Below the pieces are notes generated by a model. It was given only the letters and a program-made list of their open reading frames with translations. It searched no databases and was not told where the DNA came from. Made by a program: the position numbers and the translations under genes. From an uncultured Saccharospirillaceae bacterium (GTDB taxonomy: Bacteria > Bacteroidota > Bacteroidia > Flavobacteriales_D > CAJJDF01): a stretch of 60,641 bases of DNA. Positions 1-60,641 of the stretch are shown here, in pieces. The stretch spans positions 1 through 60,641 of the forward strand of contig CATLPG010000014.1 in assembly GCA_950054195.1 (NCBI GenBank), read 5' to 3'. The stretch's first letter is position 1, and every line of letters starts with the position of its first letter.

Positions 1-108
1 TCCCAGCCCATTAGAAATTAGGAACACCGCGATCAAGTTAGTAATACTAATAATGCCTAATGTTCCAGCTGTTGAAAAAATAGATCGAATCAACGGTTTC
101 TTTTTAAT
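1..108 (-). CDS. Partial N-terminus of a putative membrane protein, cut by window edge
   Basis: A minus-strand frame is open from the window edge to about 111. Read from an ATT at 108-106 it gives a basic N-terminus (KKKPLIRSIFSTAG) followed by a hydrophobic stretch ending in LIAVFLISNGLG. That looks like the start of an inner-membrane protein, divergent from fmt. There is no ATG, GTG or TTG in frame, so the start is either a rare ATT or lies in a disrupted region. The plus strand is also open in one frame across 2-121, but that product has no recognisable character. Family not recognised. Confidence 0.3.
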   Translation of the reverse strand, partial: MKKKPLIRSIFSTAGTLGIISITNLIAVFLISNGLG

Positions 109-317
109 GATTAAATATTAATGAATATGTAATAATCTTTAAATGATTAATTTTGAAAACGAATATACGGTATTTGAAAGCATTTATTTCGGTGTATATT
201 CAAAACAACCCGATGAACCTAGCTAATGGTAGTTTCGTGGGGAGTAATAATTGTTAGTGTAGTTGCAGTAATTATATCGACAGTTAAATTATTAATCAAT
301 TCTTTGAATTAAGCTAT
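109..317. other. Leader region upstream of fmt, with two tiny overlapping ORFs
   Basis: This 209-base stretch should hold the promoter for fmt and possibly one for the divergent partial gene. Two very short plus-strand ORFs are visible. One runs 143-226 (27 aa, MINFENEYTVF...). The other runs 226-312 (28 aa, hydrophobic, MVVSWGVIIVSVVAVIIS...). They share a TAATG stop/start, and the second ends 5 bases before the fmt ATG. They may be chance ORFs or the remnant of a small membrane protein. No hairpin terminator or recognisable RNA is seen. Confidence 0.2.
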
Positions 318-1277
318 ATGAAAGATTTACGAATAGTTTTTATGGGAACTCCTGATTTTGCTGTAAAAACATTAGATACTTTAGTGAAAAACAATTACCG
401 AGTAGTTGGTGTTATCACAGCACCAGATAAGCCTGCTGGGAGAGGACAAAAAATACATCAATCTGCAGTGAAAAAATACGCGGTTGAAAATAATTTAACT
501 GTTTTACAGCCTGAAAAACTCAAGGATGAAAAGTTTTTAAACGAGTTAAAGGCTCTTAAGGCAGATTTACAGGTAGTGGTCGCTTTTAGGATGCTTCCAG
601 AAGTCGTGTGGAACATGCCTCCTAAAGGTACATTTAATCTTCATGCTTCCTTATTGCCTCAATACAGAGGAGCAGCACCAATTAATTGGGCAATTATTAA
701 CGGGGAAAAAGAAACAGGTGTAACTACATTTTTTATTGAGAAAGAAATAGATACAGGGAATATCATTTTTCAAGAAAAAGTAGCAATAACAACTGATGAA
801 ACGGCAGGAACACTGCATGATAAGCTAATGAATGCAGGAGCTGAATTAGTATTGAAAACGGTTCAAGAAATTGAAAAAGGAACTGTTAATACTGTAAAAC
901 AAGAACAATTATTCAATGATGAAAACCAATTAAAGGCAGCACCTAAAATTTTTAAAGAAGATGGAGAGGTAGATTGGAGCCAATCTGCAAAGGATATTTA
1001 TAATAAAATAAGAGGGCTGTCTCCTTATCCTTGCGCATGGACAAAAATTTATAAGGAAGGAGAAGAAACAACTATTAAACTCTATGACGTTTCTTTTATA
1101 GATAAGTTATCTGATAATCTAACAATTGATTCTGATAATAAATCATTTATTCATATTTCTTTACCTACAGGAACCATAGCTATTGATGAACTTCAATTAG
1201 CAGGAAAAAAAAGAATGGATGTAAAATCATTTTTAGCTGGTAATGATATAAATTCATTTAAACTTTCTCACAAATGA
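318..1277 (+). CDS. fmt: Methionyl-tRNA formyltransferase
   Basis: Transfers a formyl group from 10-formyl-tetrahydrofolate to Met-tRNA(fMet) for translation initiation. The 319 aa match the normal family length. The N-terminal formyltransferase fold begins with RIVFMGTPDFA. The catalytic and folate-site motif NLHASLLPQYRGAAPINWAI carries the Asn/His pair and the SLLP..RGAAP signature, and the conserved Asp lies in EKEIDTGNII. The C-terminal OB-like tRNA-binding part starts near residue 210. The ATG at 318 fits the family N-terminus. The stop overlaps the next gene's start (ATGA), so co-transcription with the lipoprotein gene is likely. Confidence 0.96.
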   Translation: MKDLRIVFMGTPDFAVKTLDTLVKNNYRVVGVITAPDKPAGRGQKIHQSAVKKYAVENNLTVLQPEKLKDEKFLNELKALKADLQVVVAFRMLPEVVWNMPPKGTFNLHASLLPQYRGAAPINWAIINGEKETGVTTFFIEKEIDTGNIIFQEKVAITTDETAGTLHDKLMNAGAELVLKTVQEIEKGTVNTVKQEQLFNDENQLKAAPKIFKEDGEVDWSQSAKDIYNKIRGLSPYPCAWTKIYKEGEETTIKLYDVSFIDKLSDNLTIDSDNKSFIHISLPTGTIAIDELQLAGKKRMDVKSFLAGNDINSFKLSHK

Positions 1278-1939
1278 TTAGATTCTTATGTATTGTTTTG
1301 CTAGCCTTGTTTACAGCAGCTTGTGCTCCCTCTCGTTTTGTTGAGCCTTTACAAAAGGAGGAAATGAGTATTGGAGTAAATTTAGGAGGACAATTATTGG
1401 ATTTTGGTGGAGCTCCAATACCAGTACCTTTATCTTCTATCTATTACGGATATGGTTTAGATACTAACTTAACCATTTTTGGTAGTTTACATACTACGTC
1501 TTTGTACTTTACGAATTTCCAAACAGATTTTGGAGCTACTTACGGATTTTATAATTCAACATCAACCTTTATACCATCACTTTCTGCTAGTGGAAACGGA
1601 AATTTTATATGGGATATGAATGATAGTAAAGTAAGTTTTTGGCCACAAATAGACGCCAATGCCTACTGGAATTATGGTAAAAATCAACATTATAGTTATA
1701 TAGGGGTGTCAAATTGGTTTGAGTTATCACCTAAAAGATCTTATGATCGTCCAAGTATTTCTCCGTGGATTGTTAATTTGAAACTGGGTACTGTTTTTAA
1801 GAAAAAATCATGGCAATTTCAATTAGAGTATAAATGGATGGCTCCTGGTTATTCATCTCAGGATGCTTTTGTTCCCTATATCGGCATTAATGGACAAGGA
1901 GCTACAGGAGTTTACTTAGGAGTTTCAAAAATATTTTAA
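1274..1939 (+). CDS. Predicted lipoprotein, beta-rich outer-membrane type, unknown function
   Basis: A 221-aa protein with a lipoprotein signal (MIRFLCIVLLALFTAAC, Cys at residue 17). The remainder is rich in aromatic and glycine residues in alternating, barrel-like patterns (YYGYGLDTNLTIFG, GVYLGVSKIF at the C-terminus, ending in Phe). It is probably exported and attached to the outer membrane, perhaps as a small barrel. Translation is likely coupled to fmt through the 4-base overlap. I do not recognise a named family, and no catalytic motif is visible. Confidence 0.75.
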   Translation: MIRFLCIVLLALFTAACAPSRFVEPLQKEEMSIGVNLGGQLLDFGGAPIPVPLSSIYYGYGLDTNLTIFGSLHTTSLYFTNFQTDFGATYGFYNSTSTFIPSLSASGNGNFIWDMNDSKVSFWPQIDANAYWNYGKNQHYSYIGVSNWFELSPKRSYDRPSISPWIVNLKLGTVFKKKSWQFQLEYKWMAPGYSSQDAFVPYIGINGQGATGVYLGVSKIF

Positions 1940-1950
1940 AAAAACGTATT

Positions 1951-2850
1951 ATGAAAACGACTTATTTAATTTTTATATCCTTACTTACAGTAATTTTTCT
2001 TTCTAGTTGTGCTGATTTAGATGATGTTGCCTTTTTTGGAGAAAAGATCGACCAATACAAGTTTGATGATTATGAAAATCCAAATGCTAGTTTTACTTTG
2101 GGTTCAACATATGATATCCCAGATTCGAATATCCATTTATTCACCATGCAATCCAAGTTGCCTTCAGAAAGTTCATCAACAACCATTTATGCTGTTTATG
2201 TAGGTTCAATGGCTACCATTACTCAAGATACTATTATTGTTTATATGCACGGACAGGGAGATCATATGGACGCTTACTGGCATCGTACCAAGTTGTTAGC
2301 TAATACGGGAGGAAAAAATAGATACGGAGTGCTAACAATCGATTATAGAGGGTTTGGTTTATCCGAAGGAAAATCATCAGAAGAATCCCTCTACGAAGAT
2401 GCAAGAACAGCTTTAAGATGGTTAAAAAATAAAGGCGTAGATAAAAGCAAAGTGATGATGTATGGATTTAGTTTAGGATGCATTCCAAGCATTAAATTAT
2501 GTGCTGATTTTGATGAGTATAAACCGGCTAAACTAATGATTGAAGCCCCAATTGGCTCCGTTCAAAATATCACAGAAGAAAGTTTAATTATTAATGTTCA
2601 AGGAAGTTTTTTTACGAATAATGAGTTTGATAATGCAGGCAATATGCAGCGTGTAAATCAGCCGTTACAATGGTTCCATGGAACTGCGGATAATTACATC
2701 AAAATTGATCAAGGAGAGTTGGTTTACAGTCAATATAATGGGGTTTACAAAGAAGCGTACCGTATACAAGGTGCAGAGCACGGCAATATACCAAATGTTA
2801 TGGGGCTATTTGAGTATGAAGAAGCTGTACTTGATTTTATTACAAAATAA
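1951..2850 (+). CDS. Alpha/beta-hydrolase lipoprotein
   Basis: A 299-aa lipoprotein (signal ending LSSC, Cys at residue 20) with an alpha/beta-hydrolase fold. Visible features are the oxyanion region YMHGQGDHMDAYWHR, the strand DYRGFGLSEG, the nucleophile elbow YGFSLG (G-x-S-x-G), an acid in GTADNYIK and the catalytic His in GAEHGNIPN. It is likely a serine hydrolase or esterase of the periplasm or outer membrane; the substrate cannot be told from sequence. It lies 11 bases after the previous lipoprotein gene, so the three genes from fmt onward may form one transcript ending at the hairpin just downstream. Confidence 0.85.
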   Translation: MKTTYLIFISLLTVIFLSSCADLDDVAFFGEKIDQYKFDDYENPNASFTLGSTYDIPDSNIHLFTMQSKLPSESSSTTIYAVYVGSMATITQDTIIVYMHGQGDHMDAYWHRTKLLANTGGKNRYGVLTIDYRGFGLSEGKSSEESLYEDARTALRWLKNKGVDKSKVMMYGFSLGCIPSIKLCADFDEYKPAKLMIEAPIGSVQNITEESLIINVQGSFFTNNEFDNAGNMQRVNQPLQWFHGTADNYIKIDQGELVYSQYNGVYKEAYRIQGAEHGNIPNVMGLFEYEEAVLDFITK

Positions 2851-2853
2851 AAA

Positions 2854-2876
2854 GAGGGGAATTCCCCTCCTTTTTT
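2854..2876. terminator. Bidirectional intrinsic terminator between convergent genes
   Basis: A perfect 16-base palindrome (GAGGGGAATTCCCCTC, 2854-2869) is followed by CTTTTTT and preceded by an A-rich run. It can therefore act as a rho-independent terminator in both directions. It sits between the hydrolase stop (2850) and the stop of the minus-strand gene (2875), overlapping the latter by a base or two. Confidence 0.8.
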
Positions 2877-3822
2877 ACTCTTCATCTTCTACTTTGTAAA
2901 CCATTTCACCGAAACGCTCATAATTTACTAGCCAAGAAGCCGCATTCTTAATGTAACGGTCTGTTCCAGCAGAATCCCAAGCGTAATAAAGCCTAGTGAA
3001 CCCACCATCAATAATTGCTCGTTTACCATCTCTTTCGTAAACAGCTGCAACTAAATTATCTTCGCTTCCATAAATTAGAGGTTCTAATTCTTGAGTAGCT
3101 TTAACCGTTGCAATAGTAATACCTTCGTACATGTTTACTATTCCTGTGGAGATAAGATGTCCTTTTACAATACCAGCTTTATTTTCGGCATCTCCACTCA
3201 AACCAACGGTTTTAGCACCATATAAATTTCCATCCATAGACGTTCCGAATAGTTTTTCAGTTAAAAAATTGGCATCAGCATAATAAGGATCATTGTCACC
3301 AAAAATGTATAATCCTTTACCACTTTCAAAGAATTCTTTAATTACTTCTGCATGTTTATCGTTTAGGGTTTTGGTATTTCCGCTAATCACCCATAACTGA
3401 CTAGCAAGTTTTAATTTTTCTTTTAGTTCATCAGCGCTAGGTGGTTGATTAATCCATTGAAAAACAGAAAATCCTTTTTGTTTTAAAACTTCTTTGGGTT
3501 TGTTGAAATTAGCATTGCCATCTCTACAAAGAAACAAAACAGCAATAGTGTTGCCTTCAAAAGCACCATCAACTGCTAAGTCATATTGATTACCTTGAGC
3601 ATTTCCATAGCTGTCGGAAGAAACTAGAACTTCGGTTTTTATTTCTTCCATCATCACTTTTCCATTTACGTCTAAAACTTCTTCTCCATCATCAGTTAAC
3701 ACAGGAGCTAAACTTTTTGTGGTTTGCGTTATACGGTTTTGACCAGCACATTTGTTGTACTGTGCACTAGCGTAGGTAATTGATAAAAGTGCTAATCCAA
3801 GGGTGATTGAAATCTTTTTCAT
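2875..3822 (-). CDS. Secreted protein with glutamine-amidotransferase-like fold, function unknown
   Basis: A 315-aa protein with a clear Sec signal peptide (MKKISITLGLALLSITYASA|Q). The middle part (TIAVLFLCRDG, QLWVISGNTKTL, KGLYIFGDNDPYYADANFL) resembles the Rossmann-like class-I GATase / DUF4350 fold that is common in secreted Bacteroidota proteins, but I see no obvious Cys-His-Glu triad. The C-terminus (KRAIIDGGFTRLYYAWDSAG) is consistent with that fold. No type IX sorting domain is visible, so it is probably periplasmic. Divergently transcribed from the LamG gene. Confidence 0.7.
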   Translation of the reverse strand: MKKISITLGLALLSITYASAQYNKCAGQNRITQTTKSLAPVLTDDGEEVLDVNGKVMMEEIKTEVLVSSDSYGNAQGNQYDLAVDGAFEGNTIAVLFLCRDGNANFNKPKEVLKQKGFSVFQWINQPPSADELKEKLKLASQLWVISGNTKTLNDKHAEVIKEFFESGKGLYIFGDNDPYYADANFLTEKLFGTSMDGNLYGAKTVGLSGDAENKAGIVKGHLISTGIVNMYEGITIATVKATQELEPLIYGSEDNLVAAVYERDGKRAIIDGGFTRLYYAWDSAGTDRYIKNAASWLVNYERFGEMVYKVEDEE

Positions 3823-3950
3823 GAGTTTATATTTTTAATGATTTATATATGGAGGTACACTTATAAATTGAAAAGGTTCAATAATGATTAAAAATCTTTT
3901 TTTTGGGACGATTTTTCAAGAATATTATTGTTTTTCATTATATTACGCTC

Positions 3951-5624
3951 ATGAAAATATTTTACACACTTTTATTGCTTTCGATGTCCTTTAGTTTTTG
4001 GGCTCAAAACTCTGTAATTTCTTTTGATGGAATAGACGATTATGTTGATCTAGGAACCGATGCTGGAGATAGCATTCGAACGATTGAATTATGGTTCAAG
4101 TTAGATAACCCAGTTGATGATCAATTATCAGATTTTATGGGTTTAGTGGTAAGAGAGAACAATAGCTTTACCAATGAAGGTAATTTCAATTTAAGCTTTC
4201 AGCATAGTGGAGTAGCAAACCCAGGAACTCTTAGGATGAGCATGGGAGGTTTGGCTCCATATGAAGAAGTGTTTTCAAATAATAACTCGTGGAATGCAAA
4301 TCAGTGGTATCATGTAGCCGCAGTAATAGATAGTGTACAAGGAATGATGATGTTCATAGATGGGGTTAAACAAAATAGTACGCACCCATATACGGGAGCA
4401 ACAACAGTTGAGAGTTCAATCACAACTATAGGTGGTTGGGGAACCTTGAATGATCGATACTTTGAAGGAAAGGTAGATGATGTGAAGTTTTCTAAGAAAG
4501 CAAAGTACACTACTAACTTTACTCCAAGCTGTGGAAATGGATCAAACCAGAATCAATATGGTGTATGGAATTTCAATACAGCAAGTTCAGTTGTGGCTAT
4601 TGATTCTTCTGTAAATGGATTTCATGGTGTTATCAATGGAGCAGTAAAATTAAACGAGGATGTTTGTGTTACTGTTATACCTCCAACAAGTAATAACAAT
4701 GTAATTTCTTTTGATGGAGCAGATGATTATGTTGATCTAGGAACCGATGCTGGAGATAGCATTCGAACGATTGAATTATGGTTCAAGTTAGATAACCCAG
4801 TTGATGATCAATTATCAGATTTTATGGGTTTAGTGGTAAGAGAGAACAATAGCTTTACCAATGAAGGTAATTTCAATTTAAGCTTTCAGCATAGTGGAGT
4901 AGCAAACCCAGGAACTCTTAGGATGAGCATGGGAGGTTTGGCTCCATATGAAGAAGTGTTTTCAAATAATAACTCGTGGAATGCAAATCAGTGGTATCAT
5001 GTAGCCGCAGTAATAGATAGTGTACAAGGAATGATGATGTTCATAGATGGGGTTAAACAAAATAGTACGCACCCATATACGGGAGCAACAACAGTTGAGA
5101 GTTCAATCACAACTATAGGTGGTTGGGGAACCTTGAATGATCGATACTTTGAAGGAAAGGTAGATGATGTGAAGTTTTCTAAGAAAGCAAAGTACACTAC
5201 TAACTTTACTCCAAGCTGTGGAAATGGATCAAACCAGAATCAATATGGTGTATGGAATTTCAATACAGCAAGTTCAGTTGTGGCTATTGATTCTTCTGTA
5301 AATGGATTTCATGGTGTTATCAATGGAGCGGTAAAATTAAATGAGGATGTTTGTCAAAGTGCATCATTAATTGAGCATAAACCTGCTGATATTATATTGG
5401 TTTATCCAAATCCTTCTAATACTGGAGTATTTAAATTTTCAAATGTTACTGATTATAGAAGTAAGGTTTTTGTTTATGATGTTTCAGGTAACATTGTATA
5501 TGATCAAACATTGTCTAATCCAAGTTTTGATTTAGATTTATCGACTAATAGTAAAGGAGTTTATTTTTATCAAATTATTAGTGATCAACAATTTATTTCT
5601 ACAGGGAAATTAATTATCAACTAA
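3951..5624 (+). CDS. LamG-like tandem-repeat secreted protein with type IX sorting domain
   Basis: The reading frame opens at 3903, but the ATG at 3951 is preferred. It gives a signal peptide (MKIFYTLLLLSMSFSFWA|QNS), and the 16 residues upstream do not resemble one. The 557-aa product has two LamG / concanavalin-A-like domains (residues ~22-239 and ~251-468; motifs SFDGxDDYVDLGTD, HVAAVIDSVQGMMMFIDG, GKVDDVKFS) that are almost identical. A type IX C-terminal sorting domain follows (VYPNPSNTGVFKF ... GKLIIN). LamG domains usually bind glycans or mediate adhesion, so this is probably a cell-surface or released adhesin exported by the Gld/Por system encoded at 34788-41030. Confidence 0.9.
   Translation: MKIFYTLLLLSMSFSFWAQNSVISFDGIDDYVDLGTDAGDSIRTIELWFKLDNPVDDQLSDFMGLVVRENNSFTNEGNFNLSFQHSGVANPGTLRMSMGGLAPYEEVFSNNNSWNANQWYHVAAVIDSVQGMMMFIDGVKQNSTHPYTGATTVESSITTIGGWGTLNDRYFEGKVDDVKFSKKAKYTTNFTPSCGNGSNQNQYGVWNFNTASSVVAIDSSVNGFHGVINGAVKLNEDVCVTVIPPTSNNNVISFDGADDYVDLGTDAGDSIRTIELWFKLDNPVDDQLSDFMGLVVRENNSFTNEGNFNLSFQHSGVANPGTLRMSMGGLAPYEEVFSNNNSWNANQWYHVAAVIDSVQGMMMFIDGVKQNSTHPYTGATTVESSITTIGGWGTLNDRYFEGKVDDVKFSKKAKYTTNFTPSCGNGSNQNQYGVWNFNTASSVVAIDSSVNGFHGVINGAVKLNEDVCQSASLIEHKPADIILVYPNPSNTGVFKFSNVTDYRSKVFVYDVSGNIVYDQTLSNPSFDLDLSTNSKGVYFYQIISDQQFISTGKLIIN
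4014..4667 (+). repeat. Direct repeat copy 1 of a 654-bp LamG-coding unit
   Basis: This block recurs at 4701-5354 with an offset of 687 bp. By eye the copies differ at only five bases: three near the 5' end (GGAATAGAC versus GGAGCAGAT) and two near the 3' end (GCAGTAAAATTAAAC versus GCGGTAAAATTAAAT). About 600 bases between them look identical, including synonymous positions. Confidence 0.95.
4701..5354 (+). repeat. Direct repeat copy 2 of the 654-bp LamG-coding unit
   Basis: Second copy of the unit at 4014-4667, separated by a 33-bp linker encoding VIPPTSNNN-like residues. Near identity even at silent sites indicates very recent duplication or ongoing gene conversion. Confidence 0.95.
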
Positions 5625-5651
5625 ATCATACTAAATTCATTTAGTTGCTAG

Positions 5652-5659
5652 TATATTTG
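5652..5659 (+). promoter_or_regulatory. Putative Bacteroidota -7 promoter box (TATATTTG)
   Basis: TATATTTG matches the TAnnTTTG -7 consensus of Flavobacteriia/Bacteroidetes sigma-ABfr promoters and lies 20 bases before the ATG at 5680. No clear TTG -33 element is seen. It probably drives the ceramidase-like / kdsD / kdsA run. Confidence 0.5.
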
Positions 5660-5679
5660 CACAATATACTAAGTAATCT

Positions 5680-6393
5680 ATGAATCTTGATAGTTTAAAA
5701 TTAGTTAGGACTCCCTTTATCTTTGATGAAGGACCTATGTATCATGAGTTTGTAGCAGACGCAGTAGTTAAAGAGCCTTGGAATGCTTATTCATCCTTAT
5801 TCTTCTTTATTCCAGTTTTCTATTGGGTTTGGAGGTTAAGAGGTGAATATAAAAAGCATTTAGTACTTACTATATTAATGCCTTTGTTGTTTTTAAATGG
5901 CTTAGGATCTACCTTATTCCATGCTTTTAGAATGAGTGATGTACTCCTTATCATGGATTGGTTACCCGCAGCACTTGTGGTTGTTATAGTTACAGGATAT
6001 TTATGGAGTAAGGCCTTAAATAGTAAGCTGGGGGGAATTATAGCTTGTGTTTTCTTTTTCTTTTTTGCAGGGTTTGTGTTCAATACAATAAAAACGAAAA
6101 GTTTAGCAATGAACTTAGGTTATTTAACAGAAGGAATAGGCTTTCTAACACCTACAATTATTATCCTGTTTAAAACAAGATTTAAGGACTGGATTCATAT
6201 TTTTTTAGCATTATTATGCTTAGGATTAGCTCTTTTATTTAGAGTGTTAGATTTCCCAACACCTAATCCTTTCCCAGATTTTATGCCCCAAGGAACACAT
6301 TTCTTATGGCATATTATCAGCTCATTTGCTGTTTTCTTTTTGGGTACTTACATTTATAGATTAAATAACAATTCAGCGCTTGGACGAAATTAA
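5680..6393 (+). CDS. CREST-superfamily membrane hydrolase, alkaline ceramidase-like
   Basis: A 237-aa protein with about seven membrane segments. Placement rests on the CREST / alkaline-ceramidase residue pattern: EPWNAYSSLFF before the first segment (residues 32-42), S77 and H81 in GSTLFHAF, D93 in LLIMDWLP, and H207/H211 in GTHFLWH. In this family the three histidines bind catalytic zinc together with the Ser and Asp. By family knowledge it would hydrolyse an amide bond in a sphingolipid-like molecule; Bacteroidota often make sphingolipids or sulfonolipids. The substrate here is inferred. It overlaps the following isomerase gene by 14 bases. Confidence 0.75.
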   Translation: MNLDSLKLVRTPFIFDEGPMYHEFVADAVVKEPWNAYSSLFFFIPVFYWVWRLRGEYKKHLVLTILMPLLFLNGLGSTLFHAFRMSDVLLIMDWLPAALVVVIVTGYLWSKALNSKLGGIIACVFFFFFAGFVFNTIKTKSLAMNLGYLTEGIGFLTPTIIILFKTRFKDWIHIFLALLCLGLALLFRVLDFPTPNPFPDFMPQGTHFLWHIISSFAVFFLGTYIYRLNNNSALGRN

Positions 6394-6979
6394 ACACATC
6401 ATAGCTAAAGAAATTGAAGCATTATCAAGTATTCCCGTAAACGACTCCTACCAACAAGCCGTTGACTTAATTGTTGATGCTGTTCATAATAATAAAGGAA
6501 AGGTTATTATTAGCGGTATGGGTAAAGCAGGACAAATAGGTATTAATATAGCTACTACATTATCTTCAACTGGTACTCCTGCAATTTTTATGCATCCTAG
6601 CGAAGCTCAGCATGGTGATTTGGGAATGATTCAAGAAAATGATGTGCTCATGCTTATCTCTAATTCGGGTAAAACACGAGAAATTATAGAACTAGAATAC
6701 TTGGCCAAACGATTATATCCAACAATTAAAATAATAGGATTAACAGGAAGCTTAAGTGGTGAATTAGCACAATTTTCAGATGTTACGTTATTTACTGGCG
6801 GACCAAAAGAAGTATGTCCTTTGGGATTAACGCCAACAACTTCCACTACTACGATGACAGTAGTTGGAGACATTCTTGTTGTTTTACTAATGAAAGCTAT
6901 CTCTTTTACTAAAGAAGAATATGCTAAACGGCATCACAGTGGATATTTAGGACAAAAAGCCAGAAACGAAGCTTCATAA
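6380..6979 (+). CDS. kdsD: SIS-domain sugar-phosphate isomerase, short KdsD (arabinose-5-phosphate isomerase)
   Basis: A single SIS domain of 199 aa (VIISGMGKAGQIG, MHPSEAQHGDLGMI, ISNSGKTREI, CPLGLTPTTSTTTMTVVGD). These are the KdsD/KpsF signatures for interconverting ribulose-5-phosphate and arabinose-5-phosphate, the first step of Kdo synthesis. The usual C-terminal CBS pair (E. coli KdsD is about 330 aa) is absent. The start is TTG at 6380, since no ATG precedes the conserved region. kdsA lies 11 bases downstream and supports the Kdo role over a hexulose-phosphate isomerase. Confidence 0.85.
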   Translation: MDEIKHIIAKEIEALSSIPVNDSYQQAVDLIVDAVHNNKGKVIISGMGKAGQIGINIATTLSSTGTPAIFMHPSEAQHGDLGMIQENDVLMLISNSGKTREIIELEYLAKRLYPTIKIIGLTGSLSGELAQFSDVTLFTGGPKEVCPLGLTPTTSTTTMTVVGDILVVLLMKAISFTKEEYAKRHHSGYLGQKARNEAS

Positions 6980-6990
6980 TATAGATACAA

Positions 6991-7782
6991 ATGATAGATC
7001 CTAATAAATTTACCCTAATCGCAGGCCCTTGTGCTATAGAAGATGATTACATTCCTTTTGTAATTGCGAAAGAGGTTAAACGCATATGCGAAAAGCTTGA
7101 TATAAATTATATCTTCAAGGGAAGTTACCGAAAAGCAAACCGTTCAAAGCTTGATAGCTTTACAGGTATTGGAGATGAAACAGCATTAAATATACTATCT
7201 CAGTTAGGTAAAGATATGCGAGTAGAAACAATAACTGATGTTCATGAGAGTTATGAGCCAGCTAAAGTAGCTAAGTATGTGAACCACCTGCAAATTCCTG
7301 CATTTTTATGTAGACAAACAGATTTACTGATAGCTGCAGGAGAAACGGGTTGTGGAGTAAACATTAAGAAAGGACAGTTTTTGTCCCCCGAGGCGATGGC
7401 ATTTCCAATAGAAAAAGTAAAATCAACCGGAAATAATAATGTTTGGGTTTGTGAACGAGGAACAACATTCGGTTATTCTGATTTAATAGTTGATGCAACT
7501 TCAATTGCTAGAATGAAGAAGCTTGGTCAGCCAGTAATTATGGACTGTACACACGCTGTTCAAAAGCCAAATAAAACAGAAGGAGTAACAGGTGGAGATC
7601 CATCAATGATTGAGACTATTGCATTATCTGCAATTGCTACTGGGGCTGATGGCTTTTTTATGGAGGTACACCCAAATCCTTCGGAAGCTAAAAGCGATCC
7701 TCATACCATGCTACAGCTAGATAAGTTGGAAGCAATTTTAGAAAAATGTATGCGTGTAAGAAAAGCACTTCAAGCAAATTAG
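6991..7782 (+). CDS. kdsA: 3-deoxy-8-phosphooctulonate (Kdo-8-P) synthase
   Basis: Condenses arabinose-5-phosphate with phosphoenolpyruvate to Kdo-8-phosphate for the LPS inner core. The 263 aa are near family length. Visible are FTLIAGPCAIED, FKGSYRKANRSKLDSFTG, QIPAFLCRQTDLL, ERGTTFGYSDLIVD and MDCTHAVQKPN ... FFMEVHPNPSEAKSDP. The Cys in AGPCAIE suggests the metal-dependent class (metal-independent E. coli enzyme has Asn there). It follows the short KdsD-like gene, so two consecutive pathway steps are co-transcribed. Confidence 0.96.
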   Translation: MIDPNKFTLIAGPCAIEDDYIPFVIAKEVKRICEKLDINYIFKGSYRKANRSKLDSFTGIGDETALNILSQLGKDMRVETITDVHESYEPAKVAKYVNHLQIPAFLCRQTDLLIAAGETGCGVNIKKGQFLSPEAMAFPIEKVKSTGNNNVWVCERGTTFGYSDLIVDATSIARMKKLGQPVIMDCTHAVQKPNKTEGVTGGDPSMIETIALSAIATGADGFFMEVHPNPSEAKSDPHTMLQLDKLEAILEKCMRVRKALQAN

Positions 7783-7794
7783 CTTACGCTGACT

Positions 7795-8037
7795 ATTCTG
7801 TACAAAATACTATTTTCTCTCCTCGTTATTGTTCTGATTTATCTATGGAATAAATATCCAGTAAAATGGATGGTAATAACTGTAGTTAATGTCAATAAAA
7901 AAAAATTAGCTAACGGCAGTAAAAGCATTGCTTCTTCTTGGTTTGTTAGAAATAAGAATAAAATCTATAATGCCTATTGCTATTTCTATTGGATAGGAGG
8001 TGTTTTGGGAATAATAGTAATGCTGATTACCACATAA
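7795..8037 (+). CDS. Small two-TM membrane protein, apparent ATT start
   Basis: After the kdsA TAG stop (7780-7782) the same frame stays open to TAA at 8035-8037. It encodes an N-terminal hydrophobic helix (LYKILFSLLVIVLIYLW), a basic/Asn-rich middle and a second hydrophobic segment (YFYWIGGVLGIIVMLITT). That topology and the matching spacing to both neighbours look genuine. No ATG, GTG or TTG occurs before the first helix. An ATT at 7795 would give 80 aa with an ideal N-terminus. An internal ATG at 7870 would lose the first helix. Function unknown. Confidence 0.5.
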   Translation: MLYKILFSLLVIVLIYLWNKYPVKWMVITVVNVNKKKLANGSKSIASSWFVRNKNKIYNAYCYFYWIGGVLGIIVMLITT

Positions 8038-8043
8038 AGCTGT

Positions 8044-8814
8044 TTACCCGATTAAAGGATATAAAACAGGTCTACTTGGGCTAGCATCATTCTCAAAAGG
8101 CGCCACTTGAAGGTTAAGTAAATAGCAACCATCACTAATTTCATTTTTTACGTAAATAAACTCAGTAATTGTTTTATCGTAAAATGGATTTTCAGGATAA
8201 TTCCAAAAGGCTTTATGAGCGAGTAACTCACCATTGTCCCTTTCTTTATCAATAGATGGTAAGTCAATTAAAAAATGTTCAACACCATTGTTTGTAGCAT
8301 ACTCCATGAGTTTATGACAAATGTATGGAGGATTCGTATTACTGTATTGTTTGTGTAGCTTTTCCTCTGAGTTAGGAAGTGTTCTAATGATTAGTGCTTT
8401 GGGTTTGTGTGTGTCCAGTAGCTGTTGAATCATATCAAGCTCTACAATAAAGTCACCTATTTCTCTCGTGCCAGTTTTAGAAGTTATTTTTCTAGGAGTA
8501 ACAGTAACCACTAAAGCAAAAAAATGAAAGTTTTTTACTTGTTGATTAACTGATGTGATTTCAGGGTTTATATGTCCCACACATTCGGTATGCGTACCAT
8601 GACCATGTGGGTTAAAAAAAATAGTTCTAAAGTTTACAGAGCTACCTGCTTTAACACTACCAATAAAGCCTTCAGATTGTACTGGTTTAATAGTTGGTTG
8701 CTCAACATACCAAGCGGTTGGATTATTTTTAGTGCTAAGTGGAATTGAGATATCTATGGGGTTTGTCAAATCCGCTCGATAGTTTTTATTATTATGAGTT
8801 AAATTAACGATCAT
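8044..8814 (-). CDS. Cyclase-family (kynurenine-formamidase-like) metal-dependent hydrolase
   Basis: A 256-aa protein of the cyclase / kynurenine formamidase superfamily. The signature is FNPHGHGTHTECVGHINPE (HxGTHxE/D metal ligands, residues ~70-88), with later conserved segments LIIRTLPNSEE and HFLIDLPSIDKERDNGELLAHKAFW. Members hydrolyse N-formyl or cyclic amides using Mn or Zn. No other kynurenine or tryptophan genes are nearby, so the substrate is open. It lies 7 bases downstream of dprA on the same strand and is probably co-transcribed with it. Confidence 0.85.
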   Translation of the reverse strand: MIVNLTHNNKNYRADLTNPIDISIPLSTKNNPTAWYVEQPTIKPVQSEGFIGSVKAGSSVNFRTIFFNPHGHGTHTECVGHINPEITSVNQQVKNFHFFALVVTVTPRKITSKTGTREIGDFIVELDMIQQLLDTHKPKALIIRTLPNSEEKLHKQYSNTNPPYICHKLMEYATNNGVEHFLIDLPSIDKERDNGELLAHKAFWNYPENPFYDKTITEFIYVKNEISDGCYLLNLQVAPFENDASPSRPVLYPLIG

Positions 8815-8821
8815 AGATTCT

Positions 8822-9934
8822 CTAATTTAATTGGTAAAGTTTACCAGGCAAGGATTTTATCATGCCTTTCATTTCCATTTGAAGCAGCACCATGGAAGCT
8901 TTAGCATTGTTGAAACCTGTTTGCTGAAATAAAGACTCAATATGTATTGGTCCCTTTGATGTAAAGCAGTCAGCAATTTTTTGTTCATCAACTGAGTACT
9001 CTACAAATAATTTACTTTGTTGAGGTTTTGATTGTTTTTCTTCTTTCCAGTTCATTAACTCAAGAAGTTCCTCTCCTGATGAAATAGCATGAGCTTGCTG
9101 TGTTCTAATCAAATAATTACATCCAGCAGATTTATCATCTGTAATTCGACCAGGAATCGCGAAAACGTCTCTACTGTATGAATTTGCAATGTCAGCAGTT
9201 ATTAACGAACCTCCTTTACTTGCTGATTCAATAACCAATGTAGCATCAGCAATTCCAGCTATAATTCTATTTCGTTTAGGGAAATTTTCTCTGTCAGGGT
9301 TCGTATTACTAGGGAACTCAGTGATAACTCCTCCATTAATCATCATGTCTTGCGCTAACTTTTTATTAGTAGCAGGGTATATTCTATCTAAGCCATGAGC
9401 CAAAACACCAACAGTTTGTAAGTTGTTTTTTACAGATAATTTATGAGCCCAAGTATCAACTCCATAAGCTAAGCCACTTACAATTAGTATGTCTTCATTT
9501 GCAAACTCTTGGATAAGGTTTTCACAAACTAGTTTGCCATAATCGGTAATGTTTCGAGTACCAACAATGCTTAATATTTTTTGTTTGTTGAGATTTATGT
9601 TGCCTCGAGAAAATAAAACTAGGGGAGCATCCTCGCATTGTGATAGCCTAAAGGGGTATTCCTTACTTTTGTAGATGTAATATTGTATGTTGTGCTTTAC
9701 TACAAATTCGAGTTCCTCGTCAACTTTTCTCCAAAGTTTTTGATCATTGAATTGATTGTTTAAATTATTCGCCAAGACAGAGCCAACACCATCAATTCTA
9801 CTTAAATCCTTTTTTGATAATTTAAAAATATCCTCAAAGCTACCAGTGTAACTAATTAACTTTTTAGCATTAATAGCCCCAACTCCTTTCAGAAAGTTTA
9901 AGGCTAAGGCATATTTTAGATTATTAGCGTACAA
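8822..9934 (-). CDS. dprA: DNA-processing protein DprA (Smf)
   Basis: Loads RecA onto incoming single-stranded DNA during natural transformation. The 370 aa comprise an N-terminal helix-hairpin-helix region (FLKGVGAINAKKLI), the Rossmann-like core (SIVGTRNITDYGK, SGLAYGVDTWAH, FPKRNRIIAGIADATLVIES, KGGSLITADIAN, IPGRITDDKSAGCNYLI) and a C-terminal winged-helix segment (FTSKGPIHIESLFQQTGF). The frame opens with TTG at 9934; there is no earlier ATG before an in-frame stop at 9959-9961, so TTG is the likely start. Genes for DNA uptake are not in this window. Confidence 0.93.
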   Translation of the reverse strand: MYANNLKYALALNFLKGVGAINAKKLISYTGSFEDIFKLSKKDLSRIDGVGSVLANNLNNQFNDQKLWRKVDEELEFVVKHNIQYYIYKSKEYPFRLSQCEDAPLVLFSRGNINLNKQKILSIVGTRNITDYGKLVCENLIQEFANEDILIVSGLAYGVDTWAHKLSVKNNLQTVGVLAHGLDRIYPATNKKLAQDMMINGGVITEFPSNTNPDRENFPKRNRIIAGIADATLVIESASKGGSLITADIANSYSRDVFAIPGRITDDKSAGCNYLIRTQQAHAISSGEELLELMNWKEEKQSKPQQSKLFVEYSVDEQKIADCFTSKGPIHIESLFQQTGFNNAKASMVLLQMEMKGMIKSLPGKLYQLN

Positions 9935-9990
9935 GTTGAATAAGTTATTTAAAGGGAACTACAATTAAATCCTTAATTTATAATTTTAAT

Positions 9991-9998
9991 TATATTTG
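9991..9998 (+). promoter_or_regulatory. Putative -7 promoter box (TATATTTG) for the TonB receptor
   Basis: TATATTTG matches the Bacteroidota -7 consensus TAnnTTTG, 62 bases before the ATG at 10060. It leaves a 5' leader of roughly 50-55 nt. No convincing -33 TTG. Confidence 0.5.
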
Positions 9999-10059
9999 CG
10001 ACTAGTTGCAAATTTATGGAAAAGAATAAGTTTTGCATCTTTCATAAAACATTAAACCT

Positions 10060-12474
10060 ATGAAAAAAATCTTATCGTTGTCAATCTCCTTATTAGTTGG
10101 AGGTTTTATGTTAGCTCAACAAGCAACCATTACTGGAGTTGTTAAAGACTATAAAACGCTGGAAACTCTACCTTTCACAAATGTAACTTATGCAGCAGGT
10201 AAAGGAACATCAACTGATTTTGATGGAAAATATACTTTAAAAGTAGATCCAGGATCATATACTATAAGCTTTAGCTTTTCAGGTTATCAAACGTTTGAGA
10301 AAAAAGTGACGGTGGCTGCAGGAGAAACAAAAACGCTAAATGCTTCTTTGAAAGAAAAAGGAGAAGTACTAGATCAAGTAGTAGTTAGTGCAGGTAAATT
10401 CGAGCAAAATATTGGAAAAGTAACTGTTTCTATGGAAACTATCGATCCAGAACTGGTTGAAAATAGAGCGACAAACAATGCGAAAGATATTATCACTCAA
10501 GTACCAAGTGTGCATACACAAGAAGGTCAGGTAAGTATCAGAGGAGGAGCTGGATTTAGTTATGGTGCAGGTAGTAGAGTATTATTGATGGTAGATGGTA
10601 TTCCAATGTTAGCAGGAGATGCAGGAGATGTAAAATGGAATTATATTCCTGTTGAAAATATTGAAAATATTGAGGTTATTAAAGGTGCTTCTTCTGTATT
10701 GTATGGTTCATCTGCTTTGAATGGTGTTATCAATGTTAGAACTGGATTTCCACGTGCTGAACCTGTTACTAAAGTAAATATAAATGCAGGTGTAATTGGT
10801 GACCCAGCTAGAAAAGAACTAAAATGGTGGGATGGTTATAGAGGTGACCAATCGGTAAATTTTTATCACTCTAGAATAATAAATAAGAATTTTGATTTTG
10901 TTATTGGAGGTAATGCTTTTAATAGTACTAGCCATCGCCAATTAGAATATACGCAAAGAGGAAGGTTAAATGTTAATACTCGTTACAGAGATCAAAAAAT
11001 TAAAGGCTTAGCTTATGGTTTAAATTTTAACTCTCAAGTATCAGAAGGAAATACTTTTTTTGCCTTTAAAAGCAAAGACAGTGCATTAATCCCATCAACA
11101 GGTACTTCATCAGATTACAACACCCTAAGGTATAATATCGATCCTTATCTAGAGTATTTTAATAAAAATGGGGATAAGCACTCGATAAAAACAAGATGGT
11201 TTAGTACAAAAAACAATAGTATTACAAATGCGGAACAAAGTTCTGGATCGGATTTATTTTACGGAGAATACCAATATCAACATACCATAGATAGTTCTTC
11301 AAGATTAACTACAGGTGCTACGGGTACATATACCATTGTGAATTCCAATCTTTTTGGTGATCATAACTCTTCAAACTTAGCAGCATATGCTCAATTAGAT
11401 AAGGCTTTTTTATCAGGTAGATTGAATACTTCTTTAGGCTTCAGAGCTGAATATTTTAGAATTAATGATGAATCAACAGAGTCAACTTTTGAAATAGGTG
11501 GAAGTCCACTTCCTTTTCAACCAATTTTAAGAGCTGGTGTAAATTACCAAGCAGCAGAATATAGTTTTATTAGAGCTTCTTATGGACAAGGATATCGTTT
11601 CCCATCAATTGCAGAAAAATTTGTAAATACATCACTAAGTGCTATCAATGTATTTCCAAACCCACAAATTGAGCCAGAAACTGGATGGAGTGCTGAAATT
11701 GGTTTTAAGCAAGGTATTAAGCTGGGTGATTGGAAAGGGTTTTTAGATATCTCTGCATTTGTGAATCAATACAATAATATGATGGAATATACCTTTGGCT
11801 TATATGATACTATTACTTATGAAGCCGCGCCAAATGGTGCTCCAGGTGCTAGTATTGGTTTCCAATCAAGAAATGTACAATCGGCTAGAATCACAGGTTT
11901 AGATGTTTCATTAGTTGGTAAAGGAGAGATAGGTAATGTACGTTTTACTGTTTTAGCAGGTTATACATTTATGAATCCTAAATCATTAAATTCTGACTCA
12001 GCTTATTTAGCAACTTTCTCTTCATTAAATCAACTTGATACATCAGGTGGAGGTAGAACATATAGTTATAACCCAGAAGACGTTGATTTATCTGACCCTG
12101 ATGTTAGTGAAGTGCTTAAGTATAGATTTAATCACTTAGCCAAATTTGATATTCAAGCTGACTATAATAGATTTTCAACTGGAGTTAGTATGAGATATAC
12201 TAGTAAAATGTTTAATATTGATCAAGCTTTTATAGATATAGGGAATCTTCCTCCATCACTATCTAATGGCGGATTTTTAGGAGGTCTTGATTTATACAGA
12301 GAAAAGTATAACAGAGGAGTGGCAATTTTTGATTATCGAGTTTCTTACGAGGTAAATACGTTTATGAAGGCGGCTTTCTTAGTAGAAAATGTTTTTAATA
12401 CCGAGTATACAACTAGGCCAGGATTTTTAATGGCTCCTAGAACTTACAGAGTTCAATTAAGCTTTAAGTTTTAA
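10060..12474 (+). CDS. TonB-dependent outer-membrane receptor
   Basis: An 804-aa receptor with a signal peptide (MKKILSLSISLLVGGFMLAQ). A CarboxypepD_reg-like beta-sandwich follows at residues ~22-110 (GVVKDYKTLETLPFTNV ... YTISFSFSGYQTFEKKV). Next come the plug (VPSVHTQEGQVSIRGGAGF, MVDGIPMLAGD, IEVIKGASSVLYGSSALNG) and a 22-strand barrel ending in VQLSFKF. It imports a scarce ligand with TonB energy. The plug resembles siderophore/cobalamin-type receptors rather than SusC, and there is no SusD partner. The ligand cannot be told. It has its own promoter-like box and a terminator, so it is probably monocistronic. Confidence 0.92.
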   Translation: MKKILSLSISLLVGGFMLAQQATITGVVKDYKTLETLPFTNVTYAAGKGTSTDFDGKYTLKVDPGSYTISFSFSGYQTFEKKVTVAAGETKTLNASLKEKGEVLDQVVVSAGKFEQNIGKVTVSMETIDPELVENRATNNAKDIITQVPSVHTQEGQVSIRGGAGFSYGAGSRVLLMVDGIPMLAGDAGDVKWNYIPVENIENIEVIKGASSVLYGSSALNGVINVRTGFPRAEPVTKVNINAGVIGDPARKELKWWDGYRGDQSVNFYHSRIINKNFDFVIGGNAFNSTSHRQLEYTQRGRLNVNTRYRDQKIKGLAYGLNFNSQVSEGNTFFAFKSKDSALIPSTGTSSDYNTLRYNIDPYLEYFNKNGDKHSIKTRWFSTKNNSITNAEQSSGSDLFYGEYQYQHTIDSSSRLTTGATGTYTIVNSNLFGDHNSSNLAAYAQLDKAFLSGRLNTSLGFRAEYFRINDESTESTFEIGGSPLPFQPILRAGVNYQAAEYSFIRASYGQGYRFPSIAEKFVNTSLSAINVFPNPQIEPETGWSAEIGFKQGIKLGDWKGFLDISAFVNQYNNMMEYTFGLYDTITYEAAPNGAPGASIGFQSRNVQSARITGLDVSLVGKGEIGNVRFTVLAGYTFMNPKSLNSDSAYLATFSSLNQLDTSGGGRTYSYNPEDVDLSDPDVSEVLKYRFNHLAKFDIQADYNRFSTGVSMRYTSKMFNIDQAFIDIGNLPPSLSNGGFLGGLDLYREKYNRGVAIFDYRVSYEVNTFMKAAFLVENVFNTEYTTRPGFLMAPRTYRVQLSFKF

Positions 12475-12487
12475 ATAATATAAAATT

Positions 12488-12514
12488 AAAAGCCCTCAAG
12501 TGAGGGCTTTTTTT
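12488..12514 (+). terminator. Intrinsic terminator after TonB receptor
   Basis: AGCCCTCA / TGAGGGCT stem with a very short loop, followed by a run of seven or more T. Only 13 bases separate it from the next ATG, so the downstream kinase is read from a promoter inside or just after this element, or by read-through. Confidence 0.85.
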
Positions 12515-12527
12515 ATACCACTACTTT

Positions 12528-15386
12528 ATGAATAGACTACTTATAAGCAGTTTTTTTGTTTTTGCTTTAAACTTTATCAATGCACAAGAGTATACGTTTG
12601 TAAATTATTCTTCGAAAAATGGAGTAGTATCTTCATTTACAACTTCTCTGCTTCAAGATAATAAAGGGAAATTATGGATTGGAACCAATAGAGGTGTTTC
12701 AATTTTTGATGGAACATCATTTGAAACGCTAAGTCAAATTAATGGATTAGCCAATAACCATGTCTCTGAATTGGAATATACAGCGGATGGTTCAGTATGG
12801 GTTCTGCATAAAAATGGGGAGCTTTCATTCGTTAAAAATGATACTATAAAGTCACTAGGCTATAAGCACGATACCATTTTATCATTAACTAAAAGTGAAG
12901 ATGAAGTATTTGCTTTGACTAAGCAATCGGTTATCGCTTTAAAATCAAAGAAAAGTAAATACAAAAATTTATTATCCAATAAGCAAATATTAAATATTCA
13001 AGGAGATAATGTTTTTGCATATTCACATGATTCATTAATCTGTATTTCAGCCAAAGGAAGAACATTACTTACAGTTGATTATTTTGATAAAAAACAGCAA
13101 GTATTAACTATAAACGGTAAACATATTGCGCTAGGCCAACGCTCAATAACAGTTTTAAAAGACCAAACTGTTATTAAAAAGATCATGCTACCAAACGATA
13201 TTACTTTTGGGAAAGTGCTCAATGGAAACTTATTTGTTGGAACGGCAAGTAAATTAATTGAATACAAAATAACTGAAAACATAACTCTAGTTAATGAGTA
13301 TGGCTTTCCTTTGGATAGACAAAATTTTTCAATTTCAGATGTGATTTTTGATAAAGAAAAAACGCTTTGGATAAGTACAAAAGGAGGAGGAGTTTTTAAA
13401 CTACCAAAAGAACATTTTCCTCTATTGGAAGGTAAAGCAGTCTCTTTAACTCAGGTTTCTGCATTTAACAACACTCCTAGACTGGTTTATGACAATCAAG
13501 TTGTGGAGTTAGGTGAGCAAAATAAAATGCTTTACAGGCATTATACAAGTGGACTAAATTGCTACTACAAAAAATCATTTGGAGAGCAGTGGATAGGAGA
13601 GAAATCAGGTTTATCCATTATCGTTCCTGGAGCAGCTTTTGCTTATGCATTTAAAGAAATGAGAGGAAAAAATATTATAGATGTTTTTCCTTATGGTCTT
13701 AAAATGGTTGTTGTAACCAGTAAAACCATTTATGCTTATAATCCTGCTAATAATGGGTTCGAAAAATTTATCGATGACCCCAAATTTGAACCTTATACTA
13801 CAATTAAGAAAGATTCAATAGTTTACATAATGGGCAAAGGAAATGTCTATAAAGTAGATGAAAATGGTATACAACCTTTCTTTTCAGAAAGCTACGATGA
13901 AATAAAGAATTTAACTTTTACATCTTTAGCTATCAAAAATAAAAAGTTTTACTTAGGTACATTGGAGAAAGGTATTATCGAATACACAAAAGGGTTAAAA
14001 CCAACCTTTATTTATAACGAGGATTTTCCAAGCGAGCAAATAATATCTTTAGGTATAATAGATAATCAATTTTGGTGTGCAACACCAATTGGTTTAGTTA
14101 AAATGAATCTAGAAAAAAGGACCTATGATTTTTATGATCAGAGCTACTTTAATAATATAAATTTTATTTCTACAGCAACTATTAGTATAGATAACAAACT
14201 ATACATGCCCGCAAATGAAGGCTTGATAGAGATAAACCCGTACTTTTTTGTCTCTTCTGATTTGCCAGATGTAAACTTAGAGAGTTTTTTAGCTAACGGA
14301 GAGTTTGTTTCTTTGTCAACAGATAAATCATTCCCTTACAATGAAAAGCCACTATCTTTTAGCTTTTCTTCGAATAGTTTGAAAAGTGAAGTTTATTATC
14401 AATATAGACTTTTAGGTCTTGATTCAACATGGAGTGACCCAACAAATCAAAAAAGTATTGTATACAGTCGCCTACCAGCAGGAGAATATACCTTTCAGGT
14501 TAGAACAGCTAGCTTAAACTCTAACTCTGTAGGAAAAATTTTAGAACAAACATTCTCAATTAATTTGCCAATTTATAAAACAGCAGGATTTTGGATTGTT
14601 ATTATATTAATTATTTTAGGGGTTGTGTTTCTATATTATTTTACACGAATAATTAGGCTTCGCAAGCAACGAAAATTATTGAAAGAAGAAGTTGAAAGAA
14701 AAACATTTGAACTTTCAGCTGAAAAAAAGAAAATAGAACAATTTTCATATTCACTCTCACATGATTTAAAGAATCCAATAAATAACATCAAAGGACTGGT
14801 GGAAATTATGGAGGAAAACCAATCTGGAGAGGATGTAGTAAAGATGTTAAGTGATGCAGCTAATCAGCTAGAAACAAAGATTAGTAGAAGCTTAGATGCA
14901 ATTAAAAAAGTTCATGAAAAAAGTAGTGTTAAACCAATAAACATTAAGGATAAGCTTGAAGAAGTAGAAAAGTCCCTGCTATTCTTGATTAAAGGGAGTA
15001 AGGCTACTATAGAAAAAGATATACGAGTAGAAACATTTATTCAAGAGGATACGCTATTAGAGAGTATCTTATACAACTTAATTTCTAACGCTATAAAGTA
15101 TAAGCATCCCGAACGTAAACCAATAATTGAAATTAAAACTGATAGAGTTGGAGAGTTCAAGCGAATTCATATTCTAGACAATGGTATTGGTATCGACTTG
15201 AAAAAGGAGGACGACCTCTTTTCCATATTCAAACGAGTAAACGAACAAAAAGATGTAGAGGGAACAGGCTTGGGGCTTTACATGATCAAACAAATGATTG
15301 AACTTCGTGGGGGTAAAATCGAAGTTGAAAGCCAGCCTCAACTTGGTAGTAAATTTCTTGTATACCTTAAAGATTTAAAAGATTAA
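12528..15386 (+). CDS. Two-component propeller sensor histidine kinase
   Basis: A 952-aa membrane sensor. Signal peptide MNRLLISSFFVFALNFINAQ; periplasmic Reg_prop beta-propeller repeats (GKLWIGTNRGVSIFDG, KTLWISTKGGGVFKL) to about residue 590; a Y_Y_Y-type Ig-like domain (SFSSNSLKSEVYYQYRLLG); one TM at ~686-708; a short coiled coil; then the HisKA phospho-acceptor H745 in SLSHDLKNPINNIKG. The HATPase boxes are NLISNAIKYKHP, LDNGIGID and GTGLGLYMIKQMIELRGG. Unlike hybrid HTCS proteins it has no receiver or DNA-binding domain, so its response-regulator partner is elsewhere. Its stop interlocks with the convergent proC stop. Confidence 0.9.
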   Translation: MNRLLISSFFVFALNFINAQEYTFVNYSSKNGVVSSFTTSLLQDNKGKLWIGTNRGVSIFDGTSFETLSQINGLANNHVSELEYTADGSVWVLHKNGELSFVKNDTIKSLGYKHDTILSLTKSEDEVFALTKQSVIALKSKKSKYKNLLSNKQILNIQGDNVFAYSHDSLICISAKGRTLLTVDYFDKKQQVLTINGKHIALGQRSITVLKDQTVIKKIMLPNDITFGKVLNGNLFVGTASKLIEYKITENITLVNEYGFPLDRQNFSISDVIFDKEKTLWISTKGGGVFKLPKEHFPLLEGKAVSLTQVSAFNNTPRLVYDNQVVELGEQNKMLYRHYTSGLNCYYKKSFGEQWIGEKSGLSIIVPGAAFAYAFKEMRGKNIIDVFPYGLKMVVVTSKTIYAYNPANNGFEKFIDDPKFEPYTTIKKDSIVYIMGKGNVYKVDENGIQPFFSESYDEIKNLTFTSLAIKNKKFYLGTLEKGIIEYTKGLKPTFIYNEDFPSEQIISLGIIDNQFWCATPIGLVKMNLEKRTYDFYDQSYFNNINFISTATISIDNKLYMPANEGLIEINPYFFVSSDLPDVNLESFLANGEFVSLSTDKSFPYNEKPLSFSFSSNSLKSEVYYQYRLLGLDSTWSDPTNQKSIVYSRLPAGEYTFQVRTASLNSNSVGKILEQTFSINLPIYKTAGFWIVIILIILGVVFLYYFTRIIRLRKQRKLLKEEVERKTFELSAEKKKIEQFSYSLSHDLKNPINNIKGLVEIMEENQSGEDVVKMLSDAANQLETKISRSLDAIKKVHEKSSVKPINIKDKLEEVEKSLLFLIKGSKATIEKDIRVETFIQEDTLLESILYNLISNAIKYKHPERKPIIEIKTDRVGEFKRIHILDNGIGIDLKKEDDLFSIFKRVNEQKDVEGTGLGLYMIKQMIELRGGKIEVESQPQLGSKFLVYLKDLKD

Positions 15387-16189
15387 TACTCTTTGCTTAA
15401 TTCTACAGCTCGTTTAAATGCTGAAAATGCAGCTTCTTTTATAAGCTCATTTACATTGTTGTCTTCCATTGAATCCAAAGCAGCTTGTGTAGTTCCACCT
15501 TTGCTTGCTACTTTGTCCATCCACGATTGAGGAGATAGGTTTGATTCGTTAAATAACTTTATAGCACCTTCAAACGTTTGTGAAACTAAAACTTTTGAAT
15601 CCTCAGGACTAAAACCCATTTGCCTAGCAGCTTCCATCATAGATTGCATAAAATAGAATACATAAGCAGGACCACTTCCGGAAATCCCAGTAGAGGCATC
15701 AATCTCTTTTTCAGAACTAACATGAATTGATTCCCCTGTAGTGTCTAATAGATTTTTTACAGTCATTAATTCTACTCGAGAAACATCTTCAGATGCAGTA
15801 AAAGAAGTTAAGCCTTTTCCTACCTTAGCAGGTAAATTAGGCATTGCACGAACAACCTTGCTTAAGTTGGTTCCTTTTTGAATGGTTTCGATTGTAACAC
15901 CAGCCATTAAAGAAACAATAATTTGTCCCTCATTTAATAAAGGAAGCATTTGTTCAAAAAGAACAGATGAATGATAGGGCTTAACTGCAACAAAAATAAT
16001 GTCAGCATTTGGTATGCAATTTTCCAGTGAACTATATATTTCAAAGTGAATATGCTTGTCTAAACCTAATCGCGTTTCTTGCGAAGCATCCATGATTTTA
16101 ATTTTTTGCTCGCTCAAAAAAGCAGATTTGCTCATTCCCTCAGCATAGGTGTACCCCATGTTTCCTCCTCCAATAACAAGAATATTCAT
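15383..16189 (-). CDS. proC: Pyrroline-5-carboxylate reductase
   Basis: NAD(P)H-dependent last step of proline synthesis. The 268 aa match family length. The Rossmann motif is MNILVIGGGNMGYTYAEG. The P5CR core follows: IIFVAVKPYHSSVLFEQ, LMAGVTIETIQ, VVRAMPNLPAKVGKG, and the substrate-binding dimer segment TGISGSGPAYVFYFMQSMMEA, ending with SKGGTTQAALDSME. Convergent with the preceding kinase; the two stop codons share TTAA. No other proline gene is adjacent. Confidence 0.95.
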   Translation of the reverse strand: MNILVIGGGNMGYTYAEGMSKSAFLSEQKIKIMDASQETRLGLDKHIHFEIYSSLENCIPNADIIFVAVKPYHSSVLFEQMLPLLNEGQIIVSLMAGVTIETIQKGTNLSKVVRAMPNLPAKVGKGLTSFTASEDVSRVELMTVKNLLDTTGESIHVSSEKEIDASTGISGSGPAYVFYFMQSMMEAARQMGFSPEDSKVLVSQTFEGAIKLFNESNLSPQSWMDKVASKGGTTQAALDSMEDNNVNELIKEAAFSAFKRAVELSKEY

Positions 16190-16412
16190 TTAGTTCTAGA
16201 TTTTTGTTGATTTACCCCTTAAAATACTCATTTCATCAGTTTTTAACAAAAAATAAATTTTAGCTAGGTGCATCTGTTTTTCTATAGAAAAAAGAAAGAA
16301 TATGATTTTTGTTGTGTATTAGAGACAGTTTTTAAGTAAAACCACTTAGTTTTTTAAGAATTTTTTACGATGTTTTCATCCTAAATGAGAAGTACTTTCG
16401 ACTTAAAAAACT
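16190..16412. promoter_or_regulatory. Intergenic control region with 12-bp inverted repeat over the next start codon
   Basis: This divergent region separates proC from the synthase operon. TAGTTTTTTAAG (16347-16358) and CTTAAAAAACTA (16402-16413) are perfect inverted repeats spaced by 43 bases. The second arm ends on the A of the ATG at 16413. If transcribed from upstream, the arms could pair and hide the translation start. TACTTTCG at 16393-16400 is one mismatch from the TAnnTTTG -7 box; a promoter there would exclude the first arm from the RNA, leaving the repeat as a possible operator instead. Confidence 0.35.
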
Positions 16413-18854
16413 ATGAGTAATTACGGGAATTTTATTGAAACAGTTAATGGTTTACTATTAGATGCGAAAGATAAAAAAGTTATCAATCTAAATGTTGGTA
16501 AAGTACAAAGTGAAACAAATAACATATCAATAGGGGAAGAGGAGTACACGAGTTTTGGCTCCTGTAGTTATTTAGGTTTAGAGTTTGATCAACGAATAAA
16601 AGATGGAGCGATAAATGCTATTAATACCTTCGGAACACAATTTTCTTCATCACGAGCATATTTATCTGTTGGGCTATATGAGGAGTATGAACATCTATTA
16701 TCTCAAATATTTGGGTCACATACCATCGTTACACCAACAACATCATTAGGGCATATAGCAGCAATACCTAATCAAGTAGGAGATGATGATGCGGTAATTA
16801 TGGATCACCAAGTACATACTTCAGTTCAAGTTGCGGTTAATTTATTAAAACCACGTAAAATACATGTTGAGTTAGTTCGTCATAATAACATGGAAAGATT
16901 AGAAGAAAGAATTATTGAACTATCAAAAAAATATAAAAAAGTATGGTACATGGCGGATGGTGTTTATTCCATGTATGGAGATGTATTGCAGTATGAGCAA
17001 CTCCAATACTTTTTAAATAAATACGATAAATTTCATTTATATGTAGATGATGCTCATGGAATGTCAATTGCGGGTAAGCATGGCAGAGGACTCACGCTTC
17101 AAAAAATGGAATTACATCATAAAATGATTGTAGCTACTTCTTTTGCTAAAGGATTTGCTACAGGTGGTGGTGCATTAATTTTTCCAGATAGCCACCAAAT
17201 TGATATTACTCGAAATTGTGCATCGCCCTTAGTTACATCAGGACCACTTCAACCAGCAAACTTAGGAGCTGGTATAGCTGCAGCCAAAATTCATTTAACA
17301 GATGAAATCTATGGTTTACAAGAGCAATTGATGGATAACATTAACTATACAAACATCTTACTTAGAAACTCTTCTTTACCAGCTGTGTTTAATTCACAAA
17401 CCCCTATTTTCTTTATAGGAACATCCGTACCTAAAGTAGCGTATAACATTATTGGTAAAATGAAAAAGGACGGACATTACCTTAATTTAGGAATGTTTCC
17501 AGCTGTACCAATGAAAAATACTGGAGTTAGGTTTACAATTACCCGTTTACACACCTTTGACCAAATTGAAAAAATGGTGAAAGACTTGGAGAAAAACTAT
17601 CACCAAGCATTGTTTGAAGAAAATTTTGATGAACAAAAAATTTATAAAGCATTCAAAATTAAGTCCAAAGAAGAAGTTTTTTCAGAGAGAATTACTAAAA
17701 AAATAGAAGATCAATTTTTATTAAAAACAATTCATGAAACTTCTATAGAAAAGATCAATAAAACTGATTGGAATCAAGTTTTTAGTGGTGTTGGCTCTTT
17801 CGATTGGGAAGGTCTTAAGTTGCTTGAACATACATTTAAAAACAATGATGAAAATTATAATAATTGGGATTTTGATTACCTTATTTTAAAAGATGAACAG
17901 GGAGATATTATCGCAGCTACTTTCTTCACCGCTGCATGGAGCAAAGATGATATGTTTGCCCCAGAAGAGGCCTCTATACTTATTGAAAAGAAAAGAGTTA
18001 AAAACCCAAATTATTTAGTTTCTAAAACCCTATTTATGGGCTCGTTATTTACTGAAGGAAACCACCTTTACTTAAATATGAACCACCCTAAATGGGAAGC
18101 TGCAATGAATATCATTTTCGAAAAAATTGATGAATTAAAAGAACAGTATAAAGCAGAAAATGTTATTCTTCGTGATTTTGATAACATCCCCGACAAATTA
18201 AATAGCGTATTTATAGATAATGGGTTTTATAAAACAGAGCTTATGGATCGTTGGGAGAATAATAATTTGAATTTTAGTGATGAAAATGAGTTTCTGAATT
18301 CCTTAACCTATGAACGAAGGAGAAAAATAAAAAAAGAAGTATTGCCTTTCATTGAAAAGTTTGAGACTAAAGTGTATAATTCAAATTCTATTATTGACAA
18401 TAATAAACTTGATTTATGGTATAAATTATATTTTAACGTGAAGTCAAAAAGCTTAGCATTAAATACTTATCCGCTACCAAAAAAAATCTTTGAAACGGCT
18501 ATTAAGTCTAACTCTTGGGAAATAATAGAGTTTATAAATAGAGACTCTGGAGCTGTAGTAGCAGTCGTTTTATCTAATATAAACAGTGAAACCTATTCAC
18601 CTATGCTCATAGGGATAGATTATGAAGCAAAAACAAGAGGAAGCGTATATAGACAGGCTTTGTTTTTCTTAGTTACTAGAGCTAATAGTCTTAAAAAGGA
18701 TAAGTTAAGTTTAGGGTTTTCAGCAGGTGTTGAAAAGAAAAAAATAGGAGCTAACCCAATCAAGTCATATATTTATTTATGTACAGATACAACATATAGT
18801 CAGCAAGTAATAGCAAATATTACTTCGAATAAAAAAGTCACTGTTAACGCTTAA
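16413..18854 (+). CDS. Alpha-oxoamine synthase fused to GNAT/BioF2-like acyltransferase
   Basis: An 813-aa fusion. Residues ~1-410 form a PLP-dependent alpha-oxoamine synthase (BioF / serine palmitoyltransferase / CqsA family). Visible are the stacking His in MDHQVHTS (H135), DDAHG (D212, H215), the PLP lysine K246 in ATSFAKGFATGGG and VRFTITRLHTFDQIE. The family condenses an acyl-CoA with an amino acid, releasing CO2. Residues ~440-805 look like a FemAB/BioF2-like GNAT acyltransferase (LRDFDNIPDKL, LTYERRRKIKKEVLPF, SPMLIGIDYEAKTRGSVYRQ). One polypeptide could thus make and then N-acylate an amino-ketone (lipid precursor or signal); this is inference. First gene of a run ending in a two-component system. 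Confidence 0.82.
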   Translation: MSNYGNFIETVNGLLLDAKDKKVINLNVGKVQSETNNISIGEEEYTSFGSCSYLGLEFDQRIKDGAINAINTFGTQFSSSRAYLSVGLYEEYEHLLSQIFGSHTIVTPTTSLGHIAAIPNQVGDDDAVIMDHQVHTSVQVAVNLLKPRKIHVELVRHNNMERLEERIIELSKKYKKVWYMADGVYSMYGDVLQYEQLQYFLNKYDKFHLYVDDAHGMSIAGKHGRGLTLQKMELHHKMIVATSFAKGFATGGGALIFPDSHQIDITRNCASPLVTSGPLQPANLGAGIAAAKIHLTDEIYGLQEQLMDNINYTNILLRNSSLPAVFNSQTPIFFIGTSVPKVAYNIIGKMKKDGHYLNLGMFPAVPMKNTGVRFTITRLHTFDQIEKMVKDLEKNYHQALFEENFDEQKIYKAFKIKSKEEVFSERITKKIEDQFLLKTIHETSIEKINKTDWNQVFSGVGSFDWEGLKLLEHTFKNNDENYNNWDFDYLILKDEQGDIIAATFFTAAWSKDDMFAPEEASILIEKKRVKNPNYLVSKTLFMGSLFTEGNHLYLNMNHPKWEAAMNIIFEKIDELKEQYKAENVILRDFDNIPDKLNSVFIDNGFYKTELMDRWENNNLNFSDENEFLNSLTYERRRKIKKEVLPFIEKFETKVYNSNSIIDNNKLDLWYKLYFNVKSKSLALNTYPLPKKIFETAIKSNSWEIIEFINRDSGAVVAVVLSNINSETYSPMLIGIDYEAKTRGSVYRQALFFLVTRANSLKKDKLSLGFSAGVEKKKIGANPIKSYIYLCTDTTYSQQVIANITSNKKVTVNA

Positions 18855-18865
18855 AAGAGCTCGCT

Positions 18866-19078
18866 TTGATAAAGCCATCTGAAATATCATTATTTTCGTT
18901 AGAAGCACAATGGAAGCTTTTGAATAAGTATGGTGAATATATTTTAGAACAATCTGTGGGAAATCTAACTACTTTAATATTATTTGAGTTTAATGATTGT
19001 TTTTTTCATGTTTACATGGATAAAAAGGAAAAAACGATCAAGAAAATTATACCCTTTAATCATAATGTGCTAATTTAA
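18866..19078 (+). CDS. Small hypothetical protein in the synthase operon
   Basis: A 70-aa protein starting at TTG (18866), 11 bases after the synthase stop and 5 bases before the next ATG. It has no signal or membrane segment. The composition is mixed, with an aromatic core (LILFEFNDCFFHVYMDK) and a lysine-rich tail. The strand-like pattern suggests a small alpha/beta fold. I do not recognise a family. The tight spacing argues that it is a real operon member. Confidence 0.55.
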   Translation: MIKPSEISLFSLEAQWKLLNKYGEYILEQSVGNLTTLILFEFNDCFFHVYMDKKEKTIKKIIPFNHNVLI

Positions 19079-19083
19079 TAGGC

Positions 19084-19488
19084 ATGAATGGTAATGAGGT
19101 GAAGCAAAGAAAGGAAAGGAAGGAAACAAAACATTTAATATTAGAAATTAAAGACGGAGTGCTGTTTGCTGTCTTTAAATCGGGCAAAATTGCATATTCG
19201 GATGCTATAGAGATTATTAATGAAAGATTAGAATATACAGAAGGTAATAGCTATCCAGCTATAGCTACTACTGAAAAAAATCTGGTAATTGATAAGTTGG
19301 CACGCGAATATTTCAGGAGTGATGATGGAGTTAAGGGGTTGTCTGCTATGGCAATGGTAGAGGATAAAAAGTATACTCAAATATTAATAAATTTCCTTTT
19401 GAAGTTTTACAAATCGCCAATACCTATGAGCATATTTACAACCGAAGAGGATGCCGAGAAATGGATAAAATCATTAAATATTAACTAA
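19084..19488 (+). CDS. STAS/SEC14-like (SpoIIAA-like) small regulatory protein
   Basis: A 134-aa protein whose core resembles the STAS/SpoIIAA-like family found in Bacteroidota and cyanobacteria (DUF7793-type by my recollection). A strand pair HLILEIKDGVLFAVFKSGK, then ATTEKNLVIDKLAREYFRSD, then LINFLLKFYKSPIPMSIF and TTEEDAEKWIKSL. Such domains serve as regulatory partners or lipid-binding modules. The N-terminus is strongly charged (KQRKERKETK). Its TAA stop overlaps the kinase ATG by one base (TAATG), so translation is probably coupled. A link with the kinase is likely by context; its function is unproven. Confidence 0.6.
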   Translation: MNGNEVKQRKERKETKHLILEIKDGVLFAVFKSGKIAYSDAIEIINERLEYTEGNSYPAIATTEKNLVIDKLAREYFRSDDGVKGLSAMAMVEDKKYTQILINFLLKFYKSPIPMSIFTTEEDAEKWIKSLNIN

Positions 19489-20630
19489 TGAACAAAGAGC
19501 ATATTCATGAATTAACAGAGTTTGCCATGGCTTACTACAATGGTGATGTTGTTGAGAGTATGCCAGTTTTTAATGATGATGAATTAGATGCCTTGGCATT
19601 AGGTATTGATCTTTTAGGGCAAGAGCTCCATGAGCAAGTTTCTTCTAAAGATTACTTTAGTACTTTATTTAGACAATCTAGTCAGTTTATTTTTATTGTA
19701 AATCGTAAAGGTGGAGTAGAACATGTAAATAAAAAAGCCATAGAAAACATCACAACTGATTTGATATATGAAGGCGAAACATTTACTGTGTTTCAATTAT
19801 TTGAATTTCCCACCGGCTCCAGAGGAATGGAAGATTTTCAAGAGTTTGTTTTGTCAAAAACAGATGATGCTACTTTTAAGTCAGAAGCTAGGTTAAAAGG
19901 TAAAAACAAGTTAGTTCCTGTTCGTATGTCTTGTCAATATATTGAGCAAATTGATGAGTTTACAATAGTAGCAGAAGATATTTCAAAAGAAAAAGCACAA
20001 GATCAAAAATTAATGCGAGCAATTTTAGAAACTCAAATTAATGAGCAAAATAAAATTGCTAAAGAATTGCACGATTCGGTTACCCAAAATTTAAGTGGTG
20101 CTAAAATGATGCTTAGTCGTTTAAATAAAATTAACGAAGATGAAAAACTGGCTCATGCACTTTCTTCCTTACTAGAAATTGTAGACGAGTCTATTGTTGA
20201 GATAAGAGACTTGAGTCATAACTTAATGCCTTCTTATTTAAGGTTTCCAATTCAAGAGTCTATCAGCCATTTGATTAAGAAAATCAAAGCGTATGCACCT
20301 TTTGATATTGAAGCTTATATTAATAATGACATCCCTGAGATTGATCAAAGTTACAAGTCGGCCATCTATCGAATAATTCAAGAGTTTTCGCATAACACTG
20401 TTAAATATGCAAAAGCCAAAACATTATCGGTTTCGATAACTTTTGAAGGGGACAAAATAATAGTATTACTACAAGATGATGGAATAGGGTTTGATTTAGC
20501 TAAAGAAAAAAGTAAAAACGGAATAGGAATAAATAATATTCTTTCCCGTATAAAAATCTTTGACGAAGGGTATCATTTTTCATCTGCACCTAATAAAGGA
20601 ACATCATTGTTTTTCTCTTTAACTTTATAA
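19488..20630 (+). CDS. Soluble PAS-domain sensor histidine kinase (HisKA_3 / NarL type)
   Basis: A 380-aa kinase with no signal peptide or membrane helix, so it senses something inside the cell. Residues 1-50 form an acidic helical region (FNDDELDALALGIDLLGQEL). PAS spans ~55-165 (QFIFIVNRKGGVEHVNKKA). The HisKA_3 dimerisation box carries H195 in KELHDSVTQNLSGAK. HATPase: EFSHNTVKYAKA (N box), LQDDGIGFDL (G1) and NGIGINNI (G2). It is the obvious partner of the NarL-type regulator 12 bases downstream. The upstream synthase might provide its ligand or be its target. Confidence 0.92.
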   Translation: MNKEHIHELTEFAMAYYNGDVVESMPVFNDDELDALALGIDLLGQELHEQVSSKDYFSTLFRQSSQFIFIVNRKGGVEHVNKKAIENITTDLIYEGETFTVFQLFEFPTGSRGMEDFQEFVLSKTDDATFKSEARLKGKNKLVPVRMSCQYIEQIDEFTIVAEDISKEKAQDQKLMRAILETQINEQNKIAKELHDSVTQNLSGAKMMLSRLNKINEDEKLAHALSSLLEIVDESIVEIRDLSHNLMPSYLRFPIQESISHLIKKIKAYAPFDIEAYINNDIPEIDQSYKSAIYRIIQEFSHNTVKYAKAKTLSVSITFEGDKIIVLLQDDGIGFDLAKEKSKNGIGINNILSRIKIFDEGYHFSSAPNKGTSLFFSLTL

Positions 20631-20642
20631 AAATCAACTCTT

Positions 20643-21320
20643 ATGGCACTTACTAAAAACAAATCAAGAACGAAAAGAACAAGAATAGTGAAAAAATCGT
20701 ATAAGATATTAATTGTTGAAGATCATAACGTAGTTAGAGCAGGTATTAAATTTATGCTTGATACTATTCCCGAATATACATTTACTATACATGAATCTGA
20801 CGATGAAATTGATGTCTTAAAACGATTATCAGTTAACGAATATGATATCATTTTACTAGATATTGAACTTAATGGAGCTAATGGAATTGATATTCTTCAA
20901 AAAATAAAAGACTTTAATCCAGCACAAAAAGTAATTATGCTTACCATGTATAATGATATACTAACAATTAATAAAGCATTAAAAAATAAGGCAAATGGTT
21001 ATATTCTTAAAAACCTTATTGAGGAGGAAATTTTTTTAGCAATTAAAACTGTAATAAAAGGTAAAAAGTACTTATGTAATGAAGTATCACAAATTTTACT
21101 TGAGGATAGGGAAACATCATCGTTAGACTTATTGAGCAAAAGAGAACGAGAGATTGTTGTGTTAATAGCTGAAGGATTATCCAATGTGGAAATAGGTGAA
21201 AAACTCTCGTTAAGTTACCGAACTGTTGATACACACAAACAAAACATTTACGGGAAGTTAGGGCTAAAAAAGAATATTGAACTTGTTCGTTACGCTTTAA
21301 AAAATAACTTAATTAATTAA
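20643..21320 (+). CDS. NarL/FixJ-family response regulator
   Basis: A 225-aa regulator. The REC domain (residues ~21-140) has acidic pocket E26/D27, phospho-acceptor D73 in IILLDIELNGANG, a Thr in IMLTMYND and a Lys in NKANGYILKN. A LuxR-type HTH follows (LLSKREREIVVLIAEGLSNV ... SYRTVDTHKQNIYGKLG). An unusual N-terminal basic tail (MALTKNKSRTKRTRIVKKSY) precedes REC. It is the likely output of the PAS kinase and may control this operon. Its stop interlocks with the convergent VanZ-like gene. Confidence 0.93.
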   Translation: MALTKNKSRTKRTRIVKKSYKILIVEDHNVVRAGIKFMLDTIPEYTFTIHESDDEIDVLKRLSVNEYDIILLDIELNGANGIDILQKIKDFNPAQKVIMLTMYNDILTINKALKNKANGYILKNLIEEEIFLAIKTVIKGKKYLCNEVSQILLEDRETSSLDLLSKREREIVVLIAEGLSNVEIGEKLSLSYRTVDTHKQNIYGKLGLKKNIELVRYALKNNLIN

Positions 21321-21679
21321 GCTTTAGCCCAACGAATTAGTTTTTTAAATAAGGTAGTAAAGTTACTGTAGAGTAAATAACCTATATAGATTCCTAAAGT
21401 ATCAGCTAAAGCATCATAAAAATCAAGTGATCTACCAGGAATATAATCTTGAATTATTTCGGTAATAAAGCCTAAAATTACAGCCAACAATAAACCTAAA
21501 GTCAACTTTTTTGAATCTGTGATGGCATAGCAGCTATTAATTGCCAAACCAGCAAACAATATAAAATGAATAACCTTATCTACGTGTGGAAATAATTTTA
21601 CACCTCCTTCTCCTGGAGGCATAAGCGTTCCAACTAAAATGATGATGATGTTTATATATAGCCACCTATTTCGCCTCAT
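21317..21679 (-). CDS. VanZ-like family membrane protein
   Basis: A 120-aa inner-membrane protein with about four hydrophobic segments and the VanZ-like pattern: TLMPPGEGGV, HVDKVIHFILFAGLA, GLLLAVILGFITEIIQDYIP and GRSLDFYDALADTLGIYIGY. The biochemical role of stand-alone VanZ-like proteins is not settled; some are linked to envelope stress or glycopeptide tolerance. Lies 3 bases downstream of the J-domain gene on the same strand, likely one transcript. Confidence 0.85.
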   Translation of the reverse strand: MRRNRWLYINIIIILVGTLMPPGEGGVKLFPHVDKVIHFILFAGLAINSCYAITDSKKLTLGLLLAVILGFITEIIQDYIPGRSLDFYDALADTLGIYIGYLLYSNFTTLFKKLIRWAKA

Positions 21680-21682
21680 AAG

Positions 21683-22543
21683 TTAGGTTAATACATACAT
21701 TAAGTAAGAAATCATTGTTAAGGGTATTCCGTAAACACTGCAATAGAGTAGAAGGTAATACCAAGGTGTTGGACTCTTTGCAAAAAAAGTAACAATAACC
21801 AAAATAGAGTAAATATAACCTAACACTAGATTAATATTGATAAAGTTTTTCCATCGATTAACATATTCAATATTTTGATAGTTAATGATTTTAGAAATTG
21901 TACCAAAAACAGGAGTAGTATATACTACTATCTTTCTATTAACGGGTAAATTTTCACTTAAATCAGTAAACAATGTCATTTCTTTTGAACCACCATTTTC
22001 ATATTTGAAAGTAAGATAGGTGTAAATATTAATTTTTCTAGAATGCTTAAAAGGGTCTTCTTTAATTTGTGTTTCAACTTCGGTGTTTAGCACATTAGCA
22101 TTTCTAATCTTTTTCTTTCCATAAAAATCAAAAAATAATAGAACGGCAAAAATCAAACCTGCTACTCCAATCCATTTAAAACTTTTATAAGTTTTTGACT
22201 GCAAAACTTGTTCAAAATCTCTTTGGATTTGCATCTTTTCATCAATGATACTTTGTTTTTTTCGTTGAATTTGAGCTTCTTTGATTTTATCTAGTTCCTC
22301 CTTAGTCATCCAGCGATTATACCTTCTTACAAAAATTTTTTCATCTTCGTTGTCAATCTTAGTTGCTTGATCAGCATTTGTTATTAATTGATAGGCTTCT
22401 AATAACTGTTTAAATTTATCTTCATTTTCAGGGTTAATATCAGGATGATAAGTTAAAGCCAGCTTACGATACGCCTTTTTTACCTCTGTTTGATCAGTGC
22501 CAAAGGGTAAATTCATTATACGATATGCTTGCTGTAAGGTCAA
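21683..22543 (-). CDS. Membrane-anchored J-domain (DnaJ-like) protein
   Basis: 286 aa with an N-terminal J domain (AYRIMNLPFGTDQTEVKKAY, then HPD in LTYHPDINPEN, residues ~5-65) that would recruit and stimulate a DnaK-type chaperone. After a charged helical linker comes one TM (~WIGVAGLIFAVLLFFDF), a soluble beta-rich stretch and two C-terminal TM segments (GYIYSILVIVTFF, YLLLYCSVYGIPLTMISYL). The start is TTG at 22543; an in-frame ATG nine codons later would cut into helix I of the J domain. The client is unknown. Confidence 0.85.
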   Translation of the reverse strand: MTLQQAYRIMNLPFGTDQTEVKKAYRKLALTYHPDINPENEDKFKQLLEAYQLITNADQATKIDNEDEKIFVRRYNRWMTKEELDKIKEAQIQRKKQSIIDEKMQIQRDFEQVLQSKTYKSFKWIGVAGLIFAVLLFFDFYGKKKIRNANVLNTEVETQIKEDPFKHSRKINIYTYLTFKYENGGSKEMTLFTDLSENLPVNRKIVVYTTPVFGTISKIINYQNIEYVNRWKNFININLVLGYIYSILVIVTFFAKSPTPWYYLLLYCSVYGIPLTMISYLMYVLT

Positions 22544-22745
22544 TCGAGAGTTTTCTTAAAGATAATCTTTTATATAAACTATGATTTAATATTTACTTAA
22601 ACAATCAATTAGCACTTGTACTGTTGCTTTATCCCATTAAACTAAAATCTTCCATAGTAATTGCTATTCTAAATGAAGAATACAAATATTCTTTCAAATT
22701 GAAATAAATCATTATTTTTATTTATCACATTTAAAAAGAGAAAAA

Positions 22746-23618
22746 ATGAAACTATATCATTTATTAATACCGATCTTATTTTTTATTTCTTGTAATCAAG
22801 CAGAAACAGAAGCCCTTACAGAAGAGTTGAATACACTCAAAGAAGAGAATGTTGAGCTCAAAAGGCAAACAGCAGAGATCGAAGAAAAAGACTCATTAAT
22901 AAATGAGTATGCTCGTTTTATTCTCGATATCCAAGATAACTTAAATCAAATAGGACAAAAGGAAAATGCATTGATCTTAAGATCAAAAGATCCTGAGTTT
23001 AATAAAAATGATGAAGCAATTATCAATGACCTTAAAACATTAGGCTCTTTACTTGCAGAGAACGAGTCAAAGATCAAAAATATGCAGAATATTATCAATA
23101 CTAAAAAGGTTGAAATTAGTGAATTAGAAAGTGTAATAATAAAATTAACAGAACAGGCAGAAGCAAAAGATGTTCAAATTAGAGGGTTAAAAGGTGAGTT
23201 GGTAGATTTAGGAGTAGCTTTTGACGAACTTCTGACGGCATACGAAGAAAATATTATTATCCTAGCGGATAAAAACCAAACAATAGCAGATCAAAAAGAT
23301 GTTATCAATACTGCTTATTATGCCTTTGGATCAGCCAAAGAGTTAAAAGATAATGGGGTTACTACTAAAGAAGGAGCTATTATAGGTATTGGAGGATCAA
23401 AAAAATTAAAAGATGATTTTAATAAAGATTATTTTAAGCAAATTAATATTGAGCAAACACTTGAAATACCATTAAATGTTAAAAAGGCCAAATTAATTAC
23501 ATCACATCCACCTAATAGCTATGAAATAGTTGGGGAAGATCCTGTTCAAAAAATAAAAATCACTAACTCTAAAGAATTTTGGAGTGCGTCAAAATACTTG
23601 GTAATAGAAACGAAATAA
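22746..23618 (+). CDS. Coiled-coil lipoprotein (Cbp1-like)
   Basis: 290 aa with a lipoprotein signal (MKLYHLLIPILFFISC, Cys at residue 16). A long heptad-rich coiled coil follows (~18-190; ELNTLKEENVELKRQTAEIE, ELESVIIKLTEQAEAKDVQI), then a C-terminal globular part (YYAFGSAKELKDNGVTTKEG, ATVIGIGGSKKLKDDF-like region, TSHPPNSYEIVG). This layout resembles the Bacteroidota proteins annotated as Cbp1-family collagen-binding adhesins; adhesion is not evident from sequence. It stands alone between divergent and promoter regions. Confidence 0.75.
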   Translation: MKLYHLLIPILFFISCNQAETEALTEELNTLKEENVELKRQTAEIEEKDSLINEYARFILDIQDNLNQIGQKENALILRSKDPEFNKNDEAIINDLKTLGSLLAENESKIKNMQNIINTKKVEISELESVIIKLTEQAEAKDVQIRGLKGELVDLGVAFDELLTAYEENIIILADKNQTIADQKDVINTAYYAFGSAKELKDNGVTTKEGAIIGIGGSKKLKDDFNKDYFKQINIEQTLEIPLNVKKAKLITSHPPNSYEIVGEDPVQKIKITNSKEFWSASKYLVIETK

Positions 23619-23667
23619 TTTGCTTCAAAATTAACGAGCTAATAACTAGTAAATTAAGTAAAATTGT

Positions 23668-23675
23668 TACCTTTG
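23668..23675 (+). promoter_or_regulatory. Putative -7 promoter box (TACCTTTG)
   Basis: TACCTTTG fits TAnnTTTG and lies 25 bases before the ATG at 23700, an ideal position for a short-leader promoter of the T9SS cargo gene. Confidence 0.6.
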
Positions 23676-23699
23676 CGTTCTAATTAAACATAAAACGCA

Positions 23700-25058
23700 A
23701 TGAAGAAAAAATTACTATTAGCTATACCAAGTTTGCTTATCGGTACACTAGGTATGAGCCAACTCTCCAATGGAGATTTAGAAATGTGGCAAGATGTAGA
23801 ACTCTACCAAGACTTCTCAAGCTGGTCTTCTTCAAGAGCTGAAGGAGATACTGCTCTTTCTAATCGATCAACAGATGCTTTTGATGGCACTTATTCAGCT
23901 ATACTAACCACAGACACAATTGAAGGTGATACAACATTTGGGTTTGTTATTAACGGACAATTTGGAGACTCTGGGCCAGAGTCGGGTGTTCCTTACACAG
24001 GACCAGGGCTACCAGATTCTATTATTTTTTGGGCAAAATATGATATTGAAACTGGAGACTCTGCAGTAGTATTAGTAGTGCCTTTTTCTGGAGGTACACC
24101 AGTTGGTCTTAATGAAATTAAGTATGGAGGAACTAACACAGGTTCATGGGAAAGAAAAGCATATGAATTAGATCCTACTCTTGCAGTAGACGAAATTCTA
24201 GTGGCTTTCGCTTCAAGTAATGCATTAATTGAGTATGGTATACCTGGATCATATGTAATGATTGATCGTGTTGAAATAAAAACCAACACAGGAGCTACTT
24301 TTTTACTTCCTAACCATAGTTTTGAAGATTGGGATACTGTATCAGTTGAAGAGCCTGTAGATTGGTACGGAAACCTACTCTATGATGGTGATACCACTTT
24401 GTTTAAAACTACAGATGCTTTTTCTAATACCTATGCAGCTAGATTATTAACGAAAGAATCACCTTTTGGAGATACTATTACAGGCTATCTTTCAAACGGT
24501 TTTACTGATGGATCAGAGTGGTTTATGCCTCAGCCTTACACGCAAATGCCTACTAGTTTAGATTTTTATGTTAAACATAACCCTAGCGGAGCAGATACTG
24601 CAGAGGTTAACATTGAGTTTTTTGAAGCAGGAGCGTATGTAGGAGGTGTATATTACAGAATTGATACCGCAATTAATACCTATAAGCAAATAAGTTTACC
24701 TATAAACTATAATGTTGGAGCAGCTCCAGATTCAATGAGACTTATTTTCTCTTCTGGTAGAAATGCCGGTTCAGAATTATTTATTGATCAAATTGAATTA
24801 ATTGACCCAACAGTTTCAGTTAATGCTTCAACTAAAGAACTTATAAATGTTTATCCAAACCCAGCTGTAAATCAAATTACTTTTGATGTTCCCAGCAACA
24901 GTACTATTAAGGTTTACAGTACAGAAGGTAGATTAGTAAATCAAGTGATAGCTAATAATACTTACATGATGAACATTAGCAACTTAAAAAGTGGAATCTA
25001 TATTTACCAAGTAAACGCAGGAGATAAAGTTTACAAAGGAAAGTTTATAAAAAAGTAA
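23700..25058 (+). CDS. Secreted two-domain protein with type IX sorting domain
   Basis: 452 aa. Signal peptide MKKKLLLAIPSLLIGTLGMS. Two related jelly-roll/PCMD-like domains follow: residues ~22-195, opening NGDLEMWQDVE with SSRAEGDTALSNRSTDAFDG; and ~200-370, opening NHSFEDWDTVSVEEPVDWYG with TTDAFSNTYAARL. Both share the 'F/LE.W....DW/F' and 'T.DAF.GTYAA.L' patterns of carbohydrate-binding-like modules. A type A C-terminal sorting domain ends the protein (VYPNPAVNQITFDV, KSGIYIYQVNAGDKVYKGKF). It is cargo for the Gld/Por secretion system. No catalytic residues are evident. Confidence 0.88.
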   Translation: MKKKLLLAIPSLLIGTLGMSQLSNGDLEMWQDVELYQDFSSWSSSRAEGDTALSNRSTDAFDGTYSAILTTDTIEGDTTFGFVINGQFGDSGPESGVPYTGPGLPDSIIFWAKYDIETGDSAVVLVVPFSGGTPVGLNEIKYGGTNTGSWERKAYELDPTLAVDEILVAFASSNALIEYGIPGSYVMIDRVEIKTNTGATFLLPNHSFEDWDTVSVEEPVDWYGNLLYDGDTTLFKTTDAFSNTYAARLLTKESPFGDTITGYLSNGFTDGSEWFMPQPYTQMPTSLDFYVKHNPSGADTAEVNIEFFEAGAYVGGVYYRIDTAINTYKQISLPINYNVGAAPDSMRLIFSSGRNAGSELFIDQIELIDPTVSVNASTKELINVYPNPAVNQITFDVPSNSTIKVYSTEGRLVNQVIANNTYMMNISNLKSGIYIYQVNAGDKVYKGKFIKK

Positions 25059-25081
25059 AACGCTATTATAAATAAAACCAT

Positions 25082-25117
25082 AAAATCCTCAGGAATTTCT
25101 TCTTGAGGATTTTTTTT
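25082..25117. terminator. Intrinsic terminator between convergent genes
   Basis: AAAATCCTCA (25082-25091) pairs with TGAGGATTTT (25104-25113) around a 12-base loop, with T-run/A-run flanks in both orientations. It can end the T9SS cargo transcript and the convergent dehydratase transcript (stop at 25122). Confidence 0.8.
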
Positions 25118-25121
25118 ATAA

Positions 25122-26993
25122 TTAATCTAATGCTTGGTAATCACTGTTGTTACTTACAAATTCGGGGATTATCTTTTTCATTAATCGAACAACTTCCTTA
25201 TTATTCTGTTGGCTACTCTCTAAAATAACATCCTTAATAATAGAAAAACGCTCATCATTTGTTTCTCTAATTTTACCTATTAATATTTTTTGATGATGCG
25301 TAGGCGAAGTGTTTTCTTCATTGCTAAGTAGCTCTTCATAAAGCTTTTCACCAGGTCTTAGCCCTGTTATTTTAATTTCTATATCCTTGTTAGGCTCAAA
25401 CCCCGATAAACGAATCATACGATGGGCTAAATCAATAATTTTAACAGAGTCACCCATATCAAAAACAAAAATCTCTCCACCTTTTGCCATTATGGAAGCT
25501 TCCAAAACAAGTTGACATGCTTCTGGGATAGTCATGAAATAACGGGTTATATCCTCATGCGTTACTGTTAAAGGACCTCCTTTTTCAATTTGTCTTTTAA
25601 ACAATGGAATAACCGATCCATTAGAACCTAACACATTGCCAAACCTTGTAGTTACAAAAATTGTAGAGCTATTTTTAGAGACTTTTTCAATAATAATTTC
25701 GGCTAATCTTTTTGATGCCCCCATTACATTGGTAGGATTCACAGCTTTATCAGTAGAAACTAAAACAAATCGTTTTGTATTAAACTGTATAGCTAGTTCT
25801 GCTAGGTTTTTAGTCCCAACAACATTTGTATTAATAGCTTCACATGGGTTTAACTCCATTAAAGGAACATGCTTGTATGCAGCAGCATGGTAAACAATTT
25901 CTGGTTGAAAAGCCTCAAACACACGAATCATCCGGTCCTTATTGGATACATCTCCAATAACTGGTTCGATGATGTCATTATAATTAATTAGCTCTTGTTC
26001 TAACTCATACAAAGGAGTTTCAGATTGATCGAGAGCTATTATTTTTTTAGGTTTAAACTTAATTAATTGGCGAACTATCTCACTGCCAATTGAACCCGCA
26101 GCACCAGATACTAAAACAACTTTATTATGAACTTCTTTAGAGATTAGGTTGGCATTAAGTACAATTTCATCTCTACCTAATAAATCCTCAATTTTAACTT
26201 GCTTAATCTGCTTGATGTTAAGCTCACCGTTCATCCAATCTTCAATGGCAGGAACATTTAAAACCATTGTTTTATGCTTCAAACAAACATCAATAACCTC
26301 ATTTTCGTTTTTGGGCTTGGGATTAAGTATTGCTAAAATAACCTGATGAACATCTTTTTTTCCTAATAATGAATCTAAACTTGATGTATGATGAATCGGT
26401 ACACCGTTCAGAATCTTTCCTGCTTTTTTCTTATCATCATCAATAAAAGCTATAATCTTAAAAGGTTCATTGGAGTTATTTTTATAAGTCTGCATGGTAA
26501 TTAAACCCATTTCACCGGCCCCATAAATAATCACTGATTTTTCTTCCGATTTATCTCTTTTAGACTCAAAATAGATCAGCTTTACAGCTATTCTAGAAGC
26601 TAACATTAAGAACAAGGTTAATAAAAACTCTATAGCAATAATTGGTCTAGGAAGTAGGTACAAACCATCAATAAAGTAGAATCGAAAAATACTAGCTACA
26701 ATAATGGTCAAAGTACCCAGTACTATTGCTTTAAAAATTCTTCGGGTATCTTCAATTGACGTGTAGCGAATAACTCCAGCAAATGTTTTACCAGTAAAAA
26801 AGAAAATAGTTCTTATACCAATAAAAATTGGAAGCACGTATACTAGCTGACTAAGCTCTGCAATAAGCTGTTTGGAAGAAGAAAAAAAATCAAAACGGAT
26901 GGCGTAAGCACAAAAAAGAGATAAAACCGTTATAAGTATATCAACTAACAATATAACCCATCTAGGAACACTCTTCTTTATAAACGATAGCAT
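25122..26993 (-). CDS. PglF/WbpM/CapD-type UDP-sugar 4,6-dehydratase (membrane)
   Basis: A 623-aa polysaccharide-biosynthesis protein. Four N-terminal TM helices (VILLVDILITVLSLFCAYAI ...) precede a first nucleotide-binding domain (VIIYGAGEMGLITMQTYKN) and a C-terminal extended SDR domain (VLVSGAAGSIGSEIVRQL, HAAAYKHVPLME, STDKAVNPTNVMGASKRLAE, TTRFGNVLGSNGSVIPLF). The Met in place of the catalytic Tyr (NVMGASK) is characteristic of this large-membrane dehydratase class. It makes a 4-keto-6-deoxy sugar nucleotide for surface glycans. No other glycan-cluster gene is adjacent. The next gene ends 3 bases upstream of its start. Confidence 0.92.
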   Translation of the reverse strand: MLSFIKKSVPRWVILLVDILITVLSLFCAYAIRFDFFSSSKQLIAELSQLVYVLPIFIGIRTIFFFTGKTFAGVIRYTSIEDTRRIFKAIVLGTLTIIVASIFRFYFIDGLYLLPRPIIAIEFLLTLFLMLASRIAVKLIYFESKRDKSEEKSVIIYGAGEMGLITMQTYKNNSNEPFKIIAFIDDDKKKAGKILNGVPIHHTSSLDSLLGKKDVHQVILAILNPKPKNENEVIDVCLKHKTMVLNVPAIEDWMNGELNIKQIKQVKIEDLLGRDEIVLNANLISKEVHNKVVLVSGAAGSIGSEIVRQLIKFKPKKIIALDQSETPLYELEQELINYNDIIEPVIGDVSNKDRMIRVFEAFQPEIVYHAAAYKHVPLMELNPCEAINTNVVGTKNLAELAIQFNTKRFVLVSTDKAVNPTNVMGASKRLAEIIIEKVSKNSSTIFVTTRFGNVLGSNGSVIPLFKRQIEKGGPLTVTHEDITRYFMTIPEACQLVLEASIMAKGGEIFVFDMGDSVKIIDLAHRMIRLSGFEPNKDIEIKITGLRPGEKLYEELLSNEENTSPTHHQKILIGKIRETNDERFSIIKDVILESSQQNNKEVVRLMKKIIPEFVSNNSDYQALD

Positions 26994-26995
26994 AC

Positions 26996-29900
26996 TTAAT
27001 AATCAAATAATGAATAAAAACTGTCTTCCTTCTCTTCAGCTCTAGGATGTCCTGTCAATTCAATTTCTTTAATAACTTCTTCTATAACCTCCTCAATAGG
27101 TTTGTCCTTAGGAAGTTCTATTCCTTTTTTCATAAATGTATCATCTAAAGACACATCTTCATTGTTTTTTGGTTGTAAGCCGATATAATCTAATCCCCAT
27201 TCTTTATCTCTAGAGGTTTTGCTTTTATAAAAATAAACATAACCATTACCTTTTTTTGTTTCTACATACCGAGCGTCAACATACTCCATGCTGTCTTTTG
27301 AAAAATTAAAGTCTTTTTCATACAAAATAGATGTCGTAAAGAGTTTTTGTGTACTGTATGTTTTTGGAAACAAATCTAATCGATCAATACGCTTTAGTTG
27401 AGTATATAAATAAATTCTATTGATTGGGTCTTTAGCTAAAACTTCCCATTTGTTGTTTTCAACTGGAATATACCAAATAACCATTTTAACAGCAACATCT
27501 GTTTGTACTTCAAAGTCTTTAACCCTAGTTAAACGCTTAAAAAATTCTTGAACTTCAGGCTTTTTATAATAGGGCAGAAGGATTGTTACAAATTGAATTA
27601 GCTTTTTATTCCCCTCATTTTTATAACTGCTATAATAGTAACTTGAATTTTCTCCAGCTTGCTCATTTTGTTCGTAGCTAATTTGTCTTTTTAACTCAAG
27701 TTTAGCTTCGTCAATCAACAGTTTTAGTTTGTTTTTATACCTTTTTGGTTTAATTTTCTTTTCATCTATAGCTTTGCTTAAAAGCGCAAAAATATCGTCT
27801 TTGTATGCTGGAACAAAGGTGTAGTTAAGTATTTGAGGATAAAGTGAGTTCGTTAACAACAGACTATCATAGTAAGCGTTAAAAATGTTACCATTCCCCC
27901 ATTTATAACCACTTAAAGGAATGTCGTTATTTAGTAATTGTAAAAATTGTTTCGTTGCCTTTTTGTTTTTTTGATGTCCCAAACCATATAATACTGCCAA
28001 TTGATATTTAGCAGTGTCTTGAAGTTTAACATATAAATCTGTCAAAAAATCAGGGATTTTCGGATTATTAAGCTTCCCTAGGTCCTTTATCAACTGTGCT
28101 TTCGCATCAATATATTTTGCATCAAAAGAATAGCTTGTTATTAAATCCATCATTTTGGATGCATGTTGCTCTTCAAATATAATGTAATCCTGCACTGATT
28201 TTAAAGCAATTGTTTTTTGTAGGCTATCTTCACTTTTTAACGCTTCAAAAAACAAATTAGGTTTATCTTCTAAAACAGATACTGTTTCATTATCTAAAGG
28301 TTTAAATGTTTTGTAAAACTGGTCAACAAAACGAGACGAACCAAAGAATTTATCTGTAACCGACTGAATAGAATATAAGTATCCTTTATAAAGAATATTT
28401 TTATTTCTAATGAGTCTGTAGGAGTTGGAGTCTTCAAAATAAGCATCTAGAATGTAGTAGTCTTTATCTTTTATTACATCCTTAGAGAATAGCTTCGTAG
28501 ATGTTTTTTCTTCAAAATCTTGGATGATATCACTCCAAACTGAATCAATATTTTTATACTGTCTATAATCATGAAACTTATAATACTCAACATAAATCTC
28601 TTCGAAATTCTCCGAAAAATAACTTTGTCTACCATCCTTAGATAAATAGGATTCATCAGTAGTTTTTTCCTTTTCTTTTCTTAATTCATATACCTGCGAA
28701 CTCTTTTGAGAATAATCATCCGGTTTAATATAATTAGATACAACATCAAATCCAATTAGCGAATCAGTTTTAGAAATAAAAGGAAAATCGTAGGTAAAAG
28801 GTTGGATCACAAAATCATCAAAAAAAGGTGTTTCTTTTTCAAGTTTATCTGATACAGCAACTAGCAAATAGTAGTAAGCTCCATTTATTCGAACATCAAC
28901 TCTAATTTCTTTGTTATGATTGGTTTTACCTAATCCAGTACCAGAAAGCTTATCGATTGTAATTTTATCTAAACTATCAATCTTAATAGATTTAGCGAAT
29001 TTCTCAAGCAAACGCTTTATTTCAAAGGTGTCTTCTTCAATAAATTCAAAATCATGTAAACTAGCCCTTTTTATCAAAAAATAAGTATTTGTTTCTTTAT
29101 CATAAGCTTCCAGTTCTGGATGATTATATAAAGATCCAGTAAAGGTATTGGACTTTATACTATAATAATCAGGGACTAATGTCTTATAATCACCTTTGAT
29201 AGGCTGAATGTTTTTCCATTCGTTACTTGGAGCTTTTAACTTAATGCTTTCAAAAAACTGGTCGCTATTTGAAAGTACAAAATCTTCTTTTCCTCCTACC
29301 TTAAAAATTAAAACATGGATTGGAGTTATAAATATTTGATAGCGTTGGATATCCCCAGTTCTCGTTTTGTTAGTTATATCTAAGCCCTCAAAACCATTGT
29401 TTTGTATTTGTTTTTTTGAGATGATTTGCCCAGGAATATTTTCAAAAAGGAGACTGTCAATTTTACCTAAGGTGTAATTTTGCTCAGCTTTAAGGTAATT
29501 ATATGTACTAATCTCAGATATGGTATAAAAGGTACCATTAGTTAACTCAGGACCAAAATAACTTCTTTTGTTTGATCGAGTAGGCGTTTCATAGAGTTTA
29601 CAAGGAACTTTAACTGAAAATAAGTCGCTCTCAAACGTTGTGTTATGAGGAATTTCTTTTTTTAATTGATCAATACTTTCTTTTGCTTGTTTTGATTTAG
29701 GAGTAATTGTAGGTTTTAGTGGTTTTAGCGTGTAGCCTTTACTTCTCAATAACTCTATTACTCCTTTTTCCATCGGTAAATGAGCTGCTCCAATTCCAAT
29801 AAATAAGCTTTTTCCAGATTGTATAATGCTATCTATATTTTCCGACATAATTACATTACGCTCATAGAGCATGTATTTTAAGTAGTTATCAGAAGAAATA

Positions 29901-30580
29901 GCATGTTGTAAGGAGTCTAATAAGCCTAAATTTTGATCTCTGTATGCATCTTCTAAAATGTCATAGTAACTTTTTTCTTTAGTAAGCTCTTTATACCAAC
30001 TAGGATATTCCTTTTTTTCTTCACTAGGAATACTACTTTTTAGAGCAAAAATAGATGTCTGCTTAAAGTCCTCTAAGCTATATATAGGCTTGCCTTTTTT
30101 ACTTCCTGCTTGGTAAATAAACATGTCAAGAAAGGTATCTTCCTCAAAATTCTTTTTCGCTAAATTTTCCCTGTAAAGCATCCAGTTGCTTAAATAATGA
30201 TCATTAGAAAGTTCTGTTCCAATGTCTTTATCGGTAGGAAATGATAATTCAAAAGCCTTTTTATAAAACCCTCTATAGTTTTGGTAAGAAACAGCATATT
30301 TGCCTAAATAGCTAAAAGCATATTCAGAGTTTAATATTTCTTCTAACCAAATGATTGGATTTGATTCTAGTGCTATGGCATCAACATTTTCTAAGGCATC
30401 GAAAAACTCATCTCCTAAATGATAAGCAATTCTACCACTCACATGCATCGTTCCGTAAATATAGGAAGGTGCAGTTTGATTTTTGCCAGTGATTTCCCAC
30501 AACAAAGAAGGGTACTTTTCTTGGGCTAAACATGATAATCCAAGAAAAACAAAAATGAAGATATTGTATATTGACCTAAT
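26996..30580 (-). CDS. Giant exported TraB-domain protein (start extended to ATT at 30580)
   Basis: The frame continues upstream of the TTG at 30505 and encodes a textbook signal peptide (RSIYNIFIFVFLGLSCLAQ). No ATG, GTG or TTG precedes it. ATT at 30580-30578, 4 bases after the M1-peptidase stop, gives 1194 aa. Residues ~26-290 are a TraB/GumN-like domain (IYGTMHVSGR with GTMH near residue 46; GIGAAHLPMEKGVIELLRSK near its end), a family with metalloprotease-like motifs. The remaining ~900 residues are unrecognised: beta-rich SSS-like repeats, then a helical ARM/HEAT-like stretch (FLTDLYVKLQDTAKYQLAVL, KKATKQFLQLL). Probably periplasmic. Same strand as the M1 peptidase and dehydratase genes. 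Confidence 0.8.
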   Translation of the reverse strand: MRSIYNIFIFVFLGLSCLAQEKYPSLLWEITGKNQTAPSYIYGTMHVSGRIAYHLGDEFFDALENVDAIALESNPIIWLEEILNSEYAFSYLGKYAVSYQNYRGFYKKAFELSFPTDKDIGTELSNDHYLSNWMLYRENLAKKNFEEDTFLDMFIYQAGSKKGKPIYSLEDFKQTSIFALKSSIPSEEKKEYPSWYKELTKEKSYYDILEDAYRDQNLGLLDSLQHAISSDNYLKYMLYERNVIMSENIDSIIQSGKSLFIGIGAAHLPMEKGVIELLRSKGYTLKPLKPTITPKSKQAKESIDQLKKEIPHNTTFESDLFSVKVPCKLYETPTRSNKRSYFGPELTNGTFYTISEISTYNYLKAEQNYTLGKIDSLLFENIPGQIISKKQIQNNGFEGLDITNKTRTGDIQRYQIFITPIHVLIFKVGGKEDFVLSNSDQFFESIKLKAPSNEWKNIQPIKGDYKTLVPDYYSIKSNTFTGSLYNHPELEAYDKETNTYFLIKRASLHDFEFIEEDTFEIKRLLEKFAKSIKIDSLDKITIDKLSGTGLGKTNHNKEIRVDVRINGAYYYLLVAVSDKLEKETPFFDDFVIQPFTYDFPFISKTDSLIGFDVVSNYIKPDDYSQKSSQVYELRKEKEKTTDESYLSKDGRQSYFSENFEEIYVEYYKFHDYRQYKNIDSVWSDIIQDFEEKTSTKLFSKDVIKDKDYYILDAYFEDSNSYRLIRNKNILYKGYLYSIQSVTDKFFGSSRFVDQFYKTFKPLDNETVSVLEDKPNLFFEALKSEDSLQKTIALKSVQDYIIFEEQHASKMMDLITSYSFDAKYIDAKAQLIKDLGKLNNPKIPDFLTDLYVKLQDTAKYQLAVLYGLGHQKNKKATKQFLQLLNNDIPLSGYKWGNGNIFNAYYDSLLLTNSLYPQILNYTFVPAYKDDIFALLSKAIDEKKIKPKRYKNKLKLLIDEAKLELKRQISYEQNEQAGENSSYYYSSYKNEGNKKLIQFVTILLPYYKKPEVQEFFKRLTRVKDFEVQTDVAVKMVIWYIPVENNKWEVLAKDPINRIYLYTQLKRIDRLDLFPKTYSTQKLFTTSILYEKDFNFSKDSMEYVDARYVETKKGNGYVYFYKSKTSRDKEWGLDYIGLQPKNNEDVSLDDTFMKKGIELPKDKPIEEVIEEVIKEIELTGHPRAEEKEDSFYSLFDY

Positions 30581-30584
30581 AAAA

Positions 30585-32456
30585 TTAACTGTTTTGATAA
30601 CCTAATAGATTATCCATGGTGTTAGTAGAAACAAAATGATAATTTGGACGAGCCTGCTCATATATTTTTAAAGCGAACTCCTTTTCGTCTGCTTCAAGTA
30701 AAGCTTTGTATAAAGGAGTTAAAAATTTTCTTCGTCCAACTCTAATCAAGAATTTTTCAACTTCAGGATAAACTTCTTTATAACCTGCTTCAATACTTTT
30801 TTCGTACCAAGCAGCTGCAATTTCTGAGTTTTTGGAAGTTGTAAAGTGAAACGCAGCATCTGCCTCTTTAAAATAACCTTCATTCTTCCATTCTTCAACG
30901 TCAATATTTCTGATATAGTGAAGCCACTCGTGTGTGGTCCATTTTTCAGGGTTTAACCCTTCTTCATTACCAAATGTTGAAGGAGAGTAAGTTAGTGCTT
31001 TTTCAACTTTTTCAAAATTGGTTGCTACTACTTTTGGAGAATTATCTGGAATCCCTGGCTCGTAGATCCACTCTTTTACATTTAATTCTTTAGCCTCAGG
31101 AAGTTCTTTTTCTAAATAAACGATGAACTCCTCTGTTGTAAGATTTTTAAACTTAAAATCTTTAAAATATTGCTTTAAAAAATCATCAAAACGTTCTCTC
31201 CCTACATTTTCCTCTAGCATTCTTAAAAAGAAGTACCCTTTTTCATAAGCGATATCTGTCATTCCATCGTCAGGACTTCTTCCTTTTAACGACAACTTTA
31301 AAGAAGTTTCATCAGCTGGTAGCTCATCAATAGAGTGTTCTAAATCTTGATGTCCCAGTAATGCTAACATTTCGCTGTAATCTCTGCCGTACAACTCTTC
31401 AGTGATTCTTCGTTCAATGTAAACAGTAAAACCTTCATTTAACCAAAAGTCATTCCAAGTGGCATTAGTTGTAAGGTTACCACTCCAACTATGTGCTAAT
31501 TCATGAGCAATTAATGAAGTTAATGAACGATCGCCAGCAATAATTGTTGGTGTAGCAAATGTTAAACGCGGATTTTCCATTCCTCCAAAAGGAAAGCTAG
31601 GAGGGAGCACAATTACATCATATTGTTCCCATAAGTACTCTCCATATAAGTCTTCAGCAACACTAATCATGCGTTCAATATCTTGGAACTCATAAACACA
31701 AGCATCAATCATGTTTGGTTCAGCATATACTCCAGAACGGTCTCCTAACGATTGATACTCTAATTTACCTATAGCCAAAGCAATTAAATAAGAAGGAATC
31801 GGTTGTTCCATTGTAAAATAGTGAACACCTAATTCTTCGGTAGCCATGTCTATTTTCTTAGCACTCATTACAGCAGTTAACTCTTCTGGAGTTCTTATAG
31901 TAGCACTATAAGTTATTTTGTTTCCAGGAGAATCTTGTAAAGGAATCCAAGAGCGTGTTAAAATAGCCTCTCCCTGTGTAAATAAAAATGGGAATTTCTT
32001 ATATGCAGTTTGTTGTGGATTTAACCATTGAACAGCTTCTGATTCTGGAGAAGTTTCGTAGTAAATAGTAACAGATTTAGTCTCTTTTTTAATATCTACT
32101 GCTAATGACTGACCTAAAATCTCATCTTCTTTAACAAATTCATACTTTGTTTCACCCTTATCATCAAGAACTATTTTCTCAATAGTCAAATCCTTTGTAT
32201 CGAAAATAATTTGGTCAGCACCATTGTTTTTTATCGTATGAGTAACAAAACCCTTTAACTTTTTCGTCTCAAAATCAGCAGTCAAATCTAAAGTTATATG
32301 CATGGATTGTACAAGCTGGTAATTACTAGCAGAGTGAATGTCTTTAAGGGCATCTTTCATAATTTCCTCGTTGTTAGAAGATTGTTCTTTCTTTTTTGCG
32401 TTTGTACATCCAGCAAGAATGAAAATACTTGCTAATACTGAAAGGGTTGTTCTCAT
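30585..32456 (-). CDS. M1-family aminopeptidase, LTA4-hydrolase-like lipoprotein
   Basis: The frame opens at 32516, but the ATG at 32456 is chosen because it begins a lipoprotein signal (MRTTLSVLASIFILAGC). The 623-aa protein has the M1 layout: an N-terminal beta-saddle, the exopeptidase motif GGMENPRLTF, zinc site HELAHSW followed by NEGFTVYIERRI, a catalytic Tyr region (DIAYEKGYFFL) and a C-terminal helical LTA4H-type domain (FHFTTSKNSEIAAAWYEKSI). It removes N-terminal residues from peptides, here at the envelope. The peptide importer encoded divergently at 32617 makes a shared role in peptide scavenging plausible. Confidence 0.92.
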   Translation of the reverse strand: MRTTLSVLASIFILAGCTNAKKKEQSSNNEEIMKDALKDIHSASNYQLVQSMHITLDLTADFETKKLKGFVTHTIKNNGADQIIFDTKDLTIEKIVLDDKGETKYEFVKEDEILGQSLAVDIKKETKSVTIYYETSPESEAVQWLNPQQTAYKKFPFLFTQGEAILTRSWIPLQDSPGNKITYSATIRTPEELTAVMSAKKIDMATEELGVHYFTMEQPIPSYLIALAIGKLEYQSLGDRSGVYAEPNMIDACVYEFQDIERMISVAEDLYGEYLWEQYDVIVLPPSFPFGGMENPRLTFATPTIIAGDRSLTSLIAHELAHSWSGNLTTNATWNDFWLNEGFTVYIERRITEELYGRDYSEMLALLGHQDLEHSIDELPADETSLKLSLKGRSPDDGMTDIAYEKGYFFLRMLEENVGRERFDDFLKQYFKDFKFKNLTTEEFIVYLEKELPEAKELNVKEWIYEPGIPDNSPKVVATNFEKVEKALTYSPSTFGNEEGLNPEKWTTHEWLHYIRNIDVEEWKNEGYFKEADAAFHFTTSKNSEIAAAWYEKSIEAGYKEVYPEVEKFLIRVGRRKFLTPLYKALLEADEKEFALKIYEQARPNYHFVSTNTMDNLLGYQNS

Positions 32457-32616
32457 TTTCTTTTGTGTAGTTACTTTTTTAACAAGACAACTAAAATACA
32501 AGATTATTTCATTCAAATGAATATTTTAGATGCTTTATTTTGGCATAATTTGTGTGCTTATTAGCGTAGTTTAAAAAAGAATTATAATTTAGGGAACTTG
32601 AAAAATTAAAATTTGT

Positions 32617-34218
32617 ATGGCAGATAGAATTAATGAAATCATTGATGAGAGTGGAGAATGGCAGGGAGGAGGAACAATAATGGGACATCCCAAAGGTTTG
32701 TTTTATTTGTTTTTTGCAGAACTATGGGAAAGATTTAGTTTCTATGGGATGAGAGCCTTGCTAACTCTGTACATGGTTCAAGAACTTTTTTCAGATATAT
32801 CAAATGGTAAGGAAGTTGCTTATGGAATTTATGCTGCTTATGGGTCTCTAGTCTACTTTACTCCAGCAATTGGAGGTATGATCGCTGACCGTGTTATTGG
32901 TCATAAGAATTCAATTATGCTTGGTGCAGTACTAATGACACTAGGACATTTCACTATGGCTTTTGAAAATGACTTAATTTTCTTTCTTTCATTAGGATTG
33001 CTAATTATTGGTAATGGTTTTTTTAAACCAAACATATCATCATTAGTAGGAGGTTTGTATGAGGAGGGAAATCCAAAAAGAGATGGAGGGTTTACTATTT
33101 TTTACATGGGTATTAATATAGGTGCTTTTCTAGCTCCTTTACTTTGTGGTTGGTTAGGAGATTCTTATGGGTGGCATTATGGATTTGGAGCTGCTGGAAT
33201 AGGAATGTTAGCAGGTCTTATAGTGTTTTGGAGGGGGGCTGTAACCAATGTGTATGGGAATCAAGGTAATCAGCCTAAAGAAATGCAGGAGAAAAAATAT
33301 GTAGGACTTAATATTAAAAATATTGTCTACATACTTGCTTTTCTTTCAGCACCATTATTTGGATTTCTGGTATTGCAAAACGACTTCATAGTTCAGCTTG
33401 GTTTTGCTCAGCCACCGTTAATGAGTTTCTTGCTAGATGCTTTACTGGTGCTAGTTGTCATATACATAACGTATATCTGTATAAAGTCAGATAAAGTAAC
33501 TAGAGAGAGGCTTTTTGTAATAGCAATATTGACTCTTTTTATAACTGTTTTTTGGGCGTGTTTTGAATTGTCTGGTAGCGCAATTACACTATTCGCAGAA
33601 GAGAATGTTAATTTGATTGGATTAAGCGCATCACAGACTAATTCAATTAATCCGTTTTTTATTATGGTATTCGCAATACCTTTTTCCTTAATGTGGGTTA
33701 AGTTAGATAAAACGAAAAAAAATCCAAGAACTCCCGTTAAGTTTGCTTTTGGTATTATACAGCTGGGGGTTGGTTTTGTATTGTTGGCTATTAGTAGTAG
33801 ATTCATGGATACAGCAGGTATGGTTCCAATGCTTTTCCTTGTTTTAGGATATTTATTTATGACTACTGGTGAGTTGTTTATTTCTCCAGTTGGTCTATCA
33901 AAAGTTACTGAATTAGCCCCCATAAAGTTAGTTTCCTTTATGATGGGTGTTTGGTTCTTGTCATCGGCATTTGCTCATCACATAGCAGGTTTAATTTCTA
34001 AATTAACAGTTAGCGGGAGTGAAGAAAAAACAGGTTTTTTACAAACATTGGCAGTGAATATAACAGGAGAGGTTCCTTCAGGGTCTTCGAGTCAAGTAAT
34101 TAATCTTTTTAACTATACTTCAGTATTTGCTCAAGTAGCTATTGTCGCCTTCGGTTTTGGTATAATAGCTCTTATTTTAACGCCTGTAATCAAAAAGTGG
34201 ATGCATGGAATTCATTAA
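32617..34218 (+). CDS. POT/PTR-family proton-dependent oligopeptide transporter
   Basis: A 533-aa inner-membrane MFS transporter with 12-14 TM segments and clear POT signatures: FAELWERFSFYGMRALLTLY (ExxERFxYYG motif), GGMIADRVIGHKNSI, NGFFKPNISSLVGGLYEEG and FTIFYMGINIGAFLAPLLCG. It imports di- and tripeptides with protons. Divergent from the M1 aminopeptidase gene with a 160-base shared control region. It ends at a strong intrinsic terminator, so it is likely monocistronic. Confidence 0.94.
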   Translation: MADRINEIIDESGEWQGGGTIMGHPKGLFYLFFAELWERFSFYGMRALLTLYMVQELFSDISNGKEVAYGIYAAYGSLVYFTPAIGGMIADRVIGHKNSIMLGAVLMTLGHFTMAFENDLIFFLSLGLLIIGNGFFKPNISSLVGGLYEEGNPKRDGGFTIFYMGINIGAFLAPLLCGWLGDSYGWHYGFGAAGIGMLAGLIVFWRGAVTNVYGNQGNQPKEMQEKKYVGLNIKNIVYILAFLSAPLFGFLVLQNDFIVQLGFAQPPLMSFLLDALLVLVVIYITYICIKSDKVTRERLFVIAILTLFITVFWACFELSGSAITLFAEENVNLIGLSASQTNSINPFFIMVFAIPFSLMWVKLDKTKKNPRTPVKFAFGIIQLGVGFVLLAISSRFMDTAGMVPMLFLVLGYLFMTTGELFISPVGLSKVTELAPIKLVSFMMGVWFLSSAFAHHIAGLISKLTVSGSEEKTGFLQTLAVNITGEVPSGSSSQVINLFNYTSVFAQVAIVAFGFGIIALILTPVIKKWMHGIH

Positions 34219-34243
34219 AAACATTGTTTAACAATAATTTATG

Positions 34244-34268
34244 AGCCTCCTGAACGGAGGCTTTTTTT
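34244..34268 (+). terminator. Intrinsic terminator after peptide transporter
   Basis: AGCCTCC (34244-34250), loop TGAAC, GGAGGCT (34256-34262), followed by a run of T. Confidence 0.9.
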
Positions 34269-34350
34269 ATGTTTTAAAATTATTGTAAGATTTAATTTGT
34301 AGAATTAAAAGTAATGACTATTTTTGCTTCCCGTTCTGGAAAAATATTTT

Positions 34351-34422
34351 GCGAAAGTAGCTCAGTGATAGAGCATCACCTTGCCAAGGTGAGGGTCGCG
34401 GGTTTGAATCCCGTCTTTCGCT
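34351..34422 (+). tRNA. tRNA-Gly (GCC anticodon)
   Basis: A full cloverleaf is readable. Acceptor GCGAAAG pairs with CTTTCGC. The D-arm contains AGCTCAGTGATAGAGC, the anticodon stem-loop is CACCTTGCCAAGGTG with GCC, and the T-arm is CGCGGGTTTGAATCCCG. Discriminator T at 34422; CCA is not encoded. 72 nt. Confidence 0.97.
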
Positions 34423-34453
34423 CTAAAAAAGCATTTAAAATGCCAAACCACAG

Positions 34454-34501
34454 TCTCACAATTTTTCGTGTGAGATTATGTGATTCCCGACTAGTCGGGA
34501 A
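34454..34501 (+). other. Two hairpins in the spacer between the tRNAs
   Basis: TCTCACA (34454-34460) and TGTGAGA (34469-34475) form a 7-bp stem with an 8-base loop. TTCCCGACTAGTCGGGAA (34484-34501) is a perfect 18-base palindrome ending 3 bases before tRNA-Leu. Neither is followed by a T-run, so they are unlikely to be terminators. They may be processing signals in a tRNA-Gly/tRNA-Leu precursor, or a protein-binding site. Confidence 0.45.
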
Positions 34502-34504
34502 GTT

Positions 34505-34588
<84 letters not shown>

Positions 34589-34590
34589 CT

Positions 34591-34620
34591 AAAAGCCTCA
34601 GTTTAACTGAGGCTTTTTTG
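34591..34620 (+). terminator. Intrinsic terminator after tRNA-Leu
   Basis: AAAAGCCTCAG / CTGAGGCTTTT stem around TTTAA, continuing into a T-run. The following 34621-34787 holds no gene, only AT-rich sequence that should contain the T9SS-locus promoter. Confidence 0.9.
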
Positions 34621-34787
34621 TTTTATAACATTTCATAATATTTCTATTCATTTCCTTTTTTATATATGGGGTTACATTAACTGATATTAAAAGTTCTTTA
34701 ACATCTTCCTGTTAAAAAATTTTAAAAACTGCGATTTTTATTTATTTTAGCACTTTCCCTGTATTGGGATAAACACATGTTTGGTAT

Positions 34788-35738
34788 ATGAATAAGAAAC
34801 TACTTTTAGGTACATTTTTGATAGTCAGTATGATGAGTAGAGGTCAACAAGATCCTCAGTTTACTCACTTCATGTATGATAAACTTTCTATAAACCCAGG
34901 TGTTGCTGGAACTTCTGAAGCAATTTGCTTTACAGGTATCTTCAGGAACCAATGGGGGGGCTTCGGACAAGAGCCTAAAACAGGATTGTTAAATTTACAT
35001 GCTCCTATCGATCAAATTAAAGGGGGGTTAGGTGGTACATATTATTATGACCAGCTAGGTTGGGAAATAAATAATATGTTTAGACTTTCTTATTCCTACC
35101 ACCTTAAAAATATCGGTCCAGGGAGTTTAGGTTTAGGATTATCTGCTGGGTATTTTCAGAAAAAAATTAATCCAGCTTGGATTGTTCCTGATACAGAAGC
35201 AGGATCAGGAAATAATCAGGATAACTCAATACCTACATCTAATAACGCTGATGGATCAATTAATTTCTCTTTAGGAGCTTATTACTATGCTTCAAATTTC
35301 TATGCTGGATTGTCTACAACTCATCTTACTCAGTCAGAATTAAGTTCTCTTAATGTTCAATCTGTACGTCACTATTATATTATGGGAGGTTATACTTATC
35401 CTCTCCCAGTTCTAAATGGTGATTTTGAACTAAAACCCAATGCGTTAATAAAAACTGATGCTGTTTCAACGCAATTTGATGTTAATTTAACCGTTATGTT
35501 TAGGAAGTTGGCTTGGTTGGGTGTAACTTATCGTAACCAAGATGCAGTTGCACCAATGGCAGGTTTACAATATACATTGAGTAAATATGGAACAGTAAAA
35601 TTAGGATATGCTTATGATGTAACAACCTCTAATATTAGTGGGTATAGTAATGGAACACATGAGATTATGTTGAATTATTGTTTTAGTATTTCTAGGAATA
35701 AACCTTTTACAAGAACGGTGCATCCAAGATTTTTATAA
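34788..35738 (+). CDS. porP: PorP/SprF-family type IX secretion membrane protein
   Basis: A 316-aa outer-membrane barrel of the PorP/SprF family. Signal peptide MNKKLLLGTFLIVSMMSRG|QQ, then the family hallmark DPQFTHFMYDKLSINPGVAG, TGIFRNQWGGFG and GGLGGTYYYDQLGWE; the C-terminal strand region is HEIMLNYCFSI. SprF/PorP proteins help deliver or anchor T9SS cargo such as SprB. Its location immediately upstream of gldKLMN is the usual arrangement. It starts about 170 bases after the tRNA terminator. Confidence 0.92.
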   Translation: MNKKLLLGTFLIVSMMSRGQQDPQFTHFMYDKLSINPGVAGTSEAICFTGIFRNQWGGFGQEPKTGLLNLHAPIDQIKGGLGGTYYYDQLGWEINNMFRLSYSYHLKNIGPGSLGLGLSAGYFQKKINPAWIVPDTEAGSGNNQDNSIPTSNNADGSINFSLGAYYYASNFYAGLSTTHLTQSELSSLNVQSVRHYYIMGGYTYPLPVLNGDFELKPNALIKTDAVSTQFDVNLTVMFRKLAWLGVTYRNQDAVAPMAGLQYTLSKYGTVKLGYAYDVTTSNISGYSNGTHEIMLNYCFSISRNKPFTRTVHPRFL

Positions 35739-35849
35739 AAAAAATTGTAACCTTTTAAAAAGAGTTGCGTAAAAAGCAAAGCAAACCGGTTATTAACATT
35801 TAAAAGTTAACAACTGGTTAAAAGAAAAAGAGAAGAAAAAAAGAGTGAT

Positions 35850-37373
35850 ATGAAAAAGGTGTTTTTGTTGATGGCTTTAGGGGCGATAGTCCTATCAAGC
35901 TGTTCTGAGCGTACGGGGGAGTTAATAGGATCACAAGGTAGACCAAGATGGTATGGATATGATCCTTATGGGATGAATTACATCAGATCAGGTAACTTTG
36001 AGATGGGACAAAGCGACCAAGACGTACCTTTTGTTCATCAATCGAGAACAAAGGTCGTTCAGTTGAATGCGTTCTATATTGATATTACCGAAATTAGCAA
36101 TAACGAGTATCGTCAATTTGTAGAATGGGTTAGAGACTCTTTAGCTAGAAGATATTTAGCTCAAAACGAATTTGAAGAAGAATTCTTACTTGAAATGTAT
36201 GATGATCAGCTAGAATTAATAGAAGATGCTGATATCCAACCTTTAAACTGGGATTCAAGATTGCGTTGGGATGATGAAGAATATTTCCCTCTTTTAGTTG
36301 AAGAACTAGTTATTCCAGAATCACAGAGATATTATAGAAGAAGAGAGATTGATCCTAGAAAATTAATTTATGAATATTACTGGATTGATCTAAAGGAAGC
36401 AGCTTACAAAGGTCGTCCAGAAATGGAAGGTCGTCCATCAAATCTAGAAGTTTTAGATGGTTCAGCAGAAGGTTTTACTAGAGATGGAGGTACAGATTGG
36501 AGAAAGTCAATGAAAGATGGAGAATTCCCATTTCCAATAGATCAATATGATGAAGATGAAGAGATTCAAAGAGGTAAAGATTTAGATTTAGGTTGGAGAA
36601 ACAAGATTGGTCAAAACAATGCTATTAGAGGGCATACCGATAGATCTCGATTTATCATTAAGGAAAAAATAAATGTTTTCCCAGATACATTAGTATGGGT
36701 ACATGACTTTACTTATTCTTATCATGAGCCATTAACAAGAAAATACTTTTGGCACCCAGCTTATGACGATTATCCTGTTGTAGGTGTTACATGGCAACAA
36801 GCAAAAGCTTTTTGTGTATGGAGAACACAGCTTCTAAATAATTTCAGAAGTGATATGGGAGAAGTTTATGTAGATGATTATAGACTACCCACCGAAGCAG
36901 AATGGGAGTACGCTTCTAGAGGAGGTTTGAAATTAAGTCCATATCCATGGGGAGGTCCTTATATTAGAAATTCTAAAGGTTGTTTCTTAGGAAACTTTAA
37001 GCCAATGAGAGGTAGATATGACGATGATGGAGGTGTACAAACTGTTAAAGTTACTTCTTACCACCCGAACGATTACGGTTTGTATTGTATGGCAGGTAAC
37101 GTTGCGGAATGGACAAGTACAGCTTTTGATGAGTCTATGTATGAATTTTCTCACGATATGAACCCAGAATATCAATATAACGCATTAGATCATGACCCAA
37201 TATCTATGAAACGTAAGGTTATTAGAGGTGGTTCATGGAAAGATATAGGGTATTACCTTCAAACGGGTACTAGAACTTACGAGTATCAAGATACAGCCAA
37301 AAGTTACATTGGATTTAGATGTGTAATGAGTTACCTTGGTAGAGGAGGTGAAGATAGAGAAGAAGGATTATAA
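35850..37373 (+). CDS. gldK: GldK/PorK, type IX secretion ring lipoprotein
   Basis: A 507-aa lipoprotein (LSSC, Cys at ~18) with a formylglycine-generating-enzyme-like (SUMF1) fold: GNFEMGQSDQDVPF, AFYIDITEISNNEYRQFV, RLPTEAEWEYASRGG, YGLYCMAGNVAEWTS and KVIRGGSWKD ... YIGFRCVMS. In T9SS it forms the periplasmic GldK/GldN ring on the outer membrane. A large charged insertion (~100-270) is typical of flavobacterial GldK. Second gene of the porP-gldKLMN run. Confidence 0.96.
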   Translation: MKKVFLLMALGAIVLSSCSERTGELIGSQGRPRWYGYDPYGMNYIRSGNFEMGQSDQDVPFVHQSRTKVVQLNAFYIDITEISNNEYRQFVEWVRDSLARRYLAQNEFEEEFLLEMYDDQLELIEDADIQPLNWDSRLRWDDEEYFPLLVEELVIPESQRYYRRREIDPRKLIYEYYWIDLKEAAYKGRPEMEGRPSNLEVLDGSAEGFTRDGGTDWRKSMKDGEFPFPIDQYDEDEEIQRGKDLDLGWRNKIGQNNAIRGHTDRSRFIIKEKINVFPDTLVWVHDFTYSYHEPLTRKYFWHPAYDDYPVVGVTWQQAKAFCVWRTQLLNNFRSDMGEVYVDDYRLPTEAEWEYASRGGLKLSPYPWGGPYIRNSKGCFLGNFKPMRGRYDDDGGVQTVKVTSYHPNDYGLYCMAGNVAEWTSTAFDESMYEFSHDMNPEYQYNALDHDPISMKRKVIRGGSWKDIGYYLQTGTRTYEYQDTAKSYIGFRCVMSYLGRGGEDREEGL

Positions 37374-37463
37374 AATTTTTAAAAAAACTAACCTAAAAAG
37401 TGTTACTTTTTTGTAATACTGCATTAAACAAACAAATAAATAAACTAGAAAAAAGAAAAAGCT

Positions 37464-38291
37464 ATGAAACCAGGAAGTAAAGGATGGAAAAATTTTATGT
37501 CAAAGCTCTATGGGTTTGGAGCTGCAGTTGTGATTGTAGGAGCGATGTTTAAAATTATGCACTGGCCAGGAGCAAGTATGATGCTTATCATTGGTTTATC
37601 GGTAGAGGCATTAATATTTATATTCTCAGCATTTGAGCCAATACATGATGAAGTAGATTGGACATTAGTATATCCAGAACTAGCATTAGGTCACGATCAT
37701 GATGATGAAGAAATTGAAGGATTAGAGTTATCAACACCAACTAGACCTAACAAAAATAATGGAGGTGTTGCAGGTGAGCTAGATAATTTACTATCAGAAG
37801 CTAAAATTGATTCAGAGTTGATTCAAAGTTTAGGTGATGGTATGAGAAACTTAAGTGAAACAGCTGGTAAAATTAGTAATGTTGCAGACGCAACTGCAGA
37901 ATCAGCTAACTATACTAAAAGTTTAAAGAAAGCAGCTGAAAAAGTAGATAAATTGGCAGATGCATATACAACAGCTTCTGAATCATTAATGGGATTAACT
38001 TCTACTCAAGAAGAGGGAGCTTCTTTCGGAGAGCAAATGCAAAAAGTTACAGCTAATTTATCAGCACTTAACAGTGTTTATGAAGCGCAACTTAAAGGTG
38101 CGTCTGATTCTTTAGAGGCAACTACAAAAATCCAATCTGGTATTACTGAATTAATGACTAACTTATCTGATTCAGTAGAAGACACTAGAAATTACAAAAC
38201 AAATATTGCTGAGTTAAGTAAAAACTTAAGCGCATTGAATAAAGTTTATAGCAACATGCTAAATGCTATGAACATGAATCCAAACGCGTAG
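37464..38291 (+). CDS. gldL: GldL/PorL, type IX secretion motor subunit
   Basis: A 275-aa inner-membrane protein. Two TM helices (~18-36 and ~41-58: LYGFGAAVVIVGAMFKIMHW, MMLIIGLSVEALIFIFSAFE) carry the conserved Lys/His/Trp and Glu residues of the proton-driven GldLM motor. The cytoplasmic part is a long coiled coil (DSELIQSLGDGMRNLSETAG; LSALNKVYSNML) in which a 'LSALNSVY/LSALNKVY' motif recurs. It pairs with GldM to energise secretion and gliding. Confidence 0.96.
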   Translation: MKPGSKGWKNFMSKLYGFGAAVVIVGAMFKIMHWPGASMMLIIGLSVEALIFIFSAFEPIHDEVDWTLVYPELALGHDHDDEEIEGLELSTPTRPNKNNGGVAGELDNLLSEAKIDSELIQSLGDGMRNLSETAGKISNVADATAESANYTKSLKKAAEKVDKLADAYTTASESLMGLTSTQEEGASFGEQMQKVTANLSALNSVYEAQLKGASDSLEATTKIQSGITELMTNLSDSVEDTRNYKTNIAELSKNLSALNKVYSNMLNAMNMNPNA

Positions 38292-38335
38292 TAGAATATA
38301 GTTACTCAGTATTAACCTTATAATTTTTATTAAAA

Positions 38336-40036
38336 ATGGCAGGAGGTAAGGAAACCCCAAGACAAAAGATGATCGGTATGATGTACCTCGTACTTACCGC
38401 ACTTTTGGCACTAAACGTATCCAAAAGTATCCTTGATGCTTTTGTAACGCAGGACGAACAAGGTCTTGAACAAAATACACGTATTATTGAATCTATTAAT
38501 GGTATTGGAACTAAAATTTCATTAGGAATGAATGATCCTCAATCGAAAAAATCGGCAGAGGAGATAGAGCCAGTGTACAAGGATCTTAGAAAGATGGCTA
38601 ATGAAGTTGACGATCACTTTCATAACCAACTGAATGAACTTTTCAAGAATGTAGAAGGGCGAGAGTGGTTCAAAAAGGATGAGCAAAGCCAAATCACTTC
38701 TTTAGCAGATGAGCAATTTCCTTTAGATAAAATGGGAAAGAAAGATGATTATGATTCACCATCTAATTTTTTCGGAGGTGAACCAGGTTCAGAGTCATAC
38801 AAAAGAGGAGAAGAATTAAGACTTAAAATGGCGGAGTTAAGGGATAAGATGATTCTTAGAGTAGCTTCTGAATTTAAGTATCAAGGAAAGGTTTATACAA
38901 TTTCTAAAAATGATTTAAAAGATAGAAAAACGTTTGAAGCTCATTTAGATGAAACTAAAAACCCTAAGAAGGATGCATTACTTGACATTTATAGAATGTT
39001 AACAAAAGAAGAAACAATAAAACAGCATGGTGAAGAAAAAGCATGGCACATCGCTCGTTTTTATCACCAACCAATGGTAGGTGTTGTAGGTACCATGACT
39101 TCATTAAGAAATGATATTCGTATGGCACAACAAAAAGCTTCACAAATGTTATTGGATCGTATGGATACTCCTATGATGAATATCAATAAAGTAGAAGCAC
39201 AAGTTTTAGCTAATACGCAATACCTAAACATGGGCGACAAGCTTGATGTTAAAATTGGAATTGTTGCATATGACTCAAGTAAAATTTATCCTGTAAAGTA
39301 CAGAAAAGGTGAAGAAGGTGATTATACCAAAGCAGATTCTGGTAAAATTACTATTGAAGCTAGTTCACCTGGGCCACAACATATGGAGGGTAAATTAATT
39401 GTTGAAATTGCTGGAGTTGAGGAAGAAAGAGATTGGTCTTTTGACTATACAGTAGGTAAGCCTTCTGCTTCTGTCGCATTACCAGATTTGAATGTATTAT
39501 ATATTGGTTACCCTAATAAAGTAAGAGCTGTTGCTTCTGGTTACCCACCTGATCAAGTAAAAGTAAGTTGTAGTGGGTGCTCGAGTTTTAGTAAGAAAGG
39601 AGAGGATTATATAGCTCAGGTTAGAGGTTCTTCGGATAAAGCAACAGTTACAGTTAGCGTTGATGGTAAAAAAATTGGCTTTCAAGAATTTAGAATTTTT
39701 GCACTTCCTAAAGCGCAACCATATTTTGTTGGTAAATCTGTTGAAACATCTGTTATTTCAGCAAGTTTAGTAAGAGCAGGTAGTAGGCTTACCGCAAAAC
39801 TACCTAACTCACCTTTAAATGTTGATTATGACGTGGTTTCTTTTAGTATGTCTGCAGCTAGTAAAGGTAAAATTCTTACTGGGGGTGATGCTAGAGGTTC
39901 TTCTTTAACAAGCAAAATGAAAAACATATTGAAAGGACTTGGTAAAGGAGATAGGGTATATTTTGAAAATGTAAAGTTGGCTGGTCCTGATGGCAAAGCT
40001 TATCCTGTTGGTGGACTTGCATGGAAAATAAAATAA
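38336..40036 (+). CDS. gldM: GldM/PorM, type IX secretion motor stator/shaft
   Basis: A 566-aa protein with a single N-terminal TM helix (PRQKMIGMMYLVLTALLALN, with the short cytoplasmic N-terminus MAGGKETPRQK). The long periplasmic part is a helical domain (VYKDLRKMANEVDDHFHNQL) followed by beta-rich domains D2-D4 (YRKGEEGDYTKADSGKITIE, VEEERDWSFDYTVGKPSASV, PLNVDYDVVSFSM). GldM couples the proton motive force at GldL to the GldK/N ring. Length and the MAGGK.TPRQKMI start are typical. Confidence 0.96.
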   Translation: MAGGKETPRQKMIGMMYLVLTALLALNVSKSILDAFVTQDEQGLEQNTRIIESINGIGTKISLGMNDPQSKKSAEEIEPVYKDLRKMANEVDDHFHNQLNELFKNVEGREWFKKDEQSQITSLADEQFPLDKMGKKDDYDSPSNFFGGEPGSESYKRGEELRLKMAELRDKMILRVASEFKYQGKVYTISKNDLKDRKTFEAHLDETKNPKKDALLDIYRMLTKEETIKQHGEEKAWHIARFYHQPMVGVVGTMTSLRNDIRMAQQKASQMLLDRMDTPMMNINKVEAQVLANTQYLNMGDKLDVKIGIVAYDSSKIYPVKYRKGEEGDYTKADSGKITIEASSPGPQHMEGKLIVEIAGVEEERDWSFDYTVGKPSASVALPDLNVLYIGYPNKVRAVASGYPPDQVKVSCSGCSSFSKKGEDYIAQVRGSSDKATVTVSVDGKKIGFQEFRIFALPKAQPYFVGKSVETSVISASLVRAGSRLTAKLPNSPLNVDYDVVSFSMSAASKGKILTGGDARGSSLTSKMKNILKGLGKGDRVYFENVKLAGPDGKAYPVGGLAWKIK

Positions 40037-40070
40037 GTAGTTTAACGTTTTATTTATAAATAGTAAAGAG

Positions 40071-41030
40071 ATGAAGAGATTGGGTGTAATTATGTGCACA
40101 TTAATGACTAGTGTTGTTTTTGCACAGGGTGGAGAAAATTTGCAGGGTACTGCTCCTTCTGGAGTTCTTGATGGTGTATATGTGCAACAGCATATTCCAA
40201 CTAAAAAAGTAATTGCTTATCCCCATCTTAGAGAGGCTGATGTAATGTGGAGTAAGCGTGTGTGGAGAGTTATTGATCTTAGAGAAAAGATAAATTACCC
40301 TCTTTACTACCCTACAAAGCCATTAAATGATAGGAGAAGTCTTTGGGATGTAATTCGCTATGGAGTAGAAAGTGAAGGAAGTTTAATTCCTTATGAGGTT
40401 ATTCCTAGTGGTGATAGTGAAGGAGAAGTTAGGTTTGACTACCAAGGTCAGTTTTTGCATCCGATTAAGCCACCTAACGGTAATACAAAGGACTCTGCTT
40501 ACTTGAAAAAGATTAAAGCGTTGTTCTATTCAACAGAGACTGTTCCAGTTATAGACCCGCAAACTGATGCACCTATGATTGATGAAGATGGTTTAGAGGT
40601 AACAAAAGAAATTTATAAGCCAATATCTTCTAGTGACGTTGTACAATATTTGGTAAAGGAAGATTGGTTTTTCGATAAGCAGCGTTCGGTAATGGATGTT
40701 CGAATTATTGGTATTTCACCAATGATTCAAAAATATGATGAGCAAGGAAACTTAAAGCCTGGTTTAGATCAAGCTTTTTGGTTATATTTCCCAGAAACAA
40801 GATATGTTTTTCAGAACTATTTTGTATATAACAGAGCAAATGATGCCCAAAGAATGTCCTTTGATGACTTATTCTGGAAAAGACAGTTTAATAGTTTCAT
40901 TTACAAAGAAACCAATGTTTATGATAGAGAAATTCAGAATTATGAACAAAATGGAGTTAAAGCTCTTTTAGAGTCTGAGCGTATTAAGTTAGAGATGACA
41001 AACTTCGAGCATGATCTTTGGCATTTATAA
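40071..41030 (+). CDS. gldN: GldN/PorN, type IX secretion ring protein
   Basis: A 319-aa periplasmic protein. Signal peptide MKRLGVIMCTLMTSVVFA|QG, then the GldN core (DVMWSKRVWRVIDLREKINY, PLYYPTKPLNDRRSLWDVI, KEDWFFDKQRSVMDVRIIGI, FWLYFPETRYVFQNYFVYN, SFDDLFWKRQFNSFIYKE). It forms the ring with GldK. Last gene of the T9SS operon; a UUCG-loop terminator follows 30 bases downstream. Confidence 0.96.
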   Translation: MKRLGVIMCTLMTSVVFAQGGENLQGTAPSGVLDGVYVQQHIPTKKVIAYPHLREADVMWSKRVWRVIDLREKINYPLYYPTKPLNDRRSLWDVIRYGVESEGSLIPYEVIPSGDSEGEVRFDYQGQFLHPIKPPNGNTKDSAYLKKIKALFYSTETVPVIDPQTDAPMIDEDGLEVTKEIYKPISSSDVVQYLVKEDWFFDKQRSVMDVRIIGISPMIQKYDEQGNLKPGLDQAFWLYFPETRYVFQNYFVYNRANDAQRMSFDDLFWKRQFNSFIYKETNVYDREIQNYEQNGVKALLESERIKLEMTNFEHDLWHL

Positions 41031-41059
41031 TATATTCATTTAATCTAATTAAATATTAG

Positions 41060-41084
41060 AGCTACCTTCGGGTAGCTTTTTTTA
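41060..41084 (+). terminator. UUCG-tetraloop terminator closing the gld operon
   Basis: AGCTACC (41060-41066), TTCG loop, GGTAGCT (41071-41077), then T-run. The next gene's ATG is at 41090, so read-through or a promoter inside the hairpin region would be needed to express it. Confidence 0.9.
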
Positions 41085-41089
41085 TATCT

Positions 41090-41530
41090 ATGATACAAGT
41101 ATACGATGATGTTTATTTTATGAAGCAAGCAATGTTTCAAGCTCAAACTGCTTTAGAAGAGGGAGAAATACCCGTTGGAGCAGTAATCGTTCATAAGAAT
41201 AAAATTATAGCCAGAGGATATAATATGACCGAAAAGCTAAACGATTTCACTGCACATGCTGAAATGTTAGCGTTTACGTCAGCGTCTGAATACTTTGGGA
41301 ATAAATATTTAAATGAATGTTCATTATATGTTACACTAGAGCCTTGTGTTATGTGCTGCGGGGCTTCCTACTGGACTAGAATAAATAAAATTGTATATGC
41401 AGCCTCTGATGAAAATAGAAGAGGTATTTCTAAAGGACTTTTACATCCGAAAACGATCGTTAAATCTGGGTTGATGGCTGATGAGGCTCAACAATTATTA
41501 CAGGCTTTTTTTAAAAGTAAAAGAGAATAA
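41090..41530 (+). CDS. tadA: Nucleoside deaminase, TadA-type tRNA adenosine deaminase
   Basis: A 146-aa zinc deaminase. EIPVGAVIVHKNKIIARGYN, catalytic HAE in TAHAEMLAF and PCxxC in LEPCVMCCGASYWTRINKIV give the TadA order and spacing. TadA makes inosine-34 in tRNA-Arg(ACG). A guanine-deaminase-like variant is possible, but the MCCGA and L.P segments favour TadA. It begins 6 bases after the terminator T-run. Confidence 0.85.
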   Translation: MIQVYDDVYFMKQAMFQAQTALEEGEIPVGAVIVHKNKIIARGYNMTEKLNDFTAHAEMLAFTSASEYFGNKYLNECSLYVTLEPCVMCCGASYWTRINKIVYAASDENRRGISKGLLHPKTIVKSGLMADEAQQLLQAFFKSKRE

Positions 41531-41650
41531 TAGTTTCCACTAAACCATACTTTACATTTATATTGGCATCAATACTTATTTTAAACCAATTTCCTTTTAG
41601 TAAAAACAAAATACTTTCTATCTTTAATTAGGTAACTGTATGTATAAGTA

Positions 41651-42142
41651 TTGAAAAAAGTAGACCATATTGTATCGCTTGAAGTTTATTCTTCGGCTAA
41701 AGAATTAAATGAAGCTGATTTAGAGTTGCTTAACAAAGCAAAAGAGATCAGTAAGTCTGCTTATGCTCCTTATTCTCAATTTTATGTTGGTGCAGCACTG
41801 AGATTAAAAAGTGGCAAGATTATAACAGGGAGTAATCAAGAAAATGTAGCTTACCCAAGTGGATTGTGTGCAGAACGTGTAGCTATATTTTATGCAAATG
41901 CACAATTTCCAACTGATGAAGTAGAAGCAATAGCTATAAATGCACATGCTGAAAAATTTGATGTAAGTCATCCTATATCTCCATGTGGTTCTTGTAGACA
42001 GGCAATAGCTGAATACGAGATAAAGCAAAAAAAGGAGATTAGAATAATTATGGGAGCAAATACGGGCGAAATTCATGTTTGTTCAGGAATAAAGTCACTA
42101 CTCCCATTTATGTTTAACGAAGAAGAATTAAAAAACGATTAG
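41651..42142 (+). CDS. cdd: Cytidine deaminase
   Basis: A 163-aa homotetrameric-type cytidine deaminase. SAYAPYSQFYVGAALR, NVAYPSGLCAERVAIF (CAE zinc/catalytic site) and SPCGSCRQAIAEYE (PCGSCRQ zinc site). It deaminates cytidine and deoxycytidine for pyrimidine salvage. The start must be TTG at 41651, since an in-frame stop lies two codons upstream. It is 3 bases from pdhA, suggesting co-transcription. Confidence 0.93.
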   Translation: MKKVDHIVSLEVYSSAKELNEADLELLNKAKEISKSAYAPYSQFYVGAALRLKSGKIITGSNQENVAYPSGLCAERVAIFYANAQFPTDEVEAIAINAHAEKFDVSHPISPCGSCRQAIAEYEIKQKKEIRIIMGANTGEIHVCSGIKSLLPFMFNEEELKND

Positions 42143-42145
42143 TTT

Positions 42146-43156
42146 ATGGCAACATCAACTAAACCAAAACCAATTTCAAAAGCAACTTACCTTAAGTGGT
42201 ATGAAGACATGCTTTTGATGAGGAAGTTTGAAGAAAAAGCAGGGCAATTATACATTCAACAAAAGTTTGGAGGTTTTTGTCACCTTTATATTGGTCAAGA
42301 AGCAGTAGTTGCAGGTGCAGTTAGTGCTACTAAAGCTGGTGATAAGCATATAACAGCTTACAGAGACCATGCGCATCCAATAGGCTTGGGTATGCATCCA
42401 AAGTATGTAATGGCTGAGTTATACGGGAAGTCTACAGGATGTTCTAAAGGTAAGGGAGGCTCTATGCATATGTTTGATACTTCTCTAGGCTTATGGGGAG
42501 GTCATGGAATTGTAGGAGCTCAAATACCTATGGGAGCTGGAATGGCATTTGCAGAAAAATATAATAAAACTAAAAATGTTGTATTGTGTTCTTTTGGAGA
42601 TGGAGCAGCTCGTCAAGGTGCACTTCATGAAACATTTAACATGGCTATGACTTGGAAGTTGCCAGTAATTTTTATTATTGAAAATAACAATTACGCCATG
42701 GGAACTTCTGTTCAACGTACTTCAAACATTACAGATTTAAAAAAATTAGGGGCAGCTTATGATATGCCAGCAGAATCTGTTGATGGGATGAGTTGTGAAG
42801 AAGTTCATTATGCTATTCTAAGAGCAGCTGATCGTGCTAGAAAAGGTGATGGCCCAACACTATTAGATATTCAAACCTATCGTTACAAAGGACATTCGAT
42901 GAGTGACCCTCAAAAATATAGAACGAAAGAAGAAGTGGAGAAGTATAAAAAACTTGACCCTATTCAAAAAGTACTTGAAACGATAAAAGAGAAGAAATAT
43001 GCAACTGCAAAGTTATTAGAAGAAATTGAAGAGCGAGTAAAAGATAAGGTGGTAGAATCGGTTAAGTTTGCCGAAGAATCACCGTTACCAGAAGCTCACG
43101 AGCTATACGAGGATGTATATGCCGAGGCAGATTACCCGTTTATTAAAGAATACTAA
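42146..43156 (+). CDS. pdhA: Pyruvate dehydrogenase E1 component, alpha subunit
   Basis: A 336-aa TPP-dependent E1-alpha. EEKAGQLYIQQKFGGFCHLY, GGKGGSMHMFD-type motif (CSKGKGGSMHMFD), TPP/Mg site CSFGDGAARQGALHETFNMA ... ENNNYAMGTSV, and the phosphorylation-loop-like segment YRYKGHSMSDPQKYR. It decarboxylates pyruvate and acetylates the E2 lipoyl group. The E2 gene follows 15 bases later; the beta subunit is not in this window. Confidence 0.94.
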   Translation: MATSTKPKPISKATYLKWYEDMLLMRKFEEKAGQLYIQQKFGGFCHLYIGQEAVVAGAVSATKAGDKHITAYRDHAHPIGLGMHPKYVMAELYGKSTGCSKGKGGSMHMFDTSLGLWGGHGIVGAQIPMGAGMAFAEKYNKTKNVVLCSFGDGAARQGALHETFNMAMTWKLPVIFIIENNNYAMGTSVQRTSNITDLKKLGAAYDMPAESVDGMSCEEVHYAILRAADRARKGDGPTLLDIQTYRYKGHSMSDPQKYRTKEEVEKYKKLDPIQKVLETIKEKKYATAKLLEEIEERVKDKVVESVKFAEESPLPEAHELYEDVYAEADYPFIKEY

Positions 43157-43171
43157 AAAAGATTTATTTCA

Positions 43172-44485
43172 ATGGCTGAAATAGTAAAAATGCCCAAATT
43201 GAGTGACACCATGGAAGAAGGTGTTGTTGCTGAATGGCATAAAAAGGTAGGAGATAAAGTTGAAGCTGGTGATTTACTAGCTGAAATTGAAACTGATAAA
43301 GCAACCATGGAGTTTGAATCATTTTATGATGGTGTATTACTTCATATTGGTGTAGAAAAAGGAAAGGCAGCTCCAGTTAATGATGTGTTAGCTATCATTG
43401 GAGAAGAAGGAGAGGATATTTCTCAATTATTAGAAGACTCAAAAAAAGAGGAAACTGATAAAAAGGAAGAAAATAAAGAAGAGGAAAAGAAAGAGGCAGA
43501 TAAGAAAGAAGAAGATTCAAAAGAGGAAGCTGAATCAGATTCAAAGAAGAAAGAAACTGAAGCTAAAACAGAAGAGAAAAAGGAAGAAACCAATAACTCT
43601 TCATCTTCTAAAAATACACGTACAAGTTCATCAGATAAAACGGTTAAAGCTTCACCACTTGCTAGGAAATTAGCAGAAGAAAAAGGAATTAGCCTTAGTC
43701 GTATTGAAGGAACTGGTGATAATGGAAGAATTATTAAGCGTGATGTAGAAAATTATACGGGAGGAAAATCAGTAAACTTTGTAGCGGAAGAAAAATATAG
43801 TGAATCTACAATTTCTCAAATGAGAAAAACAATTGCTCGAAGATTATCAGAGAGTAAATTTACAGCTCCTCATTTTTATCTAACCATGTCCATAGATATG
43901 GATCAAGCAATTGCGACTAGAAAAGCAATTAATAACCATATACAACCAGATAAAATTTCATTTAACGACTTAGTTATTAAGGCGGCAGCAGTTGCTCTTA
44001 AAAAACATCCTCAAGTGAATTCATCATGGCAGGGTGATGTTATTAGAACAAATGAACATGTTAATATTGGAGTAGCAGTAGCTGTTGATGAAGGATTATT
44101 AGTGCCCGTGGTACGTTTTGCTGATGGTAAAACACTTACTCAAATTTCTGGAGAAGTGAGAGAGTTAGCAGGCAAAGCAAAAAATAAAAAATTACAACCA
44201 AGCGAGTGGGAAGGAAATACATTTACCATCTCTAATTTAGGTATGTTTGGGATTGAAGAATTTACAGCAATTATAAATACTCCTGATGCTTGTATTTTGG
44301 CTGTAGGAGGTATCAATCAAGTACCTGTAGTTAAAAATGGAGAAATTATCCCAGGAAATGTAATGAAAGTCACGCTGTCTTGTGATCATAGAGTAGTAGA
44401 TGGAGCTGTAGGTTCAGCCTTTTTAAACACATTTAAAAACTATATGGAAAACCCAGTATTATTACTTGGGGAGTATAATATATAA
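43172..44485 (+). CDS. pdhC: Pyruvate dehydrogenase E2, dihydrolipoyl acetyltransferase
   Basis: 437 aa. One N-terminal lipoyl domain (MAEIVKMPKLSDTMEEGVVA; lipoyl Lys in EIETDKATMEFE), a very charged Lys/Glu/Ser linker (~90-155), the peripheral subunit-binding domain (SPLARKLAEEKGISLSRIEG) and the catalytic domain (ISQMRKTIARRLSESKFTAP, TFTISNLGMFGIEEFTAIIN, active-site His in LSCDHRVVDGAVGS). It forms the multienzyme core that transfers acetyl groups to CoA. A single lipoyl domain is normal for many Bacteroidota. Confidence 0.94.
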   Translation: MAEIVKMPKLSDTMEEGVVAEWHKKVGDKVEAGDLLAEIETDKATMEFESFYDGVLLHIGVEKGKAAPVNDVLAIIGEEGEDISQLLEDSKKEETDKKEENKEEEKKEADKKEEDSKEEAESDSKKKETEAKTEEKKEETNNSSSSKNTRTSSSDKTVKASPLARKLAEEKGISLSRIEGTGDNGRIIKRDVENYTGGKSVNFVAEEKYSESTISQMRKTIARRLSESKFTAPHFYLTMSIDMDQAIATRKAINNHIQPDKISFNDLVIKAAAVALKKHPQVNSSWQGDVIRTNEHVNIGVAVAVDEGLLVPVVRFADGKTLTQISGEVRELAGKAKNKKLQPSEWEGNTFTISNLGMFGIEEFTAIINTPDACILAVGGINQVPVVKNGEIIPGNVMKVTLSCDHRVVDGAVGSAFLNTFKNYMENPVLLLGEYNI

Positions 44486-44534
44486 CCTGTAAGTAAGTAA
44501 ACTTACAAACGTCAAAAAAATAAAAGATAAAATT

Positions 44535-44948
44535 ATGTATCCACCAGAATTAGTAGCTCCAATGAAACAAGAATTAACAGGAGCTGGATTTAAAGAATTA
44601 CTAAATGCTGAAGAAGTTGATGCAGCTATAAATAAAGAAGGTACAACATTATTGGTAATCAACTCAGTTTGTGGTTGTGCAGCAAGAAATGCTCGTCCAG
44701 CGGCTAGACACTCAGTTGAAAATGCTTCAAAAAAGCCAGATCATACAGTGACTGTTTTTGCAGGAGTAGATACCGAGGCTGTTAACCAGGCAAGAAAGTA
44801 CACGTTACCATACCCTCCATCATCTCCAGCTATGGGGCTGTTTAAAGATGGTAAACTTGTTCATTTTTTAGAGCGTCATCATATTGAAGGTGCAAGTGCA
44901 CAAGATATATCAGAAAATCTTCAAGGAGCATTTGAGCAGTACTGCTAA
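44535..44948 (+). CDS. BrxA/BrxB-family bacilliredoxin
   Basis: A 137-aa thioredoxin-fold protein of the YphP/YqiW (BrxA/B) family. The CGC redox motif is seen in LLVINSVCGCAARNARPAAR, with later YPPSSPAMGLFKDGKLVHFL and HHIEGASAQDISENL. In Firmicutes these proteins reduce bacillithiolated proteins; Bacteroidota carry close homologues. It has its own terminator, and may be read with pdhA-pdhC (50-base gap). Confidence 0.93.
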   Translation: MYPPELVAPMKQELTGAGFKELLNAEEVDAAINKEGTTLLVINSVCGCAARNARPAARHSVENASKKPDHTVTVFAGVDTEAVNQARKYTLPYPPSSPAMGLFKDGKLVHFLERHHIEGASAQDISENLQGAFEQYC

Positions 44949-44970
44949 TCAAAATTAACATTTCAAATCA

Positions 44971-44996
44971 AGGGACTTTAAATAGTCCCTTTTTTT
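44971..44996 (+). terminator. Intrinsic terminator after bacilliredoxin gene
   Basis: AGGGACT (44971-44977), loop TTAAAT, AGTCCCT (44984-44990), followed by seven T. Confidence 0.9.
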
Positions 44997-45020
44997 GGCT
45001 CTAATTTAACCTATCATTTT

Positions 45021-45944
45021 ATGAAAAAGGAAACGATATTAATAACTGGAGGAACAGGACTTGTAGGATCAAACCTCATTCCAAAGCTTGTTGATAAGGG
45101 ATATGATGTTCGTATATTATCAAGAAGCAAAAAAAAATCAGATAAAAAAAACATCTCTTACTATACATGGAATATTAAAGAGCAAACGATAGAAAATGGA
45201 GCGTTAGTTGGTGTTGATTACATTATTCATTTAGCTGGAGCTGGAATAGCAGATAAAAAGTGGACGTATGAAAGGAAAAAACTTATTATTAGTAGTCGAG
45301 TAGCTAGCTTAAATCTGTTGTATAAAGAAGTCGAAAAGATAACCGCTAAGCCCAAAAAGATAATTTCAGCTAGTGGCATTGGCTATTATGGTGCTGTTAC
45401 AAAAGATAAAATATTTGAAGAAAGTGATGCCTCAGGAACTGATTTTGTAGCAGATGTATGCGTGAAGTGGGAGGATGGTGCTAAACAATTTGAAAGTTTA
45501 AATATTTCATATTTTGTTCCAAGAATTGGAGTGGTTTTATCAGATAAGGGAGGAGCTTTAGACAGAATTAAAATCCCTACAAAGCTTAATGTAGGAGCTC
45601 CTTTAGGAAGTGGTAAGCAATACATGCCCTGGATCCATATAGATGATTTAGCTTCAGTTTTAATGTATGCTATCGAGAATGAGCAAATAACAGGTGTTTA
45701 CAATGCTGTAGGCGATGAACATGTGACCAATAAGGTGTTTTCTAAGAAACTTGCTAAAGTAATGGGAAAAGCCTTTTTTATGCCTCATGTGCCTGCTTTT
45801 ATGCTTAAGTTAGTATTTGGTGAAATGGCAAATATTATATTAGAGGGCAGTAGAGTGTCGAATAGCCAATTAAAAAATGAGGGATTTTCTTTTAAATATA
45901 ATACCTTAGAAAAGGCGCTAAACAACCTTTTTAATAAAAACTAA
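45021..45944 (+). CDS. TIGR01777-family NAD-dependent epimerase-like protein (YfcH type)
   Basis: A 307-aa atypical SDR. TILITGGTGLVGSNLIPKLV (glycine-rich NAD site), DYIIHLAGAGIADKKWTYER, SASGIGYYGAV (the catalytic Tyr motif is altered as usual in the family), MPWIHIDDLASVLMYAIEN and a C-terminal DUF1731-like region (FFMPHVPAFMLKLVFGEMAN). Family members relate to E. coli YfcH and cell-division inhibitor-like proteins; the reaction is not known. Confidence 0.92.
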   Translation: MKKETILITGGTGLVGSNLIPKLVDKGYDVRILSRSKKKSDKKNISYYTWNIKEQTIENGALVGVDYIIHLAGAGIADKKWTYERKKLIISSRVASLNLLYKEVEKITAKPKKIISASGIGYYGAVTKDKIFEESDASGTDFVADVCVKWEDGAKQFESLNISYFVPRIGVVLSDKGGALDRIKIPTKLNVGAPLGSGKQYMPWIHIDDLASVLMYAIENEQITGVYNAVGDEHVTNKVFSKKLAKVMGKAFFMPHVPAFMLKLVFGEMANIILEGSRVSNSQLKNEGFSFKYNTLEKALNNLFNKN

Positions 45945-45949
45945 ACTTA

Positions 45950-46465
45950 ATGATTTATCAATTAAAAGAATATAAACCATCTTATAACGGTACCAATTTT
46001 ATTGCCGATAATGCAACTGTGATTGGAGACATAACTTTACGTGAACATGTTAGTATTTGGTTTATGGCTGTTTTAAGAGGAGATGGAAAGTTGGTGATTG
46101 ATGAAAAAACAAACATTCAAGATGGAGTAGTGGTTCACGTTGACCCAGGAAAAGAAATGTATATTGGCAAAAATGTAACAGTTGGACATCAAGCCATGCT
46201 TCATGGAAAGCATATTGGTGATAATTGTTTAATAGGCATTAATGCTGTTGTTTTAGATGGTGCATCAATAGGGAATAACTGTATTATCGGAGCCAACACA
46301 CTCATTAAAGAAAATGCAATGATTCCTGATAATTCTTTTGTAGTAGGGTCACCAGGAAAAGTTATAAAGCAAGTACAACCTGAACATATTGAGCGATTAA
46401 AATATTCCGCACAGTATTACGTGGAAGCTGGTGAAAAATATATAAACAGCTTAAAGAAAATTTAA
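45950..46465 (+). CDS. Gamma-carbonic-anhydrase-family left-handed beta-helix protein
   Basis: A 171-aa hexapeptide-repeat protein (YrdA/PaaY/CaiE type): FIADNATVIGDITLREHVSI, GKNVTVGHQAMLHGKHIGDN and NCLIGINAVVLDGASIGNNC. Three His ligands for metal lie in VVHVDPG and VGHQAMLHG. It may act as a carbonic anhydrase or acyltransferase-like protein. Five bases after the epimerase gene, so probably co-transcribed. Confidence 0.93.
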   Translation: MIYQLKEYKPSYNGTNFIADNATVIGDITLREHVSIWFMAVLRGDGKLVIDEKTNIQDGVVVHVDPGKEMYIGKNVTVGHQAMLHGKHIGDNCLIGINAVVLDGASIGNNCIIGANTLIKENAMIPDNSFVVGSPGKVIKQVQPEHIERLKYSAQYYVEAGEKYINSLKKI

Positions 46466-46513
46466 GTTATTGAATATCTATTTTTATTAGTTACACAAGA
46501 TGAGTAGAGCGTT

Positions 46514-47815
46514 TTAGTTTAGAATTTTTTCAGCTCTGCTTTCGAGAACTTTAATATCATACTCTTCACTAAAGTTCTTTCTTCCATTTTCTAAGATCAT
46601 ATTAGCATGTTTAATAATGGCCTGCTTATGTTCATCTTTGGTTGTAAATGATAATATAACGTTTAACGCTTCCATGAGTTTAATAGTAACGGAGGGCACA
46701 GATCCCGAAAACTGACGAATTTGGTTAAAAGAAGTATCTAAAAGTCCTTCAAAATCAATGGAGTTGGCAACAATTCTTAAGTTTTCATTGTCATCATATC
46801 TATTTTCTGATGGAAATTCAATTTTAGCTAAGTAACTAAGTGTTGAGCTTAAGTGATCTATGCAAGTAATAGCAGTAAAAGGGTCATTTATACCAGGAGA
46901 AATAGCACGTAAAGCCATTTCAACCATTTGCTGAATGGAATATTCTAAATCTTGCTGAGATGTTTTAAGTTTACCAAATACAAATTCATCAAGTATATTT
47001 TGTATTACATTTTCGTCAACACCTTGTTTGCTATATAAAATTCCAATCTCTTGATCGGTGACAAGAAAATCACCAGGACGATAATATAATTTTAATATGA
47101 GATCGTTTTTTTGTAAACAGGAAGTAAGAGTATCACTAGATATGTATTGAAGATATCCACTAGTTCTGTTTTTAAGTACCGTTTTAATAGAATAAGTAAT
47201 GTGATCTATAGGCGCTTCATTTGTTGATTCTTTTTCATCTCCCATGTTTTCGGGGAACAACGTTTCCGTTTGATTTGATAAAAACTCTGCAATGTCTGAT
47301 ACCACATGATCAGCTTGGATACTAACTGCTATTCGGTGGATAAACACAATTAAAAGTATAATATTGACAGCAGCAAATAATATAGCAGTTAAGATAGATA
47401 TAGACGGTATAAAATTATATTCATCCATACTTTTTACTGCGTTTAAAATTAATAAGCAATAGAGGTATGTAGCTATATATGAACCAAGCACAATCTGATT
47501 TAATCTTACGTACATAAATCGTTTGATCAAACGAGGTCCAAATTGAGAAGATGCTAGCGTAAGTGCAACTAAAACTACCGAAAAAACAGTTCCTGCAACT
47601 CCAATCATCGCACCTGAAATAGTTGTTAATATGCTTCGTGCAGATTCTGCATTTTCTACTACAAAAAAACGAACCCAACTTTGCTTAGGTATTTCAATGC
47701 TCCCATCTAACATTACTAGGGATGCCGATAAAACAACAGATGAAACAATTAATACTATGGGAACAAACCAAAAAGTAGCGAGCAACTCTTTCCAAAAAAA
47801 CAGTAATTTTTTCAT
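46514..47815 (-). CDS. DUF2254-family membrane protein
   Basis: 433 aa with four N-terminal TM helices (FWFVPIVLIVSSVVLSASLV, TTISGAMIGVAGTVFSVVLV, VLGSYIATYLYCLLIL, ILTAILFAAVNIILLIVFIH). Two cytosolic or periplasmic domains follow (ISSDTLTSCLQKNDLILKLY; QDLEYSIQQMVEMALRAISP GINDPFTA). The core LASSQFGPRL and RAISPGINDP segments fit DUF2254. Function unknown; ion or osmotic roles have been guessed for the family. Confidence 0.85.
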   Translation of the reverse strand: MKKLLFFWKELLATFWFVPIVLIVSSVVLSASLVMLDGSIEIPKQSWVRFFVVENAESARSILTTISGAMIGVAGTVFSVVLVALTLASSQFGPRLIKRFMYVRLNQIVLGSYIATYLYCLLILNAVKSMDEYNFIPSISILTAILFAAVNIILLIVFIHRIAVSIQADHVVSDIAEFLSNQTETLFPENMGDEKESTNEAPIDHITYSIKTVLKNRTSGYLQYISSDTLTSCLQKNDLILKLYYRPGDFLVTDQEIGILYSKQGVDENVIQNILDEFVFGKLKTSQQDLEYSIQQMVEMALRAISPGINDPFTAITCIDHLSSTLSYLAKIEFPSENRYDDNENLRIVANSIDFEGLLDTSFNQIRQFSGSVPSVTIKLMEALNVILSFTTKDEHKQAIIKHANMILENGRKNFSEEYDIKVLESRAEKILN

Positions 47816-47974
47816 ATTTATACAATCTATAATTAATACTTACACAAGTAAAAAGTTTGGAGCTACGTTTGTTAATAGTTGCTACCGTTTCCTAGCAAAT
47901 GTTTATACAGACTCTTTATAAAAGTAAAAGAATAGATTGAAATAGCATTTTTGCCTAGATAAATTATGTGAATT

Positions 47975-48003
47975 AAAAAAGCCTGTATTTCAAATACAGG
48001 CTT
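47975..48003 (-). terminator. Intrinsic terminator downstream of dps
   Basis: AAGCCTGTATTT (47979-47990) pairs with AAATACAGGCTT (47992-48003). Read on the minus strand, the stem is followed by a T-run. The surrounding 47816-48030 contains no other gene. Confidence 0.85.
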
Positions 48004-48030
48004 CAAAAAGAGCTTAAATTTAAATTCGTA

Positions 48031-48507
48031 TTACCTTTTAAGATAAGCTGAATACATCCAAACAAGTTTTTCTTGTTCTCTAATATAATCACTCATTTGG
48101 GCATTCGTTCCTTCATCATTAATATCAGCTGATAATTCTAAAATATGACGTTGTTTTGTTAATAGTATTTGGAAAGCATTTAAAATATTTTCGATCGCTT
48201 TTCTACCGTCTGATACCTCATTGCTTTCTGGAACTTGAGTAGATTGTAGGTAGTCTGTAAACTTGTGGTTTGGAACGCCTCCTAAAGTTAGGATGCGTTC
48301 TGCTACTTCATCAATCTTAAGAAAAAGATCGTTGTATAACTCTTCAAACTTAATGTGTAATTCAAAAAACTTATCTCCACTAATGTTCCAATGGTACCCT
48401 CTTGTGTTTTGGTAAAACGTAGAGTAGTTTGCTAATAAATCGTTAAGTAAAGAGCAAAGTTCTTTACTTTTTACTGTATCTAATCCTATTTTGTTTAAAT
48501 CTGACAT
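48031..48507 (-). CDS. dps: Dps-family ferritin-like DNA-protection protein
   Basis: A 158-aa four-helix ferritin-like protein. The Dps ferroxidase signature lies at the subunit interface: NTRGYHWNISGDKFFELHIK followed by FEELYNDLFLKIDEVAERIL. It has typical length and an unstructured N-terminus. It oxidises and stores iron using peroxide and shields DNA in stress. Its own gap upstream and a terminator suggest a single-gene unit. Confidence 0.94.
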   Translation of the reverse strand: MSDLNKIGLDTVKSKELCSLLNDLLANYSTFYQNTRGYHWNISGDKFFELHIKFEELYNDLFLKIDEVAERILTLGGVPNHKFTDYLQSTQVPESNEVSDGRKAIENILNAFQILLTKQRHILELSADINDEGTNAQMSDYIREQEKLVWMYSAYLKR

Positions 48508-48572
48508 AGTTTTTTATTTAAAAATAAGGAGTTTGTTGGAAATGTTAGGTGATATATGTTACAGATAACTCA

Positions 48573-50207
48573 TCAATAACTCTCATGCCTCTTTACTTGA
48601 TTTACCCAAGAACTATCAGTTTCCTTATAGAGATTCTTCTTTTCAATCCAAAAAACTTCCCCACTTGCAGCATCTGTAATGGTTAGTTCTGGATTAGTTC
48701 CTCCAAAAGATTCTTTTCCTTCTGGATCTACTTTGGTTACAATAGTGCTTAGCCAATAAAATTGTCTTTTTCCATCAATCATTTTAATGTATGGACGCGT
48801 TTCTGCTGCGTGGTAACTTGACCAATCATAGTTTTTCTTGCTGTCAACAATTTTATCTTTGATAGAGCTAGAGCCCATGTAAAAATCACTGTGTTCAACA
48901 TGATTAAAATAATACACAACATCATCTCCATTACTAGGAATAAAAACACTAGTACTTAGTGTTCGTTTATCTTCTTGATATGGTTCTAGACCAAAGTAGT
49001 GATATAGTCCACCACCAAGTTGAGGAATTATCCCATCAAAATTGAAATAAGCAACAAAAGGCTGTCGGTTTTGGTCTTCTACGGAGTTAGGAATACGAAC
49101 GTCTTCGTTATGATAACCTGGCATAGGAGCAAAAAAGCCGTTTTGAAAACGAAACGACTCTGCTGTAAATCGCGTGATATAATCAGATTGAAGGTTTTGA
49201 TTAGCTAAGTAAGTATATTTGTGAATGTCTTTTGGTCCAATAAAAGTACCTTTTCCAAAAGTAGCACGATTAAAAAAGTTGACTAACGGTGGAGTGTCAT
49301 CCATCTGTTCAAAAACAATTACACCACCAAAAACAGGTCTAGGAATTAGAAAACCGGTCCATTTGATAAGTGTCATTACTTGTACCCAGTCGTTAGGAGC
49401 ACGTTCAACATATTTTACTTCATCGGGTTCGTAGTTGAAATAGTCAATAATGTTTAATCGTTTGATAGCTGCTGTAGAGGCTTCTCTACTAAGTACTAAG
49501 TTTTCTCCTACATCAAAATTTACTTCCGTTCTATTTCGTTGGGAATAATTGGTATTATAAGCATTGGCTTCAACGCTTATAACCTCTTTCATGTTTTTGG
49601 TAAAACGTTGCCACCAATAATCTGTACTAGGACCTATGCACATGCTAAAGTCTAAGCGTCCATCATTACGTAAAATAATGTGAGGTAATGTAGCTTCAGC
49701 AAGTTCGGGTAGGCCATCTTGATTTAATCGAACCCTAATAGAATTTAGTGGATGAATCCGTTCTTGATCAGTTAATGGAAGTAAATCAATTTCCTGCCTA
49801 TTGAGGGTTTGGTAATGATAATACAAACCAATGTAACGGTAAACACTTTTACCATAAAAATATCCAAGAGCAACAATCCCTAGCAAAACAACATTACCAA
49901 TTATTTTAGCACGTAATTTTTTTTCTCTCAACCATTTTCTAACAAGCCAAATGATTGCTAAAATAAGAAGCACAAGTACAAAATACTTTCTTATACCCAA
50001 TGCAATAGGATGAAACACAGCTCGCATGTAAAAGATAATAATCATAAAGGCAAGTAAAGCAAGAAATCCCTTTACTTTGTTGGCTTTCATCCATGTCCAT
50101 AAACGCGTACGAATGTTCTTTTGAAGCCAATATAATCTGCTTCTTCCATCGTTTTTAATAGTTTCTTCTGTAGAAGTGCTGTTATGAATAGACTGTTCTT
50201 GACTCAT
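48573..50207 (-). CDS. Membrane protein of unknown function
   Basis: 544 aa. The N-terminal ~150 residues hold three TM helices (GFLALLAFMIIIFYM, YFVLVLLILAIIWLV, IIGNVVLLGIVALGYFYG). The rest is a large hydrophilic beta-rich domain with aromatic/Asn/Asp-rich segments (DYWWQRFTKNMKEVISVEAN, GGGLYHYFGLEPYQEDKRTL, FYWLSTIVTKVDPEG, ELTITDAASGEVFWIEKKN). I do not recognise a family. It lies 1 base downstream of the next (minus-strand) gene, so the two are likely one transcript and possibly interact. Confidence 0.7.
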   Translation of the reverse strand: MSQEQSIHNSTSTEETIKNDGRSRLYWLQKNIRTRLWTWMKANKVKGFLALLAFMIIIFYMRAVFHPIALGIRKYFVLVLLILAIIWLVRKWLREKKLRAKIIGNVVLLGIVALGYFYGKSVYRYIGLYYHYQTLNRQEIDLLPLTDQERIHPLNSIRVRLNQDGLPELAEATLPHIILRNDGRLDFSMCIGPSTDYWWQRFTKNMKEVISVEANAYNTNYSQRNRTEVNFDVGENLVLSREASTAAIKRLNIIDYFNYEPDEVKYVERAPNDWVQVMTLIKWTGFLIPRPVFGGVIVFEQMDDTPPLVNFFNRATFGKGTFIGPKDIHKYTYLANQNLQSDYITRFTAESFRFQNGFFAPMPGYHNEDVRIPNSVEDQNRQPFVAYFNFDGIIPQLGGGLYHYFGLEPYQEDKRTLSTSVFIPSNGDDVVYYFNHVEHSDFYMGSSSIKDKIVDSKKNYDWSSYHAAETRPYIKMIDGKRQFYWLSTIVTKVDPEGKESFGGTNPELTITDAASGEVFWIEKKNLYKETDSSWVNQVKRHESY

Positions 50208-50208
50208 C

Positions 50209-50754
50209 TTATTTGTCTAAAAATTTGTTGATGCCATCTCTCCAATCGTCTTTCTTTTTTTCTTCCTTAGGAGACTCATCTGCTTTTTCTTCAGAAGTTT
50301 CAGGTTCATTTTTAACAGGAGTTTTTTCTTCTTTTTTAGGTAAGATGTTTTTTAATTCATCCTTGATGTTTTTCTCTCCTTTTTCGATACTCTCAATATA
50401 GTCAATAGTTTTACTGGCTCTTTTGGAAAATAATGATAATAAAGTGCCTGAGATATAAAACGATACCAAAGTACCAACAAAAACGCCTCCTGCATAAAGT
50501 AACCCTTTAATAGGAATGCCAGCCATAATAAATGTTAGTATATAAAATACTGCAGCAATAGCAATAGCAATTTTTAATTTTTGGCCGAACAGACGTCCGT
50601 CAACAAAACCTATCGTAGCAGTTTCATGTAACTTTTCTTTGTTGCTTAGGTTGTGCCATTTTCTGTAAAGGTTTTTTCCTGATTTACGGTCGTAATAATA
50701 AAACAACGTACCAATTACAAACCCTACAATTGCTGAAAATATAATGTATTCCAT
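50209..50754 (-). CDS. Small membrane protein with charged C-terminal tail
   Basis: 181 aa. An N-terminal TM (IIFSAIVGFVIGTLFYYY), then two further hydrophobic helices (IAIAIAAVFYILTFIMAGIP, GGVFVGTLVSFYISGTLLSL), then a strongly acidic/basic Glu-Lys-Pro tail (~125-181; KKEEKTPVKNEPETSEEKAD). Family not recognised. Directly upstream of, and 1 base from, the 544-aa membrane protein gene, so stoichiometric co-expression is likely. Confidence 0.7.
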   Translation of the reverse strand: MEYIIFSAIVGFVIGTLFYYYDRKSGKNLYRKWHNLSNKEKLHETATIGFVDGRLFGQKLKIAIAIAAVFYILTFIMAGIPIKGLLYAGGVFVGTLVSFYISGTLLSLFSKRASKTIDYIESIEKGEKNIKDELKNILPKKEEKTPVKNEPETSEEKADESPKEEKKKDDWRDGINKFLDK

Positions 50755-50800
50755 AATGATCTAGTTTCTTATAAATGTAATTTTTAATGAAGTGTAACCA

Positions 50801-52084
50801 CTAATTTTTATTGATTTTATACCTAAACATATGTTTTTTATGCTCTTTAATTAAATCGATTACCCAATCTTTTTTTGCTTCTTCCCAAGTTTGATAGGAT
50901 GCAAAGAAGCTATTTTTATCAAACAAATACATGAGCAAAGCATCTTGTAAAGGCGACATTTTTGAAATCAACGACCACAGCACGATTTTTTCTTGTCTCC
51001 CAAATTTAGGGTTGGGGTAGGAGAGCGCTCTTTGAATATTTGAAGAATAGTTTTCAATCTTTAGGTTGTCATTTCTTCTTAAACGAACGGCAATCTCCTC
51101 AAGAGCATAAAAATCATCATCTACATTATTTTCACTGGTCAATAGATGAATATATTTATTCTTTTTCCTGTCTGATCGTAAGTCGATTTCCTCTTCAGGG
51201 AGATGTTTTATCACTAAATCAAGTAACAGTTGATCTTTTAAATTAATAACTGAGAATATATCTGTCTTAAAAAAGTTTAAATCATTCTTAATGATATTCT
51301 GTTTGTGTAAAAACTCAAATAATTGTGGATCATTGATATTAAACTCAATGTGGTTATGTGTTAATTCTCCAGATAGCGTAGAGTTGTTGTCTTCTCTTAT
51401 TAACAGTTTTTTATTCTCAGCAAGGTTTAATACATATAATCCTCCAAAAGCTCGTGTATAGAAGTTTTCTAGTTTAGAATAATTTAGTGGAGGAATATCA
51501 AAGTTTCTATTCCTTAAATCTCCATGGTTTGTTGCACTGTCAATTAATTGATCTAATAATTCATGGTTAGCCCAACCGTTTGGAGTATCATAAAATTCCC
51601 TAATTAATTTTTTTTGATTTCTAACATGAGGAATGATATTAGTAGGCGTGTAAAATTTTATTTCTATGGTGTTTAAGAGTAATAAATCCTGAGGTGATCG
51701 ATAAGTAGATAATTCTTGGTCGAGCTCAAACCACAAGCCAAACTGTGTTGTAATATCAGCAATTTGAGCTCCATATGTAGAAAAAATACTATCCATTAAA
51801 TCCCAATCAAACGAGTGGAATGGGTGATAAATAGAGGCTGTTTTTTGATCAGGAGTAATAATTATCCCGAAAGGATTAGCAAAACCAAAACTCAAATAAT
51901 CTTGATTTTGTTTTTCATTCGCTATTTCTGGACTCCAACCCCATTTATCTATATGAAAAGACGATAGGTTTGTTTTAGAAATACCAATATCGTCTAAGCA
52001 GTTGTTATATCTATCCACCAAAATAGATTGATCAATCCTTACCAAACCATCACCAAAGAGGTTATTTTCTATAAGTTTCTTCAT
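50801..52084 (-). CDS. Hypothetical protein, possibly DUF6638 family
   Basis: A 427-aa cytoplasmic protein without signal or TM. It starts MKKLIENNLFGDGLVRIDQS, which resembles the Flavobacteriia family annotated as DUF6638 (by memory). Later segments include SFGFANPFGIIITPDQKTAS, HEWGW-free regions and WANHELLDQLIDSATNHGDL, and the end is WVIDLIKEHKKHMFRYKINK. No catalytic motif is evident. Third gene of a minus-strand run with the two membrane proteins (46-base gap). Confidence 0.65.
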   Translation of the reverse strand: MKKLIENNLFGDGLVRIDQSILVDRYNNCLDDIGISKTNLSSFHIDKWGWSPEIANEKQNQDYLSFGFANPFGIIITPDQKTASIYHPFHSFDWDLMDSIFSTYGAQIADITTQFGLWFELDQELSTYRSPQDLLLLNTIEIKFYTPTNIIPHVRNQKKLIREFYDTPNGWANHELLDQLIDSATNHGDLRNRNFDIPPLNYSKLENFYTRAFGGLYVLNLAENKKLLIREDNNSTLSGELTHNHIEFNINDPQLFEFLHKQNIIKNDLNFFKTDIFSVINLKDQLLLDLVIKHLPEEEIDLRSDRKKNKYIHLLTSENNVDDDFYALEEIAVRLRRNDNLKIENYSSNIQRALSYPNPKFGRQEKIVLWSLISKMSPLQDALLMYLFDKNSFFASYQTWEEAKKDWVIDLIKEHKKHMFRYKINKN

Positions 52085-52191
52085 GAAAGATGCTAGTTGT
52101 AGTTAAAAATACAAGTAATCTTTTAACTTATAGATACCAAGATATAGCAAGTTATAAACGAATTATTAGATAATTGCAAAGATGCATAATT

Positions 52192-52317
52192 CTATTTGTA
52201 AGCATCGCAGTTTTTTGTGCTTTTATGAGCAGATGATGTTTGTTTAGATCCAGCACAGCTAGATATGAAACCAATAAGTAATAATGCTGTTGTTATTTGT
52301 GCGATTCTCTTTTTCAT
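52192..52317 (-). CDS. Small lipoprotein (41 aa)
   Basis: A short minus-strand ORF with a perfect lipoprotein signal (MKKRIAQITTALLLIGFISSC, lipobox FISSC, Cys at residue 21). A 20-residue Ser/Thr/Lys-rich mature part ends KNCDAYK. The mature chain would be a lipid-anchored peptide with one additional Cys. Too short to place in a family. It sits alone in a 448-base gap (52085-52532). Confidence 0.65.
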   Translation of the reverse strand: MKKRIAQITTALLLIGFISSCAGSKQTSSAHKSTKNCDAYK

Positions 52318-52359
52318 GTTGTCCTTTTTTATATATACGTAATACCAGTCGGTTAAGAT

Positions 52360-52383
52360 ACATCAAGTATCGTGCCTTGATGT
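52360..52383. promoter_or_regulatory. 8-bp inverted repeat in the divergent spacer
   Basis: ACATCAAG (52360-52367) and CTTGATGT (52376-52383) form an inverted repeat with an 8-base spacer, between the small lipoprotein gene and the CAP-domain gene. It could be an operator or a small hairpin; there is no T-run. The rest of 52384-52532 is AT-rich with no recognised gene. Confidence 0.3.
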
Positions 52384-52532
52384 TAATTAACAAATATGAG
52401 TGTTAAAACACATTGTTTATTAATGGTTTAATATGAGTTTTATGAATTTATGTTAATAAAAATGACATTTTTCGGCAACCGTAAAAGTAAAAGTCACGTT
52501 TTAAATACAGAAGGTCAACAAAAACTAATGTT

Positions 52533-53471
52533 ATGGGAAGGAGAAATTATTTATACGTATTGGGGGTAAGCTTATTTTTAATAGCATGTAAAAAAAATCA
52601 CGAAGAATTTATTTTAATTCCAGAGGATGCACCAGAAGTATTGCCTTCAAGAGCTGAGGTAGTAGATGATTATAAAAACATGTATTTAGCTTCAGAAATG
52701 ACCACAAATGGTTGGACAGGAAGTACATTAACGTGCACACCAGGAACAATTAGTCAAGAAGCAATGGATAAGGGATTGCTACGAATTAACTATTTCAGGA
52801 AGCTAGTACGTTTAAACCATAACATTACTTGGAATAACTCCTTACATGGTAAATTGCAGCAAACATCACTTATGATGCAATCAAACAAAACAGCAGATCA
52901 TTATCCGTCAGCTAGTTGGACATGTTATACGAAAGCAGGAGCAGATGGAGCAGCGGAATCAAACTTAGGTTTTTTTAGTGGGGCTCATTACCCAGTTTCG
53001 TTTGCTGTTGAGCATCAAATAGAAGATCCAGGAGCAAATAATTACGTAGTGGGACATAGAAGATGGTTATTACATTCTAAAGCATCAAAATTTGGAATAG
53101 GAGCAAGCAATGCTTCTGTTACAATTGGAGTTTTAGAGGGTGGCTGGAATAATAAAGATGTACCAAACTTTATTGCTTATCCTGCTAAAGGCTATTTCCC
53201 GAAGCCATTGGTATTTGATCGTTGGTCGTTTGGAAAGCCTAATGCAGATTTTAGCAATGCAACGGTTACTATGCGAAATTCAGAAGGAAATATTCCTTTA
53301 ACGATTACGTCTAAAAATCATTTAGGAATTGGAGATAATACTATTGTTTGGGAACCTCAAGGATTGGATTTGAGTTCTTCAGAAGATATTGTTTATACTG
53401 TAACAATTAGCGGTATTAAAAATGCATATAAGGATACATACACATACGATGTGATTATCATAAACCCTTAA
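52533..53471 (+). CDS. CAP-domain (SCP-like) lipoprotein
   Basis: 312 aa with a lipoprotein signal (LGVSLFLIAC, Cys at ~19). A CAP/SCP-like domain at ~70-205 shows GLLRINYFRKLVRLNHNITW, LQQTSLMMQSNKTADHYP, AAESNLGFF and VGHRRWLLHSKASKFGIGAS (His and Glu positions of the CAP cavity). A C-terminal Ig-like beta domain follows (VTMRNSEGNIPLTITSKN, DIVYTVTISGIKNAYK). Surface CAP lipoproteins are common in Bacteroidota; the ligand or substrate is unknown. Confidence 0.85.
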   Translation: MGRRNYLYVLGVSLFLIACKKNHEEFILIPEDAPEVLPSRAEVVDDYKNMYLASEMTTNGWTGSTLTCTPGTISQEAMDKGLLRINYFRKLVRLNHNITWNNSLHGKLQQTSLMMQSNKTADHYPSASWTCYTKAGADGAAESNLGFFSGAHYPVSFAVEHQIEDPGANNYVVGHRRWLLHSKASKFGIGASNASVTIGVLEGGWNNKDVPNFIAYPAKGYFPKPLVFDRWSFGKPNADFSNATVTMRNSEGNIPLTITSKNHLGIGDNTIVWEPQGLDLSSSEDIVYTVTISGIKNAYKDTYTYDVIIINP

Positions 53472-53513
53472 AGAACTTTTTGCTCAGGGTATACTTATCA
53501 AAATAGTTTCAGT

Positions 53514-54416
53514 TTAATTTTTAAGAATAGAAGTGATAGATCCTATGATAGTATCGGGGTGTTGAATGTTAAACCATTTAACATCCTGATTTTTTTTGAA
53601 CCAAGTAAGCTGTCTTTTTGCAAATTGGCGGGTATGCTGTTTAATTAACTCAATAGCTTTTTCCAAAGAAGTATTACCATCAAAATAACTAAAAAGCTCT
53701 TTGTACCCTACTGTATTTAGTGCGTTTAGATGACGATGGGGATAAAGGCTTTTAGCTTCGTTTAAAAGACCGTCTTGCATCATAATGTCAACACGTTTAT
53801 TTATTCTGTCATAGATGATTTCTCTATCAGCTGTTAGTCCAACTGTAAGTGTTTTAAATGAGCGTGCTGCTTTTTCATTTTGTAAAAAACTTGAATATGG
53901 CTTTCCTGTATGTATGCACACTTCTAAAGCTCTAACAATCCGTTGAGGATTATGAATATCCATGTTTTTATACTGTACAGGATCTAGCTCTTTTAATTGA
54001 TTTTGTAGTTTTTCAATGCCATCTTTTTCGAGTTGTTGGTTAAGTTCGTTCCTAATAGATAGACTTGAAGGTATATCATCAATACCATCAGTAAGTGCTT
54101 TGATATATAAGCCAGAACCTCCAACACAAATTACTACGTTATGGGATTTAAATAATTCATCTAAGAGATTGATTGCCTCTTTTTCAAAAGTTCCTGCGGT
54201 ATAGGCTTCATGAATTGATTTATGACCAATAAAATGATGTTTTGCTTGTGCTAATTCATCTTTTGTTGGTTTAGCAGTACCAATAGACATTTCCTTAAAG
54301 AATTGCCTAGAATCAGCTGAAACAATTTCTGTATTAAAATGCTGAGCTAATTGGATGGCTAAGCTGGTTTTTCCAATAGCGGTTGGGCCTACAACACAAA
54401 TGAGTGTTTTTTCCAA
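53514..54416 (-). CDS. miaA: tRNA dimethylallyltransferase
   Basis: A 300-aa enzyme adding dimethylallyl to A37 of tRNAs reading UNN codons. P-loop CVVGPTAIGKTSLAIQL, SADSRQFFKEMSIGTAKPT, GGSGLYIKALTDGIDDIP, NPQRIVRALEV and TRQFAKRQLTWFKKNQDVKW are all present. The start is TTG at 54416, abutting the ftsE stop (TAG then TTG, no gap), so translation is probably coupled to ftsE. Confidence 0.95.
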   Translation of the reverse strand: MEKTLICVVGPTAIGKTSLAIQLAQHFNTEIVSADSRQFFKEMSIGTAKPTKDELAQAKHHFIGHKSIHEAYTAGTFEKEAINLLDELFKSHNVVICVGGSGLYIKALTDGIDDIPSSLSIRNELNQQLEKDGIEKLQNQLKELDPVQYKNMDIHNPQRIVRALEVCIHTGKPYSSFLQNEKAARSFKTLTVGLTADREIIYDRINKRVDIMMQDGLLNEAKSLYPHRHLNALNTVGYKELFSYFDGNTSLEKAIELIKQHTRQFAKRQLTWFKKNQDVKWFNIQHPDTIIGSITSILKN

Positions 54417-55100
54417 CTAAATAGTGATTTTAAGTTCGTTTATTTGTCCATCTGCACACTTCAATATTTTAGAAGGGAAACGCTCAATTAAACGATAGTC
54501 ATGTGTGGCCATTATGATTCCCACATTTTCTTCTTTTAAAGAAAAGATTAGCTGCATAATTTCATCAGCAGTTTCAGGGTCAAGATTACCTGTTGGCTCA
54601 TCGGCTAAAATAAGATCAGGATTATTAAGGAATGCTCTAGCAATCGCCACACGTTGCTGCTCTCCTCCAGAGAGCTGATGAGGCATTTTGTAGTTTTTAT
54701 TAGATAAGCCCACAAGGGATAATACCTTTTCTATTTGAGCATTAATTTCCTTTTTACCCTTCCAACCAGTTGCTTTAAGTACAAATCTTAAATTATCTTC
54801 TACTGATCGATCACCGAGTAATTGAAAATCTTGAAAGATTATACCAATTTTTCGTCTTAAAAATGGAACCTCTTTCTTTTTAAGTGTTGTTAAGTTATGA
54901 CCAACTACAGTACCTGAGCCACTATGCATCATAATATCACCATACAATACTCGTAACAAGCTACTTTTTCCACTTCCAGTTTTTCCAATCAAATAAATGA
55001 AATCACCTTTATTTACTTGAACATTAACGTTGCTAAGAACAACTTGTTCTTTATGGCGAATGGTACCTTCGGCTATTGTTATGACATGGTTGTTTTCCAT
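54417..55100 (-). CDS. ftsE: Cell-division ABC ATPase FtsE
   Basis: A 227-aa ABC ATPase. Walker [18 protein letters not shown]-loop [10 protein letters not shown], signature [15 protein letters not shown], Walker [16 protein letters not shown] and switch His in MATHDY. The FtsE-type tail and the small size fit. FtsEX regulates peptidoglycan hydrolases at the septum. ftsX is not adjacent. A LolD-like transporter ATPase is an alternative, but FtsE is the usual annotation in Bacteroidota. Confidence 0.85.
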
Positions 55101-55123
55101 ATTGTGAAGATAATAAATTAATA

Positions 55124-55150
55124 AAAAAAGGCTACCGTTTAGGTAGCCTT
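55124..55150 (-). terminator. Intrinsic terminator for the minus-strand cargo gene
   Basis: AAGGCTACC (55128-55136), GTTTA loop, GGTAGCCTT (55142-55150). On the minus strand the stem runs into a T-run. It separates the T9SS cargo gene from ftsE. Confidence 0.85.
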
Positions 55151-55178
55151 AATCAAAAAATGATAAATAATTATGTGA

Positions 55179-56174
55179 TTATTGAATAATAACCCTTTCG
55201 GTTAGTTTTCTTCCATTATTTAACACACAGGTAACAAAGTAAATGCCTTTGTCTAAATTGTTAATATCTAGATTGTTCATTGAAGACATCATCATTTTAT
55301 TTTTGACAACCTGTCCGTTTGTGTTAGTAATAGTTACTGAGTTAATGTTGTCATTTGAAGTAATAGAAATGTTTCCTGTAGATGGATTTGGATAGATAGA
55401 AATTAGACCCTCTGATTGAATTTCATTAACGTTAGCGAAAGCATTATTAAATAAAATTCCCTTTACTCCACAAGTAAGTGAATTAGGTGCAACTCCTACT
55501 ACAGTACCTGTTGTAGATAACGTGTACGAACTATCGCCAGCAACCATAAGAAAGTCATTTGTATTAGCTTGGTATAGAATTGTATGTCCGTAGTTCTGTA
55601 ATTGTTGAGATAGGCCTACCTTAGTTGTTGCTAATGTATTTAGATTGATGGTTTGAAGTGTGTCTCTACCAGTTAATCGATACATTAAGTCATCAGTTGT
55701 ATTATAAGCTAATGCTTCCCCATCAGCTTGCTCAACAGTTGGCTCTAGATCTATAACTGAAGTCATTGTTTTAGTTGTTAAATTAACACTATACAATACA
55801 CTTGGAGTATTAGAACCATCACCTGAGATAGCATAACAATCTCCTTGATCAGTAAACGCAATACTAGCGATCCTGTCACTAAGTGACATAACATAGCTAG
55901 CTGTTCCATTAGTTAGGTTAAGTTCTGCTAAATTAAAAACACCAGCACCTCTATTAACTGCAATATAGGTTTTATTGTCTACAGGATTTTCAGCTAACGA
56001 TGTAACTCCGTTAAAAGATCCGCTATCAAGAGATATAGGCATTCTGTTCAAGATTACACCATCAGTAATTCTCAATGTATATAATGAGTCATAGCAAGGT
56101 GATACTGTGTGGTACTGAGCTGTAAATGTACCTAAAGATAGTAACGATAAGATAGAGAGTAATACTTTTTTCAT
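55179..56174 (-). CDS. Secreted propeller-like protein with type IX sorting domain
   Basis: 331 aa. Signal peptide MKKVLLSILSLLSLGTFTA|Q. A repeat-rich beta region (~20-245; TSLAENPVDNKTYIAVNRGA, IASIAFTDQGDCYAISGDGS, ALAYNTTDDLMYRLTGRDTL) looks like a beta-propeller. The type A sorting domain reads ISIYPNPSTGNISI, then DINNLDKGIYFVTCVLNNGR ending VIIQ. Exported through T9SS; ligand unknown. It is a single-gene unit ending at the hairpin just downstream. Confidence 0.88.
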   Translation of the reverse strand: MKKVLLSILSLLSLGTFTAQYHTVSPCYDSLYTLRITDGVILNRMPISLDSGSFNGVTSLAENPVDNKTYIAVNRGAGVFNLAELNLTNGTASYVMSLSDRIASIAFTDQGDCYAISGDGSNTPSVLYSVNLTTKTMTSVIDLEPTVEQADGEALAYNTTDDLMYRLTGRDTLQTINLNTLATTKVGLSQQLQNYGHTILYQANTNDFLMVAGDSSYTLSTTGTVVGVAPNSLTCGVKGILFNNAFANVNEIQSEGLISIYPNPSTGNISITSNDNINSVTITNTNGQVVKNKMMMSSMNNLDINNLDKGIYFVTCVLNNGRKLTERVIIQ

Positions 56175-56258
56175 GTAATTAATATTTAATAGTTAATACT
56201 TTAAATTTACATGAAAAAGAAATTCTTCAAAAGAAAAATCGTAGAATATAATTAAAAG

Positions 56259-56822
56259 TTACTTCAATCGCTCTTTATATTCACCAGTACGTGTATCAAC
56301 CTTAATTTTATCACCAATATTGATAAATAAAGGAACTCTAATTTCTGCTCCAGTGGCAATTGTAGCAGGTTTTAAAGTATTAGTTGCCGTATCTCCTTTT
56401 ATTCCTGGTTCTGTATAAGTTACTTCGGTATCAATGTAAGGCTGTAACTCAACAGTTAAAGGTGTTTCATCTTCTGCGTTGAAAACGATAGTTGCATTGT
56501 CGCCATCAGATAAAAACTGTGGATTATCAATAAAATTCTCTTGAATCATTATTTGCTCGTAGGTATCGTTATTCATAAAATGAAACCCTTGATCATCTTT
56601 GTATAAAAATTGATAGCTTCTAGTTTCTACACGAACATCTTCAATTTTATGACCAGCAGAGAATGTATTATCAATTACTTTTCCAGTTGTTAAGCTTTTT
56701 AGTTTTGTTCGAACAAAAGCAGGACCTTTACCTGGTTTTACATGTTGAAAATCAATAATCTTGAATAGATCACTTTTGAATTTAATACATAATCCATTTC
56801 TAATATCAGAAGTGTTTGCCAT
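56259..56822 (-). CDS. efp: Elongation factor P
   Basis: A 187-aa three-domain EF-P that relieves ribosome stalling at polyproline. N-terminal domain with the modifiable Lys (K32) in FQHVKPGKGPAFVRTKLKSL, then TFSAGHKIEDVRVETR, the OB domain FIDNPQFLSDGDNATIVF and the C-terminal KVDTRTGEYKERL. Lengths and motifs are standard. The small lipoprotein gene ends 3 bases upstream of the efp start, so they are likely co-transcribed. Confidence 0.97.
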   Translation of the reverse strand: MANTSDIRNGLCIKFKSDLFKIIDFQHVKPGKGPAFVRTKLKSLTTGKVIDNTFSAGHKIEDVRVETRSYQFLYKDDQGFHFMNNDTYEQIMIQENFIDNPQFLSDGDNATIVFNAEDETPLTVELQPYIDTEVTYTEPGIKGDTATNTLKPATIATGAEIRVPLFINIGDKIKVDTRTGEYKERLK

Positions 56823-56825
56823 AAT

Positions 56826-57209
56826 TTATTTCGTGTAGATATTTACGAATATAGTACTATCGTCTTGTTTGTGCAAAAGATATTCTTTGTTGTCATCTTT
56901 CCAAAAATCAACAGAATTGTTGCTTGATGCTTCTCCAAATTGATTGGTAAACCATTTTTTAATGTCAAGGTAAACACTGTCATTTTTTTGATAAATGTAG
57001 AGGTATGTGTTAACGATTTTATCACTCTTTTCACGTTGCTTTAAAGTAAAAGAATATGCCTTTTGAGCATGAAATATTTTATTAGTTGAAGTATCCTTCA
57101 ACAGAAATACATCTACTAGAGGAGATAAATAATGGATTGTTTCTTTTTTTATTTCTGATTTGCAGCTAAAAAGAAAACCAACTAATATGATTATTAATGC
57201 TCTATGCAA
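56826..57209 (-). CDS. Small lipoprotein, unknown function
   Basis: 127 aa from a TTG start at 57209, overlapping the end of the MazG-like gene by 8 bases. Lipoprotein signal (RALIIILVGFLFSC, Cys at residue 16), then a mostly beta-like hydrophilic domain (HAQKAYSFTLKQREKSDKIV, FWKDDNKEYLLHKQDDSTIF). No recognised family. Placement between a MazG-like gene and efp suggests a shared transcript but not a shared function. Confidence 0.65.
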   Translation of the reverse strand: MHRALIIILVGFLFSCKSEIKKETIHYLSPLVDVFLLKDTSTNKIFHAQKAYSFTLKQREKSDKIVNTYLYIYQKNDSVYLDIKKWFTNQFGEASSNNSVDFWKDDNKEYLLHKQDDSTIFVNIYTK

Positions 57210-57525
57210 GTTTAGGATTGTTATGATGCCTATCGCTATCTCTATTTGTTTTTTTATCCAAGTTTTTTTGTAGTGCTTGTGTTAAATCAATTCCTGTTTG
57301 GTTAGCTATACAAATTAATACAAATAGGACGTCTGCTAATTCATCTGCTAAGTTTTTGTTATCACTTTTTTTGCTTGATTGTTCACCATATTCGCGAGCA
57401 ATAATACGAGCAACCTCACCAACTTCTTCGGTTAAAATTGCCATGTTGGTTAACTCATTAAAATATCTTACGCCATGCGTTTTTATCCACTCATCTACTA
57501 GTTGTTGTGCGTTGCTTATTGTCAT
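57202..57525 (-). CDS. MazG-like nucleotide pyrophosphohydrolase
   Basis: A 107-aa all-alpha NTP pyrophosphohydrolase of the MazG-like superfamily. The metal-binding motif pair is LTEEVGEVARIIAREYGEQ (EExxE) and LADELADVLFVLICIAN (ExxD). It likely hydrolyses non-canonical or surplus (d)NTPs. It overlaps both neighbours (4 bases with the methyltransferase, 8 with the lipoprotein). Confidence 0.93.
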   Translation of the reverse strand: MTISNAQQLVDEWIKTHGVRYFNELTNMAILTEEVGEVARIIAREYGEQSSKKSDNKNLADELADVLFVLICIANQTGIDLTQALQKNLDKKTNRDSDRHHNNPKLA

Positions 57526-58229
57526 TTTGCAAATTCGTTTAGTAATATACCCGTAGCTATTGCTACATTAAGTGATTCGGCTTTTCCATATGATGGAATT
57601 TTTATTAGATGTTGAATAAAAGGAATAAGTTCTTCTGATATTCCATGGGATTCTGATCCCATAACTAAGGTGCTTGATTCTAATTTTGTATTGTACCCAA
57701 TAGCTTCACCATCTAAAGAAGCTCCATAAACATTCTTTCTATCTTTTAGAAAATCTATTAAATCAGTATAGACAATAGGAATATGGAACAGTGACCCCTT
57801 AGCGGCTTGAACTACCTTAGGGTTATAACAGTCTACCGTTTGAGAAGAGCAGATTATTTGATCAACACCAAACCAATCAGCTGTTCTAATAATTGTTCCT
57901 AGATTTCCAGGGTCGTTAATTGTATCGAGTACTAGGGTTAGTCTGGCATTAGTTTTAGGGGTGAAATTTTTAATCTTAACCATTGCTAAAACCCCTTCGG
58001 ATTGCTTTAAAGAGCTGATTTGAGACAATTGCTTTTTGCTAATTGTAACATGGTTAATAGGCAAATCAACTTCTTCAGTAGAATATAGTTCTTCTATTGT
58101 GAAATCTGAATGAATTAAATCCAATACATTCTTTTTTCCTTCAACCGTAAATAGACCATATTCTTTTCTTGTCTTTTTTTGCTGAAGAGAACGAATAAGT
58201 TTTATTTGGTTTTTTGTAATTTCAGACAT
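57522..58229 (-). CDS. SpoU/TrmH-family RNA 2'-O-methyltransferase
   Basis: A 235-aa SPOUT enzyme. An N-terminal substrate-binding domain (KNQIKLIRSLQQKKTRKEYG, FTVEGKKNVLDLIHS) precedes the knot domain with its three motifs (LVLDTINDPGNLGTIIRTAD, VMGSESHGISEELI, IPSYGKAESLNVAIATGILL). It methylates a 2'-OH in rRNA or tRNA using AdoMet; the exact target is open. It heads a minus-strand run (methyltransferase, MazG-like, lipoprotein, efp) divergent from tamL. Confidence 0.93.
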   Translation of the reverse strand: MSEITKNQIKLIRSLQQKKTRKEYGLFTVEGKKNVLDLIHSDFTIEELYSTEEVDLPINHVTISKKQLSQISSLKQSEGVLAMVKIKNFTPKTNARLTLVLDTINDPGNLGTIIRTADWFGVDQIICSSQTVDCYNPKVVQAAKGSLFHIPIVYTDLIDFLKDRKNVYGASLDGEAIGYNTKLESSTLVMGSESHGISEELIPFIQHLIKIPSYGKAESLNVAIATGILLNEFAK

Positions 58230-58268
58230 CTAGAAAAATTGACCAATTAGGCTAAAAGTATAAAAATT

Positions 58269-60587
58269 GTGAGTGATCAACAACTACCAAATCATAATCT
58301 ATCCTTTAATAAGGTTTTGTTGGCTATTTGTTCGCTAGTTATACTTTCTTCTTGTTACACAAGTAAACTAAAAGAAGGCGAATATTTGTTGGAGAAAAAC
58401 ATCATTTTGTTAAATGAAGAAGATGAAGAGATAGATGAAGATGCCCTAAGTGATATAATAAAACAAAAGCCTAATAAAAAAATCTTTGGTTTTGTTAGGT
58501 TTCATTTGCTACTACACAATTCATTTAACAAAGAAAATGTAGCAGCTAGAAAGGAGAAAAAACTTAAGCGAAAGAATAAAAGAATTCGTAAAAAAAATAT
58601 ACGAAGAATAAAAAAAGATAAGGATACTATTCCGTATAAAACACTAAAAGACTTTACCACATTCGGTGAAAAAATGTTATACACTATTGGGGAGCCTCCT
58701 GTTATAGTAGATACGGCAAAGGCAAATCTTACGGCTAAACAAATGAATGTATACCTTATTAAAAAAGGATATTTTGATAATAGTGTGCATGATTCTACAG
58801 TGTTTTACGATAAAAAGTTTCCTTTTAAACGTAAAAGAGCTAGAACTTACTACAAAATTAAGGTAGATGAACCTTATAAAATAAAACGCTTTGAAGTTGT
58901 TTCAAAAGACACTGCTTTATACCATTTTCTTCAACCAAAGTTTGAAGAATTAAATGTTAAAGAGGGGAATGTATTTGATGTTGATAAAATGGAAAAAGAT
59001 CGTGATCAAATAACTGAATACTTACGAAATAATGGATATTACAAATTCAATAAGTCTAGCATGACTTATAAAGTAGATAGTAGTGTTTCTGGTAAATTTG
59101 TTAATATAACGCTGAGGATTGCTAAACCTGACGCTGGAAAAAGAGAAAGTACATCAGAATTTCATGAGACCTATACCATTAGCAAAGTTCAAATTAATTA
59201 CTATCAAGATGAAAACAGTGAAAATGAAAAAAGCTATGTATACGAAGACGTTGACTTTTTTATTAAAGGTGAATTAGATATTAGAACAACTTTATTATAT
59301 AAGCTACTTGCAATCAAGCCAGGAGATTTGTACAGCCGAAAAAGAGAACAACAAACATTTAGAAATTTTACAGGCTTAGGCTTGTTTAAAACTGTTAATA
59401 TTAATTCAAGTGTAGATAAAGATGTAGAAAATGGTCTTGTGTTAACCATAAGTTTGAGAGAAAATAAAAAACAGGAAGTTAGATTCAATACTAGTTTAAC
59501 GAATACCGGTGGGAGTAACATAGGAATTGAAGGAAATATTGTTTATGATCATAAAAACATCTTTAGAGGAGCAGAAAAGTTAACAGTTGCACTTACAGGA
59601 AGATTGGACTATCAATATGTAGGAGGACAGGATGTTAACCCTAATTTTGGAGTAGGGGGTCAAACGTTTTCTAAAATATCGAGTGCTTTTAATACCATTG
59701 AATTTGGTCCAGAGGTAACCTTAACATTACCAAAACTCTTGTTCTTGAGGGCTTATCAATTTGAAAATATAGCCAACCCCAAAACGAAATTTAAAGTTAC
59801 ATCCAATTATCAAAGGAGAATTGGGGATACTACACTTGATTATGAAAGAGGAATTCAAGAATTTATTTATCAATATTCATGGAGTACAAGTAAAAAAATG
59901 TTGCATCAGTTTGATCCTGTTGATTTGAGTGCTATTGAAGTTGTAAAATCAGAAGCCTTTCAAGACAGGATTAATAGTACAAACGACCAACTTTTAGCAG
60001 CAAGCTTTCAAAATCATATTATTTTATCTTCTCGTTATCGATTTACTTATAACGAACTACTTGATAATACAGGAAAGAAGTTTTATAAATATTATTCAGG
60101 AAGTGTTGAAACGGCAGGAAATACCTTAAGAGCATACTCCGAGTTAGTTGATCGTCCGATTGATCCAGAAACAAATAGTTATGAAATTTTAGGTATTCGT
60201 TTTGCACAGTTTGTAAAAACTACACATGATTTTAGGTTGTATTATGAAATTAACGATAAAAACAGTTTTGTAGGAAGAGTGCATACTGGGTTGGGAGTAC
60301 CTTTAGCGAACTTAGACGAGGCATTACCTTTTATTAAAAGTTATTTTGCGGGAGGTACTGATAAAAACAGAGCTTGGAGAGCAAGGGCATTAGGTCCAGG
60401 TTCGTTTAGGGATTCTATTTTATCTTTTGATAAGATTGGAGAAATACTCCTAGAAGGAAATATTGAGTATCGTTTTGACTTTTTAGGATTCCTTGATGCT
60501 GCCTTTTTTGTAGATGCGGGAAATATTTGGTTGATGAATCAAGATACGCTGCGTCCTGGTGCTCAATTTCAACTTGATAAGTTATAC
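58269..60587 (+). CDS. tamL: TamL-like Omp85 (BamA/TamA-family) lipoprotein, 3' end missing
   Basis: Starts at GTG (58269). A lipoprotein signal (VLLAICSLVILSSC, Cys at residue 29) is followed by POTRA-like segments (VDEPYKIKRFEVVSKDTALY, YLRNNGYYKFNKSSMTYKVD, LYKLLAIKPGDLYSRKREQQ) and an Omp85 barrel (TSLTNTGGSNIGIEGNIVYD, IFRGAEKLTVALTG, SYFAGGTDKNRAWRARALGP, AAFFVDAGNIWLMNQ). The lipid anchor distinguishes TamL from BamA. The frame remains open to 60635, but the last ~16 residues after QFQLDKLY do not continue the barrel, so the real C-terminus is lost at the window edge. Confidence 0.88.
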
Positions 60588-60639
60588 CTTGTTCGATGTT
60601 TTCATATCTTACTTTACCAGCAAATTCTGAAATAATTAC
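60562..60639 (-). CDS. rpoC: Fragment of RNA polymerase beta' (RpoC) at a chimeric contig end
   Basis: Read on the minus strand, this stretch encodes VIISEFAGKVRYENIEQG followed by ITYQVEIE. I recognise it as the conserved Bacteroidota RpoC region usually written NAVIISE.GGK..FENV.EGVTY. It overlaps, on the opposite strand, the last TamL codons (60561-60587), and nothing downstream of it belongs to TamL. Most likely the assembly joined two loci through a short shared sequence. Only 26 codons are present. Confidence 0.55.
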
Positions 60640-60641
60640 AC

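Follow-up and report, generated by a model that had tools for sequence, protein, structure and literature searches.

Two described systems offer the closest comparisons for the locus analysed here. In Caulobacter, the PLP-dependent alpha-oxoamine synthase Spt acts first, and the cytoplasmic N-acyltransferase bCerS then acylates its keto product (PMC11087976). In the Cqs and Lqs systems, an alpha-oxoamine synthase is encoded with a sensor kinase of six transmembrane helices and sometimes with a response regulator (PMC3376566). The present locus, found in a window of 60,641 nucleotides (the whole stretch of DNA that was analysed), resembles the first in the kinds of enzyme present and the second in pairing an alpha-oxoamine synthase with a sensor kinase. 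It differs from Spt and bCerS in placing both predicted activities in one chain and in having its own sensor; compared with Cqs and Lqs, the sensor is soluble instead of being a six-helix membrane protein, and an acyltransferase domain and a DUF7793 protein are added. A fusion of an alpha-oxoamine synthase to a GNAT domain is also known from BioF2 (Rv0032) of M. tuberculosis, although there the domain order is the reverse and no sensor is known to be attached.

Organization of the Locus

The initial annotation described five co-directional genes with gaps of 12 bases or less and one TAATG junction, among them a membrane-free kinase, and both points were borne out. The list of open reading frames of the window places five genes on the + strand between 16413 and 21320 (Table 1), with spacings, in gene order, of 11, 5, −1 and 12 bases; the negative value marks a 1-base overlap (TAATG) of the DUF7793 gene and the kinase gene. 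The maximum hydropathy over 19 residues is 1.11 for the kinase and 1.00–1.31 across all five proteins, whereas two membrane controls reach 2.13 and 2.66, and by this measure no membrane segments were found in any of the five. A P5C reductase gene precedes the module and a VanZ-like gene follows it. Because both flanking genes lie on the opposite strand, the five genes are a candidate for a self-contained transcription unit.

Table 1. Positions of the genes of the module and of the predicted site upstream of it.
Feature	Position	Strand	Description
Predicted response-regulator site	16333..16348	.	Inverted repeat TAAGTAAAACCACTTA, 80 bases 5' of the fusion start codon
Fusion enzyme, 813 aa	16413..18854	+	Alpha-oxoamine synthase (~residues 1-400) fused to a predicted Fem-like tandem-GNAT acyltransferase (~435-813)
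Small protein, 70 aa	18866..19078	+	TTG start; family found directly 3' of the fusion
DUF7793 protein, 134 aa	19084..19488	+	Predicted STAS/SpoIIAA-like (CRAL-TRIO-like) fold
Soluble sensor histidine kinase, 380 aa	19488..20630	+	HAMP-like 1-58, PAS ~58-170, HisKA_3 with H195, HATPase_c
NarL/FixJ-type response regulator, 225 aa	20643..21320	+	Receiver Asp 73, GerE HTH

Ten loci carry a gene for a protein of 76–111 aa directly behind the fusion or overlapping it. A profile of the small protein made from 10 other loci, with the window's protein left out, recovers the 70-aa protein (E 1.7e-6); because this profile is independent, the 70-aa open reading frame is, on sequence evidence, a real gene. 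Pfam gave zero matches for two members of the family, and the role of the small protein in the module is putative.

The Fusion Enzyme

Pfam assigns the N-terminal half of the fusion to Aminotran_1_2 (62.6 bits) and the C-terminal half to FemAB_like (PF04339). The catalytic PLP-site residues K246, H215 and D212, on whose retention the initial reading depended, are invariant in all homologues (49/49), and this Lys/Asp/His set places the synthase half among the alpha-oxoamine synthases, enzymes of PLP fold-type I. It aligns with the SPT structure 3a2b at E 8e-34. The top-scoring NCBIfam model is PRK07505, a family of synthases of unknown function that is also the best match for two related fusions and one unfused homologue; the model is single-domain, whereas the window's fusion has two domains and scores 259 bits, below the curated cut-off of 342. 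Several named identities were rejected. The serine palmitoyltransferase models NF047600, NF047599 and NF047603 score 160, 148 and 107 bits against cut-offs of 640, 500 and 670; the Cqs/Lqs synthase model NF005526 (PRK07179) scores 52.4 bits against 428, which, with the lack of a transmembrane sensor, agrees with the original view that the locus is neither Cqs nor Lqs; and the scores for BioF, KBL and ALAS are far under their NCBIfam cut-offs. A search of the source genome for other members of the synthase superfamily returned one KBL (707 bits, cut-off 493) and one BioF-like protein, and no second lipid-type synthase.

The second domain alone matches PF04339 at 33.4 bits (gathering score 27). 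Of 44 homologues, 30 matched PF13480 and 17 matched PF04339 at E <= 0.01, and W485, K511, D513, R528, R587, G734, Y737 and K775 are kept in at least 95% of homologues. PF04339 also occurs in two control genomes, one of them Caulobacter, whose protein we take to be bCerS. A profile of the acyltransferase domain gave zero matches to PDB sequences, and the relation to known structures was found by fold comparison only. The predicted structure of the C-terminal half (pLDDT 91.7) retrieves FemX with Foldseek (E 1.6e-13), and fold comparison gives Z 20–22 for FemX/FemA and Z ~17 for NMT with myristoyl-CoA, with MprF also matched. The model thus has a Fem/NMT-type tandem-GNAT fold, and the acylating activity initially ascribed to this domain is plausible on the strength of that model.

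In the proposed reaction, the PLP half would carry out a condensation between an amino acid and an acyl thioester, with release of CO2, to give an alpha-amino-ketone, and the Fem/NMT-like half would acylate the amine of this product to give an N-acyl amino-ketone resembling a keto-ceramide. This order, condensation before amine acylation, is predicted from the chemistry of the families to which the two halves belong and from the order of Spt and bCerS in Caulobacter; one polypeptide would then do the work of these two enzymes.

The DUF7793 Protein, the Kinase and the Regulator

The third protein belongs to DUF7793 (PF25056; 90.8 bits, gathering score 26), as do all 39 aligned members, neighbours in other loci included. 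The family is uncommon, with members in 13 of 198 phylum genomes, and no paper on DUF7793 by name was found in the literature searched, from which subscription papers were mostly absent. The closest structures by Foldseek to its predicted structure (pLDDT 89) are the SpoIIAA-like Shewanella proteins 2q3l (E 5e-5; Z 10.2) and 2ook. These are stand-alone proteins of unknown function that are not known to have a kinase partner, whereas DUF7793 has a kinase neighbour. The STAS structure 4xs5 is likewise among the nearest folds. SpoIIAA-like proteins are reported to have a Sec14-like cavity that is nonpolar (PMC2954212).

The kinase had been annotated as PAS/HisKA_3. HisKA_3 (PF07730) stood, scoring over its Pfam cut-off together with HATPase_c (PF02518), and H195 is invariant in 22 aligned kinases; PAS had no Pfam match in the window's own kinase. 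Across the 22 kinases Pfam finds HAMP in one and PAS_9 in 15, and because of the latter the window's kinase is counted as a PAS sensor kinase. The regulator carries Response_reg (PF00072, 78.6 bits) and GerE (PF00196, 63.2 bits), both over cut-off, with its receiver Asp 73 in the sequence ILLDIEL. The locus therefore has all the elements of a HisKA_3/NarL two-component system (His, HATPase, receiver Asp and GerE HTH). The DUF7793 protein, with a predicted fold of the Sec14-like class that can hold nonpolar ligands, and the soluble HAMP-PAS input of the kinase would form a cytosolic sensing unit, and the kinase would phosphorylate the NarL-type regulator.

Other loci carry other outputs. In eight loci of another family, an AraC regulator takes the place of the kinase and the NarL-type regulator, and the N-terminus of these AraC proteins is the HAMP-PAS input of the kinase type (profile E 3.5e-18). 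A different PAS-HATPase kinase of 444–505 aa is found in 8–9 loci. DUF7793 genes also lie beside HAMP-type kinases where no synthase is present (L110 and L116, identified by profile, and L119 in the source genome, identified by eye). Because the pair occurs without the fusion and also beside the AraC form, DUF7793 and HAMP appear to be a sensing pair of general use, recruited in this case to the fusion enzyme.

Distribution and Linkage

The fusion is an accessory gene. Of 399 genomes in the order, 33 carry it; for the phylum the figure is 9 of 395, a count that includes the window's own genome and one match that is an unfused synthase. No fusion was found on plasmids; among the matches listed there were only unfused synthases at 28–32% identity. 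The fusion is also absent from G001, the one genome of the same genus that was compared. There, a DnaJ-like gene keeps one neighbour and its other side lacks both VanZ and the module; no P5CR match was found in this partial comparison of the empty site.

Neighbourhoods were surveyed for 47 fusion loci, the window included, and two unfused relatives. The DUF7793 gene adjoins the fusion in 43/47 loci (in L058 the contig ends), a kinase/NarL pair is linked to it in 22, and a sensor of some type is found in ~39/47. The gene set thus co-occurs in scattered Bacteroidota, which the initial annotation had set as a test, and the survey supports the view that the five genes are one functional module conserved beyond the source genome. 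Three fusion loci (L070, L072 and L077) have no recognisable sensor or DUF7793. At the level of genomes, fusion and DUF7793 co-occur with a Fisher p of 3e-7, for genomes that are related to each other.

The kinase/NarL loci are arranged in one of two ways: co-directionally, like the window's locus, or divergently, with the fusion facing away. The window's locus is nested among divergent kinase loci on the synthase tree, and we conclude from this that its layout was altered with the gene set kept intact. The type of sensor follows the synthase tree, each fusion clade keeping its own; labels of sensor and layout require 9 changes on the tree against 31.3 when shuffled, and none of 200 shuffles was as low. 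Six genomes carry two fusions each, from different clades, and in two of these genomes (G233 and G279) one fusion locus is of the kinase/NarL type and the other has the alternative kinase. Pairwise distances of synthase, DUF7793 protein, kinase and regulator correlate (r 0.79–0.96), which may result from shared descent alone.

A Predicted Operator Upstream of the Fusion

On reading the regions upstream of the fusion, repeated TAAGTnTnnAnACTTA dyads were noticed in ten loci, from which the motif TAAGTRTNNAYACTTA was written. It is a 7-2-7 inverted repeat, TAAGTRT-NN-AYACTTA, spaced as NarL sites are. In the 300 bases 5' of the fusion, and with up to 2 mismatches, TAAGTRTNNAYACTTA is present in 15 of 23 kinase/NarL loci (the 22 above and L052, whose contig stops before the kinase), against a mean of 0.37 and a maximum of 2 in shuffles; 6 of the 23 have no site even at up to 3 mismatches. 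It is present in 0/16 loci of the AraC and alternative-kinase types, an absence that may partly reflect ancestry, those loci being different clades. In a hold-out of 12 loci whose sequences had not been seen when the motif was drawn up, the site was found in six (shuffle mean 0.19, max 2), which answers only in part the circularity of a motif first read off ten of these loci. Over 22 loci the real motif was counted in 14, a figure that no permuted palindrome out of 150 equalled; the best of them, a near-variant, was counted in 10. Shared 8-mers in the upstream regions were not above shuffles, and only the spaced dyad stood out.

The window's own site has 2 mismatches to TAAGTRTNNAYACTTA, and with four such matches in 60.6 kb it is weak alone. 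Elsewhere, G002, a genome of 2.3 Mb, has only two perfect sites, both before the fusion; two of the three perfect sites of G325 and the sole perfect site of G396 lie before the fusion, as does the sole site at up to 1 mismatch in G117. A wider regulon in the source genome was considered but is not claimed, the total count of 12 being too close to the 6 obtained with a reversed-pattern control. The source genome does have perfect sites, on C4 and C40; a peptidase gene and an LRR/acyltransferase pair lie close to them.

Because the palindrome is conserved upstream of the fusion, and only in kinase/NarL loci, the co-encoded regulator most likely controls the fusion gene, acting on its promoter through the predicted site. 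The NarL-type regulator would bind the 7-2-7 repeat and set the expression of the fusion; in divergent loci it probably also sets the expression of the sensor genes.

Alternative Readings of the Module

We consider it probable that the module is a locally regulated biosynthetic cassette, in which the fusion makes an N-acyl amino-ketone, DUF7793 and HAMP-PAS sense a condition, and the regulator controls the fusion. A sensed condition controlling the enzyme is favoured because the sensing pair of DUF7793 and HAMP appears to be general in use and recruited. The initial annotation had the kinase report the level of the product. The evidence favours the opposite arrow, from the regulator to the synthase gene through the 7-2-7 repeat, and since DUF7793 occurs with HAMP-type kinases where there is no synthase, the sensor pair does not need the product of the fusion, to which it had been tied.

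A possible but less expected arrangement is a signal loop, in which the DUF7793 protein and the HAMP-PAS sensor would bind the product of the fusion as their ligand, and that product would act as an intracellular feedback signal or autoinducer. The constancy of sensor type within each fusion clade, the six genomes with two fusions (with differing sensors in G233 and G279) and the likeness of the DUF7793 model to Sec14-like carriers, whose cavity is nonpolar, would all suit such a loop; the DUF7793 and HAMP-type kinase pairs without synthase (L110, L116, L119) and the fusions without recognisable sensor or DUF7793 (L070, L072, L077) speak against it. In its fuller form, as a cytosolic circuit in which DUF7793 presents the fusion's lipid to HAMP-PAS, with outputs exchanged while input and synthase are kept together, we hold this reading to be tentative and somewhat doubtful.

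A second alternative concerns the acyl donor, which could differ from acyl-CoA because Fem-type folds include aminoacyl-tRNA-dependent enzymes. The second domain might use aminoacyl-tRNA, as FemX and MprF do, and add an amino acid to the amino-ketone. The best folds (FemX, Sbb17 and MprF) are all users of aminoacyl-tRNA, but the sequence families are PF04339 and PF13480, NMT shows that an acyl-CoA enzyme can have the same fold, and Spt is paired with a bacterial ceramide synthase (PMC11087976); we judge this donor unlikely.

It is less likely again that DUF7793 is a phospho-switched anti-sigma antagonist of the SpoIIAA/RsbV type that has the kinase for a partner. STAS folds (4xs5, SpoIIAA) do match the DUF7793 model at Z 8.6–10.4, but the position of the SpoIIAA phospho-serine, expected after strand 3 and located by eye on the basis of the motif, is A, E or D in most of the 39 members, and no conserved Ser/Thr was found there among them; moreover, the kinase is of the HisKA_3 type with a conserved His, not of the SpoIIAB type, and a receiver partner is present. 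Finally, that an ordinary lipid synthase lies by chance next to an unrelated two-component system is very improbable, for although two-component genes are common and G001, of the same genus, lacks the fusion, the 47-locus survey (DUF7793 in 43/47, a sensor in ~39/47, several families, two layouts) and the palindrome before the fusion reject it. Of the objection that this might be an ordinary lipid enzyme beside an unrelated kinase, only the first part holds any weight: the kinase is not unrelated, and the chemistry may be ordinary lipid chemistry.

Significance

No paper describing the fusion with a sensor was found in the literature searched, again with subscription papers mostly outside it. 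The parts of the cassette are of known kinds; as far as could be tested, their combination, the exchangeable outputs and the predicted operator are new. The module gives the unstudied family DUF7793 its first context, and the exchange of HisKA_3/NarL for AraC is a natural swap of output domains on one sensor. The locus would represent a conserved unit in which a predicted enzyme for sphingolipid-like acylated amino-ketones has a dedicated soluble sensor and a predicted operator with an exact DNA site. If the product of the fusion were also the ligand of the sensor, the module would add a new class to bacterial lipid signalling.

Variation around the module in the window and at related loci

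At four loci of one co-directional clade (L073, L074, L075 and L078), several additional ACACGT/ACGTGT dyads lie in tandem upstream of the fusion and adjoin the TAAGT-type site, the 7-2-7 inverted repeat predicted to bind the response regulator. The dyads and this site may together constitute a multi-site operator.

Within the window, a large membrane-bound HisKA kinase of the propeller type (Reg_prop, Y_Y_Y) is encoded just before the P5C reductase gene; it is of a type unrelated to the module's soluble kinase. The same genome carries another DUF7793 gene (L119, G000:C15) immediately 5' of a kinase gene whose soluble, HisKA-like product begins with a HAMP-like segment and also contains a receiver. 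Genes for a regulator of the sigma-54 type and for an Hpt-like protein lie upstream of this pair, and there is no synthase in the vicinity.

The unfused synthase at L007 is 47% identical to the fusion's first half and is followed, on the opposite strand, by a gene for a SpoIIAA-like protein (PF11964, E 1e-4). This pair is a looser form of the synthase–DUF7793 pairing that lacks the acyltransferase.

The AraC-type loci (HAMP-PAS-AraC regulator replacing the kinase/NarL pair) and one kinase locus also encode a MauE/DoxX-type membrane protein, which often carries a long extension at its C-terminus. At L118 (G464:C15), the fusion gene is reduced to truncated remains adjoining intact DUF7793, HAMP-PAS-AraC and MauE genes; here, the sensor part persists longer than the enzyme.

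Coordinates of features in the window and at surveyed loci (L)
Feature	Location	Positions
Propeller-type kinase	window	12528-15386
Unfused synthase and SpoIIAA-like protein	L007	10001-11727
DUF7793 gene and adjoining kinase gene	L119	5822-7433
MauE/DoxX-type protein	L081	12194-13693
MauE/DoxX-type protein	L083	3743-5243
MauE/DoxX-type protein	L118	7425-8936
MauE/DoxX-type protein	L006	5245-5682
Fusion remnant	L118	5172-6309
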